This document shows, in pieces, positions 1 to 44,545 of a stretch of 44,545 bases of DNA; the first letter of the stretch is position 1; each line of letters starts with the position of its first letter. Source of the stretch: an uncultured Eubacteriales bacterium. Its GTDB lineage: Bacteria; Bacillota; Clostridia; Lachnospirales; Bianqueaceae. The DNA lies in NCBI GenBank assembly GCA_902796435.1, contig CADBPG010000200.1, positions 1 to 44,545 of the forward strand, given 5' to 3'. The notes beneath the pieces are model-generated. The model saw only the letters and a program-made list of their open reading frames with translations. It had not been told where the DNA came from and did no database searches. The translations under genes were made by a program, and so were the position numbers.

Positions 1-205
1 AAGGGTGGAAAGGCGGGGTAAGAGCCCACCGCCTTCCTGGTGACAGGAAGGGCTCTGTAAACTCCATCCGGAGCAAGACCGAACAGGGAGCGATACGGCG
101 GCCCGTCGTGCTTCCGGGTAGGTCGCGTGAGACCGGCGGCAACGCCGGCCCAAGATAGATGACCGTCCAACGACAGAACTCGGCTTATCGGTCGACTTGC
201 GCATC
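1..205 (+). ncRNA. rnpB: RNase P RNA, class A, 3' part (cut by window start)
   Basis: The sequence carries the landmark blocks of the 3' half of bacterial RNase P RNA in order: GGGGTAAGAGCCCACCG near 15, GTAAACTCCATCCGGAGCAA near 57, the CCGGGTAGG block near 114, AAGATAGATGACCG near 152, and ACAGAACTCGGCTTATCGG near 174-192. This RNA is the catalytic subunit that cuts 5' leaders from pre-tRNA. The layout is type A rather than the Bacillus type B. The 5' half lies outside the window. The 3' end is estimated at about 205, just before the terminator. Confidence 0.95.
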
Positions 206-209
206 ATTA

Positions 210-243
210 AAAACACACCTCAATGAAAAGGTGTGTTTTTTAT
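210..243 (+). terminator. Intrinsic terminator of rnpB, probably bidirectional
   Basis: An inverted repeat ACACACCT / AGGTGTGT with an 8-nt loop is followed by a T run and preceded by an A run. It therefore works for rnpB on the plus strand and plausibly for the convergent amidase gene, whose stop codon is at 244-246. Confidence 0.85.
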
Positions 244-1797
244 TCATTCTTCCGTTGTGGATTCTTCCTGCGCGGTTTCTTTTTCCGCCATACGTGCCTG
301 GGCGGAAGGAACTGCCTTCGGCGCGGTCTCCAGAGAGAGCAAAGGAGCCTCTTTGACCAGATTGTCCAGAGCCTCTGCCAGAGCCTCAGCGTAAGTGTCC
401 GGATGCTGCTGGATGTCCTTCAGGTCATCGTCGTTGGTCATGAAGCCTAGGGTGACCAGATCACATTCCACGCCCTGAAGGGAGTTGCGGAACTGGTTCT
501 CGCCGACATAGTATTCATAACTGCCATCATACATGGCGCCGGTGGCGACACCGCCCAGTTCACGGATCATGTAGAAGGCGTCCGTGTTATTGAAGGTACC
601 GTCGACCATGTAGCCGTCATAGGCACCGAAATAGATTCCGTCTTTCACATAACCGATCTCTTCATCCCAGAAGACCGCCTTTGTATGAGAGCGGATCGAG
701 GAGACCAGCTGGTTCGGCAGGTGGAAGGACCAGTCATCCCGGATCGTACCGGTAATGGAGAAGCCTCGCTCCGAGGAAGAGGAGGATTCGTCGATGTGGA
801 TGCTCAGGCCCAGTTTGGCCCGGGACCGGCAGGCCTTGTTGACACGCCCGTCGTCTGCGTACATGGTGTAGGCCATCTCCTCGGAAGGATCCTCGGTACC
901 GTCCCGTGTGAGCAGGACCTTGTACCCCTTGGCTTCCAGAAGTGCCTTGGTCTTCAGACCGATGTCCAGCGTCAGGTCCGCTTCCTTTACTTTTTCATCC
1001 CGGCTCAGGCATCCGGCATCGGTACCGCCATGCCCGGGGTCGAGCACGATGTCATAGACATCCGCAGGCAGCTCCGCGTCTTCGACTTCGAGGCCGAAGA
1101 AGGTGAAGCCGTGGACAGTATCCGTCAGTGTCTTGAGCTGGACCTTACGGTTCGCGCCGTCTCTTGTCACCGTATAATAGTCGAAGGGCGTGTTGCCGGA
1201 GCCATCCTGGATGAACCGGTACTGAACATCGCCATTGGCCGCGGTCAGCTTCATGAGCAGCGCGTATCGGCCCGCGGGGATCTGGTCCAGATCCGGCCCG
1301 GTGGTGATGCCGTCGGCAGCGGAGAAGTGGGTGATACCTCCGTCTTCCTCGTCCGTTTCAAGCCACATGGTCCAGGAACCGACGTCCAGCGCTTCGTTGA
1401 CCGGTCGGACGACCGCTTCCGCCTGCACTACCTGGGGCAGGGTATTGTAGCTGCCCTGGAAGAACAGGTGCGTCCCATAGACAAAGTACTTGTCGATCCG
1501 CATATTTTCCTGATTGATGTCCACCAGGCCTTCGAAGGTATCCGGCGGTTCGGGCGGCGGCCCCTGGGCGAACTCCAGGGCCTCCTCCAACCGTCCGGTC
1601 AAAGAAGGCCACACATGCTCTGAACGCTCAGAACGTCCGTGCATGATCGCCCGGACCAGCAGGATCACCACCACCAGAAAGACGACGATCATCAGAAGAC
1701 CGAGCAGGTTCTGCATGCGGGCTTTGTTGCGGCGCAGATCCTTTGCGGAGACTTCATAGGGGCGGCGTGCGTTCGATTTATGCTTATGTAAAGCCAT
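244..1797 (-). CDS. Membrane-anchored N-acetylmuramoyl-L-alanine amidase (amidase_3) with altered catalytic site
   Basis: The 517-residue protein has a basic N-terminal tail, one membrane segment at about 31-51, a beta-rich unrecognised extracytoplasmic region (about 90-245) and a C-terminal amidase_3 domain (about 247-480). The zinc ligands are visible: H256 in DPGHGG, E272 in KEADL and H334 in SIHIDES. In active family members the final motif is usually LVExGFxxN with the catalytic Glu; here it reads LVTLGFMTN, with Thr449 in the Glu position. The protein may therefore be inactive, altered, or a wall-binding relative. The C-terminus is a low-complexity acidic tail. The ATG at 1797 follows a GGGAGG site inside the end of the upstream oxidoreductase, with a 3-nt gap, so it is the last gene of a leftward operon. 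The family call is secure; activity is uncertain. Confidence 0.85.
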   Translation of the reverse strand: MALHKHKSNARRPYEVSAKDLRRNKARMQNLLGLLMIVVFLVVVILLVRAIMHGRSERSEHVWPSLTGRLEEALEFAQGPPPEPPDTFEGLVDINQENMRIDKYFVYGTHLFFQGSYNTLPQVVQAEAVVRPVNEALDVGSWTMWLETDEEDGGITHFSAADGITTGPDLDQIPAGRYALLMKLTAANGDVQYRFIQDGSGNTPFDYYTVTRDGANRKVQLKTLTDTVHGFTFFGLEVEDAELPADVYDIVLDPGHGGTDAGCLSRDEKVKEADLTLDIGLKTKALLEAKGYKVLLTRDGTEDPSEEMAYTMYADDGRVNKACRSRAKLGLSIHIDESSSSSERGFSITGTIRDDWSFHLPNQLVSSIRSHTKAVFWDEEIGYVKDGIYFGAYDGYMVDGTFNNTDAFYMIRELGGVATGAMYDGSYEYYVGENQFRNSLQGVECDLVTLGFMTNDDDLKDIQQHPDTYAEALAEALDNLVKEAPLLSLETAPKAVPSAQARMAEKETAQEESTTEE

Positions 1798-1800
1798 ACA

Positions 1801-2820
1801 TCAGCCTCCCTGGATGCAGATGCGGTTGCCGGTGGCGGCAGAACGATAGATGGCATCCAGGACCTTGATGATCTTTGCGGCTTCCGGACCATCGATCGGG
1901 AAGGGGAGGCCTTCATCCAGACACGTATAGTAGTCGTGGATCAGAGCGGTATGTCCATTGCCCCAATAGCCCTTGGCGCCGGAGACCAGCGACTGGTCGT
2001 CCATATGTTCTTCCGTTCCATCAGCATATTGGATGAGCAGGTCTTTCTTGAGCCTTATGGTCGCGTTTTCAAAGACCAGGTCCAGTTCGACCGGATCATC
2101 CGCGCCGAAGGCGTTGGTTGCATAGAAGATGCCGGTGGCTCCATCGGGATAATGGAAATATCCATGGGCCGTATCCTCGACCTCGATGGCGTCGTGGAGG
2201 CGGAAGCAGGAGGTCTGCGCCTGCACATCCACAGGAAAACCGGCCAGCCACTGGGTCAGATCCATGGTATGGATCGCCTGGTTGATCAGCACACCACCGC
2301 CTTCCTCGTTCCAGGTGCCACGCCAGGCACCCTGTGCGTAATAGGCAGCGTCACGGTTCCAGCTGACGATGGTTTTAGAGGATAAGAAGCGCCCCAGATC
2401 GCCCTGGTCGATCAACGTGCGGATCCGCTGGACCGTGGGGTTGTAGCGGTTCTGGAAGCAGACGCCGAGCCTGCGGCCGGTTTCCTTTGCGACACGGATC
2501 ATTTCCGCCGTCTCCCGACTGTTCATGCCCATGGGCTTTTCCACAAGCACGTTTACGCCATGCTCCATGGCATAGATCGCCATGGGTGCGTGCAGATAGT
2601 GGGGCGTGCAGATATGCACCACGTCGATCTGCTCCTGTCCCAGCATGGTCTTATAGTCGGTATAACCGTTGCAGTTCAGTTCCTCAGCTTTTTTCTCCGC
2701 CTTGGCAGCATCGATATCGCACACAGCGACGAGTTTGCATTCCGGCAGCGCTTCGATCGCGCGCACATGGTTCATATGGATCGCGCCAAGACCGATGAGC
2801 GCACAGTTAAATGATTTCAT
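1801..2820 (-). CDS. Gfo/Idh/MocA-family oxidoreductase (first copy)
   Basis: The 339-residue cytoplasmic NAD(P)-dependent sugar or cyclitol dehydrogenase has an N-terminal Rossmann fold with the dinucleotide motif GLGAIHMNH (about 10-18), the family signature EKP at 94-96, and the C-terminal alpha/beta domain with GGGVLINQAIHTMDL, whose His and Asp lie at the substrate site. The exact substrate cannot be read from sequence; myo-inositol, scyllo-inosose, glucose-type sugars and N-acetyl sugars all occur in this family. It is third in a leftward operon behind a TIM-barrel isomerase and a second Gfo/Idh protein; the gap to the upstream gene is 1 nt. An AAGGG ribosome site lies in the upstream gene's end. 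Paired oxidoreductases of this family often act in sequence on keto-sugars. Confidence 0.9.
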   Translation of the reverse strand: MKSFNCALIGLGAIHMNHVRAIEALPECKLVAVCDIDAAKAEKKAEELNCNGYTDYKTMLGQEQIDVVHICTPHYLHAPMAIYAMEHGVNVLVEKPMGMNSRETAEMIRVAKETGRRLGVCFQNRYNPTVQRIRTLIDQGDLGRFLSSKTIVSWNRDAAYYAQGAWRGTWNEEGGGVLINQAIHTMDLTQWLAGFPVDVQAQTSCFRLHDAIEVEDTAHGYFHYPDGATGIFYATNAFGADDPVELDLVFENATIRLKKDLLIQYADGTEEHMDDQSLVSGAKGYWGNGHTALIHDYYTCLDEGLPFPIDGPEAAKIIKVLDAIYRSAATGNRICIQGG

Positions 2821-2821
2821 A

Positions 2822-3982
2822 TCAATAGGACCCTTCAGTATTCAGAGTAACAGCAGAAGTTTTTTTGACAAAATCAGACTGGCGGATCTTCTCCTGCAGA
2901 AGATCATAGTACAGATCCTCGTCCAGGTTGCTCGGATCCACCCAGCTGTCCGTCCAGTAGGACAGGTGCATGGCGTTGGAGATGGACAGGCCGCGGATGC
3001 CTTCCTGACCCGGCGCCAGCAGCGGGGTGCCGTGCAGAACGGCGGAACAGAAATTGTTCAGGATGCCGATGTGCTGCGGGTTCGGCCCGGTGACCGGTAC
3101 GTTGATCTTCCAGCACTCGGGATTGCCGAAGCCGCCGGTATAGGTCTCGTTGAATTCCTTCTCACCGACACGGTTGCGCCAGAAGGTGATCTCATCGTTT
3201 TCGACCACGATCTTGCCCTTGTCGCCAGAGATCTCCAGACGGTTGGTACCCGGAGTCTCGTGGGTGGAGGTGATGAACAGGCCGGTGGCACCATTCGGAT
3301 ATTCCGCATAGGCAGTCACATCGTTTTCGACCTCGATATCACGGCCGACACCGTATTTCATGAAAGCGCGGATGCGGGAGGGCATACCGCAGATCCACTG
3401 CCACAGATCCAGCTGATGCGGGCACTGGTTCAGCAGAACGCCGCCGCCTTCACCGGACCAGGTGGCGCGCCATCCGCCGGAATTGTAATAGCTCTGGGAA
3501 CGATACCAGTTTGTGATGATCCAGATGACACGCTTCATTTCGCCCAGTTCTCCGGACTCCAGAAGTTCTTTAACTTTCTGATAGACGGGGTTGGTGCGCT
3601 GGTTGAACATCATGCTGAAGACGCGGTCGGACTTGTCAGCCGCTTCGTTCATTTCGCGGACCTGCTTGGTATAGACACCGGCCGGCTTTTCGCAGACCAC
3701 ATGAAGACCGCGGGACATGGCCTCGATGGCCAGCGGCGGATGGAAATAGTGGGGGACAGCGATGATGACCGCGTCCACCTTGGCATTCGCGAAGAACTGG
3801 TCAGTATTCTCGAAGATCTCCACGTCCGCGGGCAGCGTTTTGCGTGCCCAGTCGCGGCGTTCTTCGCTGATATCACAAACGGCGCAGAGTTTTCCCTCAG
3901 GCACTTTGCCCGCCATGAAGCCGGCACAGTGGGTCGAACCCATATTACCGATACCGATGATGCCAAAACGTACTTGTTCCAT
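2822..3982 (-). CDS. Gfo/Idh/MocA-family oxidoreductase (second copy)
   Basis: The 386-residue protein has a Rossmann motif GIGNMGSTH near 10-18, EKP at 98-100, and GGGVLLNQCPHQLDL in the C-terminal domain. It differs clearly from the neighbouring copy, so the two are ancient paralogues rather than a recent duplication. The start at 3982 has a GGAGGT site 6 nt upstream. Its likely role is NAD(P)-dependent oxidation or reduction of a sugar, cyclitol or sugar acid, working with the isomerase encoded just upstream (13-nt gap). The substrate is not determinable here. Confidence 0.9.
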   Translation of the reverse strand: MEQVRFGIIGIGNMGSTHCAGFMAGKVPEGKLCAVCDISEERRDWARKTLPADVEIFENTDQFFANAKVDAVIIAVPHYFHPPLAIEAMSRGLHVVCEKPAGVYTKQVREMNEAADKSDRVFSMMFNQRTNPVYQKVKELLESGELGEMKRVIWIITNWYRSQSYYNSGGWRATWSGEGGGVLLNQCPHQLDLWQWICGMPSRIRAFMKYGVGRDIEVENDVTAYAEYPNGATGLFITSTHETPGTNRLEISGDKGKIVVENDEITFWRNRVGEKEFNETYTGGFGNPECWKINVPVTGPNPQHIGILNNFCSAVLHGTPLLAPGQEGIRGLSISNAMHLSYWTDSWVDPSNLDEDLYYDLLQEKIRQSDFVKKTSAVTLNTEGSY

Positions 3983-3995
3983 GATGAACCTCCGA

Positions 3996-4760
3996 TCAGT
4001 GGTTGGCAGCTATGGCCTTCAGATTTTCGAAACTGAAAGCCAGGCAATCGAACGGATCCCTGCTGCATGTATCCTGTTCGATGACGATATCCTGCACGTG
4101 CGCGTCTTCACAGGCGCGGAAGCATTCGCAAAAATCAATGTTGCCAGCGCCGATCTCGGCGATGACAGGCTTTTGTTCGATGACTGCAAAATCCTTGAAA
4201 TGGCAGACCTTCATACGATCCGTGACTTTGCGGATGTACTGGGCCGGGCTTGCGCCGCCCATCTGGATCCAGTAGGTATCCAGGATGAAGTGGAAGTTTT
4301 CCGGATCGGTCTCCTCGATGAGCACGTCCATGGGCAGGGCGCCGTCCCACTTCTCGAATTCCAGGTTGTGATTGTGATACGCGAACTGCATGCCCTGATC
4401 CTTCATCTTCGCCGCGATGTCACGGGTGTCTGCGATGAACTGCCGAAGGCCCTTAAGAGAGCGGCGGTACTGCGGGGGCATCATGCCCAGACCGATGGTG
4501 TCGCAGTGCATGAGTTTATGTTCATAGATCAACTGATCCAGATCGTTCTGCATACGATCAAAAGGACTGTGGGTACAGCAGACATAAAGTCCCAGTTCAT
4601 TGACCAGATCAGCCAGCGCGTGGGGGTCCATTGGCCCGAAGCCGGAGATCTGGATGTCATCGAACCCCAGGTCCTTGATTTTATGCAGGCTTTTGGTGAT
4701 ATCTTCCGGTGTCCGGGTAAAGTCCCGGATCGTGTATAGCTGTGCGCCTAAACGAATCAT
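3996..4760 (-). CDS. Sugar phosphate isomerase/epimerase (xylose isomerase-like TIM barrel)
   Basis: The 254-residue protein opens with GAQLYTIRD and continues with IKDLGFDDIQISGFG, AYHNHNLEFE, LDTYWIQMGG and CHFKDF, the typical AP_endonuc_2 / sugar isomerase TIM-barrel pattern in which Glu, Asp and His side chains bind a divalent metal. Members isomerise or epimerise keto-sugars, inosose derivatives or hydroxypyruvate. It is the first gene of the leftward operon. Its ATG at 4760 has an AAAGGA site, and a promoter lies at 4795-4817. With two Gfo/Idh enzymes behind it, a small sugar or cyclitol pathway is likely; no transporter or regulator is adjacent. Confidence 0.85.
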   Translation of the reverse strand: MIRLGAQLYTIRDFTRTPEDITKSLHKIKDLGFDDIQISGFGPMDPHALADLVNELGLYVCCTHSPFDRMQNDLDQLIYEHKLMHCDTIGLGMMPPQYRRSLKGLRQFIADTRDIAAKMKDQGMQFAYHNHNLEFEKWDGALPMDVLIEETDPENFHFILDTYWIQMGGASPAQYIRKVTDRMKVCHFKDFAVIEQKPVIAEIGAGNIDFCECFRACEDAHVQDIVIEQDTCSRDPFDCLAFSFENLKAIAANH

Positions 4761-4771
4761 GAATAGTTTCC

Positions 4772-4823
4772 TTTCTGTTCATACTTTATTCAAGATTATA
4801 GCATATCATACCGATATTATCTA
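4772..4823 (-). promoter_or_regulatory. Promoter of the leftward sugar operon
   Basis: On the minus strand an extended -10, TGCTATAAT (TATAAT at 4795-4800), has a 17-nt spacer to TAGATA, a four of six match to TTGACA. It lies about 35 nt upstream of the isomerase start and back to back with the plus-strand promoter at 4868-4876. Confidence 0.7.
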
Positions 4824-4847
4824 TAGAAGATCCTCAACTAAACAGGC

Positions 4848-4876
4848 TTTATTTTTTCTGGAATATATGGTATAAT
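4848..4876 (+). promoter_or_regulatory. Promoter of the DUF5685/FtsH operon
   Basis: An extended -10 TGGTATAAT lies at 4868-4876, with only a weak -35 (TTTATT at 4848-4853). Transcription would start about 4883, followed by GAGGAG and the ATG at 4921. The same TATGGTATAAT element occurs before the gene at 38902. Confidence 0.7.
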
Positions 4877-4920
4877 AAAACCTGTTGTATGCAAATAAAA
4901 CCTTGAGGAGTTTTAAATCC

Positions 4921-6150
4921 ATGGCAAATAATAAATACAGACCTTCAGGCAAAGCTTCGTTTTTCGGCATCGTAGGCATGGTCCTTTTCGGATTCATCGG
5001 CGCACTGGTGCTGCTTACGGTCTACCTGTACGGAATGAACCTGATGCCGAATATGGGCCTGCGCGTCCTGGTATTTCTGGCTGTGCTCATCCTGCTTTCC
5101 GCATGGATGCGCCGCCTGACTAAGAGCGGTCATCTGCGGGCGCCGGGCAAAGCCTTCTGGATCAGTTTCTTCATGATCCTGCTGGCCCTGTACGCGATCT
5201 GCATCTTCTATGTGGTCATGGTGCATGATGCGTGGGAGTTCCCGAAGGCAGACTTCTGGAAAGAGCATATCAGTCTGGAAACACCGAAGAAGTGGTTGTA
5301 CCTGCTGCTGCATCCGATCGCGCTCAAGGATTCCATGCTGACCATCCTGAAGACCGGTTTCTTCACCGTGCGCGGTACCACTATCAACGGAGTCTGGCTG
5401 CTCGTCATGTGGCTCGTAGAAGTGCTTTTGTTCCTGCTCATCCCCTCATTCCGGGCTATGGCGCAGGGCTATAAGATCTTCTCCGAAGCGCAGAACCGGT
5501 GGCTGGAACAGACGGTGGAATTCACCTGCAATTATATCAAAGAGCACCGTACACTGCGCCGGCAGCTGATCAAGGGCGACACCACCGGCCTCGACGATAT
5601 CCATTATTACAAGGTCCAGGGGCAGGAAGCCCATGGTACCATCACCTTCTATCACCACCGCGGCAGGATCAGCCCCTTTGTTTCCATGCAGATGGTCAAA
5701 GCGGTGCAGATCGGTCCGCGCCGGATCAAGCATTTCTACATCCCGATCCTGGAGCAGTGGGATCTGGGTGAAGAGAAGAAGGAAGAGATCTTCGAACGTT
5801 TGCTTACAGAAAGCGGCCTGACCCGTGAAAAGGTCACCGGACGGCGCAATTATAAGGAGCGTCTCTTCTGGCGCAGCAAGAAGGATCAGTTCCGGGGCTC
5901 GCTCAAAGAAAAAGTCGAGAAGTCCAGCAACCGCGTCACAGTCCGGGATTCCGGCACCTATCAGCATGGCAGCAGTGTACAGGGCCTTAATGAGGACACC
6001 GTATACGCACCGGTCATCACCTCTGAGATGGAGCAGGAGTACATCGAGAAGAAGGCGCGGGAAGAGCAGGAGCGTGTCTGGGCTGAGAACCGCGAAGAGA
6101 TCAAAAACCGCAAGAACAAGAGTAAACGCCGCAGTACGCGCATCAAGTGA
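4921..6150 (+). CDS. Four-TM membrane protein with charged cytoplasmic domain, unknown function
   Basis: The 409-residue protein starts at the ATG preceded by GAGGAG; an in-frame TTG at 4885 would leave no ribosome site and sits at the transcription start, so it was not chosen. Hydrophobic segments lie near 14-36, 46-62, 79-98 and 158-176. After them comes a soluble region of about 220 residues, mixed alpha/beta in appearance (near 195-320), then a Lys/Arg/Glu-rich tail ending in KNKSKRRSTRIK. I do not recognise a family. It is the first gene of an operon leading to DUF5685, a J protein and FtsH, with its stop 2 nt before the next start, which implies coupled translation. A role in a membrane complex with those partners is inference. 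Confidence 0.8.
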   Translation: MANNKYRPSGKASFFGIVGMVLFGFIGALVLLTVYLYGMNLMPNMGLRVLVFLAVLILLSAWMRRLTKSGHLRAPGKAFWISFFMILLALYAICIFYVVMVHDAWEFPKADFWKEHISLETPKKWLYLLLHPIALKDSMLTILKTGFFTVRGTTINGVWLLVMWLVEVLLFLLIPSFRAMAQGYKIFSEAQNRWLEQTVEFTCNYIKEHRTLRRQLIKGDTTGLDDIHYYKVQGQEAHGTITFYHHRGRISPFVSMQMVKAVQIGPRRIKHFYIPILEQWDLGEEKKEEIFERLLTESGLTREKVTGRRNYKERLFWRSKKDQFRGSLKEKVEKSSNRVTVRDSGTYQHGSSVQGLNEDTVYAPVITSEMEQEYIEKKAREEQERVWAENREEIKNRKNKSKRRSTRIK

Positions 6151-6152
6151 TC

Positions 6153-6980
6153 ATGTTCGGCTACATCAGGATTTTAAAGCCGGAACTGAAGGTGCGGGAA
6201 TACAACCGGTACCGGTCGTTTTACTGTGGACTCTGCAGAGTATTAAAGAAAAACTATGGTTTCAGTGGTGCGATCACGCTGACCTACGATATGACCTTCC
6301 TGGTCATGCTGCTGAACAGTCTCTATGAGCCGGAAGAGCAGACGCGTACGGGCCGTTGTGAACTGCATCCGTTGACACGGCGCACCTTTATTTCCAGCGA
6401 GATGACTGCCTATGGCGCCGACATGAACATTCTTCTGGCCTATTATAAGCAGCTGGATGACTGGCATGATGACAACGACCCCAAGGGGCTCGCCATGTCA
6501 GGCCTGCTCAAACGCCGGGCCCGTGGCATCATCAGCAAGTATCCCCGGCAGGCGGAAGCAGTCCGTACCCGGCTGCACCAGCTGTCGCTCATGGAGAAGC
6601 ACCAGGTCATGGAGCCGGACACGGCGGCGGACCTGTTCGGAGAGCTTCTGGGGCAGATCTTCTGCATGAAGGAAGACGTCTGGAAGCAGAAATTATATGA
6701 AATGGGCTTCTATATGGGCCGTTTCATCTATCTGGCCGATGCCTTGTCCGATCTGGAACAGGACAAGAAGCACGGAAAGTACAACCCCTTTTCAGAAAAG
6801 GAGCCGACGCAGGAAGAGGCCAGGGTACTGTTGACCACCTGTATGGCCGAATGTGCGGCTCGTTTTGAGACACTTCCTGTGCTCCGCGATGTGGAGATCC
6901 TGCGCAACATCCTGTACGCAGGTGTCTGGAGCGGACTGCCGGAAGCCAATACAGAAGAAAGGCAAGCAGATGCTGAGTAA
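6153..6980 (+). CDS. DUF5685-family protein, possibly isoprenoid-synthase-like
   Basis: The 275-residue protein begins MFGYIRILKPELKV; the GTG 6 nt upstream is in frame, but the family start is MFGY. The family pattern includes FYCGLC (C25, C28), a further Cys at 69, YGADMNILLAYYKQLDDW, and near the C-terminus DALSDLEQD followed by GKYNPF. Two Asp-rich motifs, D102-D103-x-x-D106-D107 and D196-x3-D200-x3-D204, lie about 95 residues apart on predicted helices. This resembles the paired metal/diphosphate sites of squalene/phytoene synthase, where the second motif ends in GRxYLP. That link is my inference. It has no signal peptide or membrane helix. It directly follows a membrane protein and overlaps the J-protein start by 11 nt. 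Confidence 0.85.
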   Translation: MFGYIRILKPELKVREYNRYRSFYCGLCRVLKKNYGFSGAITLTYDMTFLVMLLNSLYEPEEQTRTGRCELHPLTRRTFISSEMTAYGADMNILLAYYKQLDDWHDDNDPKGLAMSGLLKRRARGIISKYPRQAEAVRTRLHQLSLMEKHQVMEPDTAADLFGELLGQIFCMKEDVWKQKLYEMGFYMGRFIYLADALSDLEQDKKHGKYNPFSEKEPTQEEARVLLTTCMAECAARFETLPVLRDVEILRNILYAGVWSGLPEANTEERQADAE

Positions 6981-7431
6981 AGATCCTTACGACATCCTGG
7001 GAGTTTCTCCCTATGCGACTGACGACGAGGTCAAGCGGGCATACCGTGATCTCGCGAAGAAATATCATCCGGATCTGCACGTGGACAACCCCCTGGCCGA
7101 ACTGGCCCAGGACAAGTTCCGTGAGGTCCAGGAGGCCTATGACGCCGTAATGCAGGAGAGAGCCTCCGGCATGCCCCATTCTTATCAGTCCGGAAACGGG
7201 CAGAGCGGCACCTATAATAATGGACGTGCTGCAGATCCCTTTGGTTTTGGCGGCGGGTATTCAAACCAGGGCTACCAGAACAATTATAACAATAATTACA
7301 ACAACTACCAGCAGCGGCAGAACCAGTATCGTGGAGAAAGCGGTAATGATCCCTGCAATTGCTGCATGGAATTATGGTGCCTGGACAGCATCTGTGAATG
7401 CATGGGAGGCGACCTGATCCGATGCTGCTGA
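6970..7431 (+). CDS. J-domain protein with Asn/Gln/Tyr-rich linker and Cys-rich tail
   Basis: The 153-residue protein has an N-terminal J domain (about 1-65) beginning DPYDILGV, with HPD at 33-35, which stimulates the ATPase of DnaK. There is no zinc-finger or client-binding domain of classic DnaJ. A low-complexity linker rich in Asn, Gln, Tyr and Gly follows (about 70-125). The last 25 residues hold eight Cys, including CNCC, WCLDSICEC and a terminal CC, separated by MGGDLI. Such a tail could bind metal, form disulfides or be lipidated. Its start overlaps the end of the DUF5685 gene by 11 nt, and its stop overlaps the next gene by 10 nt, so the four-gene run is translationally coupled. Confidence 0.9.
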   Translation: MLSKDPYDILGVSPYATDDEVKRAYRDLAKKYHPDLHVDNPLAELAQDKFREVQEAYDAVMQERASGMPHSYQSGNGQSGTYNNGRAADPFGFGGGYSNQGYQNNYNNNYNNYQQRQNQYRGESGNDPCNCCMELWCLDSICECMGGDLIRCC

Positions 7432-7961
7432 ACAAGAGCCGGAAGATCGCGCTGCTGGGCCTTTTGCTCGCAATCAACCAGATCTTCATCATCCTGGCCG
7501 CGGTCCTGGATATCAGCAGTTTAAGCTTCCTGGCCGTTGCCGCGATGGTCATCGGCATCGCCATTCTGGAGACCGGCCTGCGGGACGGGATCATTTTCTT
7601 CGTAGCATCCTGCCTGCTGGGACTGATCTTATGCCCACAGCCACTGTACATCGTCTCTTATGCGGTCATGGGCGTTTACGTCCTGCTGAAAGAGAGCCTG
7701 GAGCGAAAGCTCAAAGGAAAAAAGCCCACCTGGCAGATCTGGCTGTGGAAGTTGCTGAGCTTCAATATTTACTTCATACCGCTGCTGTTGTTTTTCCCGC
7801 AGATCCTTCTGGAAGCGGGCGAGGGCAAGCGGGTCCTGATCGTGATCTGGCTGATGGCGCAAGTCGCCGTCATCCTGTGCGATATGGTATATGACCGGAT
7901 CCTGATCTTATATCGGAAACGGATCCGAAAGGGGAAGAATTCAGGAGGTGCATCCCTTTGA
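7422..7961 (+). CDS. Small polytopic membrane protein, unknown function
   Basis: The 179-residue protein has about five or six hydrophobic segments, beginning IALLGLLLAINQIFIILAA, with Lys/Arg-rich loops (ESLERKLKGKK) and a basic C-terminus. The size and topology recall small transporter subunits such as ECF S components, but no diagnostic motif was found, so no function is assigned. The chosen ATG at 7422 has GGGAGG about 15 nt upstream and overlaps the J-protein end. Its stop overlaps the TTG start of ftsH (TTGA). Its place between a J protein and FtsH suggests a membrane partner or client of that pair. Confidence 0.8.
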   Translation: MLLNKSRKIALLGLLLAINQIFIILAAVLDISSLSFLAVAAMVIGIAILETGLRDGIIFFVASCLLGLILCPQPLYIVSYAVMGVYVLLKESLERKLKGKKPTWQIWLWKLLSFNIYFIPLLLFFPQILLEAGEGKRVLIVIWLMAQVAVILCDMVYDRILILYRKRIRKGKNSGGASL

Positions 7962-9772
7962 ATGATGACGATTTAAAGAAAAAGAAGATACGTGCCGGTA
8001 TCATTTATGCTGTTGTCGTGATCGTACTGATGATCCTGATCAACCAGTTCATGAATTCCATGCAGACAAAAGATGTGCTGTACAGCGAATTCAAGACCAT
8101 GGTCAGCGAGGGCAAGGTCACCGCGGTGGAGATCAACACCGGCAGTGGTGAGATCAATTTCAAGGTCCAGGGAGACGACTATAAAGTCTACATCACAGAC
8201 CCCACAGAGGATCTGACCACCGTAACTGCCTATATCGAAAAATACAAGGTGCCGGAATATACCGGCGTTACAACAGAGACCAATATCTGGCTTTCCCTCT
8301 TGATCCAGTGGGTGCTGCCGCTGCTCATCTTCGCGGTTCTGTGGCGGTTCCTGGCCAAGGGCCTGACCAAGAACATGGGCGATTCCATGTCCTTCGGCAA
8401 GAGCAATGCCAAGATCTACGCGGAAAACGAGACCGGCGTGCGCTTTGCGGACGTTGCGGGCGAGGATGAAGCGAAGGAGTCTCTGGTAGAGATCGTAGAT
8501 CTCTTGCACAATCCGCAGAAATACACCGAGATCGGTGCAAGGATGCCGAAGGGCGCACTGCTTGTGGGCCCTCCGGGAACTGGTAAAACACTGTTAGCCA
8601 AAGCTGTGGCAGGCGAGGCCGGTGTACCGTTCTTCTCCATGTCCGGTTCCGAATTTGTCCAGATGTTCGTCGGTATGGGCGCGGCCCGGGTACGTGACCT
8701 GTTCAAACAGGCACAGGAAAAGGCCCCCTGTATCGTTTTCATCGATGAGATCGATGCCATCGGCCGCAGCCGTGACCAGTCCCTGTCCACCAACGATGAG
8801 CGTGAGCAGACCCTGAACCAGCTGTTGACCGAGATGGACGGTTTCGATTCTTCCAAGGGTGTCGTCATTCTGGGCGCCACCAACCGTCCCGAGATCCTGG
8901 ATCCGGCGCTTCTGCGTCCCGGCCGTTTTGACCGCCGCGTCATCGTGGAGATCCCGGATTATCCCGGCCGTCTGGCCATTCTGAAGGTCCACGCGAAAAA
9001 GGTCCGCATGTCCGACAGTGTCAAACTGGAGGCCATCGCGAAGACCACACCAGGTGCTTCCGGTGCGGATCTGGCAAATATCATCAACGAAGCAGCCCTT
9101 CTGGCCGTACGCAAGAACCGGAAGATGGTCGAGCAGTGGGATCTGGAAGAGGCTCTGGAAGTGGTCATCGCCGGTAACGTAAAGAAGGACCGTGTCCTTT
9201 CTCCGAAAGAAAAACGCTCTGTCGCGTATCACGAACTGGGCCATGCCTTCCTGGCACACATCCTGCCCTGTGCAGATGAAGTGCATAAGATCACGATCAT
9301 TCCCCGTACGAAAGGCGCTCTGGGTTATACCATGCAGCTGCCGGGCGAGGAGAAATACCTGGTCACCCGGGAAGAAATGGAGGATCAGATCGCAGTTTCT
9401 CTGGCTGGCCGAGCAGCGGAAGAAGTCATGCTGGGCCAGGTCTCTACCGGTGCGGCGAACGATATCGAGCAGGCGACCACGACGGCACGACGAATGGTCA
9501 CCATCTATGGTATGACAGACCGGTTCGACATGGTCGGACTGGAATCCCCCTCCGGACAGTATCTGGATGGCCGTCCGGTCTCCAACTGCAGCGCTGAAAC
9601 CCAGACGCAGATCGATCAGGAGATCCTTGCCATCATCAAGAAGCAGCATCAGCGGGCGATCAACCTCCTGCTGGAAAACAAGGAAAAGGTGCAAGTCCTT
9701 TCCGAATACCTGTTAGAGAAAGAAACTTTGACAGGAGAAGAATTCCTCCGCATCCTGGCTGAGAATTCGTAA
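7958..9772 (+). CDS. ftsH: ATP-dependent zinc metalloprotease FtsH
   Basis: The 604-residue protein has two membrane segments (about 13-31 and 105-127) flanking an extracytoplasmic loop. The AAA+ domain follows, with Walker A GPPGTGKT (204-211), Walker B FIDEID (acidic D263-E264) and ATNRPEILDPALLRPGRFDR. The M41 protease domain carries the zinc motif HELGH (425-429). FtsH is a membrane hexamer that extracts and degrades membrane and regulatory proteins. The start is TTG at 7958: AGGAGGTG ends 7 nt upstream and the TTG overlaps the previous stop. TTG may hold expression down. Being downstream of a J protein and two membrane proteins is unusual; in many Bacillota ftsH follows tilS-hpt. Confidence 0.97.
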   Translation: MNDDDLKKKKIRAGIIYAVVVIVLMILINQFMNSMQTKDVLYSEFKTMVSEGKVTAVEINTGSGEINFKVQGDDYKVYITDPTEDLTTVTAYIEKYKVPEYTGVTTETNIWLSLLIQWVLPLLIFAVLWRFLAKGLTKNMGDSMSFGKSNAKIYAENETGVRFADVAGEDEAKESLVEIVDLLHNPQKYTEIGARMPKGALLVGPPGTGKTLLAKAVAGEAGVPFFSMSGSEFVQMFVGMGAARVRDLFKQAQEKAPCIVFIDEIDAIGRSRDQSLSTNDEREQTLNQLLTEMDGFDSSKGVVILGATNRPEILDPALLRPGRFDRRVIVEIPDYPGRLAILKVHAKKVRMSDSVKLEAIAKTTPGASGADLANIINEAALLAVRKNRKMVEQWDLEEALEVVIAGNVKKDRVLSPKEKRSVAYHELGHAFLAHILPCADEVHKITIIPRTKGALGYTMQLPGEEKYLVTREEMEDQIAVSLAGRAAEEVMLGQVSTGAANDIEQATTTARRMVTIYGMTDRFDMVGLESPSGQYLDGRPVSNCSAETQTQIDQEILAIIKKQHQRAINLLLENKEKVQVLSEYLLEKETLTGEEFLRILAENS

Positions 9773-9786
9773 AAGGGAGCAGTACA

Positions 9787-10557
9787 ATGGCGCAAGCCGG
9801 AAAAAAGAAAAAAACCTGGCTCATTATCCTCTGCCTGGCTGTCCTCGCGGCAGCGGCAGCAGGAGCCTGGTATTATTTCAACCGTCCAGAGGAGACGGTC
9901 ACGGAATTAGAAACCGTATCTATAGACAAAGCACAGGTGGGCGACATCGTCCTTCTGGGCAGCTACGAGCAGGACAACGATCCGACCAACGGAGAAGAGG
10001 CGATCCCCTGGATCGTCGTGGCAGACGAGGACGGCAAGCTGCTCCTGCTCAGCTACTACGGTCTGGACAATAAACAGTACAACAGCAGCCCCCAGGAGAT
10101 CACATGGGAAGCTTGCGAGATCCGCACCTGGCTGAACCAGGATTTTTATCTGGGGCACTTTACAGAAGAAGAAAAGAGCCAGATCCAGCTCAGCCACCTG
10201 TCCACAGAGGACAATATCCGCTGGGGCACCGATGGCGGCCCGGACACGGAGGACTACGTTTTCCTGCTGTCGACGACAGAACTGGCAAAATACACCGGCG
10301 AACCCCTGGATGAGGCCAACCCGGCAAGAGAAGCCCAGCCCACCGCCTACGCCATCGAGAACGGCTCATGGTACAGCGGACTGGAAGGCTTCGAGAAAAA
10401 CTGCATCTTCTGGTGGACCCGCTCACCCGGCCCCCGCGCCGACAGCGTCTCCTGCGTCATGGGCGACGGCGTCGTCATGGATGGCAACCAATCCTGCTAC
10501 GTCAGTCAGGATCACTTCAGCATCCGACCCGCCCTCTGGCTCGACCGCACCAAGTAA
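9787..10557 (+). CDS. Membrane-anchored DUF6273-domain protein
   Basis: The 256-residue protein has a basic tail and a single membrane segment (about 10-28, WLIILCLAVLAAAAAGAWYY), then an extracytoplasmic DUF6273 domain. Diagnostic pieces are VGDIVLLGSYEQD, IPWIVV, LLLLSYYGLD, TWEACEIRTWLN, DYVFLLS, PTAYA, WWTRSPG and a C-terminal IRPALWL. This fold is common in clostridial surface proteins; no enzyme activity is established. It follows ftsH by 14 nt with an AAAAGGGAG site, and is the last gene of the operon. Confidence 0.85.
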   Translation: MAQAGKKKKTWLIILCLAVLAAAAAGAWYYFNRPEETVTELETVSIDKAQVGDIVLLGSYEQDNDPTNGEEAIPWIVVADEDGKLLLLSYYGLDNKQYNSSPQEITWEACEIRTWLNQDFYLGHFTEEEKSQIQLSHLSTEDNIRWGTDGGPDTEDYVFLLSTTELAKYTGEPLDEANPAREAQPTAYAIENGSWYSGLEGFEKNCIFWWTRSPGPRADSVSCVMGDGVVMDGNQSCYVSQDHFSIRPALWLDRTK

Positions 10558-10560
10558 GAC

Positions 10561-10589
10561 TTGCAATGTGCAGAACAGTATGATATACT
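10561..10589 (+). promoter_or_regulatory. Promoter directly after the DUF6273 gene
   Basis: TTGCAA (10561-10566), a 17-nt spacer and TATACT (10584-10589) preceded by TGA (extended -10) make a good promoter. It sits in the gap after the last gene and points to the small RNA candidate, not to a protein gene. Confidence 0.6.
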
Positions 10590-10595
10590 AACACA

Positions 10596-10675
10596 GTAAT
10601 CTCTATAGTGCATATGCGCCAACTCAAGCGCATACATGGAACACTTTACGGGCTGAAAAGCCCGTATTTTTTTTT
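10596..10675 (+). ncRNA. Candidate small RNA of about 80 nt
   Basis: The segment lies between a promoter and a strong terminator and has no credible reading frame. It can fold into a 5' hairpin, TATGCGC (10613-10619) pairing with GCGCATA (10628-10634) and closed outside by AGTG (10607-10610) with CACT (10642-10645), followed by the terminator hairpin. This is typical of a trans-acting small RNA. I do not recognise a known family. It could instead be only the terminator region of the ftsH operon. Confidence 0.45.
10648..10675 (+). terminator. Strong intrinsic terminator
   Basis: A perfect 7-bp GC-rich stem ACGGGCT / AGCCCGT with GAAA tetraloop is followed by a run of nine or more T. It ends the ftsH operon and the candidate small RNA. 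Confidence 0.9.
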
Positions 10676-11021
10676 ACCCTTACAGAAATCCGAAGTTTGA
10701 AAATGGACGGTGTAAACCTGAAGGGCTTACAACCGGACGTTTTCAAAACCTCGGATTTCGCCTCCCTACGAGACCGAAACAGCGAAGCTGTGAAAGGTCG
10801 AGTAGGGGGCGGGGTGCGAGAGCACGAAGTGCGCAGCGCACCGGTAAGGGTAATGTAATGACCTCGGATCCCGCCCTTATACGAGGATGGAGCAGCGCAG
10901 CTGCGAGAGTCCGAGTATAAGGGCGGTGCGCGAGAGCACGAAGTGCGCAGCGCAACGGTAAGGGTAGTGTAATCTAAAGGTCTCGGATTTCGCTTCTTTA
11001 TGAGGACAAAGAAGTATCAGT
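10676..11021. repeat. Tandem structured repeats (two units of 113 and 119 bp plus partial copies)
   Basis: Unit A starts with TCGGAT at 10751, unit B at 10864, and a truncated third copy at 10983. Each full unit holds two nested hairpins. In A the first is CGCCTCCCTAC (10759-10769) with GTAGGGGGCG (10802-10811); in B the same stem is CGCCCTTATAC (10872-10882) with GTATAAGGGCG (10915-10925). The bases differ but pairing is kept, and a GA/GA step and inner hairpin are conserved. The second hairpin carries GCACGAAGTGC in both. Units end with GGTAAGGGTA. A minimal unit without its hairpins lies inverted at 10676-10693. No open frame spans the region. It may be an interspersed element or a structured RNA. 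Confidence 0.75.
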
Positions 11022-11066
11022 ATACATTGATAACTAAATCTATAAGTATTAATCTAACCACACAAT

Positions 11067-11123
11067 AAAACGCATAGATAAGAAACCAACTTATGCAAAG
11101 TCGGTTTTTTATCTATGCGTTTT
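11067..11123 (-). terminator. Long inverted repeat, terminator of the XRE gene
   Basis: A 24-bp near-perfect stem (11067-11090 with 11100-11123) around a 9-nt loop has A/T runs at both outer ends. It lies 23 nt downstream of the XRE gene stop and can act in both directions. Confidence 0.75.
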
Positions 11124-11146
11124 GTGTTACTAGTTGCGAATGTTTG

Positions 11147-11494
11147 TCACTTCTTTTCAATCGAAGGAGTATCGATTCCGGTCAATCGGATCCCTGTCAG
11201 CAAAAGATCTAAAAGTTGCCCCTGCTTTTCCTGCGGAACACTTTTTAAGCTATGCAGCAGATGTTCCCATCGTTGATCCGCGTTTTCACCTTTGATCAAG
11301 TAATCCAGACTCTGTCCAAGAATCGTACTTAAATGGATCAGATTCTCTACTGATAAACCAGTTAAGCCTCGTTCGACCTCGCTGAAATGCTTTACGGAGA
11401 TGCCAAGCATTTCTGAAATTTCTTCCTGCGTGAGTTTCCTTTCTTTTCTGCAGGCCTTGATACGCAGCCCCATATCTTTTTTATAATCAATCAT
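11147..11494 (-). CDS. XRE-family (HTH_3) transcriptional regulator
   Basis: The 115-residue cytoplasmic protein has a Cro/C1-type helix-turn-helix at about 10-64: LRIKACRKERKLTQEEISEM, then VKHFSEVERGLTGLSVENL. The C-terminal 45 residues (about 70-115) are probably for dimerisation or ligand sensing. It has an ATG at 11494 with AAGGTGAAG upstream. It is divergent from the gene for the ribbon-repeat surface protein, and its promoter overlaps the TTGACA of that gene, so it probably represses both. Base composition around it is more AT-rich than the flanking operons, which may mark an acquired region. Confidence 0.9.
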   Translation of the reverse strand: MIDYKKDMGLRIKACRKERKLTQEEISEMLGISVKHFSEVERGLTGLSVENLIHLSTILGQSLDYLIKGENADQRWEHLLHSLKSVPQEKQGQLLDLLLTGIRLTGIDTPSIEKK

Positions 11495-11521
11495 AATACT
11501 TCACCTTAATACTTCACTCAA

Positions 11522-11546
11522 CCTATGTTGTTTATTTTAACACAGG
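11522..11546. promoter_or_regulatory. Probable operator of the XRE regulator
   Basis: CCTATGTT (11522-11529) and AACACAGG (11539-11546) form an imperfect inverted repeat, with 7 of 8 pairs and a 9-nt spacer. The half-site recurs as AACATAGG at 11617-11624, flanking the forward promoter. The arrangement suits a dimeric XRE repressor acting on both divergent promoters. Confidence 0.5.
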
Positions 11547-11575
11547 ATCATATCATAAAAACAAGGTAAAAGGTG

Positions 11576-11604
11576 TTGACAAAATAAACCTAAAATGTTA
11601 TGTT
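11576..11604 (+). promoter_or_regulatory. Promoter of the ribbon-repeat surface protein
   Basis: A perfect TTGACA (11576-11581), a 17-nt spacer and TATGTT (11599-11604) drive the gene at 11664. A hairpin ATGTTTTT (11600-11607) with AAAAACAT (11614-11621) covers the predicted transcription start. Confidence 0.75.
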
Positions 11605-11621
11605 TTTAACGATAAAAACAT

Positions 11622-11667
11622 AGGAGGTATGAGAAAAACTCGGGTTTTTCTCAATCAAATCTCATGA
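11622..11667 (+). promoter_or_regulatory. Leader hairpin and 12-codon mini-ORF between ribosome site and start
   Basis: AGGAGG (11622-11627) lies 36 nt before the ATG at 11664, too far to serve it directly. Between them is a perfect 9-bp hairpin, GAGAAAAAC (11631-11639) with GTTTTTCTC (11644-11652). An ATG at 11629 opens a 12-codon frame that ends in TGA overlapping the main start (ATGA). Either the hairpin brings the site near the start, or leader translation is coupled to the main gene. Confidence 0.5.
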
Positions 11668-14012
11668 AAAAACTATTATCTTTTGTGCTGATGGCTGTCA
11701 TAGTCATCGCCTCTCTGGCAACCCCTGCCTTTGCAGCGGAAGAGTATCCAGAGGTCACAGTAGGAACGCAGGTAGAAGTAGAAACAGTAGAAGGTGAAGA
11801 CCAGACCTTTGTCTTTACAGTACCTGCGGATGGTTTGTATTGCTTTGCTTCATCATGTACGGATGATACAGATCCGTTTATGAAATTGGGAACAGAGCCT
11901 GACAGTGATGATATCGCTTACAACGACGATTCTTCTGGAGACTATAATTTCAAGAAAACGCTTTCCTTAACTGCAGGTTATGTCATTTACTTGACGGTAG
12001 GTTCTAATGATGGCGGTGTTGTTCCGTTCATCATCACGACACTTGACGAATGTCCGCATGAGGATTGTTTATTCTATAATGAAGAACCGGCGAACAGTGC
12101 AAACACTGGAACAAAGGCACATTGGTATTGCCCTGATTGTGAATTGTATTTTGCTGAAGAAGATGAAGAGTTCCTCACACCTATCTCTTATGACGATCTG
12201 ATCATTCCAAAGATCGAATGCGATCATAGCGATATGGTCTTCGTCGAAGAAGTCCCGGCAACATTTGAAGAATCAGGAGTCATTGCGCACTGGGAATGCC
12301 AGATTTGTGGAGATTCTTTCGAAGACGAAGCAGCAGAGTTTTGGGTGAGCGAAGATGATCTTCGCATCCCGGTGTTGGAGTGCGCACATGAGCATCTGAC
12401 CTTTGTTGAAGAGGTCCCGGCAACGGACACGGAGGAGGGATGCAAGGAACATTGGTATTGTCCTGACTGCGAAAAATACTTTGAAGATGAAGACGCAGAA
12501 TGGGAGATAGATCCTGAGGACCTTGTCATATCGATAGCCTGTTTGCACGAAGGCATCTATTTCGTTGAAGAGATCCCTGCCACTGAGGAAGAAGAAGGCG
12601 TCAAGGCCCATTGGTACTGCCCGGACTGTGACAAGTATTTCTATGATGAAGATGCAGAATTTGAGCTTTATGAGGATGAACTTGTCATCGAGAAACTCTG
12701 TAGACATGAAAACATGGAATATCTCGAGGCCGTAGAACCCACGTATAAATCGGCTGGCCGTAATGCGCACTGGCACTGCCTGGATTGCGGCATGCGCTTT
12801 GAGGACGAGAATGGTGATTATCAGATCGTGTGGAGATATGATGTCCTGATCCCGCCGCTGAATGTTGCAGATTGCCCGCACGAAGAAGTCGTTTTTGTTG
12901 AAGCAGTAGAGCCTACCGAAGAAGAAAGCGGTCACATTGCCTACTGGGAATGTACAGAATGCCACTATTACTTCGCGGACGAGTCGAAGGAGCACATGTA
13001 TGAGGATGAAGATGTAATTACAAACATCGATGACTGCAAGCATGAAAACCTCGTTTATGTCGACGAAGTCCCCGCAACAAAAGAAGAGGACGGTCATATC
13101 GGATACTGGGAATGCCAGGATTGTGAAGAAATGTTCTCTTCGGAAGAAGCAGTACCGAAGAACAAATTGTATTTGAATGACATTGTCATCGACAGCCTGT
13201 GCGATCACGAGCATATGGTGTTCCATGAATATACGGCACCGACCTGTACTGAGTGGGGTAATAACCCTTATTGGGAATGTGAAGATTGCGAACGCTATTA
13301 TTATGACAAGGAAGGCACGAAAAAGATCACCGATAAGATGATAGACGGCCTTGAGCCGATCCCGCATAAGTTCGGCCCCTGGGTCACGACCATACAGCCT
13401 ACGCTTACAGAAAAGGGCATCCAGACCCGTTATTGTGAGTATGACGAATCACATACAGACACACGTACTATTCCGATGCTGAAGGATATCAAACTGGCCA
13501 CTGTATCCAGTGTAAAATCTTCTTACAGCTATACCGGCAAGGCGATCAAGCCGAAGGCCAAGGTCAAGATGGATGGCAAAACGCTTAAGGCCGGTACGGA
13601 CTATACCATTTCCTACAGCGCAAACAAGAAGGTCGGCAAAGCTACGATCACCATCAAAGGCATCGGCCTGTATGGTGGAACCCTGAAGAAGACCTTCAAG
13701 ATCGTTAAGGCAAAACAGCCGATGACGGTCAAAGCAAAGAATGCAACTGTCAAATACAGCAAGGTCAGGTCCAAGAAACAGACGCTGAAGATCAGCAAAG
13801 TCGCGACTATCAAAAAGGCTAAGGGCACTGTGACCTACAAAAAGGTTTCCGGCAATAAGAAGATCACCATCAATAAAAAGACGGGTCTGATCACTGTAGC
13901 AAAGGGAACCAAGAAGGGTAAGTATACCGTCAAGATCAAGGTATCGGCCAAGGGTACTTCCAGTTACAAAGCCGGGTCGAAGACGATCACAGTAAAGATC
14001 ACGGTTAAATAA
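11664..14012 (+). CDS. Secreted surface protein with eight Cx(H)...CxxC ribbon repeats and Ig-like domains
   Basis: The 782-residue protein has a signal peptide (about 1-24, cleavage after AFA) and a beta-sandwich resembling the pre-peptidase C-terminal fold (about 30-125). Eight repeats of about 48-55 residues follow, plus a degenerate ninth (about 130-600). Each repeat has C-x-H-E near the start, a VPAT-like step and HW-x-C-x-x-C near the middle, with D/E-rich ends, so each could bind one metal ion through Cys, His, Cys, Cys. The C-terminus holds an Ig-like module (SYTGKAIKPKAKV to FKIVKA) and a Lys-rich Ig-like module. No sortase motif was seen. The same C-terminal modules occur in the next gene. 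Its function is unknown; adhesion, wall binding or metal storage are possible. Confidence 0.85.
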   Translation: MKKLLSFVLMAVIVIASLATPAFAAEEYPEVTVGTQVEVETVEGEDQTFVFTVPADGLYCFASSCTDDTDPFMKLGTEPDSDDIAYNDDSSGDYNFKKTLSLTAGYVIYLTVGSNDGGVVPFIITTLDECPHEDCLFYNEEPANSANTGTKAHWYCPDCELYFAEEDEEFLTPISYDDLIIPKIECDHSDMVFVEEVPATFEESGVIAHWECQICGDSFEDEAAEFWVSEDDLRIPVLECAHEHLTFVEEVPATDTEEGCKEHWYCPDCEKYFEDEDAEWEIDPEDLVISIACLHEGIYFVEEIPATEEEEGVKAHWYCPDCDKYFYDEDAEFELYEDELVIEKLCRHENMEYLEAVEPTYKSAGRNAHWHCLDCGMRFEDENGDYQIVWRYDVLIPPLNVADCPHEEVVFVEAVEPTEEESGHIAYWECTECHYYFADESKEHMYEDEDVITNIDDCKHENLVYVDEVPATKEEDGHIGYWECQDCEEMFSSEEAVPKNKLYLNDIVIDSLCDHEHMVFHEYTAPTCTEWGNNPYWECEDCERYYYDKEGTKKITDKMIDGLEPIPHKFGPWVTTIQPTLTEKGIQTRYCEYDESHTDTRTIPMLKDIKLATVSSVKSSYSYTGKAIKPKAKVKMDGKTLKAGTDYTISYSANKKVGKATITIKGIGLYGGTLKKTFKIVKAKQPMTVKAKNATVKYSKVRSKKQTLKISKVATIKKAKGTVTYKKVSGNKKITINKKTGLITVAKGTKKGKYTVKIKVSAKGTSSYKAGSKTITVKITVK

Positions 14013-14035
14013 ATAGAAAAAAACAGCCTAATAAA

Positions 14036-14078
14036 GAATAGAAGACAGTACAAAGGCCATTTGTACTGTTTTCTATTC
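14036..14078 (+). terminator. 19-bp hairpin between the two surface-protein genes
   Basis: The 14036-14054 arm pairs with 14060-14078 around the loop GGCCA, with one G-T wobble. The T-rich 3' arm lacks a clean T run after it. It may be a weak terminator or an RNA-processing site that lowers expression of the downstream gene. Confidence 0.55.
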
Positions 14079-14103
14079 CTATCGATCGAAAGGAGAACGA
14101 TCA

Positions 14104-15978
14104 GTGCGCTTATGTAAGAAAAGGATCGCTGCTGTATTGCTTGCGTTCCTGTTGTTTTGCTCATCCTGCCTGCAGGCTTTCGCAGATGATACGGGGGAAA
14201 CAGCGGAAAACCAGACCACGCAGGAGGATACGATTGTTGAGGAAGTCCCGGAATCTGAAGAAACACCGGCACCTACTGATGAGGAGCAGAAGGTAGAGGA
14301 GACAGAAGAAAGCCAGGAACCAGAAGAAACGGTAGAGGATCCCGCGGAAACCGTTACGATACTTACATTTTCCCTGACTTCAGCAAAACCAGAGATCACA
14401 GAAGGACAGACAGAGTATACCTTCGAAGGGATCCATGTAGGTATGAGACGGGCAGAAGATGAGACCGCGGGAGTCTCCATTTTCGAATTTGCTGAAGATG
14501 GAAGCAGTACATCCCTCGAGGTCGAGCCAGGCTCTTATATTTTATATACGATCTGCGGCAACAGCAGTTATGAAATGCCGGAGGAGGAAACGACTGTAGA
14601 ACTGCAGCCCGGGGCTCAGGAAATCGTCTGGGAACTGGAGCCGGTGGTGCAAGAAGAAGGACGCGTTGATATCGCGGATTGCAGCATCGAAGGCATCGAA
14701 GACGCAGCTTACACGGGGGAAGAAGTGCACCTGGCGCTTCAGGTCCAGCACGGGGAGCAGATCCTGGAAGAGGGCACCGATTATCAGGTTTCCTACGAAA
14801 ACAACATTGAGATCGGAACGGCCAGTGTCTGCATCGAAGGCATTGGCGAGCATTATTCTGGCTCTGTGACGCAGGAATTCCGGATCGGATATGATATCAG
14901 ACTGGCGGAGATCCGTCCCATCGAGGCGCTAAAATACAATGGGAAAGAGCGCACACCGGCGATCACGGTGACCTATGAGGGTCAGAAACTGGTCGAGGGC
15001 ACGGATTACGAACTCACGTATGAGAACAATGTCAATGCGGGGAAAAAAGCGGTCGCCAAGATCACCGGCATCGGTTCCTACATCGGTACACTTTCCAAGA
15101 ATTTCAAGATCAAGCGCATCTATAACAAGATCACACTGAAAAGTGTTACGAAGAAGTATTCTGTCTATAAGCAGAAATTCTATCTGAAGCCTGTCCTGAT
15201 CGACAAAAGCGCGAAACTGACCTATAAATCAAATAATAAAAAGGTCAAGGTCAATTCCAAAGGAAAAGTGACGATCGCCAAGGAGTTTATCGGAACAGCC
15301 AAGATCACGGTCAGCTGTGCGGAAACAAAGAATGCCGCGGCAAAATCCAAGACGATCAAGATCACTGTCAAAGCGCCGGTGCTCGCTGGACATAAAATGA
15401 TCCAGCGCTATATGACAAAAAATCCGGAGTATAGGAAAAAGAAGCCGCTGGAAGTCAAAGGACTGATGCTGCACAGTGTCAACTGCCCGGTGCCATCCGC
15501 AATGTCCTTTATCAATCGTTGGGACAGTTCTTCATATACACGGGCTTCAATCCATGGATTCATCGATGCCAACACCGGCAAGGTATACCATACGCTTCCC
15601 TGGACGATCCAGGCAGGCCACTGCTATAAGGGCCCGAAAGGGAGTGGTAACAAGACCCATATCGGCGTGGAGATGTGTGAAGCGTCTTCCGTATACTGGC
15701 TGGACTGGAATAAGATCAGTTGCTCGAACTGGTCCTACGCACGCTCCTGCGCCAGAAGAACCTACCGTTCCGCGGTCGATCTGTTCGCCATGCTTTGTGT
15801 ACAGTTTGGCCTGAATCCTATGGAGAAAGGCGTGATCATCTCTCATGCGGAAGGATGGGAGCTGGGCATTGCCTCTGATCATGGTGATCCAGAGAATCTT
15901 TGGAAATGTCTGGGACTCAATTATACCATGGATGGATTCAGGAAAGATGTCAAGAAGGCAATGAAAAAATACAGATAA
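14104..15978 (+). CDS. Secreted N-acetylmuramoyl-L-alanine amidase (amidase_2) with Ig-like modules
   Basis: The 624-residue protein starts at GTG, with AAAGGAG upstream. It has a signal peptide (about 1-27, AFA then DD), an acidic Glu/Thr/Pro-rich linker (30-82), a small beta domain, two Ig-like modules (about 188-262 and 266-338, each with EGTDY and an Asn-rich step), a Lys-rich Ig-like module (about 340-424) and a C-terminal amidase_2 domain (about 428-605). Likely zinc ligands are H457 (LMLHS), H581 (SHAEG) and D595 (DHGDP); E524 in GVEMCE fits the catalytic acid. It should cleave the bond between N-acetylmuramic acid and L-alanine in peptidoglycan. The context with the ribbon-repeat protein and the shared modules suggests one co-regulated wall system. 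Confidence 0.9.
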   Translation: MRLCKKRIAAVLLAFLLFCSSCLQAFADDTGETAENQTTQEDTIVEEVPESEETPAPTDEEQKVEETEESQEPEETVEDPAETVTILTFSLTSAKPEITEGQTEYTFEGIHVGMRRAEDETAGVSIFEFAEDGSSTSLEVEPGSYILYTICGNSSYEMPEEETTVELQPGAQEIVWELEPVVQEEGRVDIADCSIEGIEDAAYTGEEVHLALQVQHGEQILEEGTDYQVSYENNIEIGTASVCIEGIGEHYSGSVTQEFRIGYDIRLAEIRPIEALKYNGKERTPAITVTYEGQKLVEGTDYELTYENNVNAGKKAVAKITGIGSYIGTLSKNFKIKRIYNKITLKSVTKKYSVYKQKFYLKPVLIDKSAKLTYKSNNKKVKVNSKGKVTIAKEFIGTAKITVSCAETKNAAAKSKTIKITVKAPVLAGHKMIQRYMTKNPEYRKKKPLEVKGLMLHSVNCPVPSAMSFINRWDSSSYTRASIHGFIDANTGKVYHTLPWTIQAGHCYKGPKGSGNKTHIGVEMCEASSVYWLDWNKISCSNWSYARSCARRTYRSAVDLFAMLCVQFGLNPMEKGVIISHAEGWELGIASDHGDPENLWKCLGLNYTMDGFRKDVKKAMKKYR

Positions 15979-16010
15979 GGTATGTCGTTCAAAAAAACCA
16001 AAATTCACTA

Positions 16011-16039
16011 TTGACAAATCCCTATTACTGCATTATAAT
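16011..16039 (+). promoter_or_regulatory. Consensus promoter of tRNA-Gln
   Basis: Perfect TTGACA (16011-16016), 17-nt spacer and perfect TATAAT (16034-16039). It matches the sigma-A consensus fully, as expected for a stable RNA gene. Confidence 0.9.
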
Positions 16040-16045
16040 AAGTTT

Positions 16046-16077
16046 CGCTGAGTTGATGAACGAAGTTCATTTCAGCG
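16046..16077 (+). other. Hairpin in the tRNA 5' leader
   Basis: CGCTGA (16046-16051) pairs with TCAGCG (16072-16077), and inside ATGAAC pairs with GTTCAT around a GAA loop. It fills the pre-tRNA leader between the transcription start and the tRNA 5' end at 16082 and may guide RNase P cleavage or stability. Confidence 0.5.
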
Positions 16078-16081
16078 ATAC

Positions 16082-16153
16082 TGGGCAATCGCCAAGCGGT
16101 AAGGCACTGGACTCTGACTCCAGCATTCGTAGGTTCGAATCCTTCTTGCCCAG
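16082..16153 (+). tRNA. tRNA-Gln, anticodon CUG
   Basis: The acceptor arms TGGGCAA and TTGCCCA pair fully, with discriminator G at 16153. The D arm is GCC...GGC, the anticodon arm CTGGA / TCCAG has loop CTCTGAC (anticodon CTG, reading CAG), and the T loop is TTCGAAT. The T stem GTAGG / CCTTC has one T-T mismatch. CCA is not encoded, so it must be added by the CCA enzyme. Confidence 0.93.
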
Positions 16154-16158
16154 CTGAC

Positions 16159-16200
16159 TAAAGAGTGAAGGACCAAAAAAGGTTTTTCACTCTTTATTGT
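16159..16200 (+). terminator. Hairpin terminator after tRNA-Gln
   Basis: An 11-bp perfect stem TAAAGAGTGAA / TTCACTCTTTA (16159-16169 with 16186-16196), with an inner ACC/GGT extension. The T run after it is short, so some read-through into the next gene is possible. Confidence 0.7.
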
Positions 16201-16224
16201 TATATCAGGAAAGGTACAGGTCTA

Positions 16225-17478
16225 ATGTTCGACGATCAGTATTACTATAAACTTCTGAATGCCCGCTCCGACGCGAGATATTATAAAGAGCAGGAGCAGC
16301 TGGAATGGATCGCGAAAGAAATGAAGATCCATAAAGGCCCGAAAGAAGCACGGATGCGTTACGCAAAGTCCGTTGCACAGTTCCTCTTAAGCTGCATCGA
16401 AATCGAGAAAAAATGGAGCGAAGAATACTTCTGTCTGGCATCCAAGGAGCAGCTGAAACGGGACCAGGATCGTTTATATTCGGAAATCAGTCCGGAGCAT
16501 TACGTCAAGTCCATCTGGAACCCGACCTTCGCTGCGAAGGTCCTGGGTTCGGACTGCGGCCCCATCCTGTCGGCTGTCGCCGCGTCCATGTTCGAGAATA
16601 TCGTCTGTGCCTATCGGCATATGCGCTTTTCCATGCATTGGAACCAGGAAGTATTCCTGAACCTGTTCCAACTGCTGAATCAGGACCGCAAGATCTCCGC
16701 TGAGGAGATCCGGGAGCTGCTGATCAGCCAGTACGAGGTCTATTCCGCGGAAAAGCAGGCAGTGCTCTTGCACATCCACTATGATTTCCAGAATCGGACC
16801 CGTAAGGACACCATCGAGACCTTGGACTGGTCGGATCCGATCAATCTCTATACTCTGGGCGTATATGTTTCAGAAGAAGCGCTGGAACGCAGAAACTATA
16901 TCGAACAGCTGACCGAGGAGGAGATCCACGCGCTGGCAGACCGCCTGGTCCAGGATTTCCGCCGCGGATTCTTCCAGGGCGGCAGAGATATCCTTTCGAA
17001 ACGTGTCGTCGGTATCTATTATCCCTTAGGTATGGAACGGCTGGTACGTGAAGTCATCGCCCTGTTCCGTACAGAGATCCACTACGTATCTTATGTCACG
17101 CAGATCGATACGGATCCCATCAATGTGCAGTATAAAGTGGACCACGCGGACGATATGGCCTGCCTGGTCGATGCGCTTTGCTGCGAGAAAGCATTGGAAA
17201 GCACGGCAAAGGAACTGGAAGCAAACGCGGAAATGGTCGATGCTGCCGGTGGTTACGTCGTGATCCGGGATCCCCGTCAGGCCGCAGCCTGGGCAAAGGA
17301 GACCGAAGCTTCTCCGGACCGGCTCGTGCCCACGGAAGAGCAAAGGGCGGTCTGGGAAAACTTCGAAAAAGAGTATACTGCGTTGATCGGCAAAAACTTC
17401 GTCGAGGCAACGATGAGCCATGCAGAACTGGAGATCCAGGTTCCGCAAAAAGAAGATGGAGTACCTGAAAATGTATGA
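16225..17478 (+). CDS. Conserved hypothetical cytoplasmic protein upstream of trxB
   Basis: The 417-residue, mostly helical, soluble protein starts at ATG (MFDDQYYYKLLN) with an AGGAAAGG site. An in-frame GTG at 16165 lies inside the terminator stem and was rejected. I cannot assign a family. The region around VGIYYPLGMERLVREVIALF and QYKVDHADDM reminds me of the non-catalytic N-terminal part of a clostridial leucyl-aminopeptidase-like family, but no metal-site motif is present, and that resemblance is from memory and weak. It overlaps the thioredoxin reductase gene by 8 nt, so the two are translated together. No promoter of its own is evident; read-through from the tRNA unit is possible. Confidence 0.75.
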   Translation: MFDDQYYYKLLNARSDARYYKEQEQLEWIAKEMKIHKGPKEARMRYAKSVAQFLLSCIEIEKKWSEEYFCLASKEQLKRDQDRLYSEISPEHYVKSIWNPTFAAKVLGSDCGPILSAVAASMFENIVCAYRHMRFSMHWNQEVFLNLFQLLNQDRKISAEEIRELLISQYEVYSAEKQAVLLHIHYDFQNRTRKDTIETLDWSDPINLYTLGVYVSEEALERRNYIEQLTEEEIHALADRLVQDFRRGFFQGGRDILSKRVVGIYYPLGMERLVREVIALFRTEIHYVSYVTQIDTDPINVQYKVDHADDMACLVDALCCEKALESTAKELEANAEMVDAAGGYVVIRDPRQAAAWAKETEASPDRLVPTEEQRAVWENFEKEYTALIGKNFVEATMSHAELEIQVPQKEDGVPENV

Positions 17479-18373
17479 TCTGATCATTATCGGCGGCGGG
17501 CCGGCTGGCATGACCGCGGCCCTGTACGCTGCGCGTGCAGACCTGAATGTTTTACTGCTGGAACGCGGCGTTGTCGGTGGTCAGGTGATCAACACCTATG
17601 AGGTGGACAACTATCCCGGCTTCCCCAAGATCAATGGTGCGGAACTGATGATGCACTTTTCAGAACATGTGGAACAGCAGCCGGTGGAGATCCGCTATGA
17701 GGAAGTGACCGATGTAGAATTGGGCGAGACCATCAAGTGCGTCCGTACCTACAATGGGGAATATGAAGCTCGTGCGATCCTGTACTGTGCAGGTGCTTCC
17801 CCGAAGCCGCTGGGCGTTCCTGGAGAAGATACCTATCGCGGACGCGGTGTATCCTACTGCGCGACTTGTGACGGTGCTTTCTTCCGCGGTCGTACGGTCG
17901 CGGTCGTCGGCGGTGGCGATACGGCGGCTGAAGACGCGGCTTATCTGGCACGCGCCTGCAAGCAGGTCTATGTGCTGGTGCGTAAGCCCTACATGCGGGC
18001 GGCAGCCTCCCTGCAGCGTAAGCTGAAGGAACTGGAGAACGTCACCATCATGTATGAGACCGTGGTGCGTGAGGTGCAGGGTGACGGTACCTTCGTCAAC
18101 GGTGTGGATATCATCCGTGCAGGTCAGGAAGAGACCCTGGCGCTGGATGGCGTATTCGCGGCCATCGGTATCGTGCCGGAAACCGGCCTCCTGAAGGGCA
18201 AGGTCGATACCTGCACCCAGGGCTTCATCGCGACTGATGAGTATATGATGACTTCGATCCCCGGCGTATTTGCCGCTGGCGACGTCGTTCAGAAGGTATT
18301 ACGGCAGATCATCACCGCAGCGGCCGATGGAGCTGTCGCGGTCACAGGCGTTTTACGTTATTTTGATCTTTGA
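17471..18373 (+). CDS. trxB: Thioredoxin-disulfide reductase
   Basis: The 300-residue flavoprotein has the FAD-binding motif IIIGGGPAGMTAALYAAR at the N-terminus, the redox-active pair C130-A-T-C133 in YCATCDGAFF, the pyridine nucleotide motif VVGGGDTAAEDAAYLA, and a C-terminal FAD motif GVFAAGDV. It reduces thioredoxin, normally with NADPH. The start at 17471 has GGAG 9 nt upstream; an alternative ATG at 17456 would add MEYLK. It is slightly shorter than the usual 305-320 residues. It overlaps the upstream unknown gene by 8 nt. Confidence 0.93.
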   Translation: MYDLIIIGGGPAGMTAALYAARADLNVLLLERGVVGGQVINTYEVDNYPGFPKINGAELMMHFSEHVEQQPVEIRYEEVTDVELGETIKCVRTYNGEYEARAILYCAGASPKPLGVPGEDTYRGRGVSYCATCDGAFFRGRTVAVVGGGDTAAEDAAYLARACKQVYVLVRKPYMRAAASLQRKLKELENVTIMYETVVREVQGDGTFVNGVDIIRAGQEETLALDGVFAAIGIVPETGLLKGKVDTCTQGFIATDEYMMTSIPGVFAAGDVVQKVLRQIITAAADGAVAVTGVLRYFDL

Positions 18374-18427
18374 TGCAGTACCGTGGGTCTTAAGGACCAC
18401 GTGATCATAGGAAAAGGAGAGCATATT

Positions 18428-18712
18428 ATGAACCGCAGACTGAATACAGAGAATATGAACCGACTCTTTAAGGCGGTCGTGTCTCTGCAGAATGAGGATG
18501 AATGTGCGCGTTTTTTCGAAGATATCTGTACGATCCACGAACTGGAATCGATGGCACAGCGCCTGGAGGTGGCAGTCCTGTTGAAAGAGGGCATCACCTA
18601 TCAGGAGATCAGTGAAAAGACCGGCGCCTCCACAGCGACGATCAGTCGTGTCGGGCGTGCGCTCAATTATGGCGAAGAAGGGTACGATATCGTACTGTCG
18701 CGCCTGCAATAA
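18428..18712 (+). CDS. yerC: YerC/YecD-family TrpR-related DNA-binding protein
   Basis: The 94-residue protein has the TrpR-like helix-turn-helix: TIHELESMAQRLEVAVLL, ITYQEISEKTGASTATISRV and RALNYGEEGYDIVL. Family members bind DNA, but their targets are poorly known. In Bacillus subtilis yerC also lies close upstream of pcrA and ligA, as here, which supports the identity. It starts at ATG 18428 with an AGGAG site; the upstream in-frame ATG at 18383 has no ribosome site. A terminator follows. Confidence 0.9.
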   Translation: MNRRLNTENMNRLFKAVVSLQNEDECARFFEDICTIHELESMAQRLEVAVLLKEGITYQEISEKTGASTATISRVGRALNYGEEGYDIVLSRLQ

Positions 18713-18730
18713 CAGAACAAATCAAGCATT

Positions 18731-18765
18731 AAAACGGACCATGACCGTATCATGGCCGTTTTTTT
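18731..18765 (+). terminator. Intrinsic terminator between yerC and pcrA
   Basis: The stem AAACGG-CATGA / TCATG-CCGTTT, with one internal mismatch, is followed by seven T. It ends 15 nt before the pcrA start, so pcrA transcription needs read-through or a promoter overlapping this site. Confidence 0.85.
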
Positions 18766-18780
18766 AGTAAAGGAAACCCC

Positions 18781-21015
18781 ATGGATAAATATCAGAGTTT
18801 GAACGAAATGCAGAGAAGAGCCGTGTTCCAGACGGAAGGCGCGGTCCTGATCCTTGCCGGAGCCGGCTCCGGTAAAACCCGTGTGCTGACCCACCGCATG
18901 GCCTATCTGATCGAGGAACTGATGGTTCCTTCCTATCATATCCTGGCGATCACGTTCACCAACAAAGCCGCCAAGGAAATGAAGGAACGCGTCGAAAGCC
19001 TGATCGGAGAGGCGTCCAAGGATGCCTGGGTCTCCACCTTCCATTCTGCCTGCATCCGCATCCTGAAGCGGCATGCGCAGAAGCTGGGCTACGAAAATGG
19101 TTTCACCATCTATGACCCGGAGGACCAGAAGGCGCTGATCCGCCGGATCCTGCGTGATCTCAACCTCAATGAGAAAATGTTCACGCCCCGGGCACTGCTG
19201 ACGGCCATCAGCAATGCGAAGGATGAACTGATCTCGGCCGATCGTTATGAACAAATGGCCGGCGCCGACCCGTTCAAGAGCAAGGTGGCGATGATCTACC
19301 ATCAGTATCAGAAGCTTTTGTTCGAGAACCAGGCCATGGATTTTGATGATATCATCGTCAAGACGGTGCAGTTGTTCCGTTCTTTCCCGGAGGTACTGGA
19401 TTATTATCAAGAAAGATTCCGCTATATCATGGTGGATGAGTATCAGGATACCAATATGGCCCAGTATCATCTGGTCCGGCTGCTGGCGGGCAAATACGGC
19501 AACCTCTGCGTCGTGGGTGATGATGACCAGAGTATCTACCGTTTCCGCGGTGCCAACATCCGCAATATCCTGGATTTCGAGAAGGATTTCCCGGATACCA
19601 TGGTCATCCGCCTGGAGCAGAACTATCGTTCCACAAAGAAGATCCTGCAAGCGGCCAACGCGGTTATCCGCAACAATGAAGGCCGTAAGGACAAGACCCT
19701 GTGGACCGAGAATGAAGAGGGCAGCCCCATCACGGTCTATGAGGCAGGAACGGAGCAGGACGAAGCGGCCTTTGTCGCCAGCACCATCCGTGATATCAAA
19801 GATCAGCGGCAGATCCCCTATAAGGAGATGGCAGTCCTGTACCGGACCAACGCGCAGTCCCGTGCACTGGAAGAAGGTTTCCTTTTCGCCAACATTCCCT
19901 ATCGTCTGTACGGCGGCACACCTTTCTATCAGCGCCGCGAGATCAAGGACCTTCTGTGCTACCTGCGCCTGATCGTCAATGATAAGGATTATACCGCCCT
20001 GGAACGCGTGATCAACGTACCCAAGCGCGGCATCGGCACGACCACATCCGAGCGGCTCCGCGCCTACTGCCTGGAGCATGAGATCGGTGTGAGCGCCGCA
20101 ATCCCGGCCTGCAAAAACGACGCGGATATGAAGCGTGCCGCTAAAAAACTGGATCTTTTTGCGGAGCTTCTGTCTGATCTCAGAGCCTTCCGTGACACTC
20201 ATTCCCTGACGGAACTGATCGATTACCTGATCGAGACCACCGATTACGAGACTTATATCAAAGAAGAGGACGAGGAGCGGTTCGAGGACCGGAAGCAGAA
20301 CATCGATGAGCTGACCAACCGTGCTGCCGAGTTCGTGGATCAGAACGAGGATGGTTCCCTGGAGGCCTTCCTGGATGAACTGTCCCTGGTAGCTGCCATC
20401 GATGCCTTTGAAGAAGGTGCGGATGCAGTTTCTTTGATGACACTGCACAGTGCTAAGGGCCTGGAATTCCCAGTCATCTTCATCTGCGGCATGGAAGACG
20501 GTGTCTTCCCCGGCTATATGAGCATGATGTCCGAAGATGAGGAAGAAATGGAAGAGGAGCGCAGACTGTGCTACGTGGGTATCACCCGTGCGCAGCGTCT
20601 CCTGTATCTGACACATGCCGGATCCCGCAGAGTCCACGGTGTCGAGCAGATCTCCAAGCCGTCCCGCTTCCTGAAGGAACTGCCGGAGGAGTTGATCACC
20701 AAGACCTTCTACCACCGGGAGCCGGTACAGGAGCCGAAACGCCGTCAGTTCGTAAAAACGCCGGAGGTCCACATGCAGAACCGCTATGTGCCCGGAGGCG
20801 CCATCCGCAGAGACAAGCCTGTGCTGCAGACCCCGCAGCAGGTGGAGCATTTCGAGGTGGGAGATCTGGTCACCCACAAGAAGTTCGGCCTAGGAACAGT
20901 GCTGGAGGTCGAGTCTGTGAACGCGGACTACCAGGTCAAGGTACGGTTCGTCAAAGTCGGAGAAAAGACCCTGTTCGCGAAATTGGCGGGTCTGAAGAAG
21001 GTACAGGAATCGTAA
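18781..21015 (+). CDS. pcrA: ATP-dependent DNA helicase PcrA (UvrD/Rep family)
   Basis: The 744-residue superfamily 1 3'-5' helicase has Walker A AGAGSGKT (26-33), motif Ia ITFTNKAAKEM, motif II VDEYQDTN, motif III GDDDQSIYRFRGA, motif IV LEQNYRST, motif V TLHSAKGLEFPVIFI and motif VI CYVGITRAQ. Length fits PcrA (about 720-760), and the C-terminal Tudor-like tail FEVGDLVTHKKFGLGTV, which binds RNA polymerase in this family, is present. It acts in replication restart, nucleotide excision repair and removal of RecA. An AAAGGA site precedes the ATG. ligA follows 14 nt later. Confidence 0.97.
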   Translation: MDKYQSLNEMQRRAVFQTEGAVLILAGAGSGKTRVLTHRMAYLIEELMVPSYHILAITFTNKAAKEMKERVESLIGEASKDAWVSTFHSACIRILKRHAQKLGYENGFTIYDPEDQKALIRRILRDLNLNEKMFTPRALLTAISNAKDELISADRYEQMAGADPFKSKVAMIYHQYQKLLFENQAMDFDDIIVKTVQLFRSFPEVLDYYQERFRYIMVDEYQDTNMAQYHLVRLLAGKYGNLCVVGDDDQSIYRFRGANIRNILDFEKDFPDTMVIRLEQNYRSTKKILQAANAVIRNNEGRKDKTLWTENEEGSPITVYEAGTEQDEAAFVASTIRDIKDQRQIPYKEMAVLYRTNAQSRALEEGFLFANIPYRLYGGTPFYQRREIKDLLCYLRLIVNDKDYTALERVINVPKRGIGTTTSERLRAYCLEHEIGVSAAIPACKNDADMKRAAKKLDLFAELLSDLRAFRDTHSLTELIDYLIETTDYETYIKEEDEERFEDRKQNIDELTNRAAEFVDQNEDGSLEAFLDELSLVAAIDAFEEGADAVSLMTLHSAKGLEFPVIFICGMEDGVFPGYMSMMSEDEEEMEEERRLCYVGITRAQRLLYLTHAGSRRVHGVEQISKPSRFLKELPEELITKTFYHREPVQEPKRRQFVKTPEVHMQNRYVPGGAIRRDKPVLQTPQQVEHFEVGDLVTHKKFGLGTVLEVESVNADYQVKVRFVKVGEKTLFAKLAGLKKVQES

Positions 21016-21029
21016 GAAAGGCATAAGCC

Positions 21030-22991
21030 ATGTCAGATATCGAGCGTATGAAAGAACTGGTCCGGATCCTGAAGGAAGCGGCCTATCAGTATTATCAGAA
21101 GGACACGGAGATCATGTCCAACTTCGAGTACGACGCGCTGTATGACGAACTCGTCGCGCTCGAGGAAAAGACGGGCACGGTCCTGTCCGGCAGTCCCACC
21201 CAGAGCGTGGGTTATGAAGTGCGCAGCCAGCTGCCCAAGGTCCGGCATGAAAGCCCCATGCTTTCCCTAGATAAGACCAAGGACAGAGAAGCGCTCGCGG
21301 CCTGGCTGGGTACGCAGACCGGTCTTCTGTCCTGGAAGATGGACGGCCTGACTGTCGTCCTGACGTACCGTGATGGCACTCTGGTACAGGCGGTGACCCG
21401 GGGCAATGGCGAGATCGGTGAGGAGATCACGGCCAACGCCAGGGTCTTCCGGAATGTACCTTTAAGGATCCCCTTCCAGGGCAATCTGGTCCTTCGGGGC
21501 GAGGCGGTCATGAGTTATGCAGAGTTCGACCGCATCAATGACGGGCTCGAGGCCGAGGCCCAGTACAAGAATCCCCGAAACCTCTGCAGTGGCAGTGTGC
21601 GCCAGCTGGACCCGCGGGTCACAGAGCAGAGGGGTGTCTATTTCATTGCCTTCGGCCTGGTTTCAGCCGAGGACGGGCCTGATTTTGGCGACAGAAAATA
21701 CAATCAGATGGCCTTTCTGAAGGAACAGGGCTTCCAGACAGTGGAATCCCGGGTCGTCACGGCAGACAATATCCTGGATGAGGTGCAGGCCTTCAGTGAC
21801 CGGATCAGCCAGCAGGAGTTTCCTTCTGATGGTCTGGTGCTGACCTATGATTCCCTGTCCTATTCCGCCTCTTTAGGGCGGACGGCCAAGTTCCCGCGGG
21901 ATTCCTATGCCTTCAAATGGCAGGATGAAACGGCGGATACGACCCTGCTCAATATCGAATGGAACACCTCCCGGACCGGGCTGATCAACCCTGTGGCGGT
22001 CTTTGCGCCGGTGGAACTTGAGGGTACCACCGTACAGCGGGCGAGCCTCCATAATGTAAGTATCCTTGAGGAGCTGAAACTGGGCCTGGGGGATACCATC
22101 ACCGTATATAAAGCCAATATGATCATTCCGCAGATCGCGGAAAACAAGACGAAGAGCGGCACCTATCAGCTGCCGGATACCTGCCCCAGATGCGGGGGAG
22201 AAGCCCTTGTTGTTGAGAGCGCCGGTACCCGTGTACTGACCTGTACCAACCCGGCATGTCCGGCCAAACTCGTGCAGGCATTTACCCATTTCGTATCCCG
22301 TGGCGCCATGAACATCGACGGCCTCTCTGAAGCCACCATCGAGAAGCTGGCGGAGCTGGGTTGGATCACCCGCTTTGGGGACCTGTACCGGCTCAAGGAC
22401 CACAGGGAAGAACTGATGCAGCTGGAAGGTTTCGGCGAGAAATCCGCAGACAAGCTGCTGGATTCCATCGACAGGTCCCGCAATACCGAATTCTACCGCG
22501 TCATCGGTGCCTTAGGGATCAGTGGCGTGGGCGAAGCCGGAGCAAAGGTGCTGGGCCGGTATTTCAAGCAGGACATCGAGGCGCTTCGGGCAGCTGATGA
22601 GGAAGAGATCGCGGCAGTGGAGGGCTTCGGACTGATCACCGCCCATGCGGTCACAAGTTTCTTCCGCACGCCGGCCAACCAGGAGATGCTGGACGATCTG
22701 CTCCAGTTCCTTACCATCGCGGCGCCTGAGGCCGAGACGGGCGACAAGCCTCTGGAAGGCCTGCAGTTCGTCATTACCGGCGCCGTCTATCGTGTGCCCA
22801 ACCGGAAAGCCCTGCAGGATCTGATCGAGCGCCTGGGCGGCAAAGCCGCTTCCGCGGTCAGCCAGAAGACCAGTTTCCTGATCAATAACGACGCCACAAG
22901 CTCTTCCAGTAAAAACCGCAAGGCCAGAGAACTGGAGATTCCGATCATCACGGAAGATGAGTTCTTTGCGCGCTTCGTACCGGATCTGTAA
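21030..22991 (+). CDS. ligA: NAD-dependent DNA ligase
   Basis: The 653-residue ligase has an N-terminal Ia domain (YDALYDEL), adenylated Lys103 in WKMDGLT, the RGE motif in LRGEAVM, a Cys4 zinc finger starting CPRCGG and ending CTNPACPA, helix-hairpin-helix repeats and a C-terminal BRCT domain (about 570-650). It joins Okazaki fragments using NAD. Two motifs depart from the textbook form: KMDGLT rather than KxDGxA, and TRGNG rather than TRGDG, so it belongs to a divergent branch. It is downstream of pcrA as in Bacillus, probably one unit. Confidence 0.95.
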   Translation: MSDIERMKELVRILKEAAYQYYQKDTEIMSNFEYDALYDELVALEEKTGTVLSGSPTQSVGYEVRSQLPKVRHESPMLSLDKTKDREALAAWLGTQTGLLSWKMDGLTVVLTYRDGTLVQAVTRGNGEIGEEITANARVFRNVPLRIPFQGNLVLRGEAVMSYAEFDRINDGLEAEAQYKNPRNLCSGSVRQLDPRVTEQRGVYFIAFGLVSAEDGPDFGDRKYNQMAFLKEQGFQTVESRVVTADNILDEVQAFSDRISQQEFPSDGLVLTYDSLSYSASLGRTAKFPRDSYAFKWQDETADTTLLNIEWNTSRTGLINPVAVFAPVELEGTTVQRASLHNVSILEELKLGLGDTITVYKANMIIPQIAENKTKSGTYQLPDTCPRCGGEALVVESAGTRVLTCTNPACPAKLVQAFTHFVSRGAMNIDGLSEATIEKLAELGWITRFGDLYRLKDHREELMQLEGFGEKSADKLLDSIDRSRNTEFYRVIGALGISGVGEAGAKVLGRYFKQDIEALRAADEEEIAAVEGFGLITAHAVTSFFRTPANQEMLDDLLQFLTIAAPEAETGDKPLEGLQFVITGAVYRVPNRKALQDLIERLGGKAASAVSQKTSFLINNDATSSSSKNRKARELEIPIITEDEFFARFVPDL

Positions 22992-22995
22992 ATAT

Positions 22996-23026
22996 TTTGT
23001 AACATTTTACCATAAAATGTTACAAA
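22996..23026. promoter_or_regulatory. Perfect 14-bp palindrome upstream of glgB
   Basis: TTTGTAACATTTTA (22996-23009) and its exact complement (23013-23026) surround the 3-nt loop CCA. There is no T run after it, and it sits about 30 nt upstream of the -10 of the glgB promoter, so an operator is as likely as a ligA terminator. Confidence 0.5.
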
Positions 23027-23031
23027 CCCCC

Positions 23032-23060
23032 TGTTATTTTGGAAAATAGTGTGATACAAT
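23032..23060 (+). promoter_or_regulatory. Promoter of glgBCD
   Basis: The extended -10 TGATACAAT (23052-23060) has only a weak -35 at the proper distance. It lies 32 nt before the glgB start. The weak -35 next to a palindrome fits a regulated promoter. Confidence 0.55.
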
Positions 23061-23092
23061 GACATTAAATCTATGCCTGAAAGAGGGGTCCT

Positions 23093-25063
23093 ATGAGCAA
23101 AGAAACCAATGACTTTGTATGGAGTGCCGATCTACAGGATCTTCCCCGTTACTTGTTTCATGAGGGAACCAACACCAAAGCCTACCAGTATCTAGGCGCG
23201 CATTTTGATCCGGAAAGCGGGCAGGGCGTGTTCCGCGTCTGGGCACCGCATGCGCGCAAGGTCACGGTCATAGGCGAATTCAACCAGTGGAACATGGACT
23301 CTGGTTATATCGATATGCACCGCAGTCCCGGCGGGATCTGGGAAGGTGCAGGATATAACCTGTACGAGTATATGATGTACCGGTACTGTATCGAAACCGC
23401 CTCCGGCGAGCGGATCGTCAAGAGCGATCCCTTCGGCTTCCATATGGAAGAGCGGCCTTCCACCGCCAGCAAGCTGTACAACCTGGACGGATACGAATGG
23501 CACGATGAAGGCTGGATCCAGGACCGGGAGGCCCATCCCGTCTACGACAGGCCGGTCAACATCTACGAGGTCAACCTGGGGTCCTGGCGCACCTATGAGG
23601 ACGGACATTATTTCTCCTACCGCAAAATGGCGGAGGAACTTGTCCCGTATGTCAAGGATATGGGTTACACCCACATCGAGTGTATGCCGCTGTCTGAGTT
23701 CCCCTTCGATGGTTCCTGGGGCTATCAGGTCATCGGCTATTATGCACCCACGTCCCGCTACGGAACACCGAAGGATCTGATGTATTTCATCGATCAGTGC
23801 CACCAGAACGGTATCGGCGTGATCATGGACTGGGTCCCGGCACACTTCCCGAAGGATGCCGCAGGCCTGGCCCGGTTCGACGGACAGCCTTTGTACGAGC
23901 ATCCGGATCCGCAGCGCGGAGAGCATCCCGAGTGGGGCACCTTGATCTTCGATTACGGACGTAATGAGGTCAAGAGCTTCCTGATCTCCAATGCGCTGTA
24001 CTGGCTGGACATGTATCACATCGACGGCCTGCGTGTGGACGCGGTCGCCAGCATGCTGTACCTCGATTATGGCCGTAAGGCGGGCGAGTGGAAGCCCAAC
24101 AAATACGGCGGAAACGGTAATCTGGAAGCGGTCGAGTTCTTGAAGCAGCTCAATACCGCAGTCTTCCGGGAGCATCCCGGCGCCATGATGATCGCTGAAG
24201 AATCCACCACCTGGCCGGGCATCACCAAGCCGGTCGATCAGGATGGTCTGGGCTTCAACTTCAAGTGGAACATGGGTTGGATGAACGACATGCTCAGCTA
24301 CATTTCCATGGATCCTTACTTCCGCGGCGACAATCATAACCGGGTCACCTTCTCGCTGACCTACGCGTTTTCCGAGAATTTCGTGCTGCCCCTGTCCCAT
24401 GATGAAGTGGTCCACGGGAAAAAGAGCCTGATCAACAAATGGCCGGGTCCCTATAATGACCAGTTCGCGAACCTCAGAGCCTTCCTGGGCTACATGATGG
24501 TCCATCCGGGCAAGAAGCTCTTGTTCATGGGTGGTGAGTTCGGACAGTACATCGAATGGAAATACGACCAGGGTCTGGACTGGTTGCTGCTGGACTACGA
24601 GATGCATCGCAAGTTCAAGGACTATGTCAGCGCCATCAACCATTTCTATAAAGAAAACGCCCCGCTGTACGAGATCGAAAACAGTTGGGACGGGTTCTCC
24701 TGGATCAACGCGGACGATCGGGACCACAATACGCTTTCCCTGCGCAGGGTGGACCGCAATTCCGGCGAGATCGTGGCAGTCATCAACTTCTCACCGATCC
24801 GGCACGAGCATTACCGCATCGGCGTTTACAAGCACGCCATGTACCACGAGGTCCTGACCAGTGATGACGAACGCTTCGGCGGCGGCGGGTTCCACAATCC
24901 GTCCACCATCAAGAGCGAGGAGATCCCCTGCAACGGGTATGATTGTTCGCTGGAGCTTACCGTACCGCCTTTCGCCTGCATCTATCTGAAGCCGGGCCGC
25001 AAACTGGCACGCAAGAAGATCCAGAAGCCGAAAAAGACACCCCAAAAGAAGACCGGAGCCTGA
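23093..25063 (+). CDS. glgB: 1,4-alpha-glucan branching enzyme
   Basis: The 656-residue GH13 enzyme has an N-terminal carbohydrate-binding module 48 (GVFRVWAPHARKVTVIGEFN), then the catalytic barrel with the nucleophile D316 in DGLRVDAVASM, the acid in IAEEST (about 369), LSHDEVVHGKKSL with the third catalytic Asp, and a C-terminal beta domain. It forms alpha-1,6 branches in glycogen. A Lys/Pro-rich tail of about 20 residues after the beta domain is extra. AGAGGGG precedes the ATG. First gene of the glgBCD unit. Confidence 0.97.
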   Translation: MSKETNDFVWSADLQDLPRYLFHEGTNTKAYQYLGAHFDPESGQGVFRVWAPHARKVTVIGEFNQWNMDSGYIDMHRSPGGIWEGAGYNLYEYMMYRYCIETASGERIVKSDPFGFHMEERPSTASKLYNLDGYEWHDEGWIQDREAHPVYDRPVNIYEVNLGSWRTYEDGHYFSYRKMAEELVPYVKDMGYTHIECMPLSEFPFDGSWGYQVIGYYAPTSRYGTPKDLMYFIDQCHQNGIGVIMDWVPAHFPKDAAGLARFDGQPLYEHPDPQRGEHPEWGTLIFDYGRNEVKSFLISNALYWLDMYHIDGLRVDAVASMLYLDYGRKAGEWKPNKYGGNGNLEAVEFLKQLNTAVFREHPGAMMIAEESTTWPGITKPVDQDGLGFNFKWNMGWMNDMLSYISMDPYFRGDNHNRVTFSLTYAFSENFVLPLSHDEVVHGKKSLINKWPGPYNDQFANLRAFLGYMMVHPGKKLLFMGGEFGQYIEWKYDQGLDWLLLDYEMHRKFKDYVSAINHFYKENAPLYEIENSWDGFSWINADDRDHNTLSLRRVDRNSGEIVAVINFSPIRHEHYRIGVYKHAMYHEVLTSDDERFGGGGFHNPSTIKSEEIPCNGYDCSLELTVPPFACIYLKPGRKLARKKIQKPKKTPQKKTGA

Positions 25064-25123
25064 GTTTTCAGACTCTGACATACAAGCCACTACATAATCA
25101 AAAAATAGAACGGAGGAGCATGT

Positions 25124-26317
25124 ATGCGCAACAAAAAGAAGACAATCGCTATGCTGCTGGCAGGCGGACAGGGCAGCCGTTTAGGCGTCCTGACAGCGGA
25201 TGTCGCAAAACCGGCGATCCCCTTTGCCGGAAAGTATCGTATCATTGACTTTCCTTTAAGCAACAGTATCAATTCCGGTATCGATACTGTTGGTGTCCTG
25301 ACCCAGTACCGTCCGTTGGAACTCAACGCGTACATCGGTAATGGCCAGGCGTGGGATCTGGACCGCAACGACGGTGGTGTTTCCATTCTTCCGCCGTACA
25401 TGACCGGAAAAGAGGGCGAGTGGTACAAAGGTACCGCCAATGCCATCTATCAGAACATCAATTTTGTAGACCGGTATGATCCGGAGTACGTCGTAGTCCT
25501 GTCCGGCGACCATATCTACAAGATGGACTATTCCGAAATGGTGCGCTACCATCAGGAAAAGGGCGCGGCCTGCACCATCGCCGTCCGTAACGTTCCTCTG
25601 GAAGAAGCCAGCCGATTCGGTATCCTGAATACCAAAGAGGACAACGAGATCTACGAGTTCGAGGAGAAGCCGAAGCATCCGAAATCCACAAAGGCTTCCA
25701 TGGGCGTCTATGTCTTCACCTGGAGCAAGATGCGTGAGTGCCTCATCCGTGACGAGCAGAATCCGGATTCCGAAAACGACTTTGGTAAGAACATCATCCC
25801 GATGATGATCGACAACGGCGACAAGCTCTATGCCTACGAGTTCGATTCCTACTGGAAAGATGTCGGAACCATCGAATCCCTGTGGGAAGCCAACATGGAG
25901 ATCCTTTCCGGTGAAGCCGGTATCGAGCTTTCCGATCCGGACTGGCGTATCTACTCCCGCAACCCGAACGAGCCGCCGCACTATGTCGCGGACAATGCGA
26001 TCATCAAGAACTCCATGATCACCGAAGGTGCCCGCATCTATGGTGACGTCGAGAATTCTATCATCTTCTATGGCGCTTATGTCGGCCCGGGCGCAACCGT
26101 CCGCAATGCCGTCATCATGCCGGATGCGCGCATCGAAGCCGGTGCTGTCGTCGACTATGCGATCGTCGGTCAGGAATCCGTGATCGGTGCCGGCGCGAAG
26201 GTCGGTCTGCCGATGAACGAGTGCAAGAAGGGTGATATCGCCGTAATCGGTAATGAATTGAAGGTCAGTGCCGGTGCTGTCGTTGCGCCTGGCGAGATGC
26301 TGGCTGAGAACAAATAA
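25124..26317 (+). CDS. glgC: Glucose-1-phosphate adenylyltransferase, catalytic subunit
   Basis: The 397-residue protein has the nucleotidyltransferase signature [67 protein letters not shown] and a C-terminal left-handed beta-helix with hexapeptide-like repeats. It makes ADP-glucose, the committed glycogen precursor. GGAGGAG lies 5 nt before the ATG. It is followed 19 nt later by its non-catalytic homologue GlgD, as in other clostridia and bacilli, where the pair forms a heterotetramer. Confidence 0.97.
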
Positions 26318-26336
26318 GCAAAAGGGAGGGTCCATT

Positions 26337-27455
26337 ATGAAAAATACGATGGCAATCATCTTTGCCTATAAAAATGATGAGCAGTTAAAAGCGCTCACAC
26401 AGCTTCGTACCGTATCCTCTCTGCCTGTCGCGGGAAGATATCGTGTCATCGATTTTACCTTGTCCAATCTGGTCAATTCCGGCATCACCAAGGTCGGTAT
26501 GATCACCCGCAGCAACTACCAGTCTTTGATGGACCACGTCGGTTCCGGTAAAGAGTGGGAGCTGTCCCGTAAACGTGATGGTCTGTACATGCTGCCGCCG
26601 TTCTCTCAGCAGGACAGCGTCGGTCTGAACTCCCGCGGCCGTGTGGAAGCGCTGATCAACGCCCTGACGTTCATCCGTAAGTCCACCAGCGAATACATCA
26701 TCCTGCATGATTCTGATTCCATCTTCAACACCACCTACGATGATATGATGAACTATCATCAGGAGAAAGGTGCGGACATCACCGTCATGTATCAGCATGG
26801 TGATTTTGCTCCGGAAGCCAACGAGGAGACCTGTTACTTCCAGTTTGACGAAGACGGCCGTGTCATCGACGTTGCCATCGATCCAACCACCGGACGTGAG
26901 AACCGCAGCATCGGCGTGGTCATCATGAAGAAGACCCTGCTGGAGAGCCTGATCCATGACTGTGCTTCCCACAACCTGGTCAGCTTCCGTCGTGACATCC
27001 TGCAGCGCCGTGTCAATGATCTGAAGATCTACGGCTACCGCTACGATGGCTACATCTCCAGCATCAACACCATCGCTTCTTACTTCCGCGCCAACATGGA
27101 TGCGCTGGATCCGCAGGTCCGCGAGGAACTGTTCTACAAGGATTCCAAGATCGCGACGAAGATCCGCGACGAGGTCCCGACCATCTACCGCGGCTCCAGC
27201 CAGGTCAAGAATTCTCTGATCGCCGACGGCTGCGTCATCGAAGGTACGGTCGAGAACTCCATCATCTTCCGCGGCGTACATATCCGCAAGGGCGCGGTGG
27301 TCCAGAACTCCATCATTATGCAGGATTCCGAGATCCAGGCCGGCTCACAGTTGAACTATGTGATCACCGACAAGGACGTCGTTATCCGCGAGAATCGCAA
27401 GCTTTATGGCTTCGAACTCTTCCCGATGGTACTTTCCAAGGGCAGTGTAGTGTAA
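26337..27455 (+). CDS. glgD: Glucose-1-phosphate adenylyltransferase regulatory subunit
   Basis: The 372-residue GlgC homologue keeps the fold (LPVAGRYRVIDFTLSNLVNSG, YIILHDSD, the C-terminal beta-helix) but has lost the catalytic GGxGxRL loop: the N-terminus reads IIFAYKNDEQLKALTQL. In Geobacillus GlgD raises activity of GlgC and changes regulation, and the same is expected here. It starts at ATG 26337 after AGGGAGGG; earlier in-frame codons lie within glgC. A terminator follows. Confidence 0.93.
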   Translation: MKNTMAIIFAYKNDEQLKALTQLRTVSSLPVAGRYRVIDFTLSNLVNSGITKVGMITRSNYQSLMDHVGSGKEWELSRKRDGLYMLPPFSQQDSVGLNSRGRVEALINALTFIRKSTSEYIILHDSDSIFNTTYDDMMNYHQEKGADITVMYQHGDFAPEANEETCYFQFDEDGRVIDVAIDPTTGRENRSIGVVIMKKTLLESLIHDCASHNLVSFRRDILQRRVNDLKIYGYRYDGYISSINTIASYFRANMDALDPQVREELFYKDSKIATKIRDEVPTIYRGSSQVKNSLIADGCVIEGTVENSIIFRGVHIRKGAVVQNSIIMQDSEIQAGSQLNYVITDKDVVIRENRKLYGFELFPMVLSKGSVV

Positions 27456-27462
27456 TTATGAA

Positions 27463-27500
27463 TAAAAAAGGGAACCCTGTAGGGTTCCTTTTTGTTTTTC
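27463..27500 (+). terminator. Intrinsic terminator of glgBCD
   Basis: GGAACCCT / AGGGTTCC with a 2-nt loop region, preceded by an A run and followed by TTTTTGTTTTT. It separates glgBCD from glgAP. Confidence 0.9.
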
Positions 27501-27533
27501 TAAACATTTATTGCGGGGAGAACGAACCTGCAT

Positions 27534-27562
27534 TTGACTGAAAACCATACTTGTGCTATAAT
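27534..27562 (+). promoter_or_regulatory. Promoter of glgA-glgP
   Basis: TTGACT (27534-27539), 17-nt spacer and TATAAT (27557-27562) with TGC before it (extended -10). It is the strongest protein-gene promoter in the window and makes glgAP independent of glgBCD. Confidence 0.88.
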
Positions 27563-27607
27563 TTTTATTTGCGTAACAAGATTATTCGATGATAGGAGGT
27601 TATCGAA

Positions 27608-29047
27608 ATGAAAGTCTTATTTGCGGCTTCTGAAGCAGTACCGTTTATTAAGTCGGGTGGTTTAGGAGATGTAGCTGGCGCTTTGCCACCTGCCCTCCGT
27701 AAAAAGATGATCGGCGCACGTGTCGTCCTGCCTTTGTATCAGGAGATTCCGCAGGAAATGAAAGACACCATGCATTTTGTTAAGGAGATCTGGGTCCCGT
27801 TGGCATGGCGCAGTCAGTACTGCGGCATTTTCGAAGCCAAGGTCGGCCAGGTTACATATTATCTGCTGGACAACCAGTATTACTTCGGGCGTCGTGGCTT
27901 GTACGGTCATTTTGACGATGCGGAACGTTTTGCGTTCTTCTCTAAAGCAGTGCTGGAGATCATCCAGTATATCGACTTCCAGCCGGATGTCATCCACTGC
28001 AATGATTGGCAGACAGCCATGATCCCGATCTATCTGAATCATTTCTACAAGACCATCGGCGCGCCGTACAAGGACATCAAGACGGTGCTGACGATCCACA
28101 ACATCCAGTATCAGGGTGTTTTCCCGGATAACGTCACCGAGTATGTCCTCGGTCTGCCGCGTGAGTATTTCACCGGCGGTTATCTGGACTTCGGCGGCTG
28201 CGTCAACTTCCTGAAGGCCGGTATCCTTTCGGCCGACTGGGTCACCACCGTCAGCCCGTCCTACGCGGAAGAGCTGCAGTATGAGTTCTACGGCTACGGT
28301 CTGCAGGACATCATCCGCTCCGAGCGTGCCAAGGTCAGCGGTATCATCAATGGTATCGATTATAATTTCAACGATCCGGAGAAGGATCCGCACCTGTTCA
28401 AGAATTACTCGGTCGATGATCTGGAAGGTAAGGAAGAGAACAAGATCCGTCTGCAGGAAATGCTGGGTCTGCCGGTCAATCCGAATATCCCGATGATCGC
28501 CATGGTCACCCGTCTGGCCGATCACAAGGGTCTGGACCTGGTCGCGTCCGTCCTGTACGAGATCCTTTCCGAGGATGTGCAGTTCGTCGTGCTGGGCACC
28601 GGTTCCTGGGAATATGAGGATATGTTCCGCAAAGCCCATGAAAGCTATCCGCAGAAGGTTTCTGTCAACCTGACCTTCAACATCGACCTGGCACAGAAGA
28701 TCTACGCTGGCGCGGACCTGTTCCTGATGCCTTCCAAGAATGAGCCTTGCGGCCTTTCTCAGATGATCTCTATGCGGTACGGCACACTGCCCATCGTCCG
28801 TGAGACCGGCGGTCTCAAGGATACGGTCGAGCCCTACAACGAGTTCACAGGCGAAGGCACCGGCTTCAGCTTCCACGATTACAGTGCGCAGGATATGCTG
28901 CATGTGATCCGCAATGCGCTGAACACGTTCTATGAGAAAGATGCCTGGACAAAACTGATGAAGAACGCGATGTCCAAGGATTTCAGCTGGAATATTCCGG
29001 CGCGTGAATACATGGCCCTGTACAGGTTGATCACAGGGAAACGATAA
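27608..29047 (+). CDS. glgA: Glycogen synthase (ADP-glucose, GT5)
   Basis: The 479-residue GT-B enzyme has KSGGLGDV (15-22), which binds the ADP-glucose phosphate, DVIHCNDWQTAMIP and TIHNIQYQGVFP in the N-terminal domain, and MPSKNEPCGLSQMISMRYG, the C-terminal donor site with the catalytic Glu. It extends alpha-1,4 glucan chains with ADP-glucose supplied by GlgC/GlgD. AGGAGG precedes the ATG. glgP follows 24 nt later. Confidence 0.97.
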   Translation: MKVLFAASEAVPFIKSGGLGDVAGALPPALRKKMIGARVVLPLYQEIPQEMKDTMHFVKEIWVPLAWRSQYCGIFEAKVGQVTYYLLDNQYYFGRRGLYGHFDDAERFAFFSKAVLEIIQYIDFQPDVIHCNDWQTAMIPIYLNHFYKTIGAPYKDIKTVLTIHNIQYQGVFPDNVTEYVLGLPREYFTGGYLDFGGCVNFLKAGILSADWVTTVSPSYAEELQYEFYGYGLQDIIRSERAKVSGIINGIDYNFNDPEKDPHLFKNYSVDDLEGKEENKIRLQEMLGLPVNPNIPMIAMVTRLADHKGLDLVASVLYEILSEDVQFVVLGTGSWEYEDMFRKAHESYPQKVSVNLTFNIDLAQKIYAGADLFLMPSKNEPCGLSQMISMRYGTLPIVRETGGLKDTVEPYNEFTGEGTGFSFHDYSAQDMLHVIRNALNTFYEKDAWTKLMKNAMSKDFSWNIPAREYMALYRLITGKR

Positions 29048-29071
29048 CGGAAACTATTGAAGGAGATTTTA

Positions 29072-31516
29072 ATGGAAAAAAAGCAACTGAGATCCTTGAT
29101 CGCAGGCAAGCTCAGCCGGCACTACGGTGTTGAGCCGAGAAATGCAACCAAGAACCAGATGTATCATACCTGTGCGCTGGTGGTTCGCGATCTGATGATG
29201 GAAAAATGGAACAAGACCCAGAAAGAGATCGAGAAAAAACATGCGAAGCAGGTCTGCTACCTGTCTCTGGAGTTCCTGATCGGTAAATCCCTGAAAAACA
29301 ATATCTACAATTTAGGCCTTCTGGACGAGTTCCAGTGTGTTTTGAAGGGCATGGGCTGCGATCTGCAGGATCTGGTCGATATCGAAGAGGACGCCGCACT
29401 GGGTAATGGCGGTCTGGGCCGTCTGGCGGCCTGCTATATGGACGCTCTGGCTGCGCAGAACCTGCCGGCCACCGGCTTCAGTATCCTGTATGAATACGGT
29501 CTGTTCAAACAGCGTATCATCGAAGGTCAGCAGACGGAGCTGCCGGACAGCTGGCTGGATACCGGCCGCAGCTGGCTCATTCCCCGTACCGACGAGGCTG
29601 TCGAAGTCCATTTCGGCGGCGAACTGGTCGAGCATTGGGAATCCGGCCACCTGGCCATTGAGCATCAGAATTACACCAGTGTTACCGCTGTTCCGCATGA
29701 CATGCTGATCTCCGGTTACCAGTCGGATACCGTCAATACCCTGCGTCTGTGGCAGGCGAAAGCCACCCGTACTCTGGACTTCAAGCTCTTTGGTGAGGGT
29801 GATTACCTGCGCGCGATCGAAGAGCAGGCCATGGCGGAGACCATCTCCAAGATCCTGTATCCGGAAGACAAGCACGTGGAAGGTAAGTCTCTGCGTCTGA
29901 AGCAGCAGTACTTCTTCGTATCCGCTTCGATCCAGAATATCATCAACCATCATATGCGGACCTACGGACGTCTGGACAATCTGCCCAAGCGTGTCGTGAT
30001 CCAGATCAATGATACACATCCGACACTGGTCATTCCGGAAATGATGCGTATCATGATGGATGTCCACGGTCTGACTTGGGAGGATGCCTGGGATATCACC
30101 ACGCATACCGTTGCCTACACCAACCATACCATCATGCCTGAGGCATTGGAGCGTTGGTCTGAGGATCTGGTCAAGTCGATCATGCCGCGTGTCTATCAGA
30201 TCATCGTGGAGATCAACCGTCGCTTCTGTGAAGACCTGTGGAACTTCTACCCGAATGATTGGGACACCATCTCCAAGATGGCGATCATCGCTTACAACGA
30301 GGTGCGCATGGCGAACCTGGCCATCGCTGGTTCCTTCTCTGTCAACGGTGTTTCCGCACTGCATTCCCAGATCCTGAAGGACGACAGTTTCAAGGATTTC
30401 TATCATGTAACGCCCGCGAAGTTCAACAACGTGACCAACGGTATCGCGTACCGCCGTTGGATGGGACAGGCCAATGAAGGTCTGACCGCCCTGGTCACGG
30501 ATAAGATCGGACCGGACTTTCTGAAGGATCCTAAGGAACTGAAGAATTTCGCAGCCTTTGCCGAGGACGAGGATACTTTGACCCGCTTCGACAAGATCAA
30601 GCGCGACAACAAAGAGCGTCTTGCCCGCTATATCAAAGAGCATAACGGGATCACGGTGGATCCGGATTCCATGTTCGACGTACAGGCCAAGCGTCTGCAC
30701 GAGTACAAGCGCCAGACGCTGAACATCCTGCATATCCTTAGGATGTATTACGAACTGAAGGACAACCCGAACTTGGATGTTACCCCGCGTACCTTCATCT
30801 TCGGTGCCAAGGCTGCCCCTGGTTACTATACGGCCAAGCAGATCATCCGTCTGATCCATTCCGTTGCGGACATGATCAACAATGATCCGCAGGTCAACGA
30901 CAAGCTGAAGGTCGTCTTCCTGGAGGATTATAAGGTCAGCATCGCGGAGATCCTGATGCCGGCCGCCAACCTCAGTGAGCAGATCTCCACCGCCGGCCGT
31001 GAGGCTTCCGGTACGGGTAACATGAAGTTCATGCTGAACGGCGCGCTGACCATCGGTACGATGGACGGTGCCAACATCGAGATCTGTGAATCTGTTGGGG
31101 AAGAGAACATGTTCATCTTCGGTCTGCGCAAGGACGAGGTCCTGGATCTGCAGCGCAACGGATACAACGCCATGTATTACTATCAGCAGAACGCGTGGCT
31201 GTCCCGTATCCTGAACTCGATCCAGAACGGCATCGGCCGGGCAGACGGTCCGCAAGTCTCCTATCAGGATATCGTACATTCGCTGATCATCGGCAATGAC
31301 TACGGTACCGCAGATCCTTATCTGGTCCTGGCGGACTTCGAGGACTACTGCCGTGTACAGAGGATCGCCGGCGAACAGTTCAAGGATGCGAAGACCTGGA
31401 ACCAGAAGGCCATCATCAATGTGGCAGGCGCGCACATCTTTGCCGCGGATCGTTCCGTCCAGGATTATAATGAGCGCATCTGGCACTTGACGACTTTGTG
31501 GAAAGATAAGAAATGA
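29072..31516 (+). CDS. glgP: Glycogen/starch phosphorylase
   Basis: The 814-residue GT35 enzyme uses pyridoxal phosphate. The PLP lysine is K652 in GTGNMKFMLNGALTIGT; other hallmarks are ALGNGGLGRLAACYMDALA, NDTHPTLVIPEMMRI, YTNHTIMPEALERW, QAKRLHEYKRQTLN and GAKAAPGYYTAKQIIRLI. It releases glucose-1-phosphate from glycogen ends. AGGAG lies 6 nt before the ATG; a TTG 15 nt earlier has no better site. Synthase and phosphorylase share one transcript, so net flux must be set at the enzyme level. Its stop overlaps the next start (ATGA). Confidence 0.97.
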   Translation: MEKKQLRSLIAGKLSRHYGVEPRNATKNQMYHTCALVVRDLMMEKWNKTQKEIEKKHAKQVCYLSLEFLIGKSLKNNIYNLGLLDEFQCVLKGMGCDLQDLVDIEEDAALGNGGLGRLAACYMDALAAQNLPATGFSILYEYGLFKQRIIEGQQTELPDSWLDTGRSWLIPRTDEAVEVHFGGELVEHWESGHLAIEHQNYTSVTAVPHDMLISGYQSDTVNTLRLWQAKATRTLDFKLFGEGDYLRAIEEQAMAETISKILYPEDKHVEGKSLRLKQQYFFVSASIQNIINHHMRTYGRLDNLPKRVVIQINDTHPTLVIPEMMRIMMDVHGLTWEDAWDITTHTVAYTNHTIMPEALERWSEDLVKSIMPRVYQIIVEINRRFCEDLWNFYPNDWDTISKMAIIAYNEVRMANLAIAGSFSVNGVSALHSQILKDDSFKDFYHVTPAKFNNVTNGIAYRRWMGQANEGLTALVTDKIGPDFLKDPKELKNFAAFAEDEDTLTRFDKIKRDNKERLARYIKEHNGITVDPDSMFDVQAKRLHEYKRQTLNILHILRMYYELKDNPNLDVTPRTFIFGAKAAPGYYTAKQIIRLIHSVADMINNDPQVNDKLKVVFLEDYKVSIAEILMPAANLSEQISTAGREASGTGNMKFMLNGALTIGTMDGANIEICESVGEENMFIFGLRKDEVLDLQRNGYNAMYYYQQNAWLSRILNSIQNGIGRADGPQVSYQDIVHSLIIGNDYGTADPYLVLADFEDYCRVQRIAGEQFKDAKTWNQKAIINVAGAHIFAADRSVQDYNERIWHLTTLWKDKK

Positions 31517-32601
31517 TCTTATTAGAACAAATCAAAAAAGACCTGATCGATGCGGTCGACACCCATGCGGTGATCGATCGCATCGCTTCTGATTTTTACG
31601 AGCGTATCGAAGAGCTGCGTGCGACAGATGCCATCTTCTATCAGATGCTCTGGGAGTACGAGACTTTCCGTGCCTATTTCAAGGCAGAGAACGAGACGCT
31701 GCTGTCCCATCAGGAGATCCTGCTCAAGGATATGAGCATGAACCTGGAGGACGAGATCGATGATTCCTTCGACCAGGTCGAGGACCGGAAGATGGAAGAG
31801 CTTCTGCTGCCGGACTTCCGCCAGGATATCATGAAGGACCTGCATGAGCAGGGCATCACCCTGGCGCCGAAGACCCGTCTGTCTTCAGACATCATCGAGG
31901 AACTGTATGAAGAGGCCTACCGGGCCTTTGATGCCTATAAGGAGCGTCTGTACCAGCGTGTGCTGGATCTTTCTCCCATGAAGGCCTACGAGCGGGGCAA
32001 GGCTTTGAAAGAGCAGTTCCGCAAGGACCGGGGCATCCGCTTCGACGAGGAGGACTTCCTTGCCTTGTTTGACGATATGCTGAAAAAGGAGCACCTGATG
32101 GACGTCCTGAAGGACAAGGTCCGTGAGGTGCTTAAGTACAATCGTCATTATATCCTTGCGGATGTGGATCCGGAGGAAGCGGTGGAGGATACGCTAGAGC
32201 CTGAGAATGAGCGCCTGGATGGTGTGCTGACACCGGACGGGGACTTAAAGGACCAGCCCTATTCCTTCGTTTCCGAACTGATGAGCGAGTATACCGGCCG
32301 CCGTATTCTGGCGACGGAAAACGAACTGTCCGATGAATCCTACTGGACCACCTATGCGGATGATTTCCAGGATCTGATCTTAAGCTATGTGGAGGCGCGC
32401 CTGGAGGAGGAACTTCGGTTCTTGCAATCGGAGCGTGCCGAGGACTGGACGGCTTTCCGCACGTTATGCCGTTTGAGCGACGAAGAGGTCAAAGATACCG
32501 AGCGTTTTCTACTTAAGTGTGACAAGGTCAACTATGGCTTGGCACAGCGGGTGGATGACCTGTGGCAAAAGCTCTGCCAGACGCCGCTTAAGGAGATCTA
32601 A
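31513..32601 (+). CDS. Acidic helical protein of unknown function, translationally coupled to glgP
   Basis: The 362-residue protein is acidic, rich in Glu, Asp, Leu and Arg, predicted almost wholly helical, without signal peptide or membrane segment. Repeated patterns such as ELYEEAYRAFDAYKERLYQR and LILSYVEARLEEELRFL suggest helical bundles or coiled coils. I recognise no family. Its ATG overlaps the glgP stop by 4 nt, so it is made in step with glycogen phosphorylase; a role in binding or regulating GlgP or glycogen granules is plausible but inferred only from position. Confidence 0.8.
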   Translation: MILLEQIKKDLIDAVDTHAVIDRIASDFYERIEELRATDAIFYQMLWEYETFRAYFKAENETLLSHQEILLKDMSMNLEDEIDDSFDQVEDRKMEELLLPDFRQDIMKDLHEQGITLAPKTRLSSDIIEELYEEAYRAFDAYKERLYQRVLDLSPMKAYERGKALKEQFRKDRGIRFDEEDFLALFDDMLKKEHLMDVLKDKVREVLKYNRHYILADVDPEEAVEDTLEPENERLDGVLTPDGDLKDQPYSFVSELMSEYTGRRILATENELSDESYWTTYADDFQDLILSYVEARLEEELRFLQSERAEDWTAFRTLCRLSDEEVKDTERFLLKCDKVNYGLAQRVDDLWQKLCQTPLKEI

Positions 32602-32632
32602 GCACTTATCCCAGATTTTACCTTATCATCCC

Positions 32633-32660
32633 AGAGCCCTTGTGATCAAGGGCTCTTTTG
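32633..32660 (+). terminator. Intrinsic terminator of glgA-glgP unit
   Basis: A 10-bp perfect stem AGAGCCCTTG / CAAGGGCTCT with loop TGAT, followed by TTTT. Confidence 0.9.
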
Positions 32661-32699
32661 CTATATACTGAAGGCAGAATATGGGAGGAGGGTGACGTT

Positions 32700-33437
32700 A
32701 TGGATCAACTTCCACGACAAAGTGAAGATCAGATCCGACTGCAGCAGCTGCGGACTGAGGCAGGCCTTAAGACACGCTATACCGTGCCGGAGGAAGATCC
32801 TAAAAAAGTAGAACGTGAACGAAAGCGGTTCGAAAAAGAGCATCCGGAGTTGTTCGATGATGGCAGCGAAGCTGTAGGAGCTGCCATTTCCATCAATGGT
32901 GAAACGATAGAGAGCGAGGCTAAGCGAAAGAAAAAACGGATCGCTCGATGGTATAGTTTTCTGCATTGGCTCAGGTCCTGGAAATGGGCGATCGCCGGCA
33001 TCGTATTGCTATGTGTTTTATTCTTGCCGGTTCCGATCCAGATCGATCAGGCGCTGCCCTATTATGAGTCTCACCACGGAGAAGCACAGACGGGCACGAT
33101 CCATATCAGAGGCACGCTATATTATTATATCTTCAGACGAGACCACTTCAGGGGCAGAATCTACAAAGAAGACGCTGATATCACGATCAAGGGACAGTGT
33201 GATGGGACCAACGTTTCGCACTGCTGGAACTGCATGATGATCGAAACATGCGAAGGAGATGGAAAGAGGGATTTCCTTGCTTTCTTTGATGATCAGAGAT
33301 GGGATCAGATTTATTTTGAACGGCTCTTTTCTAAACTGTATCTGTATGGGGGAACCAGCGATTTTCTCGCAGCACCTGCTTCTACAATGGAAAAAGCTGA
33401 ACAACTGAAGAAATCAGCCAACCCCTTTTGGGAATAA
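32700..33437 (+). CDS. Single-TM protein with Cys4 extracytoplasmic domain, unknown function
   Basis: The 245-residue protein has a charged cytoplasmic N-terminus (1-94) ending KRKKKRIARW, one membrane segment (about 95-114) and an extracytoplasmic domain with four Cys at 167, 175, 178 and 184, which could form disulfides or bind metal. The positive-inside rule places the N-terminus in the cytoplasm. The ATG at 32700 follows GGGAGGAGGG; an in-frame TTG-type start at 32658 lies in the terminator region and was rejected. No family was recognised. It stands alone between terminators. Confidence 0.75.
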   Translation: MDQLPRQSEDQIRLQQLRTEAGLKTRYTVPEEDPKKVERERKRFEKEHPELFDDGSEAVGAAISINGETIESEAKRKKKRIARWYSFLHWLRSWKWAIAGIVLLCVLFLPVPIQIDQALPYYESHHGEAQTGTIHIRGTLYYYIFRRDHFRGRIYKEDADITIKGQCDGTNVSHCWNCMMIETCEGDGKRDFLAFFDDQRWDQIYFERLFSKLYLYGGTSDFLAAPASTMEKAEQLKKSANPFWE

Positions 33438-33467
33438 AAAACGGAGCCAACATTACTGTATGGCTCC
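33434..33467 (-). terminator. Terminator of uxaA
   Basis: On the minus strand TGGCTCC-type arms (33461-33467 with 33443-33449) are followed by GTTTTTT. It overlaps the end of the convergent single-TM gene and lies 17 nt past the uxaA stop. Confidence 0.8.
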
Positions 33468-33483
33468 ATTGAAGTGGTACGCG

Positions 33484-34911
33484 CTATAGCGTAACTCCGT
33501 CTTTCCAGATGGCTATCTCACGGTAGCCATTTTTTTCATTACAGGTAGCACGGCCGGAGGCGACTTCCAGGATATACCGGAAGAAATCGCTGCCGGCTTT
33601 TCCCATGTCCGGATCCTCCAGCAGGGTGCCGGCGTTGTAATCGATCCAGTTCGGCTTGCGCTTTGCCAGGGCTGTATTGGTCGCCACCTTGATCGTGGGG
33701 ACCGGGCCGCCCAAAGGTGTGCCGCGTCCGGTGGAGAAGAGGATCAGGTGACAGCCGGCGGATGCCAGGGCGGTGCAGGCGACGATATCATTGCCTGGCC
33801 CCTGCAACAGGTTCAGGCCCGGAGTCTGGACACGGGCGCCGTACCTTAGCACGTCCTGTACGGTGCCGCGGCCGCCTTTCTGCGTACATCCGAGAGACTT
33901 CTCCTCCAGCGTCGTGATGCCGCCGGCCTTGTTGCCGGGAGAGGGGTTCTCGTAGACCACCTGGCCATGGCTGGTGAAATATTCTTTGAAATCATTGATC
34001 AGGGACACGGTCTTCTGGAAAGTGCCAGCGTCCTTGCAATGGCTCATCAGAATGGTTTCCGCGCCGAACATTTCCGGGACTTCGGTCAGCACCGTGGTAC
34101 CGCCCTGGGCGGCCAGAAGGTCGGAGACCTGGCCGATCAGAGGATTGGCCGTGATGCCGGAGAAACCGTCAGAGCCGCCGCATTTCAGGCCGATGACCAG
34201 GCGAGAGGCAGGGAAGGGCTGGCGCTTGTCCTGGGAAGCTTTAAAGGTGAGCTCATCCAGGATCTTCAGGCCTGCTTCGATTTCATCATCCACCTCCTGG
34301 GTGGTCAGAAAACGGACCCGCTCCGGATCCACCGAGCCGACCAGTGTGCGGAAGGAGGCGGGGGTATTGTTCTCACAGCCCAGAGACAGGACCAGGACGC
34401 CGGCCGCGTTGGGATGGTGGACCAGATCCGCCAGGATATGGCGAGTGTTGTCATGATCCTCACCCAGCTGGGAGCAGCCGTAAGGGTGGCGGAAGGTGTA
34501 GATGCCGTCCACCCGGTCACCGTACAGGGCGGAAGCCTCCCGCGCCAGACGGACGGCCGTCTCATTGACACAGCCCACGGTGTTGATGATCCAGATCTCG
34601 TTGCGGATGCCCACCTGGCCGTCCGACCGTGGGTATCCAAGGAAGGTGGCGGGCTCAGCAGGTGCAAGTTCGGTCAGCTGCGGCTCGTAGGTATAGGTGA
34701 GGGTCTCCGCCAGGTTGGTTGCCATGTTATGGCTGTGGACCCAGGCGCCTTTGGGAATATCCTCAGTGGCATGGCCGATGGGGAAACCATATTTGATGAT
34801 ATCCGCACCCTGCGGGATGTCGCACAGGGCTTTCTTGTGGCCGACCGGGATGGTTTCGGTTCCGGTCAGTTCCACACAGACGTTGTCTTTAGGATGGATG
34901 GTCAGTTCCAT
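33484..34911 (-). CDS. uxaA: Altronate dehydratase
   Basis: The 476-residue UxaA-family enzyme has an N-terminal SAF-like domain (1-80: PVGHKKALCDIPQGADIIKYG, IPKGAWVHSHNMATNL) and the catalytic part with YPRSDGQVGIRNEIWIINTVGCVNE, SLGCENN, GLKCGGSDGFSGITANPLIG and GPGNDIVACTALASAGCHLI. It dehydrates D-altronate to 2-keto-3-deoxygluconate in galacturonate catabolism and needs iron. The ATG at 34911 was chosen from the family start; no clear ribosome site precedes it, and it lies 4 nt after the uxaB stop, so translation is probably coupled. An in-frame ATG at 34947 lies inside uxaB. Confidence 0.93.
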   Translation of the reverse strand: MELTIHPKDNVCVELTGTETIPVGHKKALCDIPQGADIIKYGFPIGHATEDIPKGAWVHSHNMATNLAETLTYTYEPQLTELAPAEPATFLGYPRSDGQVGIRNEIWIINTVGCVNETAVRLAREASALYGDRVDGIYTFRHPYGCSQLGEDHDNTRHILADLVHHPNAAGVLVLSLGCENNTPASFRTLVGSVDPERVRFLTTQEVDDEIEAGLKILDELTFKASQDKRQPFPASRLVIGLKCGGSDGFSGITANPLIGQVSDLLAAQGGTTVLTEVPEMFGAETILMSHCKDAGTFQKTVSLINDFKEYFTSHGQVVYENPSPGNKAGGITTLEEKSLGCTQKGGRGTVQDVLRYGARVQTPGLNLLQGPGNDIVACTALASAGCHLILFSTGRGTPLGGPVPTIKVATNTALAKRKPNWIDYNAGTLLEDPDMGKAGSDFFRYILEVASGRATCNEKNGYREIAIWKDGVTL

Positions 34912-34915
34912 GGCA

Positions 34916-36298
34916 TTATTTAGGCAGCGCCGCGCGAACGCCGGCATTCATGATCAGGGAGAAATAGCGGGCGACATTCATGTACAGCTGCGGGATCAGC
35001 GTCAGGTCTTCGCCCCAGAAGTCGGTCCGGGCGAGGATCTTGCGTGTATAGCGGGCGGTGTCGGAAAGGTCTGTGTTCTGGAAGACTTCCAGAACTTCGG
35101 GGCTGTCCTGGCCCATGCCCTTGGCATAATACGCCAACAGCGCCGCCAGAGAGAAGCAGATGCAGGGCGCCTTCTCAGGCGTGATATCCTTCAGGGTAGG
35201 CAGCAGGCGGGACTTCCACTTGGAAACGGAATTCAGGGCGATGCTGGACAGCTGATGGTTCAGATAAGGGTTCAGGAAGCGCTCCATAACGGCATCGGTG
35301 TAGGATTTGAGTTCCTCGGCCGGCAGATCGATGGTAGGAAGGATCTCCTCATGCAGTTCTTTCGCAAGAAAAGCGGAGAAATCCGGATCCTTCATGAAAT
35401 CCTCGACGGTGGTCAGACCGGCGAGGCGGGCCGCCAGGGAGGTGGAGGTGTGCGCGCCGTTCAGGATGCGGACCTTGCGGGTACGGTAGGGGGTCAGATC
35501 CTCCGTCCAGACCACGTTGAGCCCGGCTTCGGTGAAGGGCAGGATCTGCTTGAGTGCCTGGATCGCCTTTGCCTTGTCTTCCGACACCGGTTCCAGGACC
35601 AGCAGATGATAGGGCTCGATGATGTCCATCAAGGCATCCTCATGGCCGATCTTTTCAGTCAGGGCAGCTTTAAGCTCCGGATCCCTTGGGAAACCTGTCA
35701 CGATGCGGTCCACCAGGGTGGAGACGAAGGAGCAGGAGGAAAGGAGCCAGGTGCTAAATTCAGGCTCATAGCCCCAGTCCTCCGCATACTGCAGCAGGAT
35801 CTTCTGCAGGGTGCCGGCGTTGTTTTCGATCAGTTCACAGGGCATGATGACAAGACCGGGCAGGCCTGCCGCAAACCGTTTGTGCAGGAAGAGCGCCAGC
35901 TTGGCGGGGTAGGAAGAGGGCGGGCACATGTCCGGACGGTCCGAAGGCACATAGGCGATGCCGGCCTCCGTTGTGTTGGAAACGATCCATGTAAGGTCCT
36001 CAGAGAGGGCCAGCTCCATGAACGCGTCGAAATCCTCGTAAGCACCCAGTACACGGTCGATGCTGGAGATGGTGCGATGGCTGTCGATGACCTGGCCATC
36101 GACCACACCGCGGGTGATCAGGGTATATTGGCACTGCTGGTCTGCCCAGGGCTGATCCTTCTTGCCGGGGATCGGAACGATGACGGCAGCCTTGCCGTTG
36201 AACAGACTCTGGTCGTTCATCTCCTGGAGCATCCAGTCGATGAAGCCACGCAGGAAATTGCCTTCGCCAAATTGCAGAACTTTCACTGGAAAGGACAT
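34916..36298 (-). CDS. uxaB: Tagaturonate reductase
   Basis: The 460-residue protein belongs to the mannitol dehydrogenase family. The N-terminal nucleotide motif LQFGEGNFLRGFIDWML is typical of UxaB, followed by TRGVVDGQVIDSHRTISSI, IVSNTTEAGI, FLHKRF and the C-terminal helical domain with LNGAHTSTSLAARLAGL. It reduces D-tagaturonate to D-altronate with NADH, feeding UxaA. AGGAGG lies before the ATG. Other pathway genes (uxaC, kdgK, kdgA, transporter) are not in the window. The nearest upstream gene on this strand is clpE, ending only 84 nt away. Confidence 0.93.
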   Translation of the reverse strand: MSFPVKVLQFGEGNFLRGFIDWMLQEMNDQSLFNGKAAVIVPIPGKKDQPWADQQCQYTLITRGVVDGQVIDSHRTISSIDRVLGAYEDFDAFMELALSEDLTWIVSNTTEAGIAYVPSDRPDMCPPSSYPAKLALFLHKRFAAGLPGLVIMPCELIENNAGTLQKILLQYAEDWGYEPEFSTWLLSSCSFVSTLVDRIVTGFPRDPELKAALTEKIGHEDALMDIIEPYHLLVLEPVSEDKAKAIQALKQILPFTEAGLNVVWTEDLTPYRTRKVRILNGAHTSTSLAARLAGLTTVEDFMKDPDFSAFLAKELHEEILPTIDLPAEELKSYTDAVMERFLNPYLNHQLSSIALNSVSKWKSRLLPTLKDITPEKAPCICFSLAALLAYYAKGMGQDSPEVLEVFQNTDLSDTARYTRKILARTDFWGEDLTLIPQLYMNVARYFSLIMNAGVRAALPK

Positions 36299-36333
36299 AG
36301 GTCAAGAACCTCCTGAAAAAAGTTTTCTTACAG

Positions 36334-36366
36334 AAAAAAGGGAGATCAAACAACTTGTGATCTCCC
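36334..36366 (-). terminator. Intrinsic terminator of the clpE-like gene
   Basis: On the minus strand GGGAGATCA / TGATCTCCC (36358-36366 with 36340-36348) is followed by six T (36334-36339). It sits between clpE and uxaB and leaves only about 36 nt for a uxaB promoter. Confidence 0.88.
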
Positions 36367-36381
36367 CACATATTAGCATAC

Positions 36382-38694
36382 TTACAAAGCAGTTTCAACC
36401 TGACAGACGGTGATCTTTCCACCATCCAGGATGATCTGCACATGCTGACCGGACTTGATCTCGCCGGTCAGGAAGGCTTCGGAAATGGTATCCTCCACCT
36501 CGCGCTGGATCAGACGGCGCAGCGGACGGGCACCGAACTTCTCGTCATAGCCATGCTGGACCAGATATTCTTTCACATCGTCCGCGACGGTGATGTCGAT
36601 GGACTGGCGGGCACCGGCCTCGTACACATCCTTCAGCATCAGGTCCACGATCTGACGCAGCTCTTCCTGAGTCAGTGCATGGAAGGTGATGATCTCGTCG
36701 ATACGGTTGATGAATTCCGGACGGAAGATCTCGCCCAAAGCACTCTGAATCTGCTCACTCAGAGTGACGGAACGCTCCTGTCCGAAGCCCAGACCATTGC
36801 CTCCATGCATGGAAGCGCCGGCGTTGGTGGTCATCACGATGATGGTGTTTTCAAAATTGACCACGCGGCCCTGGGAATCCGTCAGACGGCCATCGTCCAG
36901 GATCTGCAGCAGCATGTTGAACACGTCGCTGTGTGCCTTTTCGATCTCGTCCAGAAGAATGACAGAGTAGGGGCGGCGGCGGACCTTTTCAGTCAGCTGA
37001 CCACCCTGGTCATAGCCCACATATCCCGGAGGCGCTCCGATCAGCTTGGAGACGGTGTGGCGCTCCATGTATTCGGACATATCGATGCGGATCAGCGCGT
37101 CCTCGCTGCCGAAGAGTTCCACGGCCAGCGTCTTGACCAGTTCGGTCTTGCCGACACCGGTAGGTCCTGCAAAGATGAAGGAAACGGGCTTCTTCACCTT
37201 GCGGAAACCGGAACGGGTGCGGCGGATGGCCCGGGACAGAGCAGAGACTGCGTCCTCCTGTCCGATGACACGGGTATGCAGCCGGTCCTCCAGATGCATC
37301 AGCGTGGCAGATTCTTCTTCTGTCAGACGATGGACCGGGATCTTGGTCCACATTTCCACGACCTGGGCGATATCATCATAGGTGATGGGCACGCAGGTGG
37401 AGGAGCGGGACAGTTCATCCATCTCCTTCGTGAGTTTGAGCTCTTCCTGGCGGATGCGCGCCGCCCGTTCGTAATCATCATGCGCGACGGCATCTTCCTT
37501 CTGGTCGCCCAGAACATCCAGACGGTGCTGCAGGACTTTGAGCTGCACCAGACCTTCGTTGCGCAGGTTGACCCGGGCCGCTGCCTCATCGATAATATCG
37601 ATGGCCTTGTCCGGCAGGAAGCGCTGGTGGATGTACCGGGTCGACAATGCGACGGCATCCTCGATCACCTCATCGGAGATGGAAACATTATGATAGGCCT
37701 CATACTGGGGGCGGATGCCCTTGATGATCTCAACAGTATCGGTGGTAGTAGGCTCGTCCACGATGATGGGCTGGAAGCGGCGCTCCAAAGCGGAGTCCTT
37801 TTCGATATACCGGCGGTATTCGTCCAGCGTGGTGGTACCGATGATCTGCAGCTTGCCCTTGGCCAGGGCGGGCTTAAGAATATTGGCGGCGTTCATGGAG
37901 TTCTGCGCATCGCCTGCACCGACCAGATTGTGCACCTCGTCGATGACCAGGATGATATCCCCATCCGCCTGTACTTCATTGATGATGGCCTTCATGCGGG
38001 CTTCGAACTGGCCGCGGAACTGTGTGCCGGCCACCAGCGCCGTCATGTCCAGCCAGTAGACCTCTTTGGTCATCAGCTTGACCGGTACCTGGCCGTTGGC
38101 GATCCGCTGTGCCAGACCTTCGGCGATCGCGGTCTTGCCGACACCGGGCTCACCGATGAGCACCGGGTTGTTCTTGGTACGGCGGTTCAGGATCTGCATC
38201 AGCCGGTCGATCTCGGCATCACGGCCGACGATGGTATCGGTCTCACCGCGGCGTGCCTGGTCCGTCATGTTGGTACCGAACTTCAAAAGTGTTCTGAGTT
38301 TGGAATTCTTCTTCCGCGCATTCTTGTCACCGGCCTGACTGGAAGCTCCTTGTGCGTCATCGCCGGGGACACTGTCGGCAGACATATCTAAAATTTCGTC
38401 CGGCTCGTCGGAAGAGTCCCCGTCCGGGGTAGCGCCGGTAAGCATTTCCATCATTTCCGGCGGCATCATTTCTTCCATTGCCTTGGGGTCGAAGTTTTCC
38501 ATCATATCATTCATACGATCAGCAATCTCCTGCAGCTGGTCTTCATCCAGATTCTGGTTGCCCAGGAGATTTTTAAGAGAAAAGCCTTCTTTTTGTGCGC
38601 ATTTGAGGCATAGAGCCTGGCGGGTCGGCCGTCCATTCTCCAGCTTGTTCACAAAAACAACGGCTGTATTTTTTTTGCAGATATCACAAACCAT
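36382..38694 (-). CDS. clpE: ATP-dependent Clp protease ATP-binding subunit, ClpE-like
   Basis: The 770-residue class I Clp ATPase has an N-terminal zinc finger of ClpE type (C3-x2-C6, C29-x2-C32) instead of the usual Clp_N repeats. A Met-rich linker (about 62-85) and a disordered acidic part follow, then AAA1 with GEPGVGKT and VIDEVHN, a UVR-like middle region (HDDYERAARIRQEEL) and AAA2 with GPTGVGKT and LLDEIEKAH. The LGF tripeptide in GNGLGFGQE is where ClpC/ClpE/ClpX bind ClpP, so it should unfold substrates for ClpP. The start at 38694 has an AAAGGAT site; 38730 would add an unlikely 12 residues. clpC-like naming is possible; the finger favours ClpE. Confidence 0.9.
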   Translation of the reverse strand: MVCDICKKNTAVVFVNKLENGRPTRQALCLKCAQKEGFSLKNLLGNQNLDEDQLQEIADRMNDMMENFDPKAMEEMMPPEMMEMLTGATPDGDSSDEPDEILDMSADSVPGDDAQGASSQAGDKNARKKNSKLRTLLKFGTNMTDQARRGETDTIVGRDAEIDRLMQILNRRTKNNPVLIGEPGVGKTAIAEGLAQRIANGQVPVKLMTKEVYWLDMTALVAGTQFRGQFEARMKAIINEVQADGDIILVIDEVHNLVGAGDAQNSMNAANILKPALAKGKLQIIGTTTLDEYRRYIEKDSALERRFQPIIVDEPTTTDTVEIIKGIRPQYEAYHNVSISDEVIEDAVALSTRYIHQRFLPDKAIDIIDEAAARVNLRNEGLVQLKVLQHRLDVLGDQKEDAVAHDDYERAARIRQEELKLTKEMDELSRSSTCVPITYDDIAQVVEMWTKIPVHRLTEEESATLMHLEDRLHTRVIGQEDAVSALSRAIRRTRSGFRKVKKPVSFIFAGPTGVGKTELVKTLAVELFGSEDALIRIDMSEYMERHTVSKLIGAPPGYVGYDQGGQLTEKVRRRPYSVILLDEIEKAHSDVFNMLLQILDDGRLTDSQGRVVNFENTIIVMTTNAGASMHGGNGLGFGQERSVTLSEQIQSALGEIFRPEFINRIDEIITFHALTQEELRQIVDLMLKDVYEAGARQSIDITVADDVKEYLVQHGYDEKFGARPLRRLIQREVEDTISEAFLTGEIKSGQHVQIILDGGKITVCQVETAL

Positions 38695-38776
38695 GCATCC
38701 ACATCCTTTCCTGCTTGAAAACGGGAGCAAAGGATTCGAACTCCTTGCACACTTGTTTATATAATAGCATGCACAT

Positions 38777-38805
38777 ATTATACATTATGTATGAAAAAAT
38801 TGCAA
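38777..38805 (-). promoter_or_regulatory. Promoter of the clpE-like gene
   Basis: On the minus strand TTGCAA (38800-38805), 17-nt spacer and TATAAT (38777-38782). No CtsR heptad repeat or CIRCE palindrome was found near it. Confidence 0.78.
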
Positions 38806-38856
38806 GAGCGGAGATATGAATTTTCTATAAACGAGGGTATACGAATCTGAAAAGTA

Positions 38857-38865
38857 TGGTATAAT
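38857..38865 (+). promoter_or_regulatory. Extended -10 promoter of the ParB-BMP operon
   Basis: TGGTATAAT at 38857-38865 without a good -35, divergent from the clpE promoter. Start of transcription about 38872; GGGAGG at 38886-38891 then serves the first gene. Confidence 0.65.
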
Positions 38866-38901
38866 ACCGAGGTAGTTCAAAAGAAGGGAGGAAATCCGTC
38901 C

Positions 38902-40860
38902 ATGTCTATGAACGACTACTTAGAAGCGTTAAAATTGGGACAAAAGGAGTATCAGAAATGTGTAGCCCATGGGGAATACCCCTACTTAAGTGTTCTGGAA
39001 GAGATCACGTCCCATGTGGTCATCGATTCCGAAGTTCCCATCGGCGTGGTGCAGATCCCGCTCCGGAAGATCGTTGGAACGAACGCACGCTCCCGCAGCA
39101 CAGCCTTTGCGCGCAATTTCATGCCGCTGCTGGAATCCAATACCGAATTTGCCCAGAAATGGATGGCGCTGTGCAACAGTCATCTGGAAGAGGGCATCCG
39201 GGATTCCATCAAGTGCTATGAATATCTGAACCGCTATTATGTCGTAGAAGGCAACAAGCGCGTCAGTGTTCTGAAATATTTTGACGCGGTCACCATCAAC
39301 GCGGAAGTCATCCGCGTCATTCCCCGGTATCGCGAGGATGATGAGAACATCCGCCTGTACTATAAATTTCTTGATTTCTATAAAGTCTGTCAGGTCAACT
39401 ATCTTTGGTTCAGCAAGGAGGAGTCCTTTGCCAGGATCCTGGAAGTGCTGAAGAAAACACAGCCTGAGGACTGGGATGCGGATTTCAAAAAAGAATTCTT
39501 CTCCTGTTATACACGGTTTGACAAAGCCTACACGGAATTAGGCGGCAAACGCCTGGAGCGGGTCACCACCGGCGACGCGTTTCTGAAGTATCTGGAGGTC
39601 TTTGGTTATGAAGGCCTGGACAAGAAGCTGCACGCACAGGTGCTGCAGGAGGTCCGTCAGCTTTGGGACGAACTGGTTTTGATGGAAACACCGGAACCTG
39701 TGGATCTGGTGCAGGATCCGGAACAGACGAAGAAGCCCGACATGATCGAACGGCTGATCAGTGGAGCGCCGAACCCCAACCGGCATCTGAAGATCGGTTT
39801 CGTGCATGATAAGAACAAGGAGACATCCAATTGGACCTATGCCCATGAGCTGGGCCGCAATTATCTGGAGGAGGTCTTCGACGGACAGGTGGAGACCGTC
39901 GTCTGCAACGATGTCTTCAATGATCCCAGAGGCCCTGAGCAGGTCATGGAGACCATGATCGATGATGGCTGCCAGGTGCTGTTCACCACAACGCCGCGTC
40001 TGGCCCAGGCCGCGCTCAGTGTCGCGGTCAAGCATCCGAAGGTGCGGGTGCTCAATTGCGCCATCAATTCCGAATCCTCCCATATGCGGTCCTACTATGG
40101 CCGTCTGTACGAGCCGAAATTCATCGGCGGTATGGTCGCGGGCTCTCTGACGCGAACGAATAAGATCGGTTATGTGGCCGACTATCCGGTCTCGGGCATG
40201 CTTTCCAATATCAACGCCTTTGCCCGCGGTGCCCATATGGTCAACCCCAAGGCCCAGGTCTATCTGGTCTGGTCCACGGTCAAGGGGACAGATATCGATA
40301 AGGCCATGTGGGAGTATGGCGTGGATCTGGTCAACAATCAGGATATGGTCAGTCCCTCCTATGGTTCACGGCAGTTCGGCCTGTACCAGTGGCAGGAGGA
40401 TGGGACCCTGAACAATATCTCCATGTCCATCTGGCACTGGGGCAAGTTCTATGAGCGCATCGTACGCAGTATCCTGAATGGGTCCTGGCGGGATGAGGAT
40501 CCTTCGGCAGTCCGGTCTATCAACTACTGGTGGGGGCTGTCCGCCGGCGTTGTGGATATCATGTATTCCCGTTCTCTGCCGGCCGATACCCGCCGTCTCA
40601 TCGAGTTCATGAAGAAGATGATCATCAACGGAGAGTTCGATCCTTTTGCCGGTCTGATCGTGGATCAGCAGGGCCGGGTGCGCAGTCCGGAGGATGGCTA
40701 TCTGACCACGCGGGAGCGCATGAATATGGACTGGCTCATCGACAACGTGGTCGGTACGATCCCGGAGGTCTGGGCCTTCAAGGAAGAGGCACAGCCGCTT
40801 TTGTGGCAGGAGGGTATGAAACTGCCGGTCGTGACAGCGGAAAAGAAACAGGAGTCATAA
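38902..40860 (+). CDS. Cytoplasmic fusion of a ParB/sulfiredoxin-like domain with a BMP (nucleoside-binding) domain
   Basis: The 652-residue protein has no signal peptide, lipobox or membrane segment. Residues about 40-145 look like a ParB N-terminal/sulfiredoxin-like domain: VPIGVVQIPLRKIVGTNARS, then VVEGNKRVSVLKYFDA with the G-x-x-R signature (117-120). Residues about 295-625 form a BMP/PnrA-like periplasmic-binding fold: LKIGFVHDKNKETSNWTYAH, KVRVLNCAINS, GGMVAGSLT, IGYVADYP, NAFARGAHMVNPKAQVYLVW. BMP proteins normally bind purine nucleosides outside the cell. A cytoplasmic version suggests a ligand-responsive sensor or enzyme. It is first in a four-gene operon. ATG at 38902 or 38908. Confidence 0.85.
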   Translation: MSMNDYLEALKLGQKEYQKCVAHGEYPYLSVLEEITSHVVIDSEVPIGVVQIPLRKIVGTNARSRSTAFARNFMPLLESNTEFAQKWMALCNSHLEEGIRDSIKCYEYLNRYYVVEGNKRVSVLKYFDAVTINAEVIRVIPRYREDDENIRLYYKFLDFYKVCQVNYLWFSKEESFARILEVLKKTQPEDWDADFKKEFFSCYTRFDKAYTELGGKRLERVTTGDAFLKYLEVFGYEGLDKKLHAQVLQEVRQLWDELVLMETPEPVDLVQDPEQTKKPDMIERLISGAPNPNRHLKIGFVHDKNKETSNWTYAHELGRNYLEEVFDGQVETVVCNDVFNDPRGPEQVMETMIDDGCQVLFTTTPRLAQAALSVAVKHPKVRVLNCAINSESSHMRSYYGRLYEPKFIGGMVAGSLTRTNKIGYVADYPVSGMLSNINAFARGAHMVNPKAQVYLVWSTVKGTDIDKAMWEYGVDLVNNQDMVSPSYGSRQFGLYQWQEDGTLNNISMSIWHWGKFYERIVRSILNGSWRDEDPSAVRSINYWWGLSAGVVDIMYSRSLPADTRRLIEFMKKMIINGEFDPFAGLIVDQQGRVRSPEDGYLTTRERMNMDWLIDNVVGTIPEVWAFKEEAQPLLWQEGMKLPVVTAEKKQES

Positions 40861-40863
40861 ACC

Positions 40864-42516
40864 ATGCTGTTTACAAATGTACATGGAAAGCAGGTGCCTG
40901 TTACGGGCAAGATCCTGTTCCTGGGCGACAGCATCACCGATATGGGGATGTATGTTTCCTATATCCAGGCCTATCTGGACATGTTCCAGCCCGGCAATGA
41001 TCTGAGATTATACAATCTGGGCCTCAGCGCGGAAACGGTCTGCGGTCTGACAGAGCCGGGGCATCCATACCCCCGCCCGGATGTCAACGAACGGGTCGAC
41101 CGGGCCATGCTGACCATCGAACCCCGCTGGGTGGTGCTGATGTATGGCATGAATGATGCGATCTATCACCCCTTCAGCGAGGAGCGTTTCGAGGCATATC
41201 GAGCGGGTATGTGGAAACTGGTGCGCAGGATCCAGGAATATGGGTCCCGCATCATCCTGATGACGCCGACGCCTTTTGAACCGCAGGTACGGCCGGAGGG
41301 GCTGGTCGAAGGGGCAGAAGGACCATTTTCCTTTGATCATGCCTGCGCTTCCTATGATTCCGTTCTGGAGCGCTACAGCCGCTTCCTGATGGAGGAAGTC
41401 GCGCCGGAGGTGGATGTGACGGTGGATGTGCATCAGGCCTTGGCCGGCAGCGGTCCCTATACAGAGGACGGTGTCCATCCGGGCTGGGCCGGTCATTTCC
41501 AGATCGCCAAGGCTTTCATGAGAAAGGTTTTCCATGTGTATGCGGACCATCTGGACGAGGCGGTGCCCAAGGAGCTGATGGACCGGATCTACCGCCGGGA
41601 CCAGCTGCTGCACCAGTTCTATCTGGAAGCGGTGGGCTACATCCGTCCGGATCATGCCGAGGTGGATACCTTCGAGCGTACCATGATGAAATACCAGGGC
41701 TTCAACCGCAAGGTGGCCGAGTACCTGGACGAGCATACGGAGCTGTGGGAACCCCGGATCTCTGAGTGGCACGGCTTCCGCAGAGAGGATTTCTATTACA
41801 GAGGATATGAGGGCGTCGTCGTCCTGCCGGATCCGGAAAAAGCCCACGGCGGCTGGATCTGGAAGATGGAATTCTTCGAGGGCGATACACCGCCGGAAAA
41901 GGTGCTGGTGGAGCAGGGCTTCGCTCTGGCGTATTACCGTGTCAGTGACCAGTATGGATCACCGGACGTCTTGAAGTACATGGAGAGCTTTTATTATTAC
42001 GTGCGGGAGCGCTATGGGCTGAAGCAGCAGATGATCCCCATCGGTGTCAGCCGCGGCGGCCTGTACGCCATGGCGCTGGCCCACGCCTATCCTTCCTGGA
42101 TCCGGGCCATGTATCTGGACGCACCGGCCGTGGATATCTTAAGCTGGCCGAAGGAGGACAGCGCGCCGGACTGGGAGGACTGCAAGGCGGTCTGGGGCTA
42201 TACCGAGGAAACGGCAGAACAGTTCAGACAAGTCGTCGCGGAACGGATCGATACCATGGTACTGGCGCAGATCCCGCTGGTCCTGGTCTATGGGGATGCC
42301 GATACGGTCGTGCCTTATAAAGACAATGGCAGGCTGCTGGAGCAGGCCTATACGGAAGCTGAGGCGCCTTCGCTGTTCATCGGCAAGGAAGGCTGCGGGC
42401 ATCACCCCCACAGCCTGGAGGATCCCACACCCATCGTGGATTTTCTGACCCAGACTGAAGATCTGGGCATGCCCCTGTCTTCTTATGTGGATCGGAAATC
42501 TTTCCGCAAGTTTTAG
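40864..42516 (+). CDS. Two-domain hydrolase: SGNH/GDSL esterase fused to alpha/beta hydrolase
   Basis: The 550-residue protein has no signal peptide. The N-terminal SGNH domain (about 14-225) has FLGDSITD (nucleophile S23), GMND (N97) and DGVHP (D202, H205). A helical bridge follows (about 230-310). The C-terminal alpha/beta-hydrolase domain (about 315-540) has IGVSRGG (likely nucleophile S396), YGDADTVVP (D478 or D480) and CGHHPHS (likely H513). Both triads appear complete, so two ester bonds could be cut, for example acyl groups on a sugar. It follows the BMP fusion by 3 nt, with GGAG within that gene's end. The hexuronate genes are close but on the other strand. Confidence 0.85.
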   Translation: MLFTNVHGKQVPVTGKILFLGDSITDMGMYVSYIQAYLDMFQPGNDLRLYNLGLSAETVCGLTEPGHPYPRPDVNERVDRAMLTIEPRWVVLMYGMNDAIYHPFSEERFEAYRAGMWKLVRRIQEYGSRIILMTPTPFEPQVRPEGLVEGAEGPFSFDHACASYDSVLERYSRFLMEEVAPEVDVTVDVHQALAGSGPYTEDGVHPGWAGHFQIAKAFMRKVFHVYADHLDEAVPKELMDRIYRRDQLLHQFYLEAVGYIRPDHAEVDTFERTMMKYQGFNRKVAEYLDEHTELWEPRISEWHGFRREDFYYRGYEGVVVLPDPEKAHGGWIWKMEFFEGDTPPEKVLVEQGFALAYYRVSDQYGSPDVLKYMESFYYYVRERYGLKQQMIPIGVSRGGLYAMALAHAYPSWIRAMYLDAPAVDILSWPKEDSAPDWEDCKAVWGYTEETAEQFRQVVAERIDTMVLAQIPLVLVYGDADTVVPYKDNGRLLEQAYTEAEAPSLFIGKEGCGHHPHSLEDPTPIVDFLTQTEDLGMPLSSYVDRKSFRKF

Positions 42517-42532
42517 AGAGTGAGGAAGCAGC

Positions 42533-43276
42533 ATGTATTGTACTCATTGTGGCAAGCTGGTCTCGGACCAGAGCAAGTTTTGTACGAACTGTGGCCATCG
42601 GTTGAATACCAAGCCCTTTCAGGGCCCTGCAATGCCACCGCAGATATATGTGAACTATGGGAGACCCATGCCGCAGCCCCAGCAGATCAGTGCCTGGAAA
42701 CTGATCATCACAGCCTGTTTGCTGCTCGGTACTGTCTTTTATGCGATCTATTATTTCGCGGAGCTTCTCCCGGGCATGTTCCGGTCGATGCGTTATATGC
42801 CGTTCTACTGCATTTGCGGCCTGATCAGCGGCTTGGGGTTCGTTGTGGCCATGTGTCTGGCATCGGTCCACCTGTTCAGCCGGGATCCGCGGCATACACC
42901 GCTGCGGATGGCGGCGGCGATCTTTGTCGGGGCAGGCGCATTGCAGTCGTTTTCCTACCTGTATCTGATCGCAGAAGGCCTGCAGCTCAAAACCCCCGTC
43001 ATGCTGATCCTGACACAGTTGTGCATCCTTGCAGGCGGTATCATGATGCTGATGAATCTGACCGGCAGCCTGATGACCAATCTGCCTACGGTGCTGGCCA
43101 ATGCGGGTATCTGCCTGATGATGCTGATCGGCGTATGTGTGACTTCAGGCAATACGGCGCTGAGTGTGCTGGGCGGATTTGGCTATATACTGGTATACGC
43201 TGCACTTGCCATGCTCTTTGTCAATAGAGAAGAGCCATCCTTGATCCCGGGTAGAAGGGCGGACGGAATCCGATGA
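42533..43276 (+). CDS. Zinc-ribbon polytopic membrane protein
   Basis: The 247-residue protein has an N-terminal zinc ribbon (C3-x2-C6, C17-x2-C20; MYCTHCGKLVSDQSKFCTNC), a Pro/Gln-rich linker and about six or seven membrane segments from residue 55 on. The function is unknown; such ribbon-plus-membrane proteins are common in clostridia. The ATG has a GTGAGGA site. Its stop overlaps the MATE start (ATGA), so the two are probably coupled. Confidence 0.85.
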   Translation: MYCTHCGKLVSDQSKFCTNCGHRLNTKPFQGPAMPPQIYVNYGRPMPQPQQISAWKLIITACLLLGTVFYAIYYFAELLPGMFRSMRYMPFYCICGLISGLGFVVAMCLASVHLFSRDPRHTPLRMAAAIFVGAGALQSFSYLYLIAEGLQLKTPVMLILTQLCILAGGIMMLMNLTGSLMTNLPTVLANAGICLMMLIGVCVTSGNTALSVLGGFGYILVYAALAMLFVNREEPSLIPGRRADGIR

Positions 43277-44545
43277 CGACACAAGCAGCAACTCCTTTCC
43301 GTTGGAAAGAATTCATCAAAATGGTCGCGCTCATCGCGATCCCTGTGGCACTGCAGAACCTGCTGACGACGACGGGCAGCATGGTCGACACCATGATGAT
43401 CGGTGGCCTGGGCGAGAATTACGTGGGTTCTGTGGGACTCTGTGCCCAGTTTTCTTCGCTGATGTTCTCCTGCTATTGGGGCTTTGTCGGCGGTGGTATG
43501 CTGTTCTTTGCACAGTACTACGGCGCGGGCGATGAGGACGGTATCGACCGTTCCTTCGGCCTGACTCTGGTCTGCATGATGACCATGGCCTTTTTGTTCG
43601 CCATCGCTGCCATCTTCTTTCCGCACATCGTGATGCGGGTCTATACCGATAAGACAACGATCCAGGAGATCGGTGTCTCCTATCTGAAGATCGTGGGCTT
43701 TGCCTATCCGATGCAGGTCTATTCCATGGCCATGAGCTCCCTGCTGCGCAGCACCGACCGTGTCCGCATTCCCTTGTACGCGGCCATCGCATCGGTCCTG
43801 ACGAACATCCTGTTCAACTGGATCCTGATCTATGGCAATCTAGGTGCGCCGGCCATGGGCATCCGCGGCGCGGCGCTGGCCACGGTGCTGGCGGCCTTCG
43901 TCAACATGATCGTGGTTTTAATCCTGGCGAAGATCCAGGGTTATCCTTATCTGTTCCAGGTGCGTAAACATTTCATCTGGAAAAAGGATAAGGTCAAGGA
44001 ATACTTCATCAAGTGCTTCCCAATCATCTGCAATGAGTTTTTGATCGGTCTGGGCAACATGGTGATCAATATCGTGCTGGGCCGGCAGCCGGAGGAGGCC
44101 ATCGCAGCGGTCGCAGTCTTCCGTACGCTGGAAGGCCTGGTCATCGGCTTCTTCGCGGGATTCTCCAGCGCGGCTTCGGTCGTGGTCGGCACCCGTGTAG
44201 GGGCCGGAGAACTGGATACCGCCTATGAACGGGCCAAGCGTCTGGTGCTTTTGTGCGGCTCCACGATCTTCGTGCTCTGTCTGCTGCTTTTGGCCTTCCA
44301 TACGCCGATCCTGCACGCCATGAGCCTGCAAGGGGAATCCTTCAAGATCTGCACGGGCATGCTGATCATCTACTGCATCGCGGCCGTCATCCGCATGTGC
44401 AACTGGACACAGAACGATACCTACCGTGCCGCCGGCGATGCCCGCTATGGTACGATCCTGGAGATCGTCTTCATGTGGTGCATGGTGGTGCCCGCGGTGT
44501 GGCTGACGGGTATGAAACTACATACCGCCTTCCTGGTCACCTTTG
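43273..44545 (+). CDS. MATE-family efflux transporter (3' end outside window)
   Basis: The frame is open from the ATG at 43273 to the window end, 424 codons, of an expected 440-460. Family traits: IPVALQNLLTTTGSMVDTMMIGGLG at the N-terminus (split here as one long first helix), GGGMLFFAQYYGAGD, YLKIVGFAYP, LRSTDRVRIPLYAAI and the second half with IICNEFLIGLGN. These proteins export drugs or metabolites driven by Na+ or H+. ATGA overlap with the upstream zinc-ribbon gene. Last visible gene of the ParB-BMP operon. Confidence 0.93.
   Translation, partial: MTTQAATPFRWKEFIKMVALIAIPVALQNLLTTTGSMVDTMMIGGLGENYVGSVGLCAQFSSLMFSCYWGFVGGGMLFFAQYYGAGDEDGIDRSFGLTLVCMMTMAFLFAIAAIFFPHIVMRVYTDKTTIQEIGVSYLKIVGFAYPMQVYSMAMSSLLRSTDRVRIPLYAAIASVLTNILFNWILIYGNLGAPAMGIRGAALATVLAAFVNMIVVLILAKIQGYPYLFQVRKHFIWKKDKVKEYFIKCFPIICNEFLIGLGNMVINIVLGRQPEEAIAAVAVFRTLEGLVIGFFAGFSSAASVVVGTRVGAGELDTAYERAKRLVLLCGSTIFVLCLLLLAFHTPILHAMSLQGESFKICTGMLIIYCIAAVIRMCNWTQNDTYRAAGDARYGTILEIVFMWCMVVPAVWLTGMKLHTAFLVTF

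Follow-up and report, generated by a model that had tools for sequence, protein, structure and literature searches.

Results

Organisation of the locus

The window, the whole 44,545-nt stretch of DNA that was analysed (contig CADBPG010000200.1 of an uncultured Eubacteriales bacterium, assembly GCA_902796435.1), carries an array of hairpins downstream of a DUF6273 gene (Table 1). The interval between this gene and the array (10560-10675) holds a -35 box (TTGCAA) and a -10 box (TATACT) at a spacing of 17, followed by two hairpins, TATGCGC/GCGCATA and that of a terminator with a T-run, and is about 81% identical over 151 bp to the orthologous locus in genome G001. Judged from these features it is likely a small-RNA gene, and it gave no match to an Rfam family. 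On the other side of the array, a near-perfect 26-nt inverted repeat with T-runs (11067-11123) is probably a two-way terminator serving the minus-strand HTH gene at 11147-11494. A 782-aa ORF lies further on (11664-14012) and has no Pfam match; its relatives come from clostridia of the rumen and gut and from Methanobrevibacter MAGs and match mostly over the last 100-180 residues, which suggests a shared C-terminal domain.

Table 1. Elements of the hairpin array, in positions of the window.
Element	Position	Strand	Basis
P1, 5' strand (ACCCTTAC)	10676-10683	+	pairs with 10844-10851 in RNA and DNA folds
P2, long variable hairpin of the full copy	10685-10759	+	inverted repeat, fold
P3 of unit 1: stem, tandem G.A step, short stem, GAA/GAAA internal loop, C(GAA)G loop	10760-10810	+	repeats, alignment, fold
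P4 of unit 1, with C(GAA)G loop	10813-10842	+	alignment, fold
P1, 3' strand (GTAAGGGT)	10844-10851	+	RNA and DNA folds
Unit 2: base of the P2 3' arm, P3 (about 10871-10926), P4 (about 10927-10954), second P1 3' strand	10862-10966	+	Rfam match, fold
Unit 3: decayed remnant, P2 3' base and P3 without its apex (CTTCTTT...AAAGAAG)	10982-11015	+	repeat family D3, sequence

The array as a member of Clostridiales-1

Both main units of the array reach the gathering score of Rfam family RF01699 (48 bits), with 49.5 bits and, for the match of unit 2 at 10840-10965, 55 bits. A fold of 10676-10853 and an alignment with 25 other copies also recovered the P1-P4 three-way junction, including its tandem G.A and its internal loops of purines. 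On this sequence evidence, membership of the window feature in Clostridiales-1 (RF01699) is near certain, and the window holds one full and two partial copies of this known repeated element of gut clostridia. Clostridiales-1 was reported in 2010 as a structured-RNA candidate without assigned function, listed as likely RNA, neither cis-regulatory nor a riboswitch, and occurring in Clostridiales and the human gut (Weinberg et al., 2010, PMC2864571); a later functional account was not found in the literature beyond that table. The family itself is already known, and what is new here are the orientation, position and loop traits of its copies.

An earlier note, made from the sequence alone, had described two adjacent units, and these were recovered as direct-repeat families D1, D2 and D3 with a spacing of 113-119. 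Their differing main stems, CGCCTCCCTAC/GTAGGGGGCG and CGCCCTTATAC/GTATAAGGGCG, do both pair around a kept GA/GA step, and the second hairpin with GCACGAAGTGC is present in both units. Other parts of that description were reassigned. The supposed hairpin-less inverted copy is no copy at all: positions 10685-10703 are the 5' arm of P2 and pair with 10741-10759 (inverted repeat I2); the two supposed unit borders are the sequence TCGGAT, which belongs to the P2 3' arm, and GTAAGGGT, which is the 3' strand of P1 and pairs with ACCCTTAC. The truncated third copy stands as a degraded remnant, specifically a P3 minus its apex. With the roles of P2 arm and P1 strand so assigned, the array consists of a full junction and 5'-truncated repeats, not of equal tandem units.

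In folding, the complete copy forms a closed three-way junction P1-P4 (10676-10851), whose first strand lies directly 3' of the T-run of the terminator-like hairpin, and unit 2 is without the 5' strands of P1 and P2. Unit 1 folds with a z-score of -10.3 as RNA and -8.0 as DNA, and unit 2 with -5.2, both better than all 200 shuffles.

Covariation and conservation of pairing

Among 26 aligned copies, all 28 consensus pairs show two-sided changes. Two-sided cells numbered 203, against 58.5 in shuffled alignments, with a score of 0.745 versus 0.215 and at most 0.18 in partner-shifted controls. A covariance model of P3-P4 (13 pairs only, with misaligned P4 columns) was left out of the results.

Pairing was also compared between orthologous copies, with the reservation that some broken pairs fall in stretches that are misaligned between the most diverged copies: in P2, 94 pairs were the same, 32 changed on both sides, 6 changed via G-U and 19 were broken, and in P3 the corresponding counts were 83, 11, 6 and 22. 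In G001, the window copy has an orthologue preceded by the same terminator and by a DUF6273 protein with 70% identity; both arms of the orthologue's P2 have been largely rewritten with pairing kept, and its P1 reads CTCTTAC/GTAAGA. Hairpin pairing is under selection, and the structure is largely kept between orthologous copies in sister species, the window copy included; pairing of the strand is upheld after insertion as well. Covariation, both among copies and between orthologues, strongly supports the earlier suggestion of selection on a folded single strand.

When the G001 orthologue (L024) is set beside window units 1 and 2, the P3 apex is found to be identical in both tandem units of that orthologue. 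Their outer stems are different, though each still pairs, which looks as if the apices had been homogenised between the units.

Distribution and sites without a copy

Counting copies across the genome and its relatives, as the earlier note had proposed, gave 14 Clostridiales-1 matches in the window's own genome and 10-18 in three congeners. The family occurs in 13 of the 41 genomes searched (its own and 40 relatives), patchily across the order, and was absent from all 14 control genomes (14/14). Viral contigs, searched with one strict P3 pattern, and plasmids and phages, searched by BLAST, gave no match, a result that at the low sequence conservation of the family excludes close relatives only. 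A related-locus scan of genome contigs returned distant protein relatives only, with no orthologous locus among them.

Tandem arrays are common, and that of G039 has the layout of the window array, with 5' truncation after the first unit. In one of its arrays (L127, G039:C1:1032209-1032955) five near-identical tandem units were seen, with the P1 5' strand in the first only.

Copies at atpB-atpE, C58 and C163 are shared between members of the genus, their sites being orthologous by their joined flanks. The C61 site is without a copy in two congeners, the C137 site is without one in G001, and the C228 copy is only a remnant in G002. G013 has near-identical copies with unrelated upstream flanks, and at its C316 locus the related G006 and G010 have the promoter without the element; two G039 sites lack the element in G060 and G061, as does the end of atpB in G004. 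These comparisons are between species: a missing copy could in some cases have been lost, and the exact junctions are blurred. Read from the sequences, orthologous sites without a copy represent insertion or loss. There is good support for reading the Clostridiales-1 copies as mobile-type repeats that are kept in the form of folded sense strands. Among loci inspected by eye, no consistent target duplication was found, a possible 5-bp duplication being seen at G013:C20 and none at the others. Compared with MITE/DDE elements, the terminal P1 strands covary rather than forming conserved terminal inverted repeats.

Orientation and position relative to genes

With genes called as the longest flanking ORF, the element lies in sense orientation at 32 of 34 loci between co-directional genes (p = 7e-8), some of these loci being mutual orthologues and so not independent. 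In the one closed genome, in which orientation was compared with replication (dnaA at 1.06 Mb), 9 of 12 loci run with the fork, and two co-directional loci oppose replication and follow transcription.

The 5' ends of Clostridiales-1 copies mostly abut a stop codon, a terminator T-run or a -10 box. In 27 of the 49 scored copies the stop codon of the upstream ORF lies between -6 and +14 nt relative to the start of the element, often at its first base. About seven copies begin 5-7 nt (12 in one of them) past the first base of a -10 hexamer whose -35 spacing is 17, and others, the window copy among them, follow a terminator T-run. The C-terminus of atpB (...ME, stop) is unchanged relative to relatives without the element, and the stop position is likewise conserved at the G039 2308k site. 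The genes adjoining the copies share no common function.

Folded strand as RNA or single-stranded DNA

Almost all predicted pairs are Watson-Crick: G-U makes up 2.9% of them in 69 Clostridiales-1 copies (per-copy median 2%). In the same genome set, the G-U share is 14.5% for 26 T-box leaders and 8.8% for 103 terminator-like hairpins. Loops of the form C(GNA)G account for 76 of 210 in Clostridiales-1 and for 1 of 157 and 2 of 103 in the RNA controls, the G-U and loop counts alike resting on predicted folds and these two RNA controls only. Terminal hairpin loops follow C(GNA)G/C(GNNA)G, with no UNCG among them; among the GNNA tetraloops of P3 and P4, half are GNRA and the other half have a pyrimidine in third position. 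Unusually stable DNA mini-hairpins are known to follow the rule of GNA and GNNA loops closed by G-C pairs (PMC4686876), and the authors of the 2010 survey made the converse argument when they called another motif RNA from its UUCG loops (PMC2864571). P3 keeps a tandem G.A in Py-GA-Pu context and a GNA/GNNA internal loop, neither of which discriminates RNA from DNA, and an A.C or C.A mismatch is kept in P2 of many copies. Because of the loops and the few G-U pairs DNA is favoured for the selected strand, while orientation is compatible with either; on these predicted folds, the selected folded sense strand appears slightly more likely to be ssDNA than RNA.

Candidate partner enzymes

The earlier note had proposed a transposase partner of the TnpA-REP/Y1 type. 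Y1 transposase genes are commoner in carriers (12/13) than in other genomes (13/27; p = 0.013, uncorrected for kinship), yet G039, which has the most copies of all genomes (19), holds broken Y1 remnants only, the carrier G012 has none, and no Clostridiales-1 copy was found on the contig of the own genome's Y1 gene; with so weak and inconsistent a link, Y1/RAYT was set aside as partner. A Y1-domain gene is present in all four genus members, encoding about 680 aa where complete. One such protein (L134, G000:C138) has about 685 aa with a long C-terminal extension, its counterparts having about 675 aa in two other genus members and being cut off in the third. At L164 (G034:C24, about 797-1309 and 1772-1895), an IS200-type Y1 ORF precedes a weak Clostridiales-1 match by about 500 bp; no other neighbourhood of this kind was noticed.

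Reverse transcriptase shows no association with the family (7/13 carriers versus 13/27 others, p = 1.0), and G001 has 18 copies and no RT; an RT-mobilised retroelement was rejected, since RT does not track the carriers. Integron integrase (TIGR02249) was likewise rejected as a partner, none being found above cut-off in 40 genomes.

Discussion

Our preferred, still tentative, explanation is that Clostridiales-1 is a dispersed repeat of mobile type, non-autonomous, whose folded sense strand is under selection, with ssDNA slightly favoured over RNA. This strand would be the selected form, and a protein would recognise it through P3 and P4 with their tandem G.A step and GNA/GNNA loops; the ssDNA form would be the non-template strand exposed during transcription, and a trans-acting ssDNA enzyme or recombination may spread the copies and make the 5'-truncated tandem repeats. 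Counting against this explanation, orientation follows transcription, which RNA explains at least as simply, and no partner enzyme was found among Y1, RT and IntI, nor a consistent target duplication. The more specific proposal that Clostridiales-1 is not an RNA gene but a structured ssDNA mobile element, which an ssDNA recombinase inserts in the direction of coding exactly at the ends of genes, at terminators and at promoter starts, is conceivable but rather unlikely.

The sense orientation would equally suit a transcribed RNA module in mRNAs, that is, a stable and probably protein-bound barrier after the stop codon or at the leader +1, protecting or separating mRNA segments and kept for that benefit. 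This is a serious possibility, in keeping with the location of copies at stop codons within operons (atpB-atpE) and right behind -10 boxes, with structure kept at orthologous loci and with a very stable RNA fold, but it does not sit well with the near-absence of G-U pairs, with loops unlike those of same-genome RNA controls, with the many copies, the window one included, that lie after a terminator, or with neighbour genes of no common function and a patchy presence. The Rfam label, a free-standing small RNA gene in many copies, is very doubtful: most copies lack a promoter of their own and lie against the upstream gene end, and in several promoter copies the +1, as placed from the spacing, would fall in or after the P1 5' strand, so that P1 could not form in the RNA, even if the closed P1, the strong covariation and, in some copies, an own promoter at P1 speak for it.

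Movement of a REP/MITE-type element by a Y1 transposase, whether TnpA-REP or IS200-like, is improbable. It would fit a palindromic, intergenic and multicopy element with DNA-like loops, as well as the excess of Y1 genes in carriers and their presence throughout the genus, but not the state of Y1 in G039 and G012, the absence of a copy beside the own genome's Y1 gene, or an orientation that tracks transcription rather than replication. That there is no selection at all, the palindromes being perfected by replication template switching with both arms rewritten together, is highly improbable, as this process would erase the tandem G.A, the GNA/GNNA internal loops and, in P2, the A.C/C.A mismatch, all of which are conserved, and leaves orientation and position unexplained; in its favour, both arms of P2 are rewritten between orthologues and other helices change less, and two-sided changes far outnumber one-sided ones, and template switching may still add to the speed of P2 change.

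The orientation bias, the abutment on stop codons and transcript boundaries and the DNA-type loops provide testable alternatives to what Rfam has called an RNA since 2010. If the ssDNA reading were true, part of the catalogue of candidate bacterial RNAs might be folded DNA, and the loop and G-U test could help to sort candidate RNAs.

Comparison with known systems

BOX-type repeats of streptococci are dispersed, modular, structured repeats with internal tandem modules, and Clostridiales-1, compared by description, resembles them in its dispersed modular layout with tandem modules. The earlier description of a mobile MITE- or REP-like element holds in so far as copy number and sites without the element point to a dispersed mobile-type repeat, and does not hold as regards REP/RAYT identity. 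Like REP/REPIN sequences with TnpA-REP (RAYT), which may need a Y1 enzyme that acts on ssDNA in folded form (PMC6006769), Clostridiales-1 is short, intergenic, palindromic and present in many copies. Instead of a 21-65 nt hairpin with a conserved foot tetranucleotide, however, it is a junction of about 160 nt whose P1 ends are variable and covary, with no fixed tetranucleotide, and it is sense-oriented, was not found to flank a cognate Y1 gene in the window's own genome and is without a consistent partner gene, Y1 included.

Integron attC sites are folded-strand elements beginning at a gene's stop codon. Clostridiales-1 shares with them a covarying folded-strand element that starts at the stop codon, but it is dispersed, with no cassette arrays and no evident R/L core boxes; attC-like motifs also turn up in RNA searches (PMC8632094). 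By covariance model the window units belong to the same family as Clostridiales-1 (RF01699), from which the window array differs in joining a full copy to 5'-truncated tandem copies and in a P2 tip unlike the usual G(CTTG)C.
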